From the IMG/VR virus record IMGVR_UViG_3300031692_000009, positions 1 through 40,166 of that record: a stretch of 40,166 bases of DNA; one strand, given 5' to 3'. The stretch's first letter is position 1. Each line of letters begins with the position of its first letter. Shown piece after piece: positions 1-40,166 of the stretch. This DNA is from a virus. The notes under the pieces are model-generated. The model was not told the origin of the DNA. It was given only the letters and a program-made list of their open reading frames with translations, and did not search any database. The position numbers and the translations under genes were made by a program.

Positions 1-127
1 ATCTGATACTTGAGCAGTGTTTTGACTCCATCTAAATTGAATCTTACCCCCTGTTTTACCTGTTTTGACTAAAGCCTTTTCATTTATAAAGGCAGCCGTT
101 GAACCGTCACAACCATATGAAATATCA
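1..127. repeat. Terminal repeat, left copy (circular join)
   Basis: Bases 1-127 are identical to 40040-40166. The minus-strand fibre frame reads through the join without interruption, so the two copies are one locus seen twice. The length, 127, equals a common maximum k-mer in short-read assemblers, so I read it as the overlap of a circular contig and not as a biological direct terminal repeat. The unique circle is 40,039 bp. Confidence 0.9.
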
Positions 128-1683
128 GTTGTTAAGTTATGCCTTGATATCCTTGTATTTGTATCAGCATTTCCAGTTGTTGAAGTTGCTGGACCTATAC
201 AAATTTTAGTTGTTAACTGTTCAACCGATCCAGTCAACGCCCATTCACTTTTAAAATCAGCATTTGCAGCCCCGGAAACTGCTAAATTAAATTCTATTTC
301 AAATATTCCGTTTGATGGTAGATGACAAAACAATTCATCATCATTTCCTAAAACGCTATCATTATTGACAGTTTGTGTCTCAATTTTTTTTATTATTTTT
401 GGGATATCCCATGATTCAAGTTTATTCCCTTGTGTATTGCTTATCATGAAATCAGTTATAAGTGAAAATGAATTTTCATTATAAGCCCCTAAATAAATAC
501 ATCCTCCTGCACTTGAATCAATAGTTGTTTCATGTTCAAGAATCTTTATAGCTTCACCATCTTTTTTAAAAATAGCCCTTATTGTATCAATATTTTTTTC
601 AAAATAAATTTGGAATCTTTCGTTAATTAACAAACTATTAACAAATGTTAAGTAATAATCAGTTAAAACCCCACCTTCGTATACTTCTAGATAAAAATCA
701 TCATTATCAACAGAAACCTCAATATAATTATCAGCATCTGACCACCAAACAATAGAAGATGTAAACCCTTCTTTTTTGCAATATACTTCAAATTTAGCAA
801 TAAAACTTATAATACTGCAATATAAATGTAATCCGGCCTCGTTTCCTGTCTGGTCGAAGGGGTCAAGCCTTTGGATTCCTAACTCTCCCAGGATTGGATC
901 GTTATATAATAAATAAGAATCATAAGCTATATCAAAAGCATTTTCCCACCCAGTAACCGTCCCTTGATATAATTGGAATGAATTTATATAGCCAGCTTGA
1001 TCGGGATCTTTTCTAACTAGCTGGACCAATTGAATCGATATATATTCGTTCTGAGCGTTTATAACCGTATAAGCTTGACAATTAATAAATGTAATATCAT
1101 CCCATCCGGCCGGACTTCCATTAGTTGTAAAATCTTTTTTCTGTGGGAAAAATACCCACCATCCAGATCTAGGATTTGAAAAATTACTAGGATCATATGT
1201 AATGCTATAATTATTTGAATTATCAGTCCCGAGTTTTAATGTTAATTGTGTGAATTTCGTATAATCTGAAATATAAACAACAAAGGCAATATTATCGTCA
1301 GAATCGGATGCCGATCCATCATTAAAAACCTCTAGATCAATACTTGAAATAGTTTTGTAAATTCCAATATACCCAGCAACATCATCATTTTCAAGAAATC
1401 TAACACTGCTTTGGCCTATTGAATAATTAGTTGTATCATCCGACAAAGTACTACTAGCAGTCAAAGGGGTCCATAATGAACTATCTTGAAACTGGTCAAC
1501 CTCAAATACATTAGTCTGGTAAAAAACTTCTTTATAATCGTTTAATCTAACAGACTGAGATCTTGCCATTTCTTGATCTAAAATACCAACAACTCGATGT
1601 TCTTCATTTTTAACAGAGGCGTTTATTGCCTGCCCTGATCCATTAGTAAAACTTAATGGGGTAAATTTACTAGCCTCAGCCAT
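1..1683 (-). CDS. Fibre-like / head-decoration structural protein (main part; continues across the join)
   Basis: On the circle this gene is 577 codons long, starting at ATG 1683 after GGAGGGTG and ending at 39989. It is beta-rich with few charged helices. Residues of about 60-225 form a jelly-roll or carbohydrate-binding-like domain, with an SDSDD segment followed by a YIS strand and a WDDI segment. A second sandwich with a paired WW motif lies around 240-410, and a Ser/Thr/Gly-rich domain follows to the C-terminus. The same SD-x-DD...YIS...W-x-x-I pattern occurs inside the larger tail-tube protein at 34968-36053. It lies between the MuF/portal genes and the scaffold gene, which favours a head fibre or decoration protein over a tail-tip fibre. 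Its start overlaps the stop of the upstream gene. The function is inferred from composition and position. Confidence 0.75.
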   Translation of the reverse strand, partial: MAEASKFTPLSFTNGSGQAINASVKNEEHRVVGILDQEMARSQSVRLNDYKEVFYQTNVFEVDQFQDSSLWTPLTASSTLSDDTTNYSIGQSSVRFLENDDVAGYIGIYKTISSIDLEVFNDGSASDSDDNIAFVVYISDYTKFTQLTLKLGTDNSNNYSITYDPSNFSNPRSGWWVFFPQKKDFTTNGSPAGWDDITFINCQAYTVINAQNEYISIQLVQLVRKDPDQAGYINSFQLYQGTVTGWENAFDIAYDSYLLYNDPILGELGIQRLDPFDQTGNEAGLHLYCSIISFIAKFEVYCKKEGFTSSIVWWSDADNYIEVSVDNDDFYLEVYEGGVLTDYYLTFVNSLLINERFQIYFEKNIDTIRAIFKKDGEAIKILEHETTIDSSAGGCIYLGAYNENSFSLITDFMISNTQGNKLESWDIPKIIKKIETQTVNNDSVLGNDDELFCHLPSNGIFEIEFNLAVSGAANADFKSEWALTGSVEQLTTKICIGPATSTTGNADTNTRISRHNLTTDISYGCDGSTAAFINEKALVKTGKTGGKIQFRWSQNTAQVSD

Positions 1684-1969
1684 TTTTAACACCCTCCAAC
1701 AATAAAGGATTTGTATGTTTTATTTTAGGGTTTTTCCTCTCAATTACTGGATGGATACTACTTTTTATTTTAATAGCTGGAATATCCATCTTAATTCTTA
1801 AGGCTTTTACCTCAACTTTTTCATTATTTAATTTTGTTATTTCAGTCTGACTAAAATTTAATAGATCCTTTATAGAATCAACGAAATTAACACAAAAAGT
1901 TGCATAGGCGTTATTTTCAAAACTTTTATCTTTTTTTTCAGGGATCTCAAAATCTAAAATAAAATTCAT
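1676..1969 (-). CDS. Hypothetical protein in the head gene cluster
   Basis: A 97-residue protein I do not recognise. It is preceded by GGAGATTAAATAAC and its TGA stop overlaps the fibre ATG, so the two are probably translationally coupled. It is lysine- and isoleucine-rich and has no membrane segment or cysteine motif. The order portal, MuF, small proteins, fibre, scaffold suggests a minor virion or assembly factor. No function can be assigned. Confidence 0.65.
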   Translation of the reverse strand: MNFILDFEIPEKKDKSFENNAYATFCVNFVDSIKDLLNFSQTEITKLNNEKVEVKALRIKMDIPAIKIKSSIHPVIERKNPKIKHTNPLLLEGVKNG

Positions 1970-1974
1970 GTTAT

Positions 1975-2229
1975 TTAATCTCCAATCATTAAACTAATTT
2001 CACATGCTTCAATTTTCCTATATGCTATCTCAAAAACATCAACAGGGCAATAACTAATATATGGCTTTTCCTGTGATTTTCCTATAGGTGGGTAAACAAT
2101 CATATATATGATTGTATTTGGATGGATATCAGGATTAAGCACAATTTTCCCATATTTTTCAAGACAATATTTTTCATATGTTACCTTTTCAGCCTTAATA
2201 ATTTTTGCTCCAATAAAATTATCTCTCAT
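1975..2229 (-). CDS. Small conserved phage protein of unknown function
   Basis: An 84-residue protein. The pattern IGAK-I-KAE near the N-terminus, a tyrosine-rich middle and a closing VFEIAYRKIEA segment recalls a small uncharacterised protein found in many tailed phages, often near lysis or structural genes. That recognition is from memory of the pattern and not from a search. It sits 6 bases after the MuF-like gene in the same transcription unit. Function unknown. Confidence 0.65.
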   Translation of the reverse strand: MRDNFIGAKIIKAEKVTYEKYCLEKYGKIVLNPDIHPNTIIYMIVYPPIGKSQEKPYISYCPVDVFEIAYRKIEACEISLMIGD

Positions 2230-2235
2230 GTTAAT

Positions 2236-2913
2236 TTACTCCTTTTTAATTTTAATAAATATTACCCTACAATGACAATTTATATCTTCTTTTGCTATTC
2301 CAAAGCCTCCGGGATATTCTGCACTATATCCACTCTCTGACCAAAAAAGTCCATTCTGGTCTGCTATTTGGTTATGTAATACCTCATGGCTATGTCTAGT
2401 ATTAATAAATCTTGCTTTCCATTTTTTATTATAACTATTTCTTACTATTTTAAACTTTTTATAAAAAAAATTCTTTACTCCCTCTTTGACTCGATGGCTT
2501 TCAGTTCTTAAGATCCTTTTAGTTTTGTTATAATCCTTCCTGATAAACATTGATATTTTCCTATTTTTAAAGAAATCATCTTTTTTTATTAACTTTACAT
2601 TTTTTGTTAATTTATTTTTTTGTTCATCAAGTCTATTAACAAATGTTTTTTCATCTATTTTCTCATAAACTATATTTTTATTAATTTGTTTCATGGCTTC
2701 ATTATATTGAGCATCAAGTTTTTCGTTTAATTTGGCGTTATATTCCTCAATAGATGACCTATATTGTTTAGTGGCTACACTTTTAACTATATATCTAGAA
2801 TTATCAATTATTTTGCCATATGATGTATTAATTTCTAATCCAATATTAGAATTTGGCTTCTGGAGAGCTTTTTTTAAATTATTAAAAATCCCTTTAATCT
2901 TTGACAATGACAT
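2236..2913 (-). CDS. Minor head protein, Mu F / SPP1 gp7-like
   Basis: A 225-residue protein placed directly after the portal gene, the usual position of the MuF-type minor capsid protein. The C-terminal 70 residues carry the typical ending: RTESHRV, then a region with SHEVLHNQ, then GGFG and INCHCRV. In the family this domain binds the portal or DNA and enters the capsid in a few copies. The N-terminal part is lysine-rich and helical. An in-frame ATG at 2946 exists, but the ATG at 2913 has GGTGAG seven bases upstream and gives a family-like N-terminus. The start lies inside the 3' end of the portal gene, implying coupling. Confidence 0.8.
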   Translation of the reverse strand: MSLSKIKGIFNNLKKALQKPNSNIGLEINTSYGKIIDNSRYIVKSVATKQYRSSIEEYNAKLNEKLDAQYNEAMKQINKNIVYEKIDEKTFVNRLDEQKNKLTKNVKLIKKDDFFKNRKISMFIRKDYNKTKRILRTESHRVKEGVKNFFYKKFKIVRNSYNKKWKARFINTRHSHEVLHNQIADQNGLFWSESGYSAEYPGGFGIAKEDINCHCRVIFIKIKKE

Positions 2914-4210
2914 CGTCAGGCTCACCACCATTATTATTAGTGTCATTTAGTTCATCTTTATCAATTTTCACGAGTTCCTTTTCTGGATCGTCAACAATTG
3001 GATTGTTAGCCACAATTGTTTCTTGAGCGGCCACGCCTGTTCCAACCATATCAATACAGTCATGTATTTTCTCAGATTCATTAATTAACTGAGACTTATT
3101 AAAAATAATATCCGATGCAGTTATTTGACTAATTTGTTTTGATTGTTTCTGGATCTCATTATATTTATTTGAAAAAGTCAATAAACCTATTACAAACTTT
3201 TTACATTCTTTTAAAAACTTATTAGCCTTTTGATCTAGCATACTAAATTTTGATTTTATATTTACATTTGTTAAATTAGATCCAGATAAATCATCTATAT
3301 CAACCGCTTGGGCAAAAAGAAATATATTTTTTCTTAAGATCTCTAAAAATTCTTTTCTTGCCTGAAATGGAACCTCTTTAGATAATATTTCAACATCACC
3401 ATTATCTTTTACATTAATAACCTTGTTTTTCTTTAAAAATTCCATAAATTCAGCGGCAGCCTCTTCGGTTTTTACATTTTCAGCATAATTTTTAACTAGT
3501 AAAATAATTTCTTGGAAATCAATAAAATTATTGGCAAAATCACTTATAATCAAATCATAAGCATCGATTAATGGTTTTATTGGATCTAAATCAGAATAAC
3601 CATATCTATTATTCTCTAGTTTTATAAAAGGAATAACACCCCATGAAATATTGTTATTTAAATGAGTTTCTGTGGATATTTCCTGGTATAATCCATCCTT
3701 TAATTGATAGGTAGTTTTACTTAAGTTATCCCATACCTCACAAAATTTATCATCACCAAGATCATAAATTCTTATAATTTCCGTTACGTTGTCCTCAATT
3801 GTGCCGTCAGTAATCTCAATAATAGTCTCACTTGGAATTGTTTTTTGTTTTAAAACTCCATCTATATCAACATATATAAATAACCATCCAATACTTTTTT
3901 GACTGGCAGCTTCAGCAACATAATAAATTTCCTCGTTAATATCAAAGGATGGATTGAAGTTTTTTACAACCACATCTTTTCCTAAACAATAACTAATTTT
4001 TTGGTCCAGGATCGTTTTAAAAAAATTATTAGCAATTTTGACATTTGACCTGTATATATCCGGATGCTTTTCTTTTCTGGACCAATAAAAAAATTTACGT
4101 GTTTTTATATCATTATTAGTTAAATAATAACGTTCACCATCTACCATCATTTTATATCTGGCAGACCCAATCCAATTATTTATAATTTTTGTTAAAATTG
4201 AACTATCCAA
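2894..4210 (-). CDS. Portal protein, SPP1 gp6-like
   Basis: About 438 residues, normal for SPP1-type portals. The N-terminal half has YYLTNNDIKTRKFFYWSR, followed by NVKIANNFFKTILDQKISY, the usual portal stretch with a conserved Lys-Asn region. The middle has DAYDLIISDFANNFIDFQE, and the tail is acidic with an Asn-rich GGEPDD end. A dodecamer would form the DNA channel and bind terminase and the connector. TTG at 4210 is preferred because GAGGTGA lies five bases upstream; GTG at 4219 sits inside that ribosome-binding site. It is the first gene after the strong promoter at 4239-4267 and overlaps the MuF-like gene by 20 bases. Confidence 0.85.
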   Translation of the reverse strand: MDSSILTKIINNWIGSARYKMMVDGERYYLTNNDIKTRKFFYWSRKEKHPDIYRSNVKIANNFFKTILDQKISYCLGKDVVVKNFNPSFDINEEIYYVAEAASQKSIGWLFIYVDIDGVLKQKTIPSETIIEITDGTIEDNVTEIIRIYDLGDDKFCEVWDNLSKTTYQLKDGLYQEISTETHLNNNISWGVIPFIKLENNRYGYSDLDPIKPLIDAYDLIISDFANNFIDFQEIILLVKNYAENVKTEEAAAEFMEFLKKNKVINVKDNGDVEILSKEVPFQARKEFLEILRKNIFLFAQAVDIDDLSGSNLTNVNIKSKFSMLDQKANKFLKECKKFVIGLLTFSNKYNEIQKQSKQISQITASDIIFNKSQLINESEKIHDCIDMVGTGVAAQETIVANNPIVDDPEKELVKIDKDELNDTNNNGGEPDDVIVKD

Positions 4211-4238
4211 AACATTCACCTCATTATTTTATATCTTA

Positions 4239-4267
4239 ATTATATATAGTAAAAACCCTTAAGTCAA
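4239..4267 (-). promoter_or_regulatory. Late promoter upstream of the portal gene
   Basis: On the minus strand TTGACT (4267-4262) is followed by a 17-base spacer and TATAAT (4244-4239). This is a near-consensus sigma-A promoter about 30 bases before the portal start. It would drive the head and tail genes through the circular join. Confidence 0.75.
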
Positions 4268-4293
4268 TTGACTGTCCAAGCTTTTACTATATA
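4243..4293. promoter_or_regulatory. Nested inverted repeats over the late promoter (operator candidate)
   Basis: TATATAGTAAAA (4243-4254) is matched by its exact reverse complement at 4282-4293. Between them AGTCAATTGACT (4262-4273) is a perfect 12-base palindrome covering the -35 box. Such dyads over a promoter usually bind a repressor or activator. The outer repeat could also form an RNA hairpin in a transcript entering from upstream, but no U-tract follows. Confidence 0.55.
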
Positions 4294-4304
4294 GTAATTA
4301 TATG

Positions 4305-4502
4305 TTATTTAGTTCCATTTACTTCAAGTTTAAGATAAGAATAATCAAAAAACTCGTCAATATCTTCCCTTTTTTCAAATGATAACTTTGATGTTTGTTG
4401 AAATTTATCAACAACCTCAACTATATATATAGTGCCATTTTCAGCTTTTTCATGTGGAATAGGATAATATGAAACAATTGTATAATAATTATCTAATTGC
4501 AT
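4305..4502 (-). CDS. Hypothetical small protein
   Basis: A 65-residue protein with no recognised family. It is aromatic-rich at the N-terminus, with several Tyr before a YPIPHEKAENGTIYIVEVVD segment, and reads like a small beta-strand domain. It is the last gene before the late promoter and is close to the 3' end of the upstream small-gene run. Function unknown. Confidence 0.55.
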   Translation of the reverse strand: MQLDNYYTIVSYYPIPHEKAENGTIYIVEVVDKFQQTSKLSFEKREDIDEFFDYSYLKLEVNGTK

Positions 4503-4511
4503 AATATACCT

Positions 4512-4787
4512 CTATACTCTATAAATTATAGTATGACATAAGGCAGAATTAACGGCCCCATAATGAGAAATATTTTCTAGTCCTTTTTTAATTTGATTTT
4601 TAATATTGTCCATAAAGTATTTTTTAAATTGATTAATCGATGTTTTTTTAATTGGTCCACAATAATCATAAAACTTTTTATTATCCTCAGTTACTGCAAA
4701 ATCAATAACATTCCAATTAATATTAGTTAGATCCTTATATTTTAATGGATCTCCTCTTCTTTTTCTTTTCTTATTTGCATTTGTCAT
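4512..4787 (-). CDS. Hypothetical basic protein
   Basis: A 91-residue protein with a strongly basic N-terminus (KKRKRRGD) and a helical middle. Its start lies within the 3' end of the gene at 4771-5124, so it is probably coupled to it. The basic tail could contact nucleic acid, but I see no known fold. Confidence 0.55.
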   Translation of the reverse strand: MTNANKKRKRRGDPLKYKDLTNINWNVIDFAVTEDNKKFYDYCGPIKKTSINQFKKYFMDNIKNQIKKGLENISHYGAVNSALCHTIIYRV

Positions 4788-5124
4788 TTTCTTTTTGTCC
4801 TCCTCTTTCTATTTCAAAATGTTCACAAAATCCAATTTTCATGTTATCATTTTTAGCCTTTTCTAAGATCTTACATGAATCTTTCTTGAAACAATTATTA
4901 CATTTACTATCCTTTTTTTGATTTGATTCTTCTAAGATCTCTAAGGATCTCCAAGGATGGAAATCAAACCATTTATCTCTAGCCCTTACAATTGTTTTTA
5001 AATTTTCTAAAGTGTTAACTAAATACTCAGCTAATATATAATCGGGTGTATCACTTTCATTTTCAAGACAATTTCTATTTATTACCTGTTTAAATTCTTT
5101 TATTATTTTTTCTCTATTTTCCAT
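4771..5124 (-). CDS. Hypothetical cysteine-rich protein
   Basis: A 117-residue protein. The N-terminal two thirds are helical with an RDKWFDFHPWRSLE segment. The C-terminus has a cysteine cluster (C-x2-C, then C-x5-C, then a later Cys-Glu-His and Lys-Cys) that may bind zinc. The gene overlaps its downstream neighbour and lies between terminase and portal, a position where small accessory genes collect. Function unknown. Confidence 0.55.
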   Translation of the reverse strand: MENREKIIKEFKQVINRNCLENESDTPDYILAEYLVNTLENLKTIVRARDKWFDFHPWRSLEILEESNQKKDSKCNNCFKKDSCKILEKAKNDNMKIGFCEHFEIERGGQKENDKCK

Positions 5125-5139
5125 TGTTTTCTTGACCTC

Positions 5140-5427
5140 CTAAGTTTTTTTAAGTCTCCTGGCTTCACATTTAGAGCAAAGCCCCTTATTTTCTTTATAA
5201 TCTTCATTATTAGGAATATAAGTATTACAGTTCTTGCATTTTATATATTCTGGTCCACCCATTGTATTAATTCCCCTTAGATCTAATAACTTCATTTTTT
5301 TATTTTCTCTTATTACTTTTAATTCTATTCCATTTATGATTTTAATATATCTCCATTTATCATTAACTAATTTATATAATTTGTCTCCATTAATTATTTT
5401 GTAAAATATCATTTTCTTAATATGCAT
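5140..5427 (-). CDS. Small zinc-ribbon protein
   Basis: A 95-residue protein. The C-terminal 35 residues contain CKNC, a 17-residue gap and CSKC followed by a basic end (EARRLKK), a rubredoxin-like or zinc-ribbon pattern. The N-terminus has short beta strands with repeated Lys-x-x-Asn-Gly. The start follows AAAGGA and lies inside the end of the upstream small gene. Nucleic-acid or protein binding is likely; the target is unknown. Confidence 0.6.
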   Translation of the reverse strand: MHIKKMIFYKIINGDKLYKLVNDKWRYIKIINGIELKVIRENKKMKLLDLRGINTMGGPEYIKCKNCNTYIPNNEDYKENKGLCSKCEARRLKKT

Positions 5428-5570
5428 TTTACAAAGTCCTTTAATCTTTCCAATATTCTTTTTCCCTTATAACAAGTACAAGTTGCTATGATTTTTTGAT
5501 TTTTTTCCCCATAATTAATATACATTATGGCTTTTTCAAAATATATATCAGGTTTTTCATTTGATCCCAT
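5409..5570 (-). CDS. Hypothetical protein, 53 residues
   Basis: A short gene with a good GGAGG and ATG at 5570 overlapping the end of the upstream gene, and its own end overlapping the next start by 19 bases. The protein has a YFEKAIMYINYGEKN segment and one CTC motif, ending in basic residues. The tight overlaps on both sides and the strong ribosome-binding site support it as a real gene. Function unknown. Confidence 0.6.
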   Translation of the reverse strand: MGSNEKPDIYFEKAIMYINYGEKNQKIIATCTCYKGKRILERLKDFVKCILRK

Positions 5571-5802
5571 TTTTAAGCCTCCTGAATAATTTAATTAATT
5601 TATTATTATTCATATCATGAATACAAAAATTAAAATTTAAATATCTAAATTCTATATAAAAATCAAAATATCTATCTCGTAAAGTTGCTCCATTGGTCCT
5701 TATCCTATATATCTTTCCTACTCCATTTATAGACCAGGATTTTTTATAACTTATTAAGCTTATTTTAAAAGTTTTAAACCATTTATCAAAGATAACATTC
5801 AC
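5557..5802 (-). CDS. Hypothetical protein downstream of large terminase
   Basis: An 81-residue protein, aromatic- and lysine-rich, probably a small alternating-strand fold (short strands around YRIRTNGATLRDRYFDFYIEF). It starts 11 bases after the large terminase stop and has GAGG upstream. No family recognised. Confidence 0.55.
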   Translation of the reverse strand: MNVIFDKWFKTFKISLISYKKSWSINGVGKIYRIRTNGATLRDRYFDFYIEFRYLNFNFCIHDMNNNKLIKLFRRLKNGIK

Positions 5803-5813
5803 TCAAAGACCTC

Positions 5814-7076
5814 CTATTTTGGTATTCTCCAACCTGATTGTAAAATTATGTCGTCTAATGCATATCTATGAGCGTCTATATGATGGTTATTCTTATCTGG
5901 ATATTGTTTTATCCAATTTCCATTTTTGTCCTTATCAAAAGTATAGGAAACAATTTCCTGATAAGTTCTCGGGCATCTTTTCCTGTCAATATAAATAGCG
6001 TTAAGGTCTGCCAACCATTCAATACCATGTCTTACACTATCAGGCCCCTTTTTACAACAAACGGCGTTAGTATCGTATTCAGTAACCATTGTATTAACTG
6101 TTCTTGGCTCCTGTCCATCACATTTAATAATTTCCCACGGTCTTAACCTTTTATTTAACTTCTTACAAAGGGATGCCGTTCCCATTCCGTACTCATGAAA
6201 CTCGTCAAAGGTCCATATTGATTTTTGATTTTGCTTATAACATAATTTATTATATGCAGTTGGATCGACTGTAAAACCAAAGTCAACGGCCTGTCTAGTA
6301 TATTCAAACATAAATATTTCTTCATCTGTCAATGTAATTTCTTTTACATTTTTAAAGATCTCTCCACCAATACCGGTGATTATTCCCAAATATTCATTTT
6401 CATATGCTCTTAGATCCTGTTCTTTAAGATCTTCGGCCATTTGAATAAAAGTAGCCCCAAGCCATTCTGGATCAACATCTAAATAACTTGAATGATGAAC
6501 TATTCGACCTCTTTTTTCAATAGCAGCCTCTTCATTGACCCAATGACTAGCAATAGGAGGGGGGTTAAAAGTCATTATACAAATAGCCTCTCCACCCCTA
6601 AAGATAGATTGATTTACATTTCTGATTTCTTCCATTCCTTCATATTGGTCAAATTCTTCCCACCATCCATATTTTACAAACCCACTATCAAAGGACATAC
6701 TTTTAATTTTTGTTGGCTCGTCACAACCATGAAATACAATTTTTTGCCCGGACGGCTTAAATGTCATTTCCATAGGTGATTTTATACAGTGCCAATCTTT
6801 TTCCACTCCTAACTGTTTTAAGGCCCATAGAAATTTATTGTATACTGTACCGGATAAAGTATTTTTAACCTTCCTCATGGCTACACAATGAGTAATTAAA
6901 CCCTTTGTATAATAATCCTCCATCATTCCATAAATAATTATTTCAGCAGCAAAGGAGGACTTTGTTGAACCCCTTCCCCCTTTGCATATTAATTCATATA
7001 TTTGATTATCAAGAACTTTATCTATTAAATGATGAAAAGGCTTGGCAATTAAATCCTCTAAATAAATATCTTTCAC
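5814..7076 (-). CDS. terL: Large terminase subunit (ATPase-nuclease)
   Basis: 420 residues, usual for the PBSX/Terminase_3 type. Walker A is CKGGRGSTKS at residues 31-40, an acidic Walker B follows at about 135-145 (GWWEEFDQYEG), and a coupling motif MTFNPPP lies near 165. The RNase H-like nuclease half shows VDFGFTVDP with its catalytic Asp, CDGQEPRT, and a final D-A-H-R-Y-A-L motif. The enzyme cuts concatemeric DNA and pumps it through the portal. The GTG start overlaps the small terminase stop by four bases (GTGA), a typical coupling. Confidence 0.95.
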   Translation of the reverse strand: MKDIYLEDLIAKPFHHLIDKVLDNQIYELICKGGRGSTKSSFAAEIIIYGMMEDYYTKGLITHCVAMRKVKNTLSGTVYNKFLWALKQLGVEKDWHCIKSPMEMTFKPSGQKIVFHGCDEPTKIKSMSFDSGFVKYGWWEEFDQYEGMEEIRNVNQSIFRGGEAICIMTFNPPPIASHWVNEEAAIEKRGRIVHHSSYLDVDPEWLGATFIQMAEDLKEQDLRAYENEYLGIITGIGGEIFKNVKEITLTDEEIFMFEYTRQAVDFGFTVDPTAYNKLCYKQNQKSIWTFDEFHEYGMGTASLCKKLNKRLRPWEIIKCDGQEPRTVNTMVTEYDTNAVCCKKGPDSVRHGIEWLADLNAIYIDRKRCPRTYQEIVSYTFDKDKNGNWIKQYPDKNNHHIDAHRYALDDIILQSGWRIPK

Positions 7077-7531
7077 TTATTCTCACGCCTTCGGCTGAAT
7101 GTATATTTATCCTCTGTCCCTGCACCTTTTTCAAAGTCTGGATAATGTTTTATTAATATCTCTATAGCTTTTAAAGCCTCTCTTATACTAAATATATTGT
7201 CTAATCCTTCATTTTTTGATTTTCTCATTACTGAGGTTAAAAAACTTAAAATTTCTTCTAACTGAGCTTTTTTATGCTTTTTTGCATAATCCCCAGTTAG
7301 TTGGGAGATCCTTAGTTTTATTTCTTTCTTTTTTAATGCTCTATTCCCGGCCTCTGATAAATTTTTTCTGTGCCTTGTTGTCAATTCATCTAATGGAATA
7401 CTATTCTTTATTAAGTTAACAAATCCAGCATTATAAGCACTTAATACATTATCAACCGTTTGAGAATACCATTGACAAAAAATTTCTTCCTGGGCTGTAA
7501 TCGTATAAATTATATCAATTACTTTTCCCAT
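7073..7531 (-). CDS. terS: Small terminase subunit
   Basis: A 152-residue protein with a TAQEEIFCQWYSQTVDNVLSAYNAGF-type helix-turn-helix start, a QLTGDYAKKHKKAQLEEILSFLTSVMR middle and a C-terminal helix with EALKAIEILIKHYP, the architecture of the Terminase_2 family. It binds the packaging site and recruits the large subunit encoded directly downstream. GGTGATTAATT precedes the ATG. I do not identify the packaging site itself. Confidence 0.88.
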   Translation of the reverse strand: MGKVIDIIYTITAQEEIFCQWYSQTVDNVLSAYNAGFVNLIKNSIPLDELTTRHRKNLSEAGNRALKKKEIKLRISQLTGDYAKKHKKAQLEEILSFLTSVMRKSKNEGLDNIFSIREALKAIEILIKHYPDFEKGAGTEDKYTFSRRRENK

Positions 7532-7533
7532 AA

Positions 7534-7854
7534 TTAATCACCAACTTTGCTCCTTGGAACAGGAACCCCCAAAGCAATTAAAATCCATAAATTTATATTA
7601 TGCTTGGCATCAATTTTTCTTTCAAAAAATGATAAAGATCTTGTTTTCCCTTCAAAATATATTATAGCGTGCCATTTATTCCTTGAGTTATCCCAATTTA
7701 TTTTAACTTCAAATTCTTTATTATTGCTATAAAGTTTATAATGCTCCGATTCATCAGAGGCAATATTTGTTATTATTTCCTTTTCCATTTCTACATTATG
7801 AAATTTGATTATTTCTCTTTTAGTTTTTTTGGATAATACTTTTTGTTCCTCCAT
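7534..7854 (-). CDS. Hypothetical protein upstream of small terminase
   Basis: A 106-residue protein, two bases from the terS start and overlapping the preceding gene by 35 bases. The central stretch with WDNSRNKWHAIIYFEGKTRS, followed by SFFERKIDAKHNINLWILI, suggests a small alpha/beta domain that handles nucleic acid, but I cannot name a family. It is probably in the same operon as the terminase genes. Confidence 0.6.
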   Translation of the reverse strand: MEEQKVLSKKTKREIIKFHNVEMEKEIITNIASDESEHYKLYSNNKEFEVKINWDNSRNKWHAIIYFEGKTRSLSFFERKIDAKHNINLWILIALGVPVPRSKVGD

Positions 7855-8275
7855 GATTTTTCATTCCTCCATCTGTTATTATTCTATTAGTTAGTAATAT
7901 ATCAATATCCTTTGGACTTAAGAAAGTATTGCATACATTTTCCAATGAAACCGTTAAGGGCTTTATTTCAAAACTTAAATTACTTTCTAGTATCTTTTCC
8001 ATTTCATTATAATATTTTTTTGCATTAGTTCCAAAATCATACATTAAAATATCTTTATCTACCGTTTTTTGAACAAATGTTTTTCTCTTATTATCTTTAT
8101 CCTTTAAACAATATTTATCAATATATTGTTCTTTTACTGCCTCATAAATGGACTTTTCTTGGTTTAAATCTCTAGTTAACTTAATTACTTGTAATTTGAT
8201 TCCTGGCTCCAATCCCTCAGCGTTATACAACTTAGTTAATGAAGTTAAAACCAAATCAATAAATTTCATTTTCAT
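7820..8275 (-). CDS. Hypothetical helical protein
   Basis: 151 residues from the ATG at 8275, which has GGAGAAGG just upstream; an upstream in-frame start at 8332 lies inside the previous gene and lacks a site. The protein is mostly helical and charged. No motif was recognised. Its neighbours are the RHH-like gene (overlapped) and the terminase operon. Confidence 0.6.
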   Translation of the reverse strand: MKMKFIDLVLTSLTKLYNAEGLEPGIKLQVIKLTRDLNQEKSIYEAVKEQYIDKYCLKDKDNKRKTFVQKTVDKDILMYDFGTNAKKYYNEMEKILESNLSFEIKPLTVSLENVCNTFLSPKDIDILLTNRIITDGGMKNHGGTKSIIQKN

Positions 8276-8426
8276 TTTTTTCCTTCTCCTTATGCAATCT
8301 TTCAATTTTTTCCTCAATAGAGATCCTAACAAAATCTTGAATACTTAAGCCGGGATTTAAGGCCACAATTATTTTAATCTGTTCAATAACTTTCTTATCT
8401 ATTCGTGTAAAAAATCCCTTTAGCAT
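8256..8426 (-). CDS. Small RHH-like or helical protein
   Basis: A 56-residue protein with AAAGGAGC six bases before ATG 8426. The layout (short Phe-Thr-Arg-Ile-Asp strand, helix KKVIEQIKIIVALNPG, turn, second helix LSIQDFVRISIEEKIERL) matches ribbon-helix-helix DNA-binding proteins or their antitoxin-like relatives. It starts four bases after the amidase gene. It could be a local regulator, but no target site is evident. Confidence 0.6.
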   Translation of the reverse strand: MLKGFFTRIDKKVIEQIKIIVALNPGLSIQDFVRISIEEKIERLHKEKEKNENEIY

Positions 8427-8429
8427 CTA

Positions 8430-9155
8430 TTAGCTCCTTTTTCCTGCATGATAATATAATTTTTCAATAATACCAGGCCAATTATGATTGTTTTCTTTTA
8501 CTATTTTCTTAACATCTGAGATATAAAGTTTTCCCCAGTCAGATAATTCATTTAACATATCTTCATAATCAAATATATCTTTTTTAGCTATTAAATCTTT
8601 ATTATATTGGATGCAGTCATTTCTAAAAGCAGTAAAACCGCCTTTTTCTTTTAATATCTGTGATGGACAATTCTTTTTATACCACCAATAATGACCAACT
8701 ATAGTTTTTTTCCAGTTATCACCTTTTAAATTAGGTAAGTTATTCATTAAATACACATTTAATTTTATCATATTTAATCTAGTAGTTTTCCAGTTACCAT
8801 CCTTATTTAAACAGCCCTCGATACCAATACTAGTTATATTCCCCGAATCGCTATCGTGGCCGTCTGTACAATGCCATCCATTATAAATTAATGGCATTGT
8901 TTGTATAATACAATGATCGTCAACCGTTAGATGCCAACTTAAAGATCTTAAACGAACACTTTTTAAATATTTTACATTTGCTTTGGCATCTGCTCCTTTT
9001 TTCCAATTGTCGGTATTGTGGTTTGTTATATATTCCAATTCTGTTTTTATCCATCTACTATAATTTTTTCGTCTAGGTAATAAATCAATTATTACAGGAA
9101 CACCATATATTGATCTATCCCTTATAATACCATCTTTTATTAACAATTCGTCCAA
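8430..9155 (-). CDS. Endolysin: N-acetylmuramoyl-L-alanine amidase (Amidase_2/PGRP fold)
   Basis: A 241-residue protein. The zinc ligands of the T7-lysozyme fold are visible: His46 in NHNT, His155 in VGHYWWYKKNC, and Cys163, the last two separated by eight residues as in the family. Other family marks are SWHLTVDD near 73-80 and GIEGCLN at 111-117. The enzyme cuts the bond between muramic acid and the stem peptide of peptidoglycan at host lysis. The last 50 residues look like a small wall-binding or linker extension. There is no signal peptide, so release would depend on the holin encoded just upstream. Confidence 0.92.
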   Translation of the reverse strand: MDELLIKDGIIRDRSIYGVPVIIDLLPRRKNYSRWIKTELEYITNHNTDNWKKGADAKANVKYLKSVRLRSLSWHLTVDDHCIIQTMPLIYNGWHCTDGHDSDSGNITSIGIEGCLNKDGNWKTTRLNMIKLNVYLMNNLPNLKGDNWKKTIVGHYWWYKKNCPSQILKEKGGFTAFRNDCIQYNKDLIAKKDIFDYEDMLNELSDWGKLYISDVKKIVKENNHNWPGIIEKLYYHAGKRS

Positions 9156-9163
9156 CCTCCTTT

Positions 9164-9481
9164 TTATACTATTTCTAGTTCTAACCCAAACTTTTTTAAA
9201 TCTTCAACACGAATAGAATAAGTCGTAACTTTATAATCACTTTTTACAATAAATTGTCTTATTAATTCTTTAATTGATGGATCTTGAATAATTATATCTT
9301 TATGATTAAATAATGAGGGATATTTTATATTTTTTGCTAAAATCGATATTAAATCAACATCGATTTCCTGGACAATTCCTTTAAATATTAATTCTTTATT
9401 ATCAAAGATCTTAACAGATAGTTTTAAACAATCACCAATTTTTATTTTATCTTCATCAAATACTCTGATTTCTTTATACAT
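9164..9481 (-). CDS. Hypothetical protein between holin and amidase
   Basis: 105 residues, rich in Ile, Lys and Asp, predicted by eye to be mainly short beta strands. The start overlaps the upstream stop as TAATG, so translation is coupled. No signal peptide or membrane segment. It is within the lysis cassette but has no recognised role. Confidence 0.6.
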   Translation of the reverse strand: MYKEIRVFDEDKIKIGDCLKLSVKIFDNKELIFKGIVQEIDVDLISILAKNIKYPSLFNHKDIIIQDPSIKELIRQFIVKSDYKVTTYSIRVEDLKKFGLELEIV

Positions 9482-9657
9482 TATAAATATATATCGCTTA
9501 AATTCTTATGGCTTTTTGTAGTTCTGTTATATTCCAGCAAATAAGCAATTACTCCCTTTTTCTTTATCATAATTTTTTGCCAATATTTTCTAACATTCCT
9601 ATTTTTACCAACTATTTTTTTTATTTTATTTCTCTTTATTGCCCTAACTAAACTCAT
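9481..9657 (-). CDS. Small basic protein in the lysis cassette
   Basis: 58 residues with a very basic N-terminal half (KRNKIKKIVGKNRNVRKYW). AAGGAG stands ten bases before ATG 9657, which lies just after the holin stop. It is probably co-transcribed with the holin. Function unknown; nucleic-acid binding is possible from charge alone. Confidence 0.6.
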   Translation of the reverse strand: MSLVRAIKRNKIKKIVGKNRNVRKYWQKIMIKKKGVIAYLLEYNRTTKSHKNLSDIYL

Positions 9658-9658
9658 G

Positions 9659-9862
9659 TTAAAAATTCTCCTTATCTGTAGGATTGTTTAAAAAGCCAAA
9701 CAATACTAATATTGACAAAAAACTATCTACTATGATTTTTTGTTCTGTCTCAGTTATTCCTATTCCCTCAAATACTCCAAAGGTATTTAATATAATTAAT
9801 ATTAAAGAAATAACACTCAACCAAACAACCTTACTTTTAAATCTTTGTTTATTATCATACAT
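9659..9862 (-). CDS. Holin, phi LC3-like
   Basis: 67 residues from ATG 9862, which follows AGGAGGATTGGGATC; a longer frame to 9925 has no site. Two membrane segments (residues about 11-31 and 43-59) are joined by a short polar turn with GITETEQ, and the C-terminus has the NPTDK signature of this holin family. It would form lesions in the membrane and release the amidase. It lies close upstream of the lysis genes it serves. Confidence 0.88.
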   Translation of the reverse strand: MYDNKQRFKSKVVWLSVISLILIILNTFGVFEGIGITETEQKIIVDSFLSILVLFGFLNNPTDKENF

Positions 9863-9917
9863 GATCCCAATCCTCCTAATTAATATTTTTTTTTGATCTG
9901 ATCCTTGAATATACATT

Positions 9918-10124
9918 TTATTCATTATCTTTTACAGGGGTATTAATATCCTTTGCTAACTTCCCAAGAAGTTCAAAAATTTCATCTGGATGCTTTTCAG
10001 CTCCATTAATAACCTTTCCATAAAATTCAAATTTCTGTGTAGTTAAAAGGCTAACAGCAGCCAATAAATATTTGCCTTCTTTTTGTGTAGTATTGATATT
10101 TTCCATGTTACATTTTTCAATCAT
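9918..10124 (-). CDS. Hypothetical small protein
   Basis: A 68-residue protein with GGAGATATATAAA before ATG. One weakly hydrophobic helix (GKYLLAAVSLLTTQ), then a Lys/Glu helix. It lies directly upstream of the holin in the same unit, but similarity to known holins or antiholins is not evident. Confidence 0.6.
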   Translation of the reverse strand: MIEKCNMENINTTQKEGKYLLAAVSLLTTQKFEFYGKVINGAEKHPDEIFELLGKLAKDINTPVKDNE

Positions 10125-10139
10125 TTTATATATCTCCTA

Positions 10140-10523
10140 TTATTTTGAATTTCTTATATAAGCATCTCTTTTATTTTTTAATTTGTCCTCCTGCTTTGCT
10201 TTTGTTCCTTTTAATTTTTCCTGTTTTCTTTCTTTAAATTTACCTAAATCAACTATTTTACCTTCAATTTCTTTTATTTCTTTTGGGTCTTTAGCTTTAC
10301 TTAGTGAGTCTTTTAGTATTGTATATGATTTCTCATACTCTCCTAATAATTTTTTACCAGCGTTTTTATATTCAGTTGATACTAAATTCATATACCAATT
10401 AAAAGTACTTGTTATTTCAAGACCAGCGGCGTTGAATGAATCCTCAATTGCTTTATTTATCCCGGCTTCGCACTCCTCGGCACATCCAAGAACACCACCT
10501 AACATATCTTCCATCCATCCCAT
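10140..10523 (-). CDS. Hypothetical coiled-coil protein
   Basis: 127 residues. The N-terminal 35 residues are small and glycine-rich (GWMEDMLGGVLGC with a second CAEEC motif). The rest is a highly charged, probably coiled, helix with many Lys and Glu. The two close cysteines could bind metal or form a disulfide. No family recognised. Confidence 0.55.
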   Translation of the reverse strand: MGWMEDMLGGVLGCAEECEAGINKAIEDSFNAAGLEITSTFNWYMNLVSTEYKNAGKKLLGEYEKSYTILKDSLSKAKDPKEIKEIEGKIVDLGKFKERKQEKLKGTKAKQEDKLKNKRDAYIRNSK

Positions 10524-10525
10524 TT

Positions 10526-10834
10526 TTATTTATCTCCTATTATTTTACTAAACAATTCTTGATTATCCTTAAGAACTGTAAAAAAGGCAGTTTCTAAAAT
10601 ACTTATCTGTTTATGCTCTAAGTTTAATTCATACTCAAAATTAAAAGCCTCTATAATTTCATGTATTAATGTTTTCTTTTGTCTCTCAGTGTCTAAACTT
10701 TCATCAATGTTTATTTCTGAACTATTACCACATACGGCCCCAAGTTCGCCCCGGTCCCTTGCCTGACTTTTAGTATAAGTAATTTTATAATTTATACCTG
10801 CAATAGTTATATTTTTTACGTTAAAATTTTTCAT
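10526..10834 (-). CDS. Small putative metallopeptidase-like protein
   Basis: A 102-residue protein with TLIHEIIEAFNFEYEL at about residues 55-70: His-Glu-x-x-Glu followed by an aromatic helix and an ILETAFFTVLKDN helix. This arrangement is familiar from short phage proteins with a HEILHA-type motif. The canonical HExxH is changed to HExxE here, so activity is uncertain. N-terminal strands (IAGINYKITYT) and a Gly-Glu-Leu-Gly turn precede it. Substrate and role are unknown. Confidence 0.65.
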   Translation of the reverse strand: MKNFNVKNITIAGINYKITYTKSQARDRGELGAVCGNSSEINIDESLDTERQKKTLIHEIIEAFNFEYELNLEHKQISILETAFFTVLKDNQELFSKIIGDK

Positions 10835-10842
10835 ATTCTACC

Positions 10843-11451
10843 TCAACAACCTGGATTTTTTGGTACATTATATTCCATTTTTGGGTTATCTTCTTTTTTT
10901 GTGAATGGAATTGAGTTCATAGCCATAATTTTAGACCACTTTGCAGCCGTGTTATGTCCATTCCAATTTTTTTCAATCTCTGGGAATAGATCTCCAATTT
11001 TAAAATCATCTGGAATTAAAAAGCATAATGATCCATTATCTAGACTAATTATTCTTGACCAACCAGCCGGAGCATCTGGATCGTGATACCATCCATTTGT
11101 TGATTTTTCATAAAGATTCAAAGCATTTCCTAGAAATATTAGTATAGTATTTCTTTCCCAATATGCGCCAATCAAACACTCTTCACTTGTTTGTCCTTCT
11201 TTCCATTCGTAAAAATTTATGATTGGCTCGGGATCGTGGTATTGATTTAAAATACCATTCATAGCCCCTAATATTGATAAATAGGCCCTTTGTTCTTTTA
11301 CTTGGATTGGTTTTCCATCAGTTATTAACTTTTCAAACAATCCAACAATTACTTTAAATGTCTCAATTGGAATATCGATGATCCCATCTTTTTTATTTCC
11401 AACTTTTTCACCATCATTATTATCTTTATAATTTATTATTTTATTTGACAT
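10843..11451 (-). CDS. Hypothetical protein, 202 residues
   Basis: A mixed alpha/beta protein with many Trp (FYEWKEG, AYWERN, NGWYHD, AGWSRI, KNWNGH) and a short cysteine end (NPGC). There is no signal peptide. Its start overlaps the stop of the gene at 11441-11848. The aromatic-rich centre might bind sugar or protein, but I recognise no family. Confidence 0.55.
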   Translation of the reverse strand: MSNKIINYKDNNDGEKVGNKKDGIIDIPIETFKVIVGLFEKLITDGKPIQVKEQRAYLSILGAMNGILNQYHDPEPIINFYEWKEGQTSEECLIGAYWERNTILIFLGNALNLYEKSTNGWYHDPDAPAGWSRIISLDNGSLCFLIPDDFKIGDLFPEIEKNWNGHNTAAKWSKIMAMNSIPFTKKEDNPKMEYNVPKNPGC

Positions 11452-11848
11452 TTTTTATCCTTCCTTCCCATAGATCCCCTATTTTTATTTCTTCCATAAA
11501 TGGTGGATCTTCCTGGCCCTGGTCCTCTTCCTGGTTATCATCTGTCAAAATTATAGTATCTTCACATGGAGAGGTTTTTCCCTCATTGTAATCAATTATA
11601 TTTTTCACAGTAGATCCAAGTAAAAACATACTTTCATTAAGTTGCTTTATTTGATCCGTCCATTCCTTTGCGGCTGTTATCTGGTTTTCTCTATGACTCT
11701 GTAATACGTTGTCGACATATAGTAAGTTCCTTTTAAGTCGTCCAATTGCCTTAAATACAATAATAATTACAAAGATAGCACATGAACACAATCCAATTAT
11801 CATTATTGCTGTATAAATATAGATTAAAAATGAATAACCTTCTAACAT
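11441..11848 (-). CDS. Membrane-anchored coiled-coil protein
   Basis: 135 residues. Residues about 6-32 form one membrane helix, then a basic stop (KAIGRLKRN), a helical region and an acidic tail with DDNQEEDQGQED. The layout is a single-pass protein with a cytoplasmic or external coiled coil. It belongs to a run of two membrane proteins upstream of the lysis genes; a lysis or membrane-remodelling role is possible but unproven. Confidence 0.55.
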   Translation of the reverse strand: MLEGYSFLIYIYTAIMIIGLCSCAIFVIIIVFKAIGRLKRNLLYVDNVLQSHRENQITAAKEWTDQIKQLNESMFLLGSTVKNIIDYNEGKTSPCEDTIILTDDNQEEDQGQEDPPFMEEIKIGDLWEGRIKNVK

Positions 11849-11862
11849 TTAAAAACAACTCC

Positions 11863-12066
11863 TTATTTGTATATTACTTTCTTTCCATCTGTAAATATAG
11901 TAATTTCCTTTGTCTCTGGATCGTATAAAACCTTTTCAGGGTTTTCATAAGTTTCAATCCAGTTAGAACTATAATCCTGGTTTACTATTGTACAGATAAA
12001 GCAAGTAGCAAAGCCAGCAATAAAAGAAATAACAACAAATACAATCAAAATTAAATTAGTTTTCAT
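11863..12066 (-). CDS. Small single-pass membrane protein
   Basis: 67 residues. Residues 5-27 are a hydrophobic helix with Gly and Cys, and the rest is a soluble beta hairpin with repeated Lys-x-Ile (DPETKEITIFTDGKKVIYK). The ATG overlaps the stop of the zinc-protein gene upstream. The helix could act as a signal anchor. Function unknown. Confidence 0.55.
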   Translation of the reverse strand: MKTNLILIVFVVISFIAGFATCFICTIVNQDYSSNWIETYENPEKVLYDPETKEITIFTDGKKVIYK

Positions 12067-12205
12067 TTTCTGGTTTTCCTTTACTCTCTTTTATGATTTT
12101 TTTTGCACAGGACCCGCAATATTTTTTATCTTTTATAATTATTGGCATAGATCCAATTTTACACCCACATTTTTCACAATAATCAAAATTAAGTTTACCC
12201 TCCAT
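12056..12205 (-). CDS. Small zinc-finger-like protein
   Basis: 49 residues. Two knuckles, C-x2-C-x-C near residue 10 and C-x2-C near 30, are separated by a short strand region, as in small treble-clef or ribbon proteins; the C-terminus is basic and asparagine-rich. The start is ATG 12205 with GGAGG twelve bases upstream. A hairpin with arms ATCTTAGCTTCC-like lies in its leader at 12236-12280, matched by one before the other small zinc gene at 12647-12946. Confidence 0.6.
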   Translation of the reverse strand: MEGKLNFDYCEKCGCKIGSMPIIIKDKKYCGSCAKKIIKESKGKPENEN

Positions 12206-12235
12206 ATTCTTTCCATTCCTCCATTATATTAATAC

Positions 12236-12280
12236 ATCTTAGCTCCCTTATCTTTTTAATGTGCAAAAGGAAGCTAAGAT
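12236..12280 (-). promoter_or_regulatory. Leader hairpin A (ATCTTAGCTTC-type)
   Basis: ATCTTAGCTCCC (12236-12247) pairs with GGAAGCTAAGAT (12269-12280), 11 of 12 positions. The stem extends inward with CTTTT/AAAAG. It lies 30 bases before the zinc-protein start. The same arms recur at 12964-13028 ahead of another zinc-protein gene. A leader control element or a protein site is likely. Confidence 0.55.
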
Positions 12281-12477
12281 GATAACATTGTAAATTTTCT
12301 AATTTTTAATCGGTAAAAATTGATGCAAAATCCCGACGATATTTTTATGGTCTGGTATAGAAATATCAAAAACTTAGTTGTTTTTTTATACTGGAGAACT
12401 GCCAAAATAACCAGTGTTAACTTTGAATGTTAGTGGTCGGTTACCACAGGAATTAAGTTAACGAAATTTCCCCCGCT
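12281..12477 (-). ncRNA. Structured non-coding stretch between tRNA-like RNA 1 and leader hairpin A
   Basis: No convincing gene lies here. Stems visible on the minus strand are GTTAACTT/AAGTTAAC (12416-12423 with 12455-12462) enclosing GTGGT/ACCAC (12433-12437 with 12443-12447), and ACTGG/CCAGT (12390-12394 with 12411-12415). The set suggests a multi-hairpin RNA continuous with the tRNA-like element just upstream, or a long structured leader for the zinc-protein gene. No conserved intron core motif was seen. Confidence 0.4.
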
Positions 12478-12531
12478 TGTCATAAAGGGATTTGAACCCT
12501 ATACCCCCGGACGGCACGACCTGTTATGACA
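12478..12531 (-). ncRNA. tRNA-like RNA 1 (acceptor stem plus T arm)
   Basis: Read on the minus strand, TGTCATAA pairs perfectly with TTATGACA (8 bp). The 3' half holds a T arm, AGGG-TTCAAAT-CCCT, with a classical seven-base T loop. Only 23 bases lie between the 5' acceptor strand and the T arm, with no D arm or convincing anticodon arm. Stacked length is 12 bp, as in a normal acceptor/T domain. No CCA is encoded (A then GCG follow). A canonical tRNA is excluded; the regular domain argues that the element is functional. Confidence 0.6.
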
Positions 12532-12566
12532 ACTTTCTATATAAATATTAAATAGTGTTTAACCTG

Positions 12567-12595
12567 ATTTACATTCCACTTATTTACATTCCACT
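12567..12595. repeat. Short direct repeat
   Basis: ATTTACATTCCACT occurs twice, at 12567-12580 and 12582-12595, with one base between them. It lies between the zinc-protein gene at 12647 and tRNA-like RNA 1. It could be a two-site operator or a slippage product; nothing else supports a function. Confidence 0.5.
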
Positions 12596-12646
12596 ATGGT
12601 CAAATTAATACTTTTAATTCCTGGGGGAAAATACTATTTAATAAAA

Positions 12647-12946
12647 TTAATCATCATCTGGACCTAGTAAAGCCATAGCATCAGGATACAAAACCCAATC
12701 TTCAACGCCACAATGTATCAAAGAATCAAGTAATTTGGCTTTTTCTTTTAGTTCTTCATACTCTTTTTTTTCTATAACAATTTTTGCTGTACTCATTTCC
12801 CTTTTTGCCCTCCTATATTCTCTATCATCATATAAGCATGTACCACACTTTACGCGGTCTTTTATTGCTGGCTTTCTTTTACATTGAGTGCAAATACCAG
12901 ATGCCTTAAGATCTCTATATCTTTTTTTATTGTCTTTCTTATCCAT
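12647..12946 (-). CDS. Zinc-finger protein with C-terminal coiled coil
   Basis: 99 residues from ATG 12946 (AAAAGGTG six bases upstream; the GTG nine bases earlier lies in that site). The N-terminus reads RYRDLKASGICTQCKRKPA, then C-x2-C at KCGTC, a familiar four-cysteine knuckle of phage and HNH-associated proteins. A basic helix (YRRAKREM) and a coiled region IEKKEYEELKEKAKLL follow, and the end is acidic. No HNH catalytic residues are present. Probably DNA- or RNA-binding. It is preceded by leader hairpin B. Confidence 0.65.
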   Translation of the reverse strand: MDKKDNKKRYRDLKASGICTQCKRKPAIKDRVKCGTCLYDDREYRRAKREMSTAKIVIEKKEYEELKEKAKLLDSLIHCGVEDWVLYPDAMALLGPDDD

Positions 12947-12963
12947 TAATAACACCTTTTAAT

Positions 12964-13028
12964 TATCTTAGCTTCTTGGATTAGTGTTCCATAAGGTAAC
13001 ATTTTCATTTTATAAAGAAGCTAAGATA
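12964..13028 (-). promoter_or_regulatory. Leader hairpin B (ATCTTAGCTTC-type)
   Basis: TATCTTAGCTTCTT (12964-12977) is perfectly complementary to AAGAAGCTAAGATA (13015-13028), a 14-bp stem with a 37-base loop. It ends 18 bases before the start of the 99-residue zinc protein. Arms match hairpin A over at least ten bases while loops differ, so the stem sequence is what has been kept. Confidence 0.6.
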
Positions 13029-13149
13029 GATATATTGTTTTAAGATACTTTTTGTATATCTCACCCACCCATATATACTTATGATATCATCTGCTAAGAA
13101 TAATTTATTTTTAATATGATAATCACTGATCTATCAAATTATCAATTTA

Positions 13150-13230
13150 CTATTCCCTATCATCCCCACACATGTATTTTTTAAAGTCTTGGACATCAGG
13201 CCATTGACTACTAACATTTACATACCACAT
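13150..13230 (-). CDS. Possible 26-residue peptide
   Basis: An ATG frame with an amino-acid mix like a real protein (MWYVNV, then SQWPDVQDFKKYMCGDD) lies between tRNA-like RNA 2 and leader hairpin B. No good ribosome-binding site is present, only AAAGAT some 20 bases upstream. The stretch 12947-13439 otherwise has no gene. Confidence 0.25.
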   Translation of the reverse strand: MWYVNVSSQWPDVQDFKKYMCGDDRE

Positions 13231-13273
13231 AGTTAATATAAATCTTTGCTAAATTGGTTACCCTTTCAATCTA

Positions 13274-13337
13274 TTATATAAGGGGGATTTGAACCCCCAG
13301 CCGGGGGAATGAACCCCAGCCCTACCACGTTATATAA
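13274..13337 (-). ncRNA. tRNA-like RNA 2 (acceptor, T arm and one extra arm)
   Basis: On the minus strand TTATATAA at the 5' end pairs with TTATATAA at the 3' end. The T arm is GGGGG-TTCAAAT-CCCCC, perfect over five pairs. The 31 bases between hold a seven-pair stem, GCTGGGG/CCCCGGC (one G-U pair; 13314-13320 with 13300-13306), closed by a seven-base loop TTCATTC. That loop would present CAT at the anticodon position after a U33-like T, but residue 37 is a pyrimidine. There is no D arm. The element is 64 nt. Confidence 0.6.
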
Positions 13338-13409
13338 CTTCTTTCAATGTACTCTAACACAATAAAAACTATAATTACAGACTTCTCTCAATAATATTCC
13401 CTTACTATT

Positions 13410-13457
13410 TCAGGGAGAGGATTTGAACCTCCAAGGCCCTTATAATATACCCCCTGA
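13410..13457 (-). ncRNA. tRNA-like RNA 3 (shortest, overlaps a stop codon)
   Basis: On the minus strand TCAGGGG pairs with TCCCTGA (7 bp, one G-U), and the T arm is GAGG-TTCAAAT-CCTC (it could extend by one G-U pair at the cost of the acceptor). Only 19 bases separate the two halves, so neither D nor anticodon arm can exist. The element is 48 nt. Its 5' strand lies in the last codons of the 51-residue gene at 13440-13595, whose TAA falls in the middle segment. Confidence 0.55.
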
Positions 13458-13595
13458 CTTTTTTTTTAAATTAGCCCTAATAACTTTTAGTTCATAATCT
13501 TTATTCCTTTTCTGTATTTTCTTTGCTTCACTCTCCGGCCATCTAGTTGAATAATCTTTATTAGTGTAAACATCGTCATGTTTCCTCTCTGCCAA
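13440..13595 (-). CDS. Small basic protein, 51 residues
   Basis: TTG start at 13595 with a perfect GGAGGTGATTGATT upstream. The protein is highly charged (AERKHDDVYTNKDYSTRW, then EAKKIQKRNKDYELK) and ends in LKKKSGGIL. It resembles short phage proteins with a basic helix; no family can be named. Its 3' end is shared with tRNA-like RNA 3, so folding of that RNA could protect or process the mRNA end. Confidence 0.6.
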   Translation of the reverse strand: MAERKHDDVYTNKDYSTRWPESEAKKIQKRNKDYELKVIRANLKKKSGGIL

Positions 13596-13731
13596 AATCA
13601 ATCACCTCCACTAACATAATGATATCATAAAGGTACTTTTGAAGCAAGATACAACTATGTATGTTTTTACTAACATATATATACAGTTACTAAACTAAAT
13701 CTAGTAATAGATTAATTTGATCTTTCTTTTT

Positions 13732-13769
13732 TTAAAAAAAAATAAAATTATGACAGCCGTTAAGCTGCC
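13732..13769 (-). terminator. Possible rho-independent terminator
   Basis: Minus strand: GGCAGC pairs with GCTGTC (13769-13764 with 13757-13752, one G-U) around a six-base loop, followed after a few bases by a T-rich tract with nine T in a row. It would stop minus-strand transcripts leaving the replication gene and origin before the 51-residue gene. Confidence 0.4.
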
Positions 13770-13830
13770 ACAATTGCGGTTTTGAATAGTTATGATATAC
13801 AGATAAATAATTATGATATCATTATATCAT

Positions 13831-13862
13831 TTATCAACAGAATTATCCACAGTCTGTTGATA
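13831..13862. other. DnaA-box cluster
   Basis: TTATCAACA (13831-13839) and the consensus DnaA box TTATCCACA (13843-13851) lie 12 bases apart on the plus strand; TGTTGATA(TT) from 13855 is a third, reversed near-match. The outer two form an inverted repeat TATCAACAG/CTGTTGATA around the consensus box. This suggests host DnaA binding at the phage origin. Confidence 0.6.
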
Positions 13863-13955
13863 TTCTTCAATAAAAACACTGTAAATTATTTACACTAAAT
13901 AGTATGAAGGGATGCCGGCATTCCATTTAAAACCCCTTCATATACCCCACGCCTC

Positions 13956-13989
13956 TAGTATCAATGATTTGAAGTCATTTGCCGGCGTC
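13956..13989. repeat. Hairpin inside the origin region
   Basis: AATGA and TCATT enclose a seven-base loop and are bracketed by CGCC and GGCG. It sits between the origin's left inverted-repeat arm and the AT-rich core. It could be an initiator site or a cruciform; no coding explanation was seen. Confidence 0.35.
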
Positions 13990-14300
13990 GCATCTCATTT
14001 TTGCATCCCTTTCTTTTTTTTTATACTTTTATATACATATGTATATATATATTATCCAATAATTAGGATATAGCAGGTATCTATATTTTTTATATAGTTT
14101 ATATACTTTTATACTCCTTAACTCCTTAAAAAGTACTATAAGTATTAATATGATTGAGTTATAAGATGAAGGGGTTTAAAAAAAAATACTCCTTCATGAC
14201 GCCGGCATCCCCTTCATAAAAAAAAGGTAATAATGTTAATTATTACCTAGTAATGTGAAATATGATAAATTATTTGCTTTTAAAATCAATACCCCTGCAC

Positions 14301-16472
14301 TTATAAAATTAATTTAATAAAAAATTCTGTAGTTTTAGTTCTATTAACTCTAAATATAACACTTGTTTTCTTAAGTTCTTTTGCTAAAGTAAATTTATTC
14401 AATAATCCCTGTGATGGTAGGTAGTTAAATAATTCATTTGCTGTATACCAACTTCCTTCATCTTCCCCAGGGTATAGATCAAAAGATTCCTCAATTAAAA
14501 GTATTTTTTCTGATTTATTCAAATATTGCATATTTATTTGATTTATTTCTTTTACCTCTTCATAGTCAAATTTATAAGATGCTTTTCTTAAATATAGGTT
14601 ATAAAAATAGCCCCATAACATATCAACATCTATTTTAGTCTTTTTATCAAAGTCTATACAATTAAGGGTTAAATACCTTCTAGTTCCTGTTAGATCTCTT
14701 AAATACTCGACATCGTTTGTTGTTGCTGCTAAACATACACGCCTTTTTTGTACAATCGCCGTTGGTGCATAAGGTATTCTGAATTTATCTCTTGGAGCTG
14801 TTATAAAATTCTTAATAGCTTCTTGATCTGATTTTTTAAAAGTTGTTGCAATTTCTCCCATTTCAACTAAAATATTAGAAACTGTTTCCATTATTGAATC
14901 TTTATTGGTTAAATCCAAACTCCTTCCAGATAGAAAATAATTATCCCTAAAATGATTTGGTAATAAATTTTGTAACCATGTAGTTTTCCCAATAAATTGA
15001 GGCCCCTGCAACACAAGAATATAATCACAGGCGATCGAATCATTATCCTTAGAACATCCAATATAAACCATCTGTAATAAAAATTTACCAATATATTTAT
15101 TTTTATATTTATTATTACTAATAACAGTGTCTAATAATTTATTAAATATCTCTTTATCTGGGTTATTGCAATAATAAGAATGGCAGCTTTTTAAATAATC
15201 TTCCCAGGGATTATATTTATTTTTTTGACCGATAAAGGTTAAATTACTTTCCAAATGCTTTTCATTTATATTGAAAAAATGTTTTTCACATAAATTTTTA
15301 ATATTAATAACTTGCCTGGACAATATATCAAGATATTTATTATTTTCAAAAACTTCATAATCCATTTTTATCATATTATATTTTATATTTAAGCTATAAT
15401 GATTAAGCAAGCATGTTATATTTTCCTCAACAGGTAATACCTTTATTTTAGTAATTGGCGGCTTTTCTTCTACATCTTTATAAAATTGAAAATAGTCTGA
15501 TAATCTTTTTTTTCTTTTTTCAAGATCTGTAAACTCTACAAAAACATAATCAGGATTCCACTTTATATTTAATAGATCTAAATTTTTGTTATAATCTTCC
15601 TTGGCCCTATTAAAGTCTATTCCTAAATTAAACTTATCATTAATAAATTTTGCAGCAGCAAAGTTATTAATATCCTCTTTTAAAGCCACAAATTTTATTA
15701 AATCTCCTCCTTGATTGCAGCCGAAACAATACCAGTAATTTTGTAAAGTATTTATTTGTAAACTGTCTGTTTTTTCACTATGAAAAGGACAATTGATTTT
15801 ATTGCTATGATTTACACTCAATCCATAATATGATATTATGTCAATAATATGTAATTGATTGTTTATATATGAAAATATATCACTAGATGAATCTTTGTTA
15901 TATTTTCTTTTTTCATTAGGTTTTATTTTTTTTACTTTTTCCAATTCTTTATATAAATATATTAAATCTTTAGAATTTTGATTTATTTCAAAATGTTCAT
16001 TATAGACATTTCCTGTTAATACAAAGGCTTTTGAATGAGAATATATTTCAACTCCACATTTTTGCGGCTCATTTTTCCATTTTTCATTTAGTTGATACAT
16101 TCTTACATTTAGCCCTTTTTTATCTTTGAAGTTATTAGTAATATTAAATATTGCATGAAGCCCCTTGCCTCTCCTTGATATCTCTAAGTATGGATTTTTT
16201 ATATTTCCTAAAAAGCTTTTGGCCCATTCTCTCAACTCCATATCATCATTAAAACAATCATCCAGATCGACTATTACATAATCATTATTAAGACAAAAAG
16301 CAATATCATATTTATTATTTGTATTTTTTATTATTTCATCAAATGTATTCCAGTTATCTGGGTTTGTTGCATCTGTTTTTATTCCTTCTAAATTACGTGG
16401 TATTCCTTCAAAAGATAGCATCCATTGGTCCAATATTTTTAATTCATCTGGAATATTATTATAATTATTCAT
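14301..16472 (-). CDS. Replication protein: AEP-like primase-polymerase, CHC2 zinc finger and VirE-type helicase
   Basis: 723 residues from ATG 16472 (GGAGG six bases upstream). The N-terminus has the acidic IVDLDDC motif at 67-73, then RRGKGLHAIF near 100-110, as in bifunctional primase-polymerases (AEP). A DnaG-type zinc finger follows: Cys228-x2-His231 (CPFH) and Cys249-x2-Cys252 (CFGC) with GGDLIKFV after it. The C-terminal half is a virulence-E-like SF3-type ATPase with Walker A GPQFIGKTT (490-498), an acidic VEMGEI motif near 530, and AATTND and GTRRYL later. It probably primes and unwinds DNA at the adjacent origin. No separate DNA polymerase gene is seen. Confidence 0.88.
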   Translation of the reverse strand: MNNYNNIPDELKILDQWMLSFEGIPRNLEGIKTDATNPDNWNTFDEIIKNTNNKYDIAFCLNNDYVIVDLDDCFNDDMELREWAKSFLGNIKNPYLEISRRGKGLHAIFNITNNFKDKKGLNVRMYQLNEKWKNEPQKCGVEIYSHSKAFVLTGNVYNEHFEINQNSKDLIYLYKELEKVKKIKPNEKRKYNKDSSSDIFSYINNQLHIIDIISYYGLSVNHSNKINCPFHSEKTDSLQINTLQNYWYCFGCNQGGDLIKFVALKEDINNFAAAKFINDKFNLGIDFNRAKEDYNKNLDLLNIKWNPDYVFVEFTDLEKRKKRLSDYFQFYKDVEEKPPITKIKVLPVEENITCLLNHYSLNIKYNMIKMDYEVFENNKYLDILSRQVINIKNLCEKHFFNINEKHLESNLTFIGQKNKYNPWEDYLKSCHSYYCNNPDKEIFNKLLDTVISNNKYKNKYIGKFLLQMVYIGCSKDNDSIACDYILVLQGPQFIGKTTWLQNLLPNHFRDNYFLSGRSLDLTNKDSIMETVSNILVEMGEIATTFKKSDQEAIKNFITAPRDKFRIPYAPTAIVQKRRVCLAATTNDVEYLRDLTGTRRYLTLNCIDFDKKTKIDVDMLWGYFYNLYLRKASYKFDYEEVKEINQINMQYLNKSEKILLIEESFDLYPGEDEGSWYTANELFNYLPSQGLLNKFTLAKELKKTSVIFRVNRTKTTEFFIKLIL

Positions 16473-16489
16473 CAAAATCCTCCATTCTT

Positions 16490-16738
16490 TTACGTTAATA
16501 TGTTAATATATCCATCTAGCTGAAATCCTGAATTATGTTTTGTTATTATAGATCCCTTATGAAATCTAAAGGAATAAGAATTATATTCATGACATTGCTC
16601 GCACCAAGTTATTATTATAATTGTTTTTTCTCTGTTTCGATCTCCAGGTAAAATATATTCTGTAACATTATGCATCCATTGAGATCCACATTCACACAAT
16701 AAATTATTATCATTATCAATTTTCAATTTGCTCACCAC
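16490..16738 (-). CDS. Small zinc-binding protein
   Basis: 82 residues with CECGSQW near residue 15 and C-x2-C at WCEQCHEY near 48, the spacing of a zinc ribbon; strands lie between and after. The start overlaps the RHH gene by 23 bases and ends 18 bases before the replication gene start, so all three are one operon. It may assist replication, but that is inferred only from position. Confidence 0.6.
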   Translation of the reverse strand: MVSKLKIDNDNNLLCECGSQWMHNVTEYILPGDRNREKTIIIITWCEQCHEYNSYSFRFHKGSIITKHNSGFQLDGYINILT

Positions 16739-16892
16739 CTTCTAATTTTAAAATATATAAGTTAATACCATTTTCTATTATTTCTTGTTGTGTAGTCCTG
16801 TGTTTACTAGCCATTTCTTTTAATACTATTTTTAATTCATCAGTCAATCTAATGGTTTTTACTTTTTTCTTATCTTCAACTATTTTAGGCAT
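16716..16892 (-). CDS. Ribbon-helix-helix regulator, CopG-like
   Basis: 58 residues. The strand VKTIRLTDEL, helix KIVLKEMASKH, a turn with RTTQQEIIENGINLYI and a charged end match the CopG/Arc fold, in which a dimer inserts a two-stranded sheet in the major groove. It has GGAGG before ATG 16892 and is the first gene of the minus-strand replication operon, reading from the divergent promoter at 16923-16951. It could control that promoter or the facing early one. Confidence 0.75.
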   Translation of the reverse strand: MPKIVEDKKKVKTIRLTDELKIVLKEMASKHRTTQQEIIENGINLYILKLEGGEQIEN

Positions 16893-16922
16893 TTTTTAAA
16901 CCTCCATTTATTTAGTAGCTAC

Positions 16923-16951
16923 ATATTATATTAAATAATATTCAAAGTCAA
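16923..16951 (-). promoter_or_regulatory. Promoter for the minus-strand replication operon
   Basis: TTGACT (16951-16946), a 17-base spacer and TAATAT (16928-16923) on the minus strand lie about 30 bases before the RHH gene. The early plus-strand promoter P1 begins only 16 bases away in the opposite direction, so one bound protein could control both. Confidence 0.65.
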
Positions 16952-16963
16952 TACAAAAAAAAG

Positions 16964-16995
16964 TTGTTGACCAACAATAAAAGTTGTTATATAAT
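16964..16995 (+). promoter_or_regulatory. Early promoter P1 with shared operator
   Basis: TTGACC (16967-16972), 17-base spacer, TATAAT (16990-16995). Half-sites TTGT-N6-ACAA-N6-TTGT cover the -35 box and spacer at ten-base intervals. It drives the genes from 17019. Copies P2 to P5 occur at 19096, 20753, 23148 and 26558. Confidence 0.75.
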
Positions 16996-17018
16996 CTAAT
17001 TAAAGGGGGTTTTGTGGA

Positions 17019-17351
17019 ATGGATAATCGAATTTGTATTACAAACGAATTACGAAATAATGTTGCTATTGGATATTTTACCCTTAGATGGTCTTTTATAA
17101 AACAGGCTGAAAAAAAATATAATTTAACAATGGAATACATCAGGACCAAAGATAAATTTTTGTTGGATAAAATAAATAAATTAAATAAAGATCTATTTAT
17201 TAATAAATATGGATATCCTGAAATAGTAAAAGAAATACTCTTATTTAACGAATACAGAGGTCAAAAATATAAAGGGTATAATTACAGGGATAAACAATTA
17301 AACCTATTTATATATGAAAAGGAGGCTAATTATGAGCAAAAACAAAGTTAA
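17019..17351 (+). CDS. Early hypothetical protein, 110 residues
   Basis: First gene after early promoter P1, with GGGGG nine bases before ATG. The protein is a lysine- and tyrosine-rich helix bundle by eye with WSFIKQAEKKYNLTMEY and KINKLNKDLFINKYGYPEI segments and no cysteine motif. It overlaps the next gene by 20 bases. First-expressed small phage proteins often target the host, but nothing in the sequence names a target. Confidence 0.6.
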   Translation: MDNRICITNELRNNVAIGYFTLRWSFIKQAEKKYNLTMEYIRTKDKFLLDKINKLNKDLFINKYGYPEIVKEILLFNEYRGQKYKGYNYRDKQLNLFIYEKEANYEQKQS

Positions 17352-17574
17352 TACAATAAAATACAAGACTTTAAAATGTAGACATTGTTCAAGAAATAAA
17401 AGTATCAAAGAAAAAAAGAATCCTGGGTTTAATTATTGGCATCCAGGTGGTTATATATATTTAATTGTTTGTGATGATAATTTTTTAAGATCTTGTGAAG
17501 TTGGAGCAGAAAAACCAACAGATTGTTTAATTGATGAAGAAAATTGGGAGGAATGGGAAAAGAATGGGAAATAA
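17332..17574 (+). CDS. Small cysteine-containing early protein
   Basis: 80 residues from ATG 17332, chosen because AAGGAGG stands directly upstream; an earlier frame start has none. C-R-H-C near the N-terminus, a GFNYWHPGGYIYLIVCDD centre and two later single Cys suggest a compact metal-binding fold. The acidic C-terminus overlaps the LuxR-type gene. No family recognised. Confidence 0.6.
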   Translation: MSKNKVNTIKYKTLKCRHCSRNKSIKEKKNPGFNYWHPGGYIYLIVCDDNFLRSCEVGAEKPTDCLIDEENWEEWEKNGK

Positions 17575-17920
17575 TTATAGAAAATTATACTACAATACTC
17601 TTATAGAACTATTAGAACTCAAGATCCAGAATAATATAAATGTAAAAGAAAATTTAAAATTATTAAAAAGAACAATATTAGAAGCCGTAGGAGAGAGGAC
17701 AATTAAAACGCTAATACCATTAAGTCCTAGAGAAAAAGAAGTATTTCCATTATTGATAGAGGGGAAAACATCAAACAATATAGCAAAAACTTTATTTATA
17801 AGTACAAATACAGTAAAAAAACATATTACTAATATTTTAAATAAATCAGGCTGCAATAATAGATTAGAATTAATTAGTTATGGAATAAATCAAATTACTA
17901 ACTATGAAAAGGAGTGTTAA
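17564..17920 (+). CDS. LuxR/GerE-type DNA-binding protein
   Basis: 118 residues from ATG 17564 (GGGAGG 12 bases upstream; TTG 17531 or ATG 17534 are alternatives inside the preceding gene). The C-terminal 60 residues are a clear GerE helix-turn-helix: LSPREKEVFPLLIEGKT, SNNIAKTLFIS, TNTVKKHITNIL, then an N-R-L-E-L-I end. The N-terminus is a short helical extension and not a receiver or autoinducer domain, so activity is probably not ligand-gated in the usual way. It is likely a phage transcription switch; its sites are unknown. Confidence 0.85.
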   Translation: MGNNYRKLYYNTLIELLELKIQNNINVKENLKLLKRTILEAVGERTIKTLIPLSPREKEVFPLLIEGKTSNNIAKTLFISTNTVKKHITNILNKSGCNNRLELISYGINQITNYEKEC

Positions 17921-17924
17921 TTTA

Positions 17925-18107
17925 ATGCATATTATAAAGGCAATAAATAAAGCTTTTGAAGATGATAAAATGAATACAGCAAAGGACAAAGACGGCAATA
18001 GATATGAAGTATATATAAGTCAAAGCGATACAGATCAAAAGCTAAGAGTAATAAAAAATGGAATGATGATAGAAATATCTTTAGATCTAAATTTTAAAGG
18101 AGGTTAA
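17925..18107 (+). CDS. Hypothetical early protein, 60 residues
   Basis: ATG 17925 follows AAGGAGTGTTAATTTA; an upstream ATG at 17904 lies within the LuxR-type gene and in front of that site. The protein has a helical start, then DKDGNRYEVYISQSDTDQ, then RVIKNGMMIEISLDL, suggesting a small beta domain. Function unknown. Confidence 0.6.
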   Translation: MHIIKAINKAFEDDKMNTAKDKDGNRYEVYISQSDTDQKLRVIKNGMMIEISLDLNFKGG

Positions 18108-18111
18108 TTTT

Positions 18112-18513
18112 ATGAAAATAACAAATTTTACTAAAATGCTTTATGAATTTTTGATTTTTAAAGTATTTACACAATATCAAGACCAGGTCAACGACTTGGA
18201 TAATTCAGAACATAGTAAACTATATAAAGAATGGGTATATTATGCAGACCATTTAATAAAAAATCTAGATGGAATTTATATTAAAATATTAGAAAATTGG
18301 CTGCCTTTGGATGAATTAAAAAAATTAGATTGTTGGAATATGCTAGAGCCTAAACGAAAATTATTAGAAAATTATAAATATCATTGTTTTGAATATTGTG
18401 GGAGACCTAATGTGTATAAATTTTTGAACTTAAAGGAACAAAATGAAAAGGCTTCAAAGTATATACATTATGATTTTAGTTCCTTAAGACCCAAAAAGTT
18501 TGGGGATATATGA
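18112..18513 (+). CDS. Hypothetical early protein, 133 residues
   Basis: A good AAAGGAGG precedes ATG 18112. The protein is helical and rich in Lys, Leu and Tyr with isolated Cys residues (HCFEYCGRP near residue 100). It overlaps the next gene start at its TGA stop. No family recognised. Confidence 0.6.
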   Translation: MKITNFTKMLYEFLIFKVFTQYQDQVNDLDNSEHSKLYKEWVYYADHLIKNLDGIYIKILENWLPLDELKKLDCWNMLEPKRKLLENYKYHCFEYCGRPNVYKFLNLKEQNEKASKYIHYDFSSLRPKKFGDI

Positions 18514-18851
18514 TGATTGAAAAAAAATATATAATTCTGAATCGATTAAAAGAAAGATATCAAATTGCTCCAGATGGAACAGTAACAAATAAAAGAACTG
18601 GAAGAGTTCTACAATATGTTAAAACAAATTATCGATATGAAATTGTGTGTTTTTGGGATATAGAAACTAAGAAAAATTATCATTATACAAAAATGCAATT
18701 ACAAAGCTTTCTAAATGGTGATTATAAAAAAATACATAAATGCAAAATTTGTAATTGTATGACTGAGGATTTTTGGTGTATTAAATGTAAAATGAAAATG
18801 AAAAATATAAGAAGAGAGATTAATAAAAGAATGGAGAGATTTTATGAGTAA
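18510..18851 (+). CDS. NUMOD4-like small protein with zinc knuckle
   Basis: 113 residues. The N-terminal half reads ERYQIAPDGTVTNKRTGR followed by VLQYVKTNYRYEIV, close to the N-terminal DNA-binding module (NUMOD4 type) of HNH homing nucleases. The C-terminal half has CKICNC and CIKC cysteine pairs with a basic tail. The HNH catalytic centre itself is absent, so it may be a remnant or a stand-alone DNA-binding protein. ATG 18510 or 18513 are both possible, each overlapping the previous stop. Confidence 0.6.
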   Translation: MMIEKKYIILNRLKERYQIAPDGTVTNKRTGRVLQYVKTNYRYEIVCFWDIETKKNYHYTKMQLQSFLNGDYKKIHKCKICNCMTEDFWCIKCKMKMKNIRREINKRMERFYE

Positions 18852-18993
18852 ATATGGTATATGTCCAGAGTGTGAAAAAAAAGGGGAAATAGTATCCCTA
18901 GAAAAATTTAAACAAACAATTACCGCTAATAATGGAAAAAAAACAAAAATAAGTGGAGCTTTTTGCCCAAAATGTAATTTTAGAACATCTTAA
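18844..18993 (+). CDS. Small zinc-ribbon protein, 49 residues
   Basis: C-P-E-C near residue 8 and C-P-K-C near 42 bracket a lysine-rich strand region, a standard zinc ribbon. The ATG overlaps the preceding stop by eight bases. It is the last gene before the terminator at 19036-19072. Possible nucleic-acid binding. Confidence 0.65.
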   Translation: MSKYGICPECEKKGEIVSLEKFKQTITANNGKKTKISGAFCPKCNFRTS

Positions 18994-19035
18994 TGTGATA
19001 TAATTAAAGTGTTTCGATCTTCTTCAAAAAAAAGT

Positions 19036-19072
19036 CTCTTTAGATGATTTATTTATCTAGAGAGGTTTTTTT
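19036..19072 (+). terminator. Rho-independent terminator after the P1 gene group
   Basis: CTCTTTAGAT (19036-19045) pairs with ATCTAGAGAG (19055-19064), ten pairs with one G-U, nine-base loop, followed by G and seven T. It separates the P1 unit from promoter P2. Confidence 0.8.
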
Positions 19073-19092
19073 ATATAAAAATACAAAAAAAC

Positions 19093-19124
19093 TTGTTGCT
19101 TAACAATAAAACTTGTGATATAAT
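19093..19124 (+). promoter_or_regulatory. Early promoter P2 with shared operator
   Basis: TTGCTT (19096-19101), 17-base spacer, TATAAT (19119-19124). Half-sites TTGT-N6-ACAA-N6-TTGT are complete. It matches P5 exactly over the operator and drives the gene at 19178. Confidence 0.75.
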
Positions 19125-19177
19125 ATATTTAGAGGTTAAGACAGACCGACCTACTAAATTAACTGGGGGAAATAAAA

Positions 19178-20059
19178 ATGTTAACAATGAAAATGAAAAA
19201 GGAATTAATGATTAGTGAAATTTTAAGAATTTGTGAAGATGGACACAGAAACGTAAAAGAATTAACAGAAAACAAAGATCTTTGCAGTAATCTTTTAAAA
19301 GATCATTTAAGAGCAACAGCAATCAATATTATTCAAGATTCAAAAGTAAAAACTGGATATAATTATTTTACTGAACATCTAAAAAAATACTACAGGAAAC
19401 CAGGTTTAATAAAATTATATGAAGATTTAGTAAAAGAGGTATATTTACTTATTTTACTAAACAAAAAACTAACAAATTTATTAAATAAACAAAAAGTAAC
19501 AACTTGCAACAAAAGCGAAACATGTATTAACGCAAAATCACAATGTAAGCATTGTAATAATTGCAATAGATATACCGAGAAAATAATTGAAAAAGTAAAC
19601 GAGAACCCAGATAATGGATTATCAGAAATGGGAATAGAAATAAAATATGATGATTTCCTGAAAAAAGCAAAGCATTTAAAAAATTTAATTGAAAATATTA
19701 AAACTGTAAAAGTTGATACTCTTAAAGTTAACAATGAAAAGATCAGATCAATAATGACATATTATGAGAGTAAATTAAATTGTATTAAGGAAAAAGATTG
19801 GTTAAAGATAACCGTTGAATGGTTAAGAGATTGTAATAACGACTTGTTTGAATCATATGACAATAGATTAAACGATGATATACAAATATTAACAGCTTAT
19901 AGGGATCAGCTTTTAAAAGAACTAGATAACATCAATAATGATTTTGAAAAAGTTTTAAAAGAAGATGCTAAAAGCTGGGAAAGTAACAAAGATCAGGAAT
20001 ATTATTTTAATAAAGTTTTAATAGTCTGGAATAAATTTAATAATCAGGACCTTAATTAA
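19178..20059 (+). CDS. Early protein with central cysteine cluster
   Basis: 293 residues, mostly long charged helices. Around residues 108-128 there is a dense cluster, C-x5-C-x7-C-x2-C-x2-C, able to bind zinc or an iron-sulfur centre. The C-terminal part looks coiled. It is the first gene after P2, with GGGGG before ATG. I do not recognise the family; the composition would suit a structural adaptor or nucleic-acid protein. Confidence 0.6.
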   Translation: MLTMKMKKELMISEILRICEDGHRNVKELTENKDLCSNLLKDHLRATAINIIQDSKVKTGYNYFTEHLKKYYRKPGLIKLYEDLVKEVYLLILLNKKLTNLLNKQKVTTCNKSETCINAKSQCKHCNNCNRYTEKIIEKVNENPDNGLSEMGIEIKYDDFLKKAKHLKNLIENIKTVKVDTLKVNNEKIRSIMTYYESKLNCIKEKDWLKITVEWLRDCNNDLFESYDNRLNDDIQILTAYRDQLLKELDNINNDFEKVLKEDAKSWESNKDQEYYFNKVLIVWNKFNNQDLN

Positions 20060-20080
20060 GGTCCTGGAAGGGGTAATTTT

Positions 20081-20383
20081 ATGGATAATAATAATTATAT
20101 TTTAAAAAGATTGACAGTAGTTGGATTAAAATTTTATATCAATAGTGAGTACTGGAAATATGAAATAAATCTAGGCAATTATGTTGAAGTAAAGCCAGAA
20201 CCAATAAACCAATATGATAAAAATGCAATGGCAGTATATCACAATGATAAAAAAGTTGGTTATGTCTGCAAAAATGAAAATTTACACTGTGAACCTGGAT
20301 TTTATAAAATTTCCTGTATGACAGGATTTTCCATTCCTGTAGTTATGAATATTATTAAATTGGAGGATTTTGAGAATGAATAA
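20081..20383 (+). CDS. HIRAN-domain-like protein 1
   Basis: 100 residues. The core EVKPEPINQYDKNAMAVYH followed by NDKKVGYVCKNEN is the HIRAN signature (EP-N-x-YD-x-NA-x-x-V ... IGYV). HIRAN domains recognise DNA ends or stalled forks and are usually fused to SF2 helicases or nucleases; here the domain stands alone. A second, more diverged copy is at 22710-22964, three kilobases away, near the SF2 helicase. It may load that helicase on DNA. Confidence 0.75.
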   Translation: MDNNNYILKRLTVVGLKFYINSEYWKYEINLGNYVEVKPEPINQYDKNAMAVYHNDKKVGYVCKNENLHCEPGFYKISCMTGFSIPVVMNIIKLEDFENE

Positions 20384-20723
20384 ACAAATATTACTTGCAA
20401 AGTCTGGATCTAAATATTTAAAGATCCAGATGCCAGGGCAAAAAACCATCATAATTTTTGAAACTCAGATCTATATTTTTGATTATATTTTCAGTAAATT
20501 AAATGTCGTAAATAAGGATATATATGATATCGATATGTTAACTGAATACTGTGCTAATGAAAGTTATTATATATTCTTAAGAGCCTATGATTTAAGGGAT
20601 GATTTAAAAGACTACTGGGAATCATTTTTCACTGATCCTGAATATGATAATTATAAAGATTGTGGGCAATACGATCCTCAATATTATGGATATACATGGC
20701 CAGGCGATAACGATATAATTTAA
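20376..20723 (+). CDS. Hypothetical acidic early protein
   Basis: 115 residues from ATG 20376 (GGAGG upstream), overlapping the HIRAN-like gene by eight bases. The N-terminus is a basic strand region (GSKYLKIQMPGQKTIII) and the C-terminus is extremely Asp/Tyr-rich (DPEYDNYKDCGQYDPQYYG). The tail resembles DNA mimics in charge, but that is composition only. Function unknown. Confidence 0.6.
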   Translation: MNKQILLAKSGSKYLKIQMPGQKTIIIFETQIYIFDYIFSKLNVVNKDIYDIDMLTEYCANESYYIFLRAYDLRDDLKDYWESFFTDPEYDNYKDCGQYDPQYYGYTWPGDNDII

Positions 20724-20749
20724 AAAAAGTCTAATAAATATAATAAAAG

Positions 20750-20781
20750 TTGTTGACCTACAACAAAACTTGTGATATAAT
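20750..20781 (+). promoter_or_regulatory. Early promoter P3 with shared operator
   Basis: TTGACC (20753-20758), 17-base spacer, TATAAT (20776-20781), with TTGT-N6-ACAA-N6-TTGT half-sites. It drives the gene group from 20815 (SSB-tail mimic, zinc ribbon, ERF). Confidence 0.75.
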
Positions 20782-20814
20782 AGTATTATAGTAAAGGAGA
20801 GGGGGTAACACACA

Positions 20815-20955
20815 ATGAGCGAAAACGAGTATTATGAATTTTTAATTAGACCAATCAACAAAAATAAAGAGGAATGGGAAAAAATACAGGAACAAAAAGC
20901 ATTAGAGGCCGATAAATACCAAAAAGAACTTGACAACGAAGATCTCCCCTTTTAA
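20815..20955 (+). CDS. 46-residue protein with SSB-type C-terminal tip (DLPF)
   Basis: ATG 20815 follows AGGAGAGGGGG. The protein is a charged helix (EEWEKIQEQKALEADKYQKE) ending in DNEDLPF. The acidic tail DDDLPF is the protein-interaction tip of bacterial single-strand DNA-binding proteins, which recruits RecO, RecG, PriA, RecQ and others. No OB-fold is present and no SSB gene is seen in this genome. It is the first gene of the recombination unit and lies shortly before the ERF annealing protein. A decoy or recruiter of host SSB partners is the likely role, an inference from the tip alone. Confidence 0.7.
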   Translation: MSENEYYEFLIRPINKNKEEWEKIQEQKALEADKYQKELDNEDLPF

Positions 20956-21001
20956 CAAAGGGGGTTTACATAGATAAAAAGCAGCAAAGGAGGTGACAAA
21001 A

Positions 21002-21160
21002 GTGGCTCAGTTAAAACCATTAAGCGGAAAATGTCCAACATGTGGAAAACAACTAACATTCAAAAACTATACACTTGACAAAGAAGGAAACCAGCTTAAA
21101 ATTTACGTATGTCAAAATGAAAATTGCACAAACCAACAAGAATATGAAAGTCATTCATAA
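21002..21160 (+). CDS. Small zinc-ribbon protein, 52 residues
   Basis: GTG start at 21002 with AAAGGAGGTGAC just before it. GKCPTCGKQL near residue 10 and CQNENC near 37 make a four-cysteine ribbon; the strands between have KIYV. It lies between the SSB-tail mimic and ERF genes. It is similar in size to other zinc-ribbon proteins of this genome but not clearly a copy of one. Function unknown. Confidence 0.65.
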   Translation: MAQLKPLSGKCPTCGKQLTFKNYTLDKEGNQLKIYVCQNENCTNQQEYESHS

Positions 21161-21219
21161 TAATTATACAGGGAGGGGCAGCCCTCCCAAAAAAAAATAA
21201 AAAGGAGAAATAAAAAATT

Positions 21220-22137
21220 ATGGAAAATAAATTAAGTTTTAATAAAAGAATTTCATTGACAAAAATAGAGGTATTTGCAGCTATACAAGCTCAAGAACTT
21301 GATAAAACAGCTAATAAAAAATCTGGTTACTATTCAATAAAAACAATTATTGGAGAATTAAACCCAATAATGAATAAGTATGACGTGGATCTTGATTTAT
21401 TAATTAGTAATGAAGTTGTTGACATAGTCTGGCATGACTGCCTAAAAGATGTATTCCATCGTTCAAGCTCAATAGATATCTCTAAAATAAAAGATATCCC
21501 ACGACTTCCATCAATGACCAATGATGTCCAATCAATGGGGGCATGTCTTACATATGTAAGAAGGTATGCTTATACAGTAGCACTTAACCTAAATGCTACT
21601 GACCACCTAGAGAATAACACAGGTAAACCAATCCCAGAACCAACATTTGAAGGATTAAATCAAGATCAATTAAATGAACTTGAAAAGCATGACCAGGATA
21701 TTGTAAAATTTGTAATTAAAAAATCAAGTTATGGAATAATTACTAATATTCCTTCATTATCTTTTAATACTTTATTAAATAATGTGAAGGATCTGGAGAC
21801 TAAAAAAGCAGAAAAAGAAAAAGCAGAAAAAGCAGAAAAAGCAAAGGTAGGAATAACAAAAGAACCTGAAAAAGAAACCCCATATGTACCTAATACAAAG
21901 ATGCTTTATACAATAGCAACGGATGCTGGAGTTTCAAAAGATAATGTTCATAAATACATTAAAAAGAATTTCGGGATTGAATCAACAAAAGAATTAACCA
22001 GCATCCAGTTTGATTTAACTATTCAAGACCTTGAAAAACAAAAAGCAATATTAGAGAGGAAAGTATTGGCAGGGGCTGACCTTCCAATAAGCCCGGATAA
22101 TTTCGCAAAACCAGCAGATGAAAAAAAAAATAGATAA
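21220..22137 (+). CDS. erf: ERF-family single-strand annealing protein
   Basis: 305 residues. The N-terminal 130 residues show the ERF pattern: an FAAIQAQELD helix, GYYSIKTIIGELNPIMNKY, strand VDIVWHDCL, then SMGACLTYVRRYAYTVALNL, the glycine-arginine-tyrosine motif typical of the family. A lysine/glutamate-rich linker near 195-210 leads to a second helical domain. The family anneals complementary single strands in phage recombination. With the Gp157-like, helicase and RecU-like genes downstream it forms a full recombination module. GGAG lies before ATG 21220. Confidence 0.9.
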   Translation: MENKLSFNKRISLTKIEVFAAIQAQELDKTANKKSGYYSIKTIIGELNPIMNKYDVDLDLLISNEVVDIVWHDCLKDVFHRSSSIDISKIKDIPRLPSMTNDVQSMGACLTYVRRYAYTVALNLNATDHLENNTGKPIPEPTFEGLNQDQLNELEKHDQDIVKFVIKKSSYGIITNIPSLSFNTLLNNVKDLETKKAEKEKAEKAEKAKVGITKEPEKETPYVPNTKMLYTIATDAGVSKDNVHKYIKKNFGIESTKELTSIQFDLTIQDLEKQKAILERKVLAGADLPISPDNFAKPADEKKNR

Positions 22138-22213
22138 ATATTCAAATGGAAGTTTTTATGATGAAGTTGAGGTTATAGAAAATATTTGGTTTTATAACCT
22201 CGATGAATATTAA
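22118..22213 (+). CDS. Possible small protein, 31 residues
   Basis: ATG 22118 overlaps the end of the ERF gene by 20 bases and reads a lysine start then a mixed sequence (IDKYSNGSFYDEVEVIENIW). The frame spans an eight-base inverted repeat (GAGGTTAT/ATAACCTC) that may be a hairpin. No clear ribosome-binding site exists, so translation would depend on coupling to ERF. Confidence 0.4.
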   Translation: MKKKIDKYSNGSFYDEVEVIENIWFYNLDEY

Positions 22214-22232
22214 TAAATGGAGGATGAAAAAA

Positions 22233-22706
22233 ATGGAAAAAAAAGATATAATTCTTGAGGAAATGGCAAGGGAACTGATTGAAAATAGTAAAGATATAGA
22301 TAGACAAATTGAGGTATGTAATGAAATGACAAAACTTTATAATGAAAAAATTAATGTTTTAGTCAATAAAAAGTATGAAATGACTAACGAACTAGAGGAA
22401 AAAATAAAAACCTTGATTAGTTTTTCAGATACAGAGGAGACAAAAACACAACAAAAATATAAATTACCATCATTAACTATTATCTTGAAAAACGCTTATA
22501 AGGCTATGAAAGTCAAAGAGAATATTGATCTTGAAAAAGTTGATAAAAAATACGTGAAAATAACTAAAAAACTTGACTGGGCAACCTGGAAAAAAGATCT
22601 AACAATAACAAAAAGCGGCCGGATCGTTGACAAAGAAGGCGTAATAATTGAAGATATCGAAATTGAGGAAAAACCCGAAAAACTAACTTTTAAACTGGAG
22701 GACTAA
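22233..22706 (+). CDS. Gp157-like or Gam-like coiled-coil protein
   Basis: 157 residues from ATG 22233 (GGAGG nine bases upstream). A long N-terminal coiled coil (about 5-75) is followed by short beta strands (KLPSLTIILKNAYKAMKV) and a lysine-rich VDKKYVKI segment, then VIIEDIEIEEKP near the end. This layout matches siphovirus Gp157 proteins and resembles Mu Gam. Gp157-type proteins are often found beside SSAP and SSB genes and are thought to protect or organise DNA ends. Family assignment is from layout only. Confidence 0.65.
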   Translation: MEKKDIILEEMARELIENSKDIDRQIEVCNEMTKLYNEKINVLVNKKYEMTNELEEKIKTLISFSDTEETKTQQKYKLPSLTIILKNAYKAMKVKENIDLEKVDKKYVKITKKLDWATWKKDLTITKSGRIVDKEGVIIEDIEIEEKPEKLTFKLED

Positions 22707-22709
22707 AAA

Positions 22710-22964
22710 ATGGATATAGTAACTATTGAGGGATTAAGATTCTATCTTGCTAAGTCACGACTTAGATTATGTGATTTAAGCATAGACGACCCAGTTTCTT
22801 TGATAAAAGAAAAAGATAATGATTCAGTTGCTTGTTACTGGAGGAATAATAAAATTGGGCATGTAAATTATGAAGAAAATAATTATATTGATCCAGGATC
22901 TTATAAAATAAATTTAATTTCATCCCGATGCCTAAAGGTAGAAAAAATAGTATTGGAGGCTTAA
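22710..22964 (+). CDS. HIRAN-domain-like protein 2
   Basis: 84 residues. VSLIKEKDNDSVACYWR followed by NNKIGHV aligns with the middle of HIRAN-like protein 1 (EP-N...YDKNAMAVY...KVGYV) and shares the same N- and C-terminal strand pattern, though with weaker motif residues. It is preceded by GGAGG and lies 0.25 kb before the SF2 helicase operon. Duplication followed by divergence is the simplest reading. Confidence 0.6.
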   Translation: MDIVTIEGLRFYLAKSRLRLCDLSIDDPVSLIKEKDNDSVACYWRNNKIGHVNYEENNYIDPGSYKINLISSRCLKVEKIVLEA

Positions 22965-22968
22965 AACC

Positions 22969-23130
22969 ATGTTTAAAATAATTAAAAGCTTAATTAAAAT
23001 ATTTTTCTATAAACGCCAAATTAAAAAGATAAAAAGAGAAATTAAGGGCCAGGAAACTTTTAATAATTATATTGGTGAAAAAACAGATCCATCAAAAACT
23101 ATTGAAGATGTATACCGAAGTATTAGATAA
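22969..23130 (+). CDS. Small basic protein, 53 residues
   Basis: ATG 22969 with TTGGAGG upstream. The first 25 residues are a hydrophobic and basic helix (FKIIKSLIKIFFYKRQIKKIK), amphipathic, perhaps membrane-associated. The rest is polar and helical. Last gene before promoter P4. Function unknown. Confidence 0.55.
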   Translation: MFKIIKSLIKIFFYKRQIKKIKREIKGQETFNNYIGEKTDPSKTIEDVYRSIR

Positions 23131-23144
23131 AAGTACAATAAAAG

Positions 23145-23176
23145 CCATTGTATCACAATAAAACTTGTGATATAAT
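23145..23176 (+). promoter_or_regulatory. Early promoter P4 (partial operator)
   Basis: TTGTAT (23148-23153), 17-base spacer, TATAAT (23171-23176). It keeps ACAA-N6-TTGT but lacks the left TTGT half-site at the usual place. AAAGCCAT and ATGGCTTT flank it as an extra eight-base inverted repeat. It drives the SF2 helicase. Confidence 0.65.
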
Positions 23177-23205
23177 GGCTTTATTATATTAAAGGAGGTT
23201 AATTG

Positions 23206-24720
23206 ATGGAAATTACATTGAGGGAATATCAAAAAAAATGTATTGATACATTATGGGGGAAAACCCCGGGACGGTATTTAATACAAATGGCTACGGGATT
23301 GGGAAAAACGGTAACCTTTGCACAAATAGAAAAATATATAACTGGTAGGATGCTTATTTTATCTCACAGGTCCGAACTTGTTGAGCAGCCAGAAAAATAT
23401 TTTGATTGTGATTATGGAATAGAGCAGGGCAATAAAAAATCAAAAGTTACTGATAAGGTAGTTAGTGCATCGGTCCAGAGTTTAGTTAAAAGACTTAATA
23501 AATTTGATAGAAATTATTTTGAAATAATTATAGTTGACGAGGCCCATCATACCCCAGCAAAAACATATCAAAAGATATTAAACCACTTTACCCCAAAATA
23601 TGTTTTTGGGTTTACGGCTACACCCTCCAGGGGCGATAAGATCGGCCTTGATAAGTGTTATGATGAAATAATATTTCAAAGGGATTTGAGGTGGGGGATC
23701 TTAGAAAAATATTTATGTGATATTGAATGTAAAAGAGTTGATATAGGTTATTCACTTAAAGGAATAAAAAGTAATGGATCTGATTTTATACAAAAACAAT
23801 TGGAAGAAATGGTAAACATAGAAAAAGCAAATAAGGCAATTGCAGAAACTTTTTATAAATATGCTAGAGGTCAAACAATTATTTTTGGTGTATCTGTGGA
23901 TCATTGCAAAGGTATACAAGAACAAATACCAGGCTCAATTGTAATTGATGGAAAAACAAAAAAAGACCAAAGAGAACAATTAATAAAAGATTTTACAGCC
24001 AGGAAATTTCAATGTTTAATTAATTGTATGGTTTTTACCGAAGGAACCGACATTCCATTAATTGAAACGGTTATAATTGCAAGACCAACAAAAAACGCCT
24101 CTTTATATACTCAAATGGTCGGCCGTGGATTAAGAACAGCCCCAGAAAAAGACAAGTTATTATTGATTGATTGTGTAGGAGCATCTAGTTTAAATATTTG
24201 CTCAGCTCCCACATTATTAGGGCTAAAAATGGATAATATACCACAAAAAAAAGAATTACAAATAGAGGGCGACTTATTTGATTTAGAGAGTATTATTGAA
24301 ATTGAGAGTGATAACCCCGAGTCATGGATTAAAAACGTGAAAACGGTTAATTTGTGGGCAAAGGATAACAGCTACAACACATATGGAGTTAATTATTTTA
24401 AGTTGAGTAATGGGGATTTAATGTTAAAAGTTCCTGGAGTAAAAAAGATATTGTTAAAAAAACCCGATGAACTTGGCTTAACTGAATGGAGAAATGAAAA
24501 AGTTCATATACAATCATTATTTGATAAAGTATATAAATTTTTAATAGAAGATCACTCAGATAAAAGATATATATGGGATCTAGAAGTCGTAAACAAATGG
24601 GCAAAAAAACCAGCTAGTCAAGCCCAGTTAAATCATATTAGAAATAAATTTCCAGATCTAGATATTTCAAAACTAGATAAGGGGAAAGCAAGCCAAATTT
24701 TAAATAGAGTATTTAATTAA
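23206..24720 (+). CDS. SF2 helicase, RadD/SSL2-like
   Basis: 504 residues from ATG 23206 (AAAGGAGG upstream). Motif I ATGLGKT at 29-35, motif II DEAH at 111-114, motif III FTATPSR near 137, motif VI MVGRGLR near 305. The arrangement matches the DEXH branch with type III restriction and RadD helicases. The C-terminal 140 residues are beta-rich followed by a W-x-K-K-P-A-S-Q helical end, a common small DNA-contact domain of this family. It probably unwinds or translocates at forks during recombination-dependent replication, together with the HIRAN-like proteins. Confidence 0.88.
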   Translation: MEITLREYQKKCIDTLWGKTPGRYLIQMATGLGKTVTFAQIEKYITGRMLILSHRSELVEQPEKYFDCDYGIEQGNKKSKVTDKVVSASVQSLVKRLNKFDRNYFEIIIVDEAHHTPAKTYQKILNHFTPKYVFGFTATPSRGDKIGLDKCYDEIIFQRDLRWGILEKYLCDIECKRVDIGYSLKGIKSNGSDFIQKQLEEMVNIEKANKAIAETFYKYARGQTIIFGVSVDHCKGIQEQIPGSIVIDGKTKKDQREQLIKDFTARKFQCLINCMVFTEGTDIPLIETVIIARPTKNASLYTQMVGRGLRTAPEKDKLLLIDCVGASSLNICSAPTLLGLKMDNIPQKKELQIEGDLFDLESIIEIESDNPESWIKNVKTVNLWAKDNSYNTYGVNYFKLSNGDLMLKVPGVKKILLKKPDELGLTEWRNEKVHIQSLFDKVYKFLIEDHSDKRYIWDLEVVNKWAKKPASQAQLNHIRNKFPDLDISKLDKGKASQILNRVFN

Positions 24721-24724
24721 AAGG

Positions 24725-24874
24725 CTGTCATGGACAGAGTTGTAAAACAAAAGGCTGTCATAGACAGTGTTATGTAAAAGGCTGTCATAGACAGATGTTG
24801 GAGGATTTTTAAATTATATAAGTCTTAACATCTGTCCTGGACAGAGATATAAAATAAAAGACTGTCACGGACAG
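24725..24874 (+). repeat. Array of five CTGTC-N3-GACAG palindromes
   Basis: Five 13-base imperfect palindromes lie at 24725, 24755, 24782, 24832 and 24862, with steps 30, 27, 50 and 30 bases. Centres are ATG, ATA, ATA, CTG and ACG. The first three carry the extended word AAAGGCTGTCAT or close to it. Each arm pair could bind a dimer, and each could be a small RNA hairpin. The array lies between the helicase and the RecU-like gene. An operator or iteron cluster is likely. Confidence 0.65.
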
Positions 24875-24891
24875 AGATTGGAGCAATAAAA

Positions 24892-25317
24892 ATGAAAAAT
24901 GATTTTGAGTATTTAATAAATAAACTTATTACAAAAATAAATAAAAGTGGAAATAATATAGGGTGGAAAAATAACCCAGCTAGGAACCATAATGGAACAT
25001 ATTTAAAAAATGGAGGGGAAAAATTCGATTATACAGTAATTACAGAAAAAGGGACATTTTGTTTTGATGCTAAAATAACTAATGATGTCTATTGGCATAT
25101 ACTAGCAAAAGACAGGACCCAGGGTATTAATTTATTAAGTGCCGATCTAGCAAATGAGTTATCACATGGATTTTTTATTATTTATTTCATGAAAATAAAC
25201 GATTATAGGACCATAAACGCGGTTAAGTTCTGGGAAATTATAAATAAAAAAGATAGAATGTATATAAAAGTTGAGGAGTGTGAAAAAACTAGACTAGAGA
25301 AAATGTTTTTCCATTGA
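24892..25317 (+). CDS. RecU-like / PD-(D/E)XK Holliday junction nuclease
   Basis: 141 residues. The catalytic pattern is visible: Glu43 and Asp46 in GGEKFDYTVI, the D59-A-K61 strand (CFDAKIT), and Gln77 in RTQGINLL, followed by a hydrophobic strand GFFIIYF and a C-terminal helix with KFWEIIN. RecU proteins resolve Holliday junctions. It is shorter than B. subtilis RecU (about 200 residues), consistent with phage versions. Last gene of the recombination module, before a terminator. Confidence 0.8.
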   Translation: MKNDFEYLINKLITKINKSGNNIGWKNNPARNHNGTYLKNGGEKFDYTVITEKGTFCFDAKITNDVYWHILAKDRTQGINLLSADLANELSHGFFIIYFMKINDYRTINAVKFWEIINKKDRMYIKVEECEKTRLEKMFFH

Positions 25318-25326
25318 AAATAATTA

Positions 25327-25355
25327 AAAAAGTACCTTTCAAAAAGGTACTTTTT
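25327..25355 (+). terminator. Rho-independent terminator after the nuclease gene
   Basis: AAAAAGTACCTTT pairs with AAAGGTACTTTTT around a three-base loop, ending in five T. It is nearly symmetric and could act from both sides. A TATAAT-like box at about 25361 may be a promoter for the next gene, but no good -35 is evident. Confidence 0.75.
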
Positions 25356-25392
25356 ACTGTATAATAAAAATAAATGTAAAGGAGTTTTAACA

Positions 25393-25593
25393 ATGGAAAA
25401 CAAAGAAAACATCGATTTAATTATACCACATAATAAAATAAATAAAGTTAAAGCACTAAAAAATGATAAATCAATTAGAATGACAATTCCCTTTTACATA
25501 TGTAAGTTATTGAATATATGCAAAGGAGACACGTTAATTGTCAAAATTGACAGCGTAAACAAGAAAACAATCCTAATATATAAGGATGAATAA
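25393..25593 (+). CDS. AbrB/SpoVT-like DNA-binding protein
   Basis: 66 residues. After a basic N-terminus (KINKVKALKNDKSIRMTIP) the sequence reads FYICKLLNICKGDTLIVKI followed by KKTILIYKDE. This is the swapped-hairpin AbrB pattern (R-x-T-I-P, then L-x-I-x-x-G-D-x-x, then strands). Such proteins are dimers that regulate transcription. GGAG precedes ATG 25393. It may regulate the early or late switch; the target is unknown. Confidence 0.7.
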   Translation: MENKENIDLIIPHNKINKVKALKNDKSIRMTIPFYICKLLNICKGDTLIVKIDSVNKKTILIYKDE

Positions 25594-25637
25594 AAACGTC
25601 TTAAGACGCAAAAATGAAAGAGAGAGGTATAATAAAA

Positions 25638-26288
25638 ATGAATAAGATTTTAAAGGTAGTTTTAATAATTCTAGGCTGTATATTTTTCCCATATATAATA
25701 ATGGGGTTACTTACTTATAAACTAACAAAAAACAAATTATTATCTGTAATAGCTGGTATAGTTTGTTGTTTTATATTCTTTTTAATGATTCCATCAGGGG
25801 ATGGAGAGACAAAAAATATAAATCAGGCACCAGTTAAAACACAAACATCAACAATAACAACACCATCAATTAAACCGGTAGAAATAACAGGTTATGCCGT
25901 CCCCTCAGTTAAACCATCAGTTAAACCATCGGTTAAACCATCAGTTAAAAAGACTCCTGAAAAGGAAAAAGAAGATTATAGACTTGATTTAAAATTATCA
26001 GCAGCTTTATTAAAAGAATCTTACAAAGATATAGCAGAAATAACCACAGAGGATCGATGTATAAAAATTACCTGCTATGATAAATCATTTACTTATGAAG
26101 TACTAGCAGCTAAAGAAGGTAATAAGGAAAAATTAGCTCAATGGAATGATATTGAAAAAAACTTAAGGATAACATCAAAAACAATAGAGCAGGATATTAT
26201 TATTTCCATTATGAATCCAATGAATGAAGATAATGTTTTATTATCTGTAATGGATGGAATAACAATATATAATTATATAAATGATTAA
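25638..26288 (+). CDS. Membrane protein with KPSV repeats and soluble domain
   Basis: 216 residues from ATG 25638 (GAGAGG upstream; ATG 25614 is an alternative). Two membrane helices at about 4-29 and 36-52 are followed by a Thr/Pro linker containing four SVKP/KPSV repeats (coding 12-base repeats around 25905-25948) and a soluble alpha/beta domain rich in Lys/Glu/Ile. It resembles surface or superinfection-exclusion-type membrane proteins in layout, but no family is assigned. Confidence 0.6.
   Translation: MNKILKVVLIILGCIFFPYIIMGLLTYKLTKNKLLSVIAGIVCCFIFFLMIPSGDGETKNINQAPVKTQTSTITTPSIKPVEITGYAVPSVKPSVKPSVKPSVKKTPEKEKEDYRLDLKLSAALLKESYKDIAEITTEDRCIKITCYDKSFTYEVLAAKEGNKEKLAQWNDIEKNLRITSKTIEQDIIISIMNPMNEDNVLLSVMDGITIYNYIND
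25905..25948 (+). repeat. 12-base tandem repeats encoding KPSV
   Basis: TCAGTTAAACCA is repeated three to four times with single-base changes, encoding the flexible KPSV linker of the membrane protein. Such tracts vary in copy number by slippage. Confidence 0.8.
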
Positions 26289-26299
26289 GGAGGTATATT

Positions 26300-26602
26300 A
26301 TGTTATTTGTGAATAGATTAAATTTAGTTGAGATCCTAAGATATGAAGGAAAAAACCAATCTAAAATACTAGATTTTGTAAACGATACAGATAAAACTAC
26401 TAATTTACTGGCAATTGCTACACCTGGAGACTTTTTTATAAAAAACAGTGATGGAATAGTCGAGATAGTAACAAAGGATAGGTTTAATCAATATTTTGTT
26501 CCTGTTAACATTGAAAAAGAGGCCATATTTGTAAAAGGGGACAAACAAAAAAACTTGTTGCTTAACAATAAAACTTGTGATATAATATTACTAAAGGAGT
26601 GA
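26300..26602 (+). CDS. Hypothetical protein whose end overlaps promoter P5
   Basis: 100 residues after AAGGAGG. The first 80 residues look like a small alpha/beta domain (NRLNLVEILRYEGKNQSK, then ATPGDFFIKNSDGIVEIVTK). The last 20 codons coincide with promoter P5 and its operator, so the tail LLLNNKTCDIILLKE is dictated by DNA signals. The stop is five bases before the XRE regulator start. Function unknown. Confidence 0.6.
   Translation: MLFVNRLNLVEILRYEGKNQSKILDFVNDTDKTTNLLAIATPGDFFIKNSDGIVEIVTKDRFNQYFVPVNIEKEAIFVKGDKQKNLLLNNKTCDIILLKE
26555..26586 (+). promoter_or_regulatory. Early promoter P5 with shared operator
   Basis: TTGCTT (26558-26563), 17-base spacer, TATAAT (26581-26586), with complete TTGT-N6-ACAA-N6-TTGT half-sites. 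It reads the XRE-like gene at 26607 while lying inside the coding end of the preceding gene. If the XRE protein binds the operator, the gene is autoregulated. Confidence 0.75.
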
Positions 26603-26606
26603 TATT

Positions 26607-26816
26607 GTGACTAGGTTAAAATATTTACTATCCAGCAAAGAGATATCAATAAAAAACTTGGCGGCTGTCCTTAGTATATCAAGTTATCAGGCTGGCCAAA
26701 AAGTAGCAAATTATAAATTATTGAAATATGGCGAAATCCTGGAAATAATGAAACTATTAGATATGACTTTTGAAGAAATATTTCAAGGATATGAGGATAA
26801 CAAAAAAGCTATTTAG
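26607..26816 (+). CDS. XRE-family helix-turn-helix regulator
   Basis: 69 residues, GTG start with AAAGGAGT upstream. SSKEISIKNLAAVLSISSYQ followed by QKVANYKLLKYGEILEIMKLL is a lambda Cro/XRE-like fold, ending with the typical TFEEIF. It sits alone behind promoter P5, the fifth copy of the shared operator, and ends in the early terminator. It is the leading candidate for the protein that binds TTGT-N6-ACAA. There is no integrase, so it need not be a lysogeny repressor. Confidence 0.78.
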   Translation: MTRLKYLLSSKEISIKNLAAVLSISSYQAGQKVANYKLLKYGEILEIMKLLDMTFEEIFQGYEDNKKAI

Positions 26817-26838
26817 TGAATTAACTAAATAGCTTTTT
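26803..26838. terminator. Bidirectional terminator between early and late units
   Basis: AAAAAGCTATTTAG (26803-26816) pairs perfectly with CTAAATAGCTTTTT (26825-26838), extended by a T-A pair, around a six-base loop. Both strands have a T-run. It ends the plus-strand early transcript and the minus-strand late transcript where they meet. Confidence 0.85.
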
Positions 26839-26885
26839 AATCTATATAAACCCTAACACCAACTATATTAATAATTATATCATAA

Positions 26886-28301
26886 TTAATTTTTGACTTC
26901 AAATGATCCGGCAATAACATCAACTTGACTACCTGCATCGGCAGTATTCCATTGACCAGTAATTTTTATAATTTTATCCGTTGTAAAATCTTCCGTATCA
27001 TCGGCCGCCCCTGACCAGGTATAGCCCCCAAAACTAGCACGTAAAGCAAAACCATACTCACTATTAGACTTTACATAAACTGTAAACATGACCCATCCTT
27101 TTGAGTTTGTTAAAGTTCCACCTGTATTAGAATAAATTGTTGTTGAATCTGCCCCAATATAGAATTTTAATGTCATTTGGTGAGCAGCGGCAGCCGTTGT
27201 TATATTAGTTGGTATTATAATATTAATCATCTGTCCAACGGCTGGATCTCTCCCAGGTAAAGTCATTGTAATAATTTCAGTTTCAACCGTTGTATTAACT
27301 ATTGAGACGGTCGATGTCATAAAGCTAGATAATGGATTTAATGCAGTTTCACGACAATGCAAATATTTGTCAACTCCGTTAACATTAGCCCTTAATAAAT
27401 CATTAGTTATGGCCTGTTCTGTTCTCAATCCTAAAGTTGCATCAGCTCCAGATGTTGCAAAAATAGAAATTTGATCGGCCGATGAACTTGCTGGATCTGT
27501 ACCCTGTTTTATATGCCAAGCCCCAATTGAGTCCGTTGGTTTACTAGCCCCATTTATTAATATATTTTTATTATCATCGACTATTAAACAATCTAACCAG
27601 GTAATCGCCGCATCAGCTGATCCAGATGCCGCAATTTTAAATTTTATTTTACCATCTTCCAAAAAAATTATACTTGCTTCATCCTCGCTTATATATTCCC
27701 AGCGACTATCAACACTATCGTAATAAGCGTTATTGACAATGTATAGATCACTATTGGCCGTTTCTGATCCTGTATAGACTAAAGCACTATTCCCACCTAA
27801 TTGTAAATAATTATAAGTAGATGCCCAATTTTTTACAGTTCCAACCCCGAATTTTAAATCTTTTGTTGTTGTTATAACTCCACTTGTTAAGCTAAACAAA
27901 GAGTTATAACTTGCCTGCATATATGCCCTATTATCTGTAGTTACTGAAATAGCACCACCGGCAGTTACAACGCTAAAGAGTGGGATAGATCCATCACTAA
28001 AACTTGTTGTATTTGCAGAAATAACCCCAGCCACAGAAACCTCTATATAATTTGTTGTTGAATCTGTCAATAAAATAGTTGATGCTGCTATAGTTCTCAT
28101 AGTTTTTCCATCAAGAATCCGGCCCCCATAATAGGCAAAATTTAAACCTGAATGACTGGCAGCATTTTCACTAAAATTCAAAGAGAAAACAGCCGCATCT
28201 ATTTTGTCCAAAGCAGCATTTAATTCAGTTCCCCATACATTGTAGGAATCCAAAACTGTTGGTTTACCTAGATCCATATTAGTCGTATTATTTACAGCCA
28301 T
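26886..28301 (-). CDS. Tail fibre / receptor-binding-type protein
   Basis: 471 residues. The N-terminus reads MDLGKPTVLDSYNVWGTELN followed by AALDKIDAAVF, the usual attachment motif of phage fibre proteins. The long middle is Thr/Ser/Gly-rich and beta, and the end (about 330-471) looks like a compact lectin-like domain with WSGAADDTEDFTTDKI. It is the last gene of the late unit, after the tail-tip proteins. It likely binds host surface sugar; the receptor is unknown. Confidence 0.8.
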   Translation of the reverse strand: MAVNNTTNMDLGKPTVLDSYNVWGTELNAALDKIDAAVFSLNFSENAASHSGLNFAYYGGRILDGKTMRTIAASTILLTDSTTNYIEVSVAGVISANTTSFSDGSIPLFSVVTAGGAISVTTDNRAYMQASYNSLFSLTSGVITTTKDLKFGVGTVKNWASTYNYLQLGGNSALVYTGSETANSDLYIVNNAYYDSVDSRWEYISEDEASIIFLEDGKIKFKIAASGSADAAITWLDCLIVDDNKNILINGASKPTDSIGAWHIKQGTDPASSSADQISIFATSGADATLGLRTEQAITNDLLRANVNGVDKYLHCRETALNPLSSFMTSTVSIVNTTVETEIITMTLPGRDPAVGQMINIIIPTNITTAAAAHQMTLKFYIGADSTTIYSNTGGTLTNSKGWVMFTVYVKSNSEYGFALRASFGGYTWSGAADDTEDFTTDKIIKITGQWNTADAGSQVDVIAGSFEVKN

Positions 28302-28314
28302 ATTTTTACACCTC

Positions 28315-28821
28315 CTAAACGGTTATTGAATCAACTCTTTGAAAATAAATTTCCTCATCTACTGTTATTGTATAACTAAATAAAACCCTAGAAATCAATA
28401 GACCTGTATCTTTTCCAGCACCAGCACCCCAGGCAGCGGCTCCCGATCCTGCAAAAAATCCAATTTCTGAAATTGTTCCAGCGGCAACCTCTGCAATATA
28501 ATCAAGGCCGTCAAGAACAAACTCACTAGTAACTTGACCAACATCGGTCCTATTTAAATCAGTATCGGCAACCCTAAACGTTTCTAAAACCAAAGCATTA
28601 TCAGTGGCCGCCGGGCTTGTTGTCCCGGTACCAACCGCTAAAAATGCAACGTTCATATCTGGAGTAGCTCCATAAAGAGGCTTAATAAGTTCATCCCTCG
28701 CACTATTTGTTATCTGGTTATTTAATATTTTTTTAAAAGTAAATTTTTTTAACTTTTTGTTCCATACTCTAATTAAAATATCACCAGTATGAGGAAATTT
28801 TTCATTTATTTTTTTAATCAT
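28315..28821 (-). CDS. Tail-associated structural protein
   Basis: 168 residues. The start has TGDILIRVWNKKLKKFTFKK, then LAVGTGTTSPAATDNALVLE, a form seen in small tail or baseplate proteins of Gram-positive phages; the rest is beta-rich (EIGFFAGSG, then ISRVLFSYTITVDEEIYFQR). GGAGGTGC precedes ATG 28821, overlapping the tail hub gene. It may connect the fibre to the tail tip. Confidence 0.68.
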   Translation of the reverse strand: MIKKINEKFPHTGDILIRVWNKKLKKFTFKKILNNQITNSARDELIKPLYGATPDMNVAFLAVGTGTTSPAATDNALVLETFRVADTDLNRTDVGQVTSEFVLDGLDYIAEVAAGTISEIGFFAGSGAAAWGAGAGKDTGLLISRVLFSYTITVDEEIYFQRVDSITV

Positions 28822-30316
28822 AAAGCACCTCCGTATAATTTAATGTTCCTGGGAATAAATCAACATCAGGGAATAAATCAACATCAGGATATAATTTCTG
28901 ATAAGCATTTATAGTAATAGATCCATCATAAACCCATTCTTCGGAAACTCCTTTAAATTTTATCAAGGTATCATCTGCATTTATATCATGGGATCTAGTC
29001 AATAAACTATTAAAATAATCCTCATAACTTCCAACATCTTCACCCAATAGTAATTTAATAGAATAGGTAACATATTCCGGGGTTTGTTGCTCTGCATTAA
29101 TTGATTTTATTAAAAACCAATCATCTATGCCAAATAATGGCTTCTCAACTTTTATTAATTTATTTATATCAAGATCCTCTATTTGATATTCAATTGTTAA
29201 ATCTATATTATCAGTTTTATTATATTTATCTATTAAGCCTTTAGCATATTGAACAGCTGCCGCATTTGTTCCGAGGTCCTTATTAGTGAAAACTTCCTCA
29301 TATTTTCCACTATTACCATCAATGGCAGCCCTTTCACTTATTAATGCATTATCTTCATATATAAGCTTTATATCTAATAATCCATAATAAGAAACTCTAA
29401 TTGTATCAACATCTGTTAAAACTACCTCACTTGTATCATGTGAGACTTTATCACTCCCATATGTCCAATAGAATTGTTTTCCTGTATCTAGGCCATTAAT
29501 ACCAACCGTTTGAGTAGTCCACCCAGCTCCATTTAAATTAGTTTCAACTATTGGCTCCCTTGCTATTGGTAAAGTTACTGTAAATTCTCGACTTTCCCCG
29601 TCTGGCTTTGGCGTTGGTGTTATCTCTGGCTGTAAATTTGTTTCCTTTTTCCCTCCATCAATATACTGAATGTCTCGAAACTCATTTAATGTATAATTTG
29701 GTGTAAAACCTCTATGAATAAAACTAGTATTAATAGTTGTTATACATTTATTAGTAGATCTTTCAATAAAATGTAGTTTTTTATCAAAATCCAGATGCCA
29801 GTTATATCCAGTACAGGCGGTTTTTAATTTATTTAAAGCATCTTTACAGCTTGGATAATTAAAAATAACTTTATCGAATGTTATACCGTCCTGGATATCT
29901 CCGGCCGTTATTCCTTCCTCAAATAACACTGTATCAATAATATAATTTACAATATATCCAGCATTTTTATTATTAAAAACCGCCCCTATTTTTCTTTTTT
30001 CGGCTAATAGTTCAAAAGTTTCACAAATAACTTTATAATATAAATAATTTGGTAAAGTTTCGTAGGGCTTTACATCTGTAATTATTCCAGCAAAGGACCG
30101 TGACCCATCGATTAAAAATCTAACCTCAAGCCCTTTTATAATTTCAACACTATTATTATCAATAATAGTAAAGATAAAGCTATTTTGCTCATTTATTGAT
30201 CGTCCCCAGATCCAGTCATCAGCAATATAGACAAGACCAAAACCGCCATAATAGCCAGAACCATACAACCCAGCCCCATAAGCTTGTTGATTAGATATAA
30301 AACATTGTCTAAGCAT
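28814..30316 (-). CDS. Tail-tip hub / Tal-like protein
   Basis: 500 residues. The N-terminus has GLYGSGYYGGFG, then strand-rich domains, as in distal tail and tail-associated lysin-like hub proteins; there is no clear peptidase motif. Residues of about 150-260 carry a helical FNYPSCKDALNKLKTACTG section, typical of hub proteins. The C-terminus repeats DVDLFPDVDLFPG, from an 18-base DNA repeat at 28852-28887. It follows the tape-measure gene, overlapping its last bases, as expected for tail-tip proteins. Confidence 0.75.
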   Translation of the reverse strand: MLRQCFISNQQAYGAGLYGSGYYGGFGLVYIADDWIWGRSINEQNSFIFTIIDNNSVEIIKGLEVRFLIDGSRSFAGIITDVKPYETLPNYLYYKVICETFELLAEKRKIGAVFNNKNAGYIVNYIIDTVLFEEGITAGDIQDGITFDKVIFNYPSCKDALNKLKTACTGYNWHLDFDKKLHFIERSTNKCITTINTSFIHRGFTPNYTLNEFRDIQYIDGGKKETNLQPEITPTPKPDGESREFTVTLPIAREPIVETNLNGAGWTTQTVGINGLDTGKQFYWTYGSDKVSHDTSEVVLTDVDTIRVSYYGLLDIKLIYEDNALISERAAIDGNSGKYEEVFTNKDLGTNAAAVQYAKGLIDKYNKTDNIDLTIEYQIEDLDINKLIKVEKPLFGIDDWFLIKSINAEQQTPEYVTYSIKLLLGEDVGSYEDYFNSLLTRSHDINADDTLIKFKGVSEEWVYDGSITINAYQKLYPDVDLFPDVDLFPGTLNYTEVLYD

Positions 30317-32327
30317 GTCTAATCACCAGCCCTCTACTTTTTAGCATTGTCATAAAATCACGAAAAACCTTCCTACTATCGGCAGTTTCTTTGATTGAAT
30401 TATACATATTAATGTTAATAACTGTACTATCGGACGTTGTTGCTTTTACTGGCTTTTCTTTTGTATAATCTCTACTTACATGATTTTTTATTTGATTATT
30501 TGGTATTACGTCAGATCCCTTTGGAAGTCTTACAAGTTCGGGACCCTCTTCTCCTACAATAGCCATTCCACCCACGAAATTAGTTACACCATTGGCAAAG
30601 CCCGGGAACCAATCTGGCATCGATGGGAATTTTATTCCTTTTATTTTTGTAATTACTCCAGAAATAGCGGTTTTAACTTTATTAAAAGCAGTTACGACAT
30701 TATCTATATCTTTTTTAATAGTACTAAATGTATCATTTCCCCATTTTTTTATACTTTTAAAAGCATTATAGACAGCCTTTGCAGCCTTAGCAACCTTAAT
30801 ACCCATATCAACTAATTTCTCAATAAATTGGGCTATTTCTTTTCTATGATTATAGACATATTTTGCAGCCTGTTTTATTTTATCAATAAACTTAAGAAGG
30901 GCATCGGATGCAATATTTTTTATTTTACCAGCCAAAACTATTATTTTATCTCTTAAATTATTAACTTTTTTAGCAAAATTTTCGGCTTCTTTTCTTGAAT
31001 AACCAAATTTTTTCACTAATAAGTCAATCATATTTTGACTTTTTCCTGAAAAAATAGATCCTAATAACTTAGAAACATCTTTTATAACTCCACCGGCTTT
31101 TATCAAATTATCTTTAAATTCTTTAATTTTATAAATAAATATAGTTGCTTTTTCTTTTGATAATCCAAATTTTTTGGTCATAAGGTCAAAAGCTCCGTTC
31201 ATGTCACCCTTAAAGACAGAAACAACAGCCATAACAACGGCCTTAACTTTTTCAAAAGCCCATTGTAAGGCCCCTGTTTTTACAAGAACAGTTCCAATTA
31301 TTCCTATAAATGCACCCCATTGAATGACTAACCCGGCTAATATAGCACCAACCGCAACAATCGGCCAGCCAATAAATGAAAATGCAGCGGCTAAAGCTGC
31401 AATCATTGTAATTGCTCCACCAATTACAAAAATTACAGGTCCAATCCCAGCAGCTAAACCAGCCAATACTATAATAACATTCTGGATTGAATCTGGTAAC
31501 TTATCAAATTTATCAACCAGTTTTAAAACAAAATCGGCCCCTTTTTGAACATATGGGAGAAATTTTTCCCCGAGTTCTGTTTTTGCTTTTGTAAGTTTTC
31601 CAGTTAATATCCTAAGTTGATTTGATAGACTGTCAGACGTGTTTGCAAAATCGCCTTGACTATCACTACTAACCTCCATTAGATAACTATATCTAAGTGC
31701 AATTTGTTGGGCTTGGTCCATTTCTTTCCATGATGCTGTTATTCCTTCTTTTAAGGCATAAGCCTCAAGATTTGCAACACTCATATTAATTCCCAGGGCT
31801 TTTAGTGGCTCAGTTTCTCCAGCTATTCCAGATCTGATTTTCGTCCACATTTCCTCATGACCTAAGTTGTAAAATGATGACATGTCCCCAGTTAACTCAA
31901 CTAATCTCATTGACATTTCCTTACTAGCAGCTCCAGAGATACCAGAACTTTTTAACATTGCCCCCATTGATCCAACATAATTTACAGCCTCTAATTGAAC
32001 CAATCCAAACTTTTCCAATAAAGTTGTTGACCAATCCGTTACTTCTTTAGCATTTTTCCCAAATGTTACATTAACAACATTATAAGCCTCCCCTAAATCA
32101 GAGGCTAACATAACACTATCTTTGATAACATTTAAAATCGGTTTTGATACATTGTTTATCATAGATGAACCAAAATGCATCATACTATTTCCAACATTGG
32201 CCGCCGTATTTGCAAAATTATTCATTCTAGTTTGAACATTATCAACAACCTGAGATACCTGCCTTAATCTATCCCGAGTATTTCCATCCCTAAAAATTAG
32301 ATCTCCAAAAACTTCAAATATTTGCAT
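30309..32327 (-). CDS. Tape measure protein
   Basis: 672 residues. The N-terminal 200 residues match the TP901-type core: a coiled start, then DLGEAYNVVNVTFGKNAKEV, MGAMLKSSGISGAASKEMSM, SSFYNLGHEEMWTKIRSGIA and LKALGINMSVANLEA. Several hydrophobic segments (about 280-350) and long helices follow, and the end is a small beta/helical piece. By the rule of about 0.15 nm per residue the tail would be near 100 nm. AAGGAGGTGAAACA precedes ATG. It is flanked by the stopper and hub genes. Confidence 0.9.
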   Translation of the reverse strand: MQIFEVFGDLIFRDGNTRDRLRQVSQVVDNVQTRMNNFANTAANVGNSMMHFGSSMINNVSKPILNVIKDSVMLASDLGEAYNVVNVTFGKNAKEVTDWSTTLLEKFGLVQLEAVNYVGSMGAMLKSSGISGAASKEMSMRLVELTGDMSSFYNLGHEEMWTKIRSGIAGETEPLKALGINMSVANLEAYALKEGITASWKEMDQAQQIALRYSYLMEVSSDSQGDFANTSDSLSNQLRILTGKLTKAKTELGEKFLPYVQKGADFVLKLVDKFDKLPDSIQNVIIVLAGLAAGIGPVIFVIGGAITMIAALAAAFSFIGWPIVAVGAILAGLVIQWGAFIGIIGTVLVKTGALQWAFEKVKAVVMAVVSVFKGDMNGAFDLMTKKFGLSKEKATIFIYKIKEFKDNLIKAGGVIKDVSKLLGSIFSGKSQNMIDLLVKKFGYSRKEAENFAKKVNNLRDKIIVLAGKIKNIASDALLKFIDKIKQAAKYVYNHRKEIAQFIEKLVDMGIKVAKAAKAVYNAFKSIKKWGNDTFSTIKKDIDNVVTAFNKVKTAISGVITKIKGIKFPSMPDWFPGFANGVTNFVGGMAIVGEEGPELVRLPKGSDVIPNNQIKNHVSRDYTKEKPVKATTSDSTVININMYNSIKETADSRKVFRDFMTMLKSRGLVIRHA

Positions 32328-32339
32328 TGTTTCACCTCC

Positions 32340-32663
32340 TTAATTAACATTTTCCATCTTTTCAACAAAAGCCTTAAAATGATGATCTGCATTAATAGTA
32401 TTTTGTGGATCTGATACAATCCGATAATTTTCAGATTTATAAACAATAATATCCCCATGTGAACATTCAGTATCTGCAAAAAACTTATATTGACTTTTAA
32501 TAGTCCATTTTCCTTGTGAAAACTGTTCAATGGCTGTCCTACTACCTACATAACACATTATAGAACTTTCTGTATAACCTTTTACATTTTCATATTTAGA
32601 ATTTTTTGTATTTGTATTTATTGTTTTTCTAGTTGATTCAATATAAAAATCTTCTATAGCCAT
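32340..32663 (-). CDS. Head-tail stopper / SPP1 gp16-like
   Basis: 107 residues. The pattern GDIIVYKSENYRIVSDPQN near residue 70, followed by a HHFKAFVEKME helix, is that of head-closure proteins of the SPP1 gp16 type. In the family it plugs the connector until the tail joins. Here it is placed between the head-tail connector and the tape-measure gene, not before the tail-tube genes as usual. Confidence 0.65.
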   Translation of the reverse strand: MAIEDFYIESTRKTINTNTKNSKYENVKGYTESSIMCYVGSRTAIEQFSQGKWTIKSQYKFFADTECSHGDIIVYKSENYRIVSDPQNTINADHHFKAFVEKMENVN

Positions 32664-32666
32664 GAT

Positions 32667-33296
32667 TTACACCTGCCTGTAATACAAAATATTAAATGGA
32701 ATAGTTTTTAAATACATACTTCTATAGTCGTTAAGCCCTTCAATTATACTCCCTGGGTACCCATCAATTAAATTATCATCCCTTGTATATGAATAGTCAT
32801 CAAATTTCTCACTTTTAAATAATACTCCATATTTTAGTAAATTAAATTTAACCATTAATGAGGCAATTAGCTCAAATTCGGCCGGATAATCAATTCTAGC
32901 CATTACAATGGTATTGCCGGCTATTTCATCTTTTATCGTGTTAACATCTTCAAAAACGATTTTATCGGCTGCTATCGATTCAATTGTTAATGGCTTGTCA
33001 TTTGACAAACTATTATAAATTCTAACACTATCACCAACATTAAAATTTAAAGCCGTAAAATCTAAATTTTCAGTATCATTTATTGAATTATCACTATTTA
33101 AAAATGAAATTGTACTTGAGTAAGTATAAACAATTGGAGTTACCCCAAGCCTAGACTCATAAGTCCCAATAAATTCATTATTGCAATAATTTATAATTTT
33201 GCTCTCTACTATTGGAATTAATTTTTTTATAAGTGCATCATTTGTTGATCCACTTATTTGTAAAAGAGTTTTGCAATTATTTACAGTTACTACCAA
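32667..33296 (-). CDS. Head-tail connector, gp6/gp15-like
   Basis: 209 residues from TTG 33296 (AAAGGAGG nine bases upstream). The first 45 residues (KTLLQISGSTNDALIKKLIP, then IVESKIINYCNNEF) match the helical core of gp6/gp15-like connectors, and the end (about 140-209) has ELIASLMVKFNLLKYG. An insertion of about 90 residues in between, with beta strands (NVGDSVRIYN and IVFEDVNTIKDE), makes it larger than typical. It forms the ring between portal and stopper. Confidence 0.65.
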   Translation of the reverse strand: MVVTVNNCKTLLQISGSTNDALIKKLIPIVESKIINYCNNEFIGTYESRLGVTPIVYTYSSTISFLNSDNSINDTENLDFTALNFNVGDSVRIYNSLSNDKPLTIESIAADKIVFEDVNTIKDEIAGNTIVMARIDYPAEFELIASLMVKFNLLKYGVLFKSEKFDDYSYTRDDNLIDGYPGSIIEGLNDYRSMYLKTIPFNILYYRQV

Positions 33297-33600
33297 TATT
33301 ATCAACCTCCTTTTTTTCATAAAACCTACATCTATAATCAATAATAAAGTCTTGATGCTCTTTTTGATTAATGATTTTAATATTATTTCTTATCATAAAA
33401 TCAAAATTTTCTTGATAAATAACAAAAATATGATTATGGACATTATTATTTAAATACTCTTTTAAATAATTTAAATTTAAATTTAACATTCCTTCATAAT
33501 CAATATATTGATTTTTTTGATGTTCATTCTTTAAAGCCTCAGCATTATTTAAAATTCTTTCAAAATCGTTTTTGTCTTTTTCATTTTCAAATTTATACAT
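33277..33600 (-). CDS. Hypothetical protein after the tail chaperone
   Basis: 107 residues, charged and helical, with DFERILNNAEALKNEHQKN and NLNLNYLKEYLNNN. AAAAGGAG precedes ATG 33600, which overlaps the preceding coding end. It could be another chaperone or joining factor. No family recognised. Confidence 0.55.
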   Translation of the reverse strand: MYKFENEKDKNDFERILNNAEALKNEHQKNQYIDYEGMLNLNLNYLKEYLNNNVHNHIFVIYQENFDFMIRNNIKIINQKEHQDFIIDYRCRFYEKKEVDNIGSNCK

Positions 33601-33922
33601 TTTCTTTATTTCTCCTTTTGTCCATTTCTATTATTTTAGATACTTTTTTATTTATTCTATCAAATTCTTTTTCAGCCTCTTCATTTGTCAAAGCTTTATC
33701 TTTTTGCTTTTGTTCCTTACTATCTTTATATGTCTCATAATTCCCCTCAAATGATCCATTCTGGACATCAAATAAAAATAACTCCCATAATCTATCATCG
33801 TTTTTTTCTAATACCATATCATTAAACCTACCTATACATTTGTTATATAATTCAAATCCGTCCATGTATGGTAGGTTTAACACATAGTTAACATAATTTA
33901 GATCTTTATATTGAAACATCAA
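33593..33922 (-). CDS. Tail assembly chaperone, frameshift extension (GT-like T part)
   Basis: 109 codons from TTG 33922 or ATG 33919, but no ribosome-binding site is visible. The frame is open upstream to the slippery tract at 33939-33949 and is -1 relative to the preceding gene, so the protein is probably made only as a fusion. It has a helical YMDGFELYNKCIGRFNDMV section and a charged lysine/glutamate C-terminus, usual for lambda-GT-type T domains that bind the tail tube protein or tape measure. Confidence 0.65.
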   Translation of the reverse strand: MMFQYKDLNYVNYVLNLPYMDGFELYNKCIGRFNDMVLEKNDDRLWELFLFDVQNGSFEGNYETYKDSKEQKQKDKALTNEEAEKEFDRINKKVSKIIEMDKRRNKENV

Positions 33923-33930
33923 ATTTTCAA

Positions 33931-34350
33931 TTATAATGTTTTTTTTAAACTATCTCCTACTTTATCCTTAAGCATTTGAGGTATTCCATTTTTAAACAAT
34001 TCTTTTAAAATTTCAAACATTTCCTCAATTGTTAGATCTTCTATTTCTTCAATTGGTTTTTTTGTAGTTTTTTGAAAAAATAAAATTAAATCATCCTGGA
34101 CCTTATGTAAATTAGTACTAACAAAAGCAAAAATATCAATTGCCATATCATTTTTTTTGTGGCTTTTTAATTCTGATTCTCTTGATGCTATTTCATTATC
34201 AGGAACCTTGTTGGATCTCATTGTTTTTAATTCTCTTTGTCCTTCATTCTCAATTTTTTGCAGTTTTCTTTCTAAATACTCAACATATGGTTTAATGTCC
34301 ATATCATCCAATATCTTAGAAAATAAAATTATATGTTTAAATCTTAACAT
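33931..34350 (-). CDS. Tail assembly chaperone (lambda gpG-like)
   Basis: 139 residues from ATG 34350 (AAAAGGAG upstream; the TTG at 34371 is inside that region). It is helical with a long charged coil (EYLERKLQKIENEGQRELKT) and an acidic EEIEDLTIEEMFEILKEL segment. Position after the major tail genes and before the tape-measure side of the cluster, together with the frameshift into the next frame, matches the G/GT arrangement. Confidence 0.68.
   Translation of the reverse strand: MLRFKHIILFSKILDDMDIKPYVEYLERKLQKIENEGQRELKTMRSNKVPDNEIASRESELKSHKKNDMAIDIFAFVSTNLHKVQDDLILFFQKTTKKPIEEIEDLTIEEMFEILKELFKNGIPQMLKDKVGDSLKKTL
33939..33949 (-). promoter_or_regulatory. Probable -1 ribosomal frameshift site
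   Basis: On the minus strand the end of the chaperone gene reads GTTTAAAAAAAAC: T-TTA-AAA is a canonical slippery heptamer and A-AAA-AAA follows. A -1 slip avoids the TAA at 33931-33933 and continues without stop into the next frame (AAC ATT ATA ATT GAA...), giving a fusion of about 253 residues. Confidence 0.7.
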
Positions 34351-34401
34351 TTTGTTTCTCCTTTTTAGCAAGTTACCCAGGTAACTCCATATTTATTATT
34401 A

Positions 34402-34950
34402 TTAAGCTGCTACGTCATAATCTCTAATCTTTAATGGAACAGTAGTCGGAGCAGCCGCCAAGTAATGTCCAGTATATTGTAGTTCTGTTACTAGTTCATC
34501 TTTTTCTTTGAAATCAAGTGTAATATTTCCATCATTTAATGGATTTTCAATTATAATAATACATGGCTTTCCATCATGTTTTTGTCCTACAAATGCAATA
34601 TTTGTTAAATAATCAGCATCAGCAATTTCAAGATCGAACGCCATTTCGTGGTAATCTCCTCGATCTGTTACGGTCATAGGCATCGCATATGCTAAAGATT
34701 CATAAGTCATTTTTAGTAAATTAACCATAAATCTAGGGACGTATCTTTCATATCTTTTTAAATCTTTTGTGTCTCCATAAGCCCCATCATAAGGCATCGC
34801 TCTTAATTTTATTTCTAGTTCCAACTTAGAACCGCCCCTTGTTGCTCCAATAACCTCGTCATCTGTTCCGTAATTTTTGTAAAATATTCCCTCTCCCAAC
34901 ATTATATCGTTGTCAGTTGGGACCTGGGGAGTAAATACACCCTTTGCCAT
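34402..34950 (-). CDS. Major tail protein 2 (short paralogue)
   Basis: 182 residues. Motifs shared with the gene upstream are NDI-x-LGE near the start, GATRGG, DGAYG, L-RYE, and near the end NIAFVGQKHDGKPCIII, NPLNDGNITL, KEKDE and RDYDV. The paralogue lacks the jelly-roll-like insert of the larger copy. Small beta-barrel tube proteins of this sort form the tail tube. GAGGAGGTG precedes ATG 34950. Confidence 0.82.
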   Translation of the reverse strand: MAKGVFTPQVPTDNDIMLGEGIFYKNYGTDDEVIGATRGGSKLELEIKLRAMPYDGAYGDTKDLKRYERYVPRFMVNLLKMTYESLAYAMPMTVTDRGDYHEMAFDLEIADADYLTNIAFVGQKHDGKPCIIIIENPLNDGNITLDFKEKDELVTELQYTGHYLAAAPTTVPLKIRDYDVAA

Positions 34951-34967
34951 ATCAAAACACCTCCTCT

Positions 34968-36053
34968 TTAAACATCATAGTCTCTTATTAATATAGGGGT
35001 AGTTAATGGGGCTGATCCTTTGTAATGAGCTATAAATACCGTTTCATTAACTACCTCGTCTTTTTCCTGGAGTGATAAAGTAATATTTCCATCATTCAAC
35101 ATATTATTCATTATAATAATAAAAGCTTTTCCATCATGTTTTTGCCCAGCAATGGCAATATTTTCATAATACTCATCATCTGTTATCTCTAAGTTTGGAG
35201 TAAATTCCCTGTAATCTCCTTCGTCTGTGTAACTCATACCACCACCATTGACAGGAACAATCGTACTTAAGGCTGTATCTTGTAACATACAAATACCATC
35301 TATATAACAAATAACTTCGGCCCCGGGAGCTGCATTGAGTTTCAATGAAACCCCCGTTATTGCTGACCAATCACCGGTACCAAGTTCAGTAAAAGCACTT
35401 TTAGCAATCTTGATTGCTGTCCATTCATCGGCAGTTAAAGCAGATGCGGCAACATCATAATACCAGCCGTTTGTCTCTGTTCCTTCGGCATCTTGGTGAA
35501 AAGTTAATCTTAAATCGGCGGTCGATAAATCTGTTAAATCTTGAGTAGATATATAGATACTAAACCCAATATAATCGTCAGTATCACTGACCTCGGAATT
35601 ATCAAAGGCTGTTAAATCCTTTGAAGCGGCAAAAACCTCATGTATTCCATCACCTGAATCTGTTAAAGTTCCTTTTGATGATTGGTCACCCTCGGAAACA
35701 ATACTTGTTTCGGCAGCATAAACGCCGCCAGATGCTAATAACCAGGCTTTTGACTCCCATAGTCCATCACTTTCGCAATCTGAAATTATTGCTCTATTAA
35801 AGTATTTTAAGCATAAACTATTTAAAGTTAGTTTAACATTAAATTTCTCATATCTTCTAAGCCCTTTAATAGCACCATAAGCACCATCAAAGGTTATTTC
35901 TTTTATTGATCTCTCTATGTCAATTTTACAACCGCCCCTTGTTGCCCCTAGCTCAATTTCGCTAGGTTTTTCATAGTTTCCATATACTTTAAACTCTCCT
36001 AATGCTATATCGTTAGCACTTGGGACCGTTGGCGTTATAACACCTTTTGACAT
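34968..36053 (-). CDS. Major tail protein 1 with inserted beta domain
   Basis: 361 residues from ATG 36053 (GAGGTGATTTTT upstream). The first 90 and last 95 residues match the 182-residue paralogue downstream: GATRGG, FDGAYG, L-RYE, then NIAIAGQKHDGKAFIII, NDGNITL, QEKDE and RDYDV. Between them (about 90-270) is an inserted jelly-roll-like domain with SDTDDYIGFSIYIS, then GWYYDV and WSAITGVSLKLN, related to the first domain of the fibre-like protein. It probably decorates the tail surface. Confidence 0.8.
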   Translation of the reverse strand: MSKGVITPTVPSANDIALGEFKVYGNYEKPSEIELGATRGGCKIDIERSIKEITFDGAYGAIKGLRRYEKFNVKLTLNSLCLKYFNRAIISDCESDGLWESKAWLLASGGVYAAETSIVSEGDQSSKGTLTDSGDGIHEVFAASKDLTAFDNSEVSDTDDYIGFSIYISTQDLTDLSTADLRLTFHQDAEGTETNGWYYDVAASALTADEWTAIKIAKSAFTELGTGDWSAITGVSLKLNAAPGAEVICYIDGICMLQDTALSTIVPVNGGGMSYTDEGDYREFTPNLEITDDEYYENIAIAGQKHDGKAFIIIMNNMLNDGNITLSLQEKDEVVNETVFIAHYKGSAPLTTPILIRDYDV

Positions 36054-36058
36054 AAAAA

Positions 36059-36436
36059 TCACCTCACCTTCAATAAATATCTTTGATTAATTCTTGACAT
36101 TTCCGGGATGCCTGTTGGGATCTCAGAATAAAATTCTAAATGTGATTGATAATAACCTTGTGTTTCACTTTGCCAATAATAATCAAATCCGGCCTTTATT
36201 GCTTCGGCCGCGGTTATTATCGCTGAACTATCATTTTGATCGTCCCAAAAATCTATTTCACAAATCCAATCTCCCCTTTTTCTTGTTTCCCAAGAAGATG
36301 AACTTAAGAGATAAATTAAGTATGGAAATGAACTAACACCGGGTATTGTTTCCGGAGCCTGCTTGCTATGAACTCCAATAGTAGTTAATTCGTCAAGTCT
36401 AGCCCCTACATATTGTTTTAAATAATTAAAGTCCAT
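36059..36436 (-). CDS. Tail terminator / completion-type protein
   Basis: 125 residues from ATG 36436 (GGGGGGTG a few bases upstream). It begins with MDFNYLKQYVGARLDELT, then SSFPYLIYLLSSSSWETR and ICEIDFWDDQNDS with a late YLLKVR strand. Short proteins of this form sit between the gp10-like protein and the tail-tube gene and act as tail terminators. The start overlaps the gp10-like gene by ten bases. Confidence 0.6.
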   Translation of the reverse strand: MDFNYLKQYVGARLDELTTIGVHSKQAPETIPGVSSFPYLIYLLSSSSWETRKRGDWICEIDFWDDQNDSSAIITAAEAIKAGFDYYWQSETQGYYQSHLEFYSEIPTGIPEMSRINQRYLLKVR

Positions 36437-36752
36437 TCCACACCCCCCTTGCAATTGCATTTATTTCGCTTATATGGTTATATATTGCCGGTCTAATAAA
36501 TGGCTGCGCCCTCATTTTATAAGTTCCGTACTCAACAAAACCAGCATAAGGACAGTCATTAATTAACCTTAATTTTTGATTAAAATATTTAGTAACTTCA
36601 TAATTGTTTCTAGATCTCATAAAACCAGTGTCAACGGCTGCATATTCATCCATTTTGCTTTTACAAAATTCCCCTACCTTAATCAATGTTTCGTACTTTT
36701 TATTATCAGTTAACCCAATAAAATCGGTTATTCTGTTAAAACCACGTCCCAT
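36426..36752 (-). CDS. HK97 gp10-like head-tail joining / tail completion protein
   Basis: 108 residues with VDTGFMRSRNNYE and YAGFVEYGTYKMRAQPFIRP, the central signature of the HK97 gp10 family (V-D-T-G...S, Y-A-x-x-V-E-x-G-T). AAGGAC precedes ATG 36752. Family members join or complete head and tail during assembly. Confidence 0.85.
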   Translation of the reverse strand: MGRGFNRITDFIGLTDNKKYETLIKVGEFCKSKMDEYAAVDTGFMRSRNNYEVTKYFNQKLRLINDCPYAGFVEYGTYKMRAQPFIRPAIYNHISEINAIARGVWNGL

Positions 36753-36810
36753 TTAAACCAGTCCTTACTATATGGTAATTCTTCTTTGCAATTTACATCT
36801 TTTGTATTGT

Positions 36811-37797
36811 TTAATATACAGATCCCAGGGCTATCCTTCTCCAGTTAGCATCTGATATCGTGTTTGCTGCTATTGCTGTATATTCATAAGTGGCATCATA
36901 CAATTTTTCCCCAGCACTTCCAACAGTTCCATTTACTCCGGCCGTTGTATCTCCCAAAGTAGCCTGGCCAAAAGCTCCATTTGCCATAGCCTCAGTAGTT
37001 GCGATCAAATCACCAGCAACGCCTTTTGTAGTGGCGGTTACAGTTATAGTTGTTCCTGCTCCCTGTGCCATACTATAAGTAGTGCCGGCATCTGCTCCAA
37101 TCATTGCCCCGTCTGCATTTGCAGCTAAACAGTCAACGCCTGCGGTCGTAGTGCCTAATGTAGCGGCATCAAATACATTTGTTTCTGCATCGAATGTTTC
37201 AGTAGTTGCAATTGCATCCCCGGCAGTTCCACCAACTAAAGCAGTTAAGACACAGTCATTTGTAGCAAAGGCCGCCGCGCTAACATCAGCGTGAGCGGTG
37301 TTAATTCCGTCCGTTCCATTTATAGCCGCAACAATATTTAATTTAGCGGCTGCCAGGTTAATTCCTGCATTAATTTCACCAGCAACGGCCCCACTTGCTA
37401 CAAAGGTATAAACAGTTGTTCCAATTGTAAAAGTATCGCCAACAATTGGGTTTGTATCAACCGTTAAAGTTCCCTGAGAGGCTGTGACATGGCTTGTAAT
37501 ATCAACAGCTATATTCGATGCACTTGTTTTAGTTTGGGCTACATCTGCCAAAAATTCGTAAACATCACCATCAATGGTAAACGTTTCCCCATCAATAACG
37601 ACACCTGATAAAGTTAAAGTTCCCTGGCTTGCAACGGCGTTGATGGCTGTTCCTGCCTTTATTACCTCTTTTACCGCTGAATCTGTCCCATCATGAGTAT
37701 GACCTGTTGAAGTCTCAAAAAGCTCCATAAAAAGTTTTCTCAATAATGGATTTTTACATTTTTGTTGTATACTTGTTTTAAAACTAGTTTCTGCCAT
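36811..37797 (-). CDS. Repetitive decoration / head-fibre-like protein
   Basis: 328 residues, alanine/threonine/glycine-rich and mostly beta. Internal repeats are visible: ASQGTLTLSG with GETFTIDGDVYEF against ASQGTLTVDT with GDTFTIGTTVYTF, and AGDAIATTETF with LGTTTAGV against AGDLIATTEAM with LGDTTAGV. The N-terminal segment GHTHDGTDSAVKEV is common in head-fibre proteins. The DNA is clearly GC-richer than that of the neighbouring genes. A decoration of the capsid surface is likely. It is preceded by the terminator at 37821-37851. Confidence 0.7.
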   Translation of the reverse strand: MAETSFKTSIQQKCKNPLLRKLFMELFETSTGHTHDGTDSAVKEVIKAGTAINAVASQGTLTLSGVVIDGETFTIDGDVYEFLADVAQTKTSASNIAVDITSHVTASQGTLTVDTNPIVGDTFTIGTTVYTFVASGAVAGEINAGINLAAAKLNIVAAINGTDGINTAHADVSAAAFATNDCVLTALVGGTAGDAIATTETFDAETNVFDAATLGTTTAGVDCLAANADGAMIGADAGTTYSMAQGAGTTITVTATTKGVAGDLIATTEAMANGAFGQATLGDTTAGVNGTVGSAGEKLYDATYEYTAIAANTISDANWRRIALGSVY

Positions 37798-37820
37798 TTT
37801 GAATCATCCTTTCTAATTAT

Positions 37821-37851
37821 AAAAAAAACCCTTTACATGACCAGTAAAGGG
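37821..37851 (-). terminator. Internal terminator in the late unit
   Basis: CCCTTTAC (37829-37836) pairs with GTAAAGGG (37844-37851) around seven bases. On the minus strand the stem is followed by eight T (37828-37821). It lies between the membrane protein after the capsid gene and the decoration gene, so it would reduce read-through and give capsid more transcript than the tail genes. No clear promoter was found just downstream. Confidence 0.8.
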
Positions 37852-37895
37852 CTTTTGTCATGTAGATATTTTAAATATCATTCGTTCCATAACTA

Positions 37896-38129
37896 TTAAA
37901 TTAATTTTATAATTGCTACTATTCCAGTTAATAAACTACCTATAAGTAAAGCAATAGCAGTTATATTTTTTGCTGTAAATTCAATCTTTTTTCTTTTAAA
38001 TGTCTGGTTACATATTAATTGATTTTTCTTGCAATCTTCTTTTGTAACCATATTATCATTGATTTTATCAACTTTTGTTTCGACCCTCTCAACTATGCTT
38101 ATTAAAAGGTTATTAACATCATTATCCAT
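37896..38129 (-). CDS. Small coiled-coil membrane protein, XhlA-like
   Basis: 77 residues. A heptad-like N-terminus (ISIVERVETKVDKINDNMV) leads to a basic stretch and a C-terminal membrane helix at about 54-76. This is the form of XhlA-type lysis-accessory proteins, but those lie by the holin, whereas this gene follows the capsid gene. It might be a membrane anchor for assembly or an accessory lysis factor. AAAAGGTG precedes ATG. Confidence 0.55.
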   Translation of the reverse strand: MDNDVNNLLISIVERVETKVDKINDNMVTKEDCKKNQLICNQTFKRKKIEFTAKNITAIALLIGSLLTGIVAIIKLI

Positions 38130-38141
38130 GATTTACACCTT

Positions 38142-39134
38142 TTAACTAGTTGTTAAACCTGTTATCTTTCCATGATATTCCTCTGCTCCATAATCTAACC
38201 CAGCTTGAAAATAGATTTGCTTTGCATATGAAGCCCCATCCCTTGCTTTTACTTCAACAAGGACCAAAACACCATTAACAGGACAAAGTGTAATTCTAAC
38301 AACAGACATTTCAACAAAATAAATGGAATCTGTTGCCATGCTAGGATCACATAAAATTGCGATCTGTGCAAAGTCAGTGTAAATTACATCTATTTTTGCT
38401 CCACCTTCGGTCCTTGATTGTGGCGTAAATTCATATAAAGCGGCCAAAGATTGCCTCTGAAAACTATTACATACAGCAACAACATCTATTAAAGGCGCAC
38501 CACTATCAAACATTGCTTTAATACATGAATTTACATGTACAGTTGTTAACGCCGTTGATCCAGCAGCCACAGCGTTAGTTGATATACCATTTGCTAGACC
38601 TCGAGTTTTTGCAGCAGTTGAAACGGATGCGGCTCCTTGATAAGTACCCCTTAAACATGAATAATTAAGATCGGATGCCATTCCTTTCATGTTTGCCATT
38701 ATTTGGAAATCCAATTCATTCTGGACCTGGTTACTAGTAGCCCCAACATTAACACCACTAGCAGCCCCATCTATATTATGGGAACCTTCCAAACTAATTC
38801 CATGAGTTCCTGTAGTTGACAGTTTTTTATAACTGACCTCGGCAACCCTTTGAAATATTTGACATGTATTTGTATCTTGTCCCCTAGTAATTGTATTAGC
38901 CGTTTGACCTGTTACGCTGTCAGCCTCTGTTATTGATGGCTGTGAACCTGCACCAGTATCAACAGGGACAGCAATTGGAAATTCAAAACTATTAACAACT
39001 TTTACGACTCCACTATTTAATTGACCACTATCGGTAATAGGTGAACCAATAGCATTAATAAAAGGGGTTTGTCTTGCACCCACGGCGAAAATATCACCTA
39101 AATAATTTAGATCTTCGCTATCACAATAAGCCAT
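38142..39134 (-). CDS. Major capsid protein, HK97-fold (SU10-like/DUF5309 type)
   Basis: 330 residues from ATG 39134; the TTG at 39143 is excluded by the GGAG just upstream of it. The start YLGDIFAVGARQTPFINAIG, then a paired VKVVNSFEFPIAVPVD strand region, a QVQNELDFQIMANMKGM helix, IDVVAVCNSFQRQSL and a late VRITLCPVNGVL-type strand agree with SU10-type capsids. The scaffold gene lies directly upstream, as required for prohead assembly. No maturation protease gene is seen. Confidence 0.8.
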   Translation of the reverse strand: MAYCDSEDLNYLGDIFAVGARQTPFINAIGSPITDSGQLNSGVVKVVNSFEFPIAVPVDTGAGSQPSITEADSVTGQTANTITRGQDTNTCQIFQRVAEVSYKKLSTTGTHGISLEGSHNIDGAASGVNVGATSNQVQNELDFQIMANMKGMASDLNYSCLRGTYQGAASVSTAAKTRGLANGISTNAVAAGSTALTTVHVNSCIKAMFDSGAPLIDVVAVCNSFQRQSLAALYEFTPQSRTEGGAKIDVIYTDFAQIAILCDPSMATDSIYFVEMSVVRITLCPVNGVLVLVEVKARDGASYAKQIYFQAGLDYGAEEYHGKITGLTTS

Positions 39135-39165
39135 TTTTCTCAACTCCTTATATATTTTTTAAAAT

Positions 39166-39825
39166 TTATTTTGCTGTTTCTTCAATTGCTTTTATTTCTC
39201 TTCTTAACTGTTGACGTTCTAAAAGATTTCCAGCAGGAATTCTATTATATTGTTCAACTAGTTGTTCCTTTGTATTTGCTGGTTTGTTTGGATCTCCTTT
39301 AGGTGGGACCCCTCCAGTAACTACTTTTCCAAAACTGAAATCATATTTTTCTTTTAATGGATCTATGATTTTACTAGCATTTAAAACCTGGTCACCCTCA
39401 ATAATTACATCATCAAAGTTAACAACATTTAATAATAAATCAATTCCTTTGGCTCCCTCATTTGCAAGAACTTGAGATAATAATGTTTTTTTGTTTAAAA
39501 CCTCTAGATCCTTTTTATATTGAGTTTCTGTTTTTGTTAATTCTGTTTTAAATTCAGCCTCTTTTTTTGCAAGTTCCTTTTTTAAATCATCATCAGTTAT
39601 CATGTTATTTCTTTCTTTTAACTGTAATTCATAAGCTTCAACTTTTTGTGTTAATAATTTTGCCTCTTCATTTTTTTGGTTAAATACTGACTTTGGAATT
39701 ATTTTAGTTGGATCGTTTGGAATATGTTCAACCTCACCCATAACAGCCTTAAGCATTGAAATGCTTCCGTTTTCTTCCAATTTTTTATAATTCTCTTCAC
39801 CTAATAATTTTTTTAACCATTCCAT
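39166..39825 (-). CDS. Scaffold protein
   Basis: 219 residues. GGAGGAATAAAAATT precedes ATG. The sequence is typical of phage scaffolds: WLKKLLGEENYKKLEENG near the start, a long coiled coil (about 50-120) rich in Glu/Lys, a short FDDVIIEGDQV strand region and a Gly/Pro-rich GGVPPKGDPNKPA linker before a helical end. It lies immediately before the capsid gene and would be lost from mature heads. Confidence 0.85.
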   Translation of the reverse strand: MEWLKKLLGEENYKKLEENGSISMLKAVMGEVEHIPNDPTKIIPKSVFNQKNEEAKLLTQKVEAYELQLKERNNMITDDDLKKELAKKEAEFKTELTKTETQYKKDLEVLNKKTLLSQVLANEGAKGIDLLLNVVNFDDVIIEGDQVLNASKIIDPLKEKYDFSFGKVVTGGVPPKGDPNKPANTKEQLVEQYNRIPAGNLLERQQLRREIKAIEETAK

Positions 39826-39903
39826 AATTTTTATTCCTCCATTAATATAATTTTATTCTCTTTTTTGAGTAAAATGACAGTTTATTGTGATGTCACACTA
39901 AAA

Positions 39904-39984
39904 GGAAATAGAGGAATCGAACCCCTTTTATATCGCAGATGCATACTCGGGCATCGTGTAAATATAAAGCTCCATCACATTTCC
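39904..39984 (-). ncRNA. tRNA-like RNA 4 (after the fibre gene)
   Basis: On the minus strand GGAAATG (5') pairs with TATTTCC (3'), and the T arm is AGGGG-TTCGATT-CCTCT with one G-U pair (the acceptor is six or seven pairs depending on how the join is drawn). In the 44-base centre TTTATAT pairs with ATATAAA (39962-39968 with 39927-39933), enclosing GATGC/GCATC with an eight-base loop CCGAGTAT. No D arm with G-G exists, and the loop has no anticodon-like U33. It begins four bases after the fibre stop codon. At 81 nt it is the longest of the four related RNAs. Confidence 0.6.
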
Positions 39985-39988
39985 ATTA

Positions 39989-40166
39989 TTACATTTTTAT
40001 CTTAGTAATCTTCATATAACTACTAGAGGAAACCGCGGTATCTGATACTTGAGCAGTGTTTTGACTCCATCTAAATTGAATCTTACCCCCTGTTTTACCT
40101 GTTTTGACTAAAGCCTTTTCATTTATAAAGGCAGCCGTTGAACCGTCACAACCATATGAAATATCA
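39989..40166 (-). CDS. Fibre-like structural protein, C-terminal end (continues from position 1)
   Basis: This stretch reads ...SQVSDTAVSS-type end, then SSYMKITKIKM and TAA at 39989-39991, in frame with the gene at 1-1683 once the circle is closed. Positions 40040-40166 duplicate 1-127. The last 17 codons unique to this side complete the 577-residue protein described at 1-1683. Confidence 0.8.
   Translation of the reverse strand, partial: DISYGCDGSTAAFINEKALVKTGKTGGKIQFRWSQNTAQVSDTAVSSSSYMKITKIKM
40040..40166. repeat. Terminal repeat, right copy (circular join)
   Basis: Exact copy of 1-127; see that entry. It marks the closure of the circle. Confidence 0.9.

Follow-up and report, generated by a model that had tools for sequence, protein, structure and literature searches.

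Minimal tRNA-like elements at gene junctions of phage operons: possible cutting marks for host tRNA-maturation enzymes

The window analysed here, the whole 40,166 nucleotides of IMG/VR record IMGVR_UViG_3300031692_000009, holds a complete phage genome of 40,039 bp. Positions 1-127 are identical to positions 40040-40166, a terminal direct repeat of 127 bp, and the genome is circular or circularly permuted. A 577-aa ORF of the head region, hidden by the break in the record, spans the circular junction and reads through to a stop at 39989. A giant GOLLD-like RNA in the seemingly ORF-free stretch 325-1676 was considered and rejected, as that stretch is the 577-aa ORF running over the junction. Four tRNA-like elements (TLE1 to TLE4) lie among the genes, which also include terL and portal genes assigned by domain searches:

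1-1683, minus strand: first part of the 577-aa ORF, the gene upstream of TLE4 (127-bp terminal repeat and ORF read-through)
7073-7531: terS
8430-9155: endolysin
9659-9925: holin
12477-12532, minus strand: TLE1, acceptor TTGTCATAA/TTATGACAA of 9 bp, 23-nt insert CAGGTCGTGCCGTCCGGGGGTAT, T stem AGGG/CCCT, T loop TTCAAAT (finder; fold)
12647-12955, minus strand: 102-aa ORF with a T7 gp5.9-like RecBCD-inhibitor domain, between TLE2 and TLE1 (Pfam 1.5e-6, PHROGs)
13216-13244, minus strand: solitary CRISPR repeat-like unit (28/29 to a CRISPR-DR14 type repeat; Rfam 42.8 bits, gathering threshold 45)
13273-13338, minus strand: TLE2, acceptor of 8 bp plus a G-U pair, 31-nt insert, T stem GGGGG/CCCCC, T loop TTCAAAT (finder; fold; ARAGORN in mitochondrial mode)
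13410-13457, minus strand: TLE3, acceptor TCAGGG/CCCTGA, 19-nt insert, T stem GGAGG/CCTCT, T loop TTCAAAT (finder; blastn to Streptococcus phages; exact 22-mer scan)
14301-16475: primase/helicase gene
38142-39143, minus strand: major capsid protein gene (Pfam SU10_MCP 5e-44)
39166-39825, minus strand: scaffold protein gene, the next gene after TLE4 (Pfam Phage_scaffold 3e-14)
39904-39984, minus strand: TLE4, acceptor GGAAAT/ATTTCC, 52-nt insert, T stem AGGGG/CCTCT, T loop TTCGATT (finder; ORF map over the junction; syntenic counterpart in relatives)
39989-40039, minus strand: end of the 577-aa ORF, with its stop at 39989 (ORF read-through over the circular junction)

The late operon's coding strand carries all four elements. 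TLE1 to TLE3 lie at the head of the block of late genes on the minus strand, between the primase/helicase gene and the lysis and terminase genes, and TLE3 overlaps the end of a 53-aa ORF (13440-13601). TLE4 sits between two head genes, 4 nt past the stop of the 577-aa ORF and 79 nt ahead of the scaffold ORF, with the capsid gene following. In the 102-aa ORF between TLE2 and TLE1 a Cys-rich part is N-terminal and the RecBCD-inhibitor-like domain C-terminal. At 12235-12281 and 12950-13042 stand two inverted repeats that share their arms (ATCTTAGCT...AAGCTAAGAT), each just upstream of the start of a small zinc-ribbon-like gene on the minus strand; they look like duplicated leader or operator hairpins.

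The window was searched for a seven-base T loop (TTCRANY) on a T stem of 4-5 bp in which all bases pair, with an acceptor stem of 6-9 bp stacked on it and 15-75 nt between. Exactly four matches were returned, all on the minus strand, at the four places named in a preliminary description of this DNA; in 200 dinucleotide shuffles the mean was 0.09 matches per 40 kb and the maximum 2. The acceptor length of 6-8 bp given earlier has to be revised for TLE1 (9 bp) and TLE2 (8 bp plus G-U). For TLE1 and TLE2, folding gave back the acceptor stem and T arm; TLE3 has an alternative hairpin as its minimum-energy fold, and the result for TLE4 is ambiguous. Single-sequence z-scores were modest (-1.3 to -1.7 for TLE1-4), and the case for structure is therefore comparative rather than energetic.

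The elements share with canonical tRNAs the acceptor stem, the T arm with its TTCRANY loop, and the G53-C61 pair, which is invariant in 13 of 13 sequences of alignment A9 though the finder made no demand for it. The D arm had been described as absent; no D stem is present, and every insert contains a GG which, read by eye, could serve as a D loop. A 7-nt anticodon loop on its own stem is absent from TLE3, and the earlier statement that the elements cannot decode is not certain for TLE2. Within the insert of TLE2 a second hairpin, GGGG-TTCATTC-CCCC, places CAT at the anticodon positions of a 7-nt loop; ARAGORN in mitochondrial mode called it a Met(cat) tRNA, and it may be a D-armless tRNA. In standard mode ARAGORN found no tRNA gene in the window. 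At the gathering threshold no Rfam family was found in the window, including tRNA (RF00005) and GOLLD/ROOL, and at a permissive threshold only weak matches appeared, save for the near-threshold CRISPR repeat. For tmRNA, a 17-nt match scored 15.1 bits against a threshold of 47, and ARAGORN called no tmRNA in the window.

The CRISPR repeat-like unit is present in a single copy, on the strand of TLE2 and 28 nt downstream of it, and a pattern search gave an expectation of 0.00. C. difficile phages have matches to it, and the unit hints at a Clostridia host. Judged from its sequence, it is a candidate RNA anti-CRISPR (Racr); type I-B is absent from the main text of the Racr paper. A weaker repeat-like stretch on the minus strand at 12567-12610, with a 15-nt tandem duplication (AAGTGGAATGTAAAT), lies about 33 nt upstream of TLE1. 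A second, degenerate repeat near 12582-12610 makes a weak case, matched in quality by 1 of 400 shuffles. No CRISPR repeat was found in the relatives compared, and the idea that repeat and tRNA-like element form one unit was dropped on that ground, their proximity being left as coincidence or local synergy.

Single-sequence searches with primase, terminase and capsid found few close relatives or none, and genome-contig scans found no prophage relatives; the relatives used here were found via terL, capsid and the 577-aa protein. In two of them, IMGVR_3300035211_000046 and IMGVR_3300031379_000026, the gap that separates the 577-aa homologue from the scaffold gene contains AGGGTA-AATGGTTTA-TGATAG-TTCGATT-CTATCA-TACCCT, a 40-nt version with other stems. 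In these two relatives a sequence that is unrelated to TLE4 but folds alike thus occupies its position. The distant Blautia phage Montmirail carries GTGCGTGTG-19 nt-GGGGG-TTCGATT-CCCCT-CACACGTGT in the equivalent gap, 4 nt past its minor head gene and before its scaffold gene. A relative whose 577-aa homologue is 33% identical has a full cloverleaf (L149:1027-1100; z -3.8) with a 10-bp acceptor and D and anticodon loops both of 4 nt. Two further close relatives have no element in the same gap, which says that an element at this position is dispensable and that its effect is one of tuning rather than essential. No counterparts of TLE1-3 were found among the relatives compared.

The 40-nt version led to a family of minimal elements, 41-45 nt long, in which an acceptor stem, a 10-nt D-loop-like bulge (AATGGTTTWA) and a T arm (TTCGATT) follow one another with no D stem, no anticodon arm and no room for one. 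The bulge, in our reading, corresponds to A14 ... G18 G19 ... A21 of tRNA numbering. Three further minimal elements occur in phages Javan199 and EJ-1, with bulges AATGGTTTAA, AACGGTACCA and ATTGGTATCA. Viral contigs were then scanned for the bulge and T loop at a fixed spacing that is impossible in a real tRNA, with pairing demanded only at the closing G-C, and at least 120 stretches were returned. Among the matches listed, 60 distinct ones have enough flank; in 38 of them the T stem reaches 5 bp or more, and in 24 the acceptor does so as well. With the acceptor strand slid along the sequence as a control, 0 of 240 trials reached 6 bp. Allowing a 1-nt junction, both stems are present in 29 of the matches listed, at least six of which are near-identical streptococcal copies, leaving about 23 distinct elements. 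Two different minimal elements occur in one viral contig, IMGVR_UViG_3300000350_000001 (L201:207-245 and L221:751-791), as in Javan199, and several per genome are possible. Rfam found no family in ten loci with minimal-type matches, except ordinary tRNAs elsewhere in one locus.

Thirteen equal-length members from the matches listed have 98.1% paired cells in the stems, a figure biased upward since the members were picked for having stems; the variety of the pairs is the informative part. Two-sided changes occur at 11 of the 12 pairs, and the covariation score is 1.19, as compared with 0.22 for shuffled and at most 0.20 for slid alignments. A covariance model built from these 13 (R1) found the relatives' TLE4-position element, which had been left out of the building, at E 7.5e-9, and across 1.5 Mb it matched only that element and the streptococcal minimal elements. 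It gave no match to TLE1-4 of the window, save for a T-arm fragment of TLE4 (E 0.047), and TLE1-4 belong to the class by architecture, not by this model. The existence of same-architecture elements with compensatory changes elsewhere bears out the selection on structure that had been suggested, and supports the view that the elements are real, non-canonical and structure-selected.

The paired changes also bear on two other accounts. Elements such as these might act as DNA, as attachment cores for satellites or for integrases that use tRNA 3' halves, or as packaging or replication signals; tRNA 3' halves are the classic attachment cores, and several of the elements lie near terS. Since the two strands of the acceptor covary, 5' with 3', and the stems differ at each site, no shared DNA core exists, and we consider an action at the DNA level very improbable. 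Alternatively, the elements might be tRNA genes that are odd or in decay and that persist by drift or because they decode. The CAT hairpin of TLE2 is in keeping with such an origin, as is the streptococcal site upstream of terS, where the range extends from true tRNA-Ser and tRNA-Lys to anticodon loops of 4-6 nt. Stems that stay paired as their sequences change, minimal forms with no room for an anticodon arm, and the rejection of TLE1-4 by ARAGORN and Rfam all speak against decay. We hold tRNA decay to be an improbable explanation, and for the class as a whole pure decay was rejected because the stems covary, an objection that largely refutes it.

That streptococcal site was reached from TLE3. 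Its blastn match led to pneumococcal phages in which the element is annotated tRNA-OTHER, between an ArpU/DUF1492 gene and terS, and an exact scan showed the 22-mer GGCCTTGGAGGTTCAAATCCTC to be identical in TLE3 and the pneumococcal elements. Between ArpU and terS, related phages carry a true tRNA-Ser or tRNA-Lys, elements with 4-6-nt anticodon loops, or forms with a 30-nt insert. Streptococcal homologues, gathered for the covariation analysis by sequence and not by pairing, have 98.9% paired cells, with three pairs changed on both sides. Streptococcus phage phiARI0746 (L013) has, in the interval after ArpU where other phages have tRNA-like elements, a tRNA-Ser at 432-522 followed by an annotated GOLLD RNA at 1102-1196. 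In 80 terL-anchored contigs, four of six finder matches lie within 1.2 kb upstream of terL on the same strand (P 5e-5); three of these four are called tRNAs by ARAGORN, and most of the 80 contigs are without such an element.

Minimal elements, too, are placed largely at gene junctions. Among the matches listed, and counting the near-identical streptococcal copies (at least six), the nearest upstream ORF is co-directional in 23 of 29 cases and the nearest downstream ORF likewise in 23 of 29; distances of -9 to 25 nt from the upstream stop and of 26-62 nt to the next start are common among the elements listed. One stands between a head maturation protease and a major capsid gene; other neighbours include a polymerase processivity factor, an anti-restriction protein and a regulator, and most are unknowns. 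Several minimal elements lie inside ORFs or far from them, not at operon junctions. The EJ-1 element (L156:4775-4819), which has near-identical copies in many streptococcal phages, is in the early region and overlaps the end of a 91-aa conserved phage ORF. The preliminary description had placed its elements beside a replication origin and listed priming of DNA synthesis among possible roles; the setting, at junctions between genes of phage operons, speaks for a role in mRNA processing rather than in priming or replication.

Placement in polycistronic units therefore makes the cutting of messages the simplest role, and it seems to us about evenly balanced whether the window's elements and their minimal counterparts serve host RNase P and RNase Z as tRNA-like marks for cutting polycistronic phage mRNA. 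Each element folds as the acceptor/T-arm half of a tRNA, and in minimal members the D-loop-like bulge would dock on the T loop to give a tRNA elbow. RNase P of the host would then cut at the 5' end, and RNase Z or 3' exonucleases at the 3' end, excising the element. In this way the 3' end of the upstream gene would become defined, and the downstream gene would acquire a new 5' end that has its own stability, the downstream genes being scaffold and capsid in the case of TLE4 and anti-defence, lysis and terminase genes in the case of TLE1-3. Decoding would not be needed, and the anticodon arm could be lost or become degenerate.

Two further roles share part of this evidence. The elements could be structural caps that are never cleaved, the fold shielding the upstream 3' end or the downstream 5' end from exonucleases or insulating the genes at the junction. 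Such caps would show the same gene-junction placement, a stable coaxial stack of 11-13 bp would suit them, and RNase P model substrates need no D-loop elbow; a plain hairpin would suffice for a cap, though, and the A..GG..A bulge and T loop, both conserved in the minimal family, point to a reader of tRNA elbows. We regard capping without cleavage as fairly unlikely. The excised elements might, on the other hand, work in trans as stable small RNAs, as decoys or titrants of RNase P, EF-Tu, modification enzymes or tRNA-targeting defence nucleases, or in the manner of Y RNAs. The elbow and T loop are gripped by many host factors (PMC4810234), and TLE1-3 adjoin the RecBCD-inhibitor-like gene and the solitary CRISPR repeat. 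A decoy has no need of a place at gene junctions, however, and minimal forms offer no anticodon to anticodon nucleases; among the 30 phage ORFs scanned, which include part of the small ORFs, no Ro60/TROVE domain was found, though a partner could be encoded by the host. A role in trans is in our judgement unlikely.

Cutting by the enzymes of tRNA maturation, the reading we prefer, has precedents. The CCA-adding enzyme also reads an elbow that lacks an anticodon, and an A at the discriminator position follows many minimal elements, two of which (L182 and L200) appear by eye to encode CCA. Artificial minimal substrates of RNase P consist of an acceptor stem and T arm with a bulge, the same minimal architecture as here; the phage elements differ in being natural, in covarying, and in having a D-loop-like bulge. 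In tmRNA the tRNA-like domain comprises an acceptor stem, a D loop without a D stem, and a T arm. The minimal forms resemble it in these parts, and TLE2 has a sub-threshold Rfam T-arm match to tmRNA (RF00023), but at only 41-45 nt they lack the mRNA-like part, the pseudoknots and the long connecting helix. GOLLD and ROOL, found near phage tRNA islands (PMC12286853), are also phage noncoding RNAs of the same late-operon region; unlike the present elements they run to hundreds of nucleotides and have covariance models of their own, and none is found in the window.

Closer parallels come from transcripts that are processed at tRNA-like folds. mascRNA and menRNA, of MALAT1 and NEAT1, are tRNA-like folds with a degenerate anticodon part within a longer transcript, and act as cutting marks for RNase P and RNase Z (for the principle, see PMC4810234). 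They are eukaryotic, one per RNA, and have a fuller cloverleaf, whereas the viral elements comprise many unrelated sequences, have a minimal form without D stem or anticodon arm, and would be cut by analogy. The trait in common, a tRNA-like fold at a gene boundary in a gene array, is present in the phage elements. More generally, RNase P and RNase Z both contact the tRNA elbow, and there are long noncoding RNAs whose ends are processed by RNase P through tRNA mimicry (PMC4810234). In the tRNA punctuation of mitochondrial polycistronic transcripts (PMC4394434), a tRNA fold between co-directional genes likewise serves as a processing mark; the mitochondrial marks are decoding tRNAs, and the minimal phage forms have no anticodon.

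The use of a tRNA or tRNA mimic as a processing mark is thus already known from mitochondria and eukaryotic noncoding RNAs; the phage RNA family is possibly large and new. The earlier remark that no such phage RNA family had been described agrees with our searches, which found no Rfam family and, in the open literature, no paper on phage elements of this form. We tentatively propose, leaning marginally to the doubtful side, that the minimal elements represent a widespread and undescribed class of viral RNA: a tRNA cut down to its elbow (acceptor, 10-nt D-loop bulge and T arm in 41-45 nt), set between co-directional genes and cut by the host's tRNA-maturation enzymes, with longer forms such as TLE1-4 as variants. 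This would amount to tRNA punctuation without decoding.

If cleavage is confirmed, these elements would represent a general viral way to set mRNA ends by means of the host's essential tRNA enzymes, and would perhaps be among the smallest natural tRNA mimics that retain the elbow. They would also give RNase P and RNase Z a clean family of substrates, and supply cutting elements that are portable and very short. For the phages themselves, the proposal would account for the stray tRNA-OTHER annotations ahead of terminase genes, and it brings within reach of testing why lone tRNA-like sequences occupy fixed places in phage late operons.
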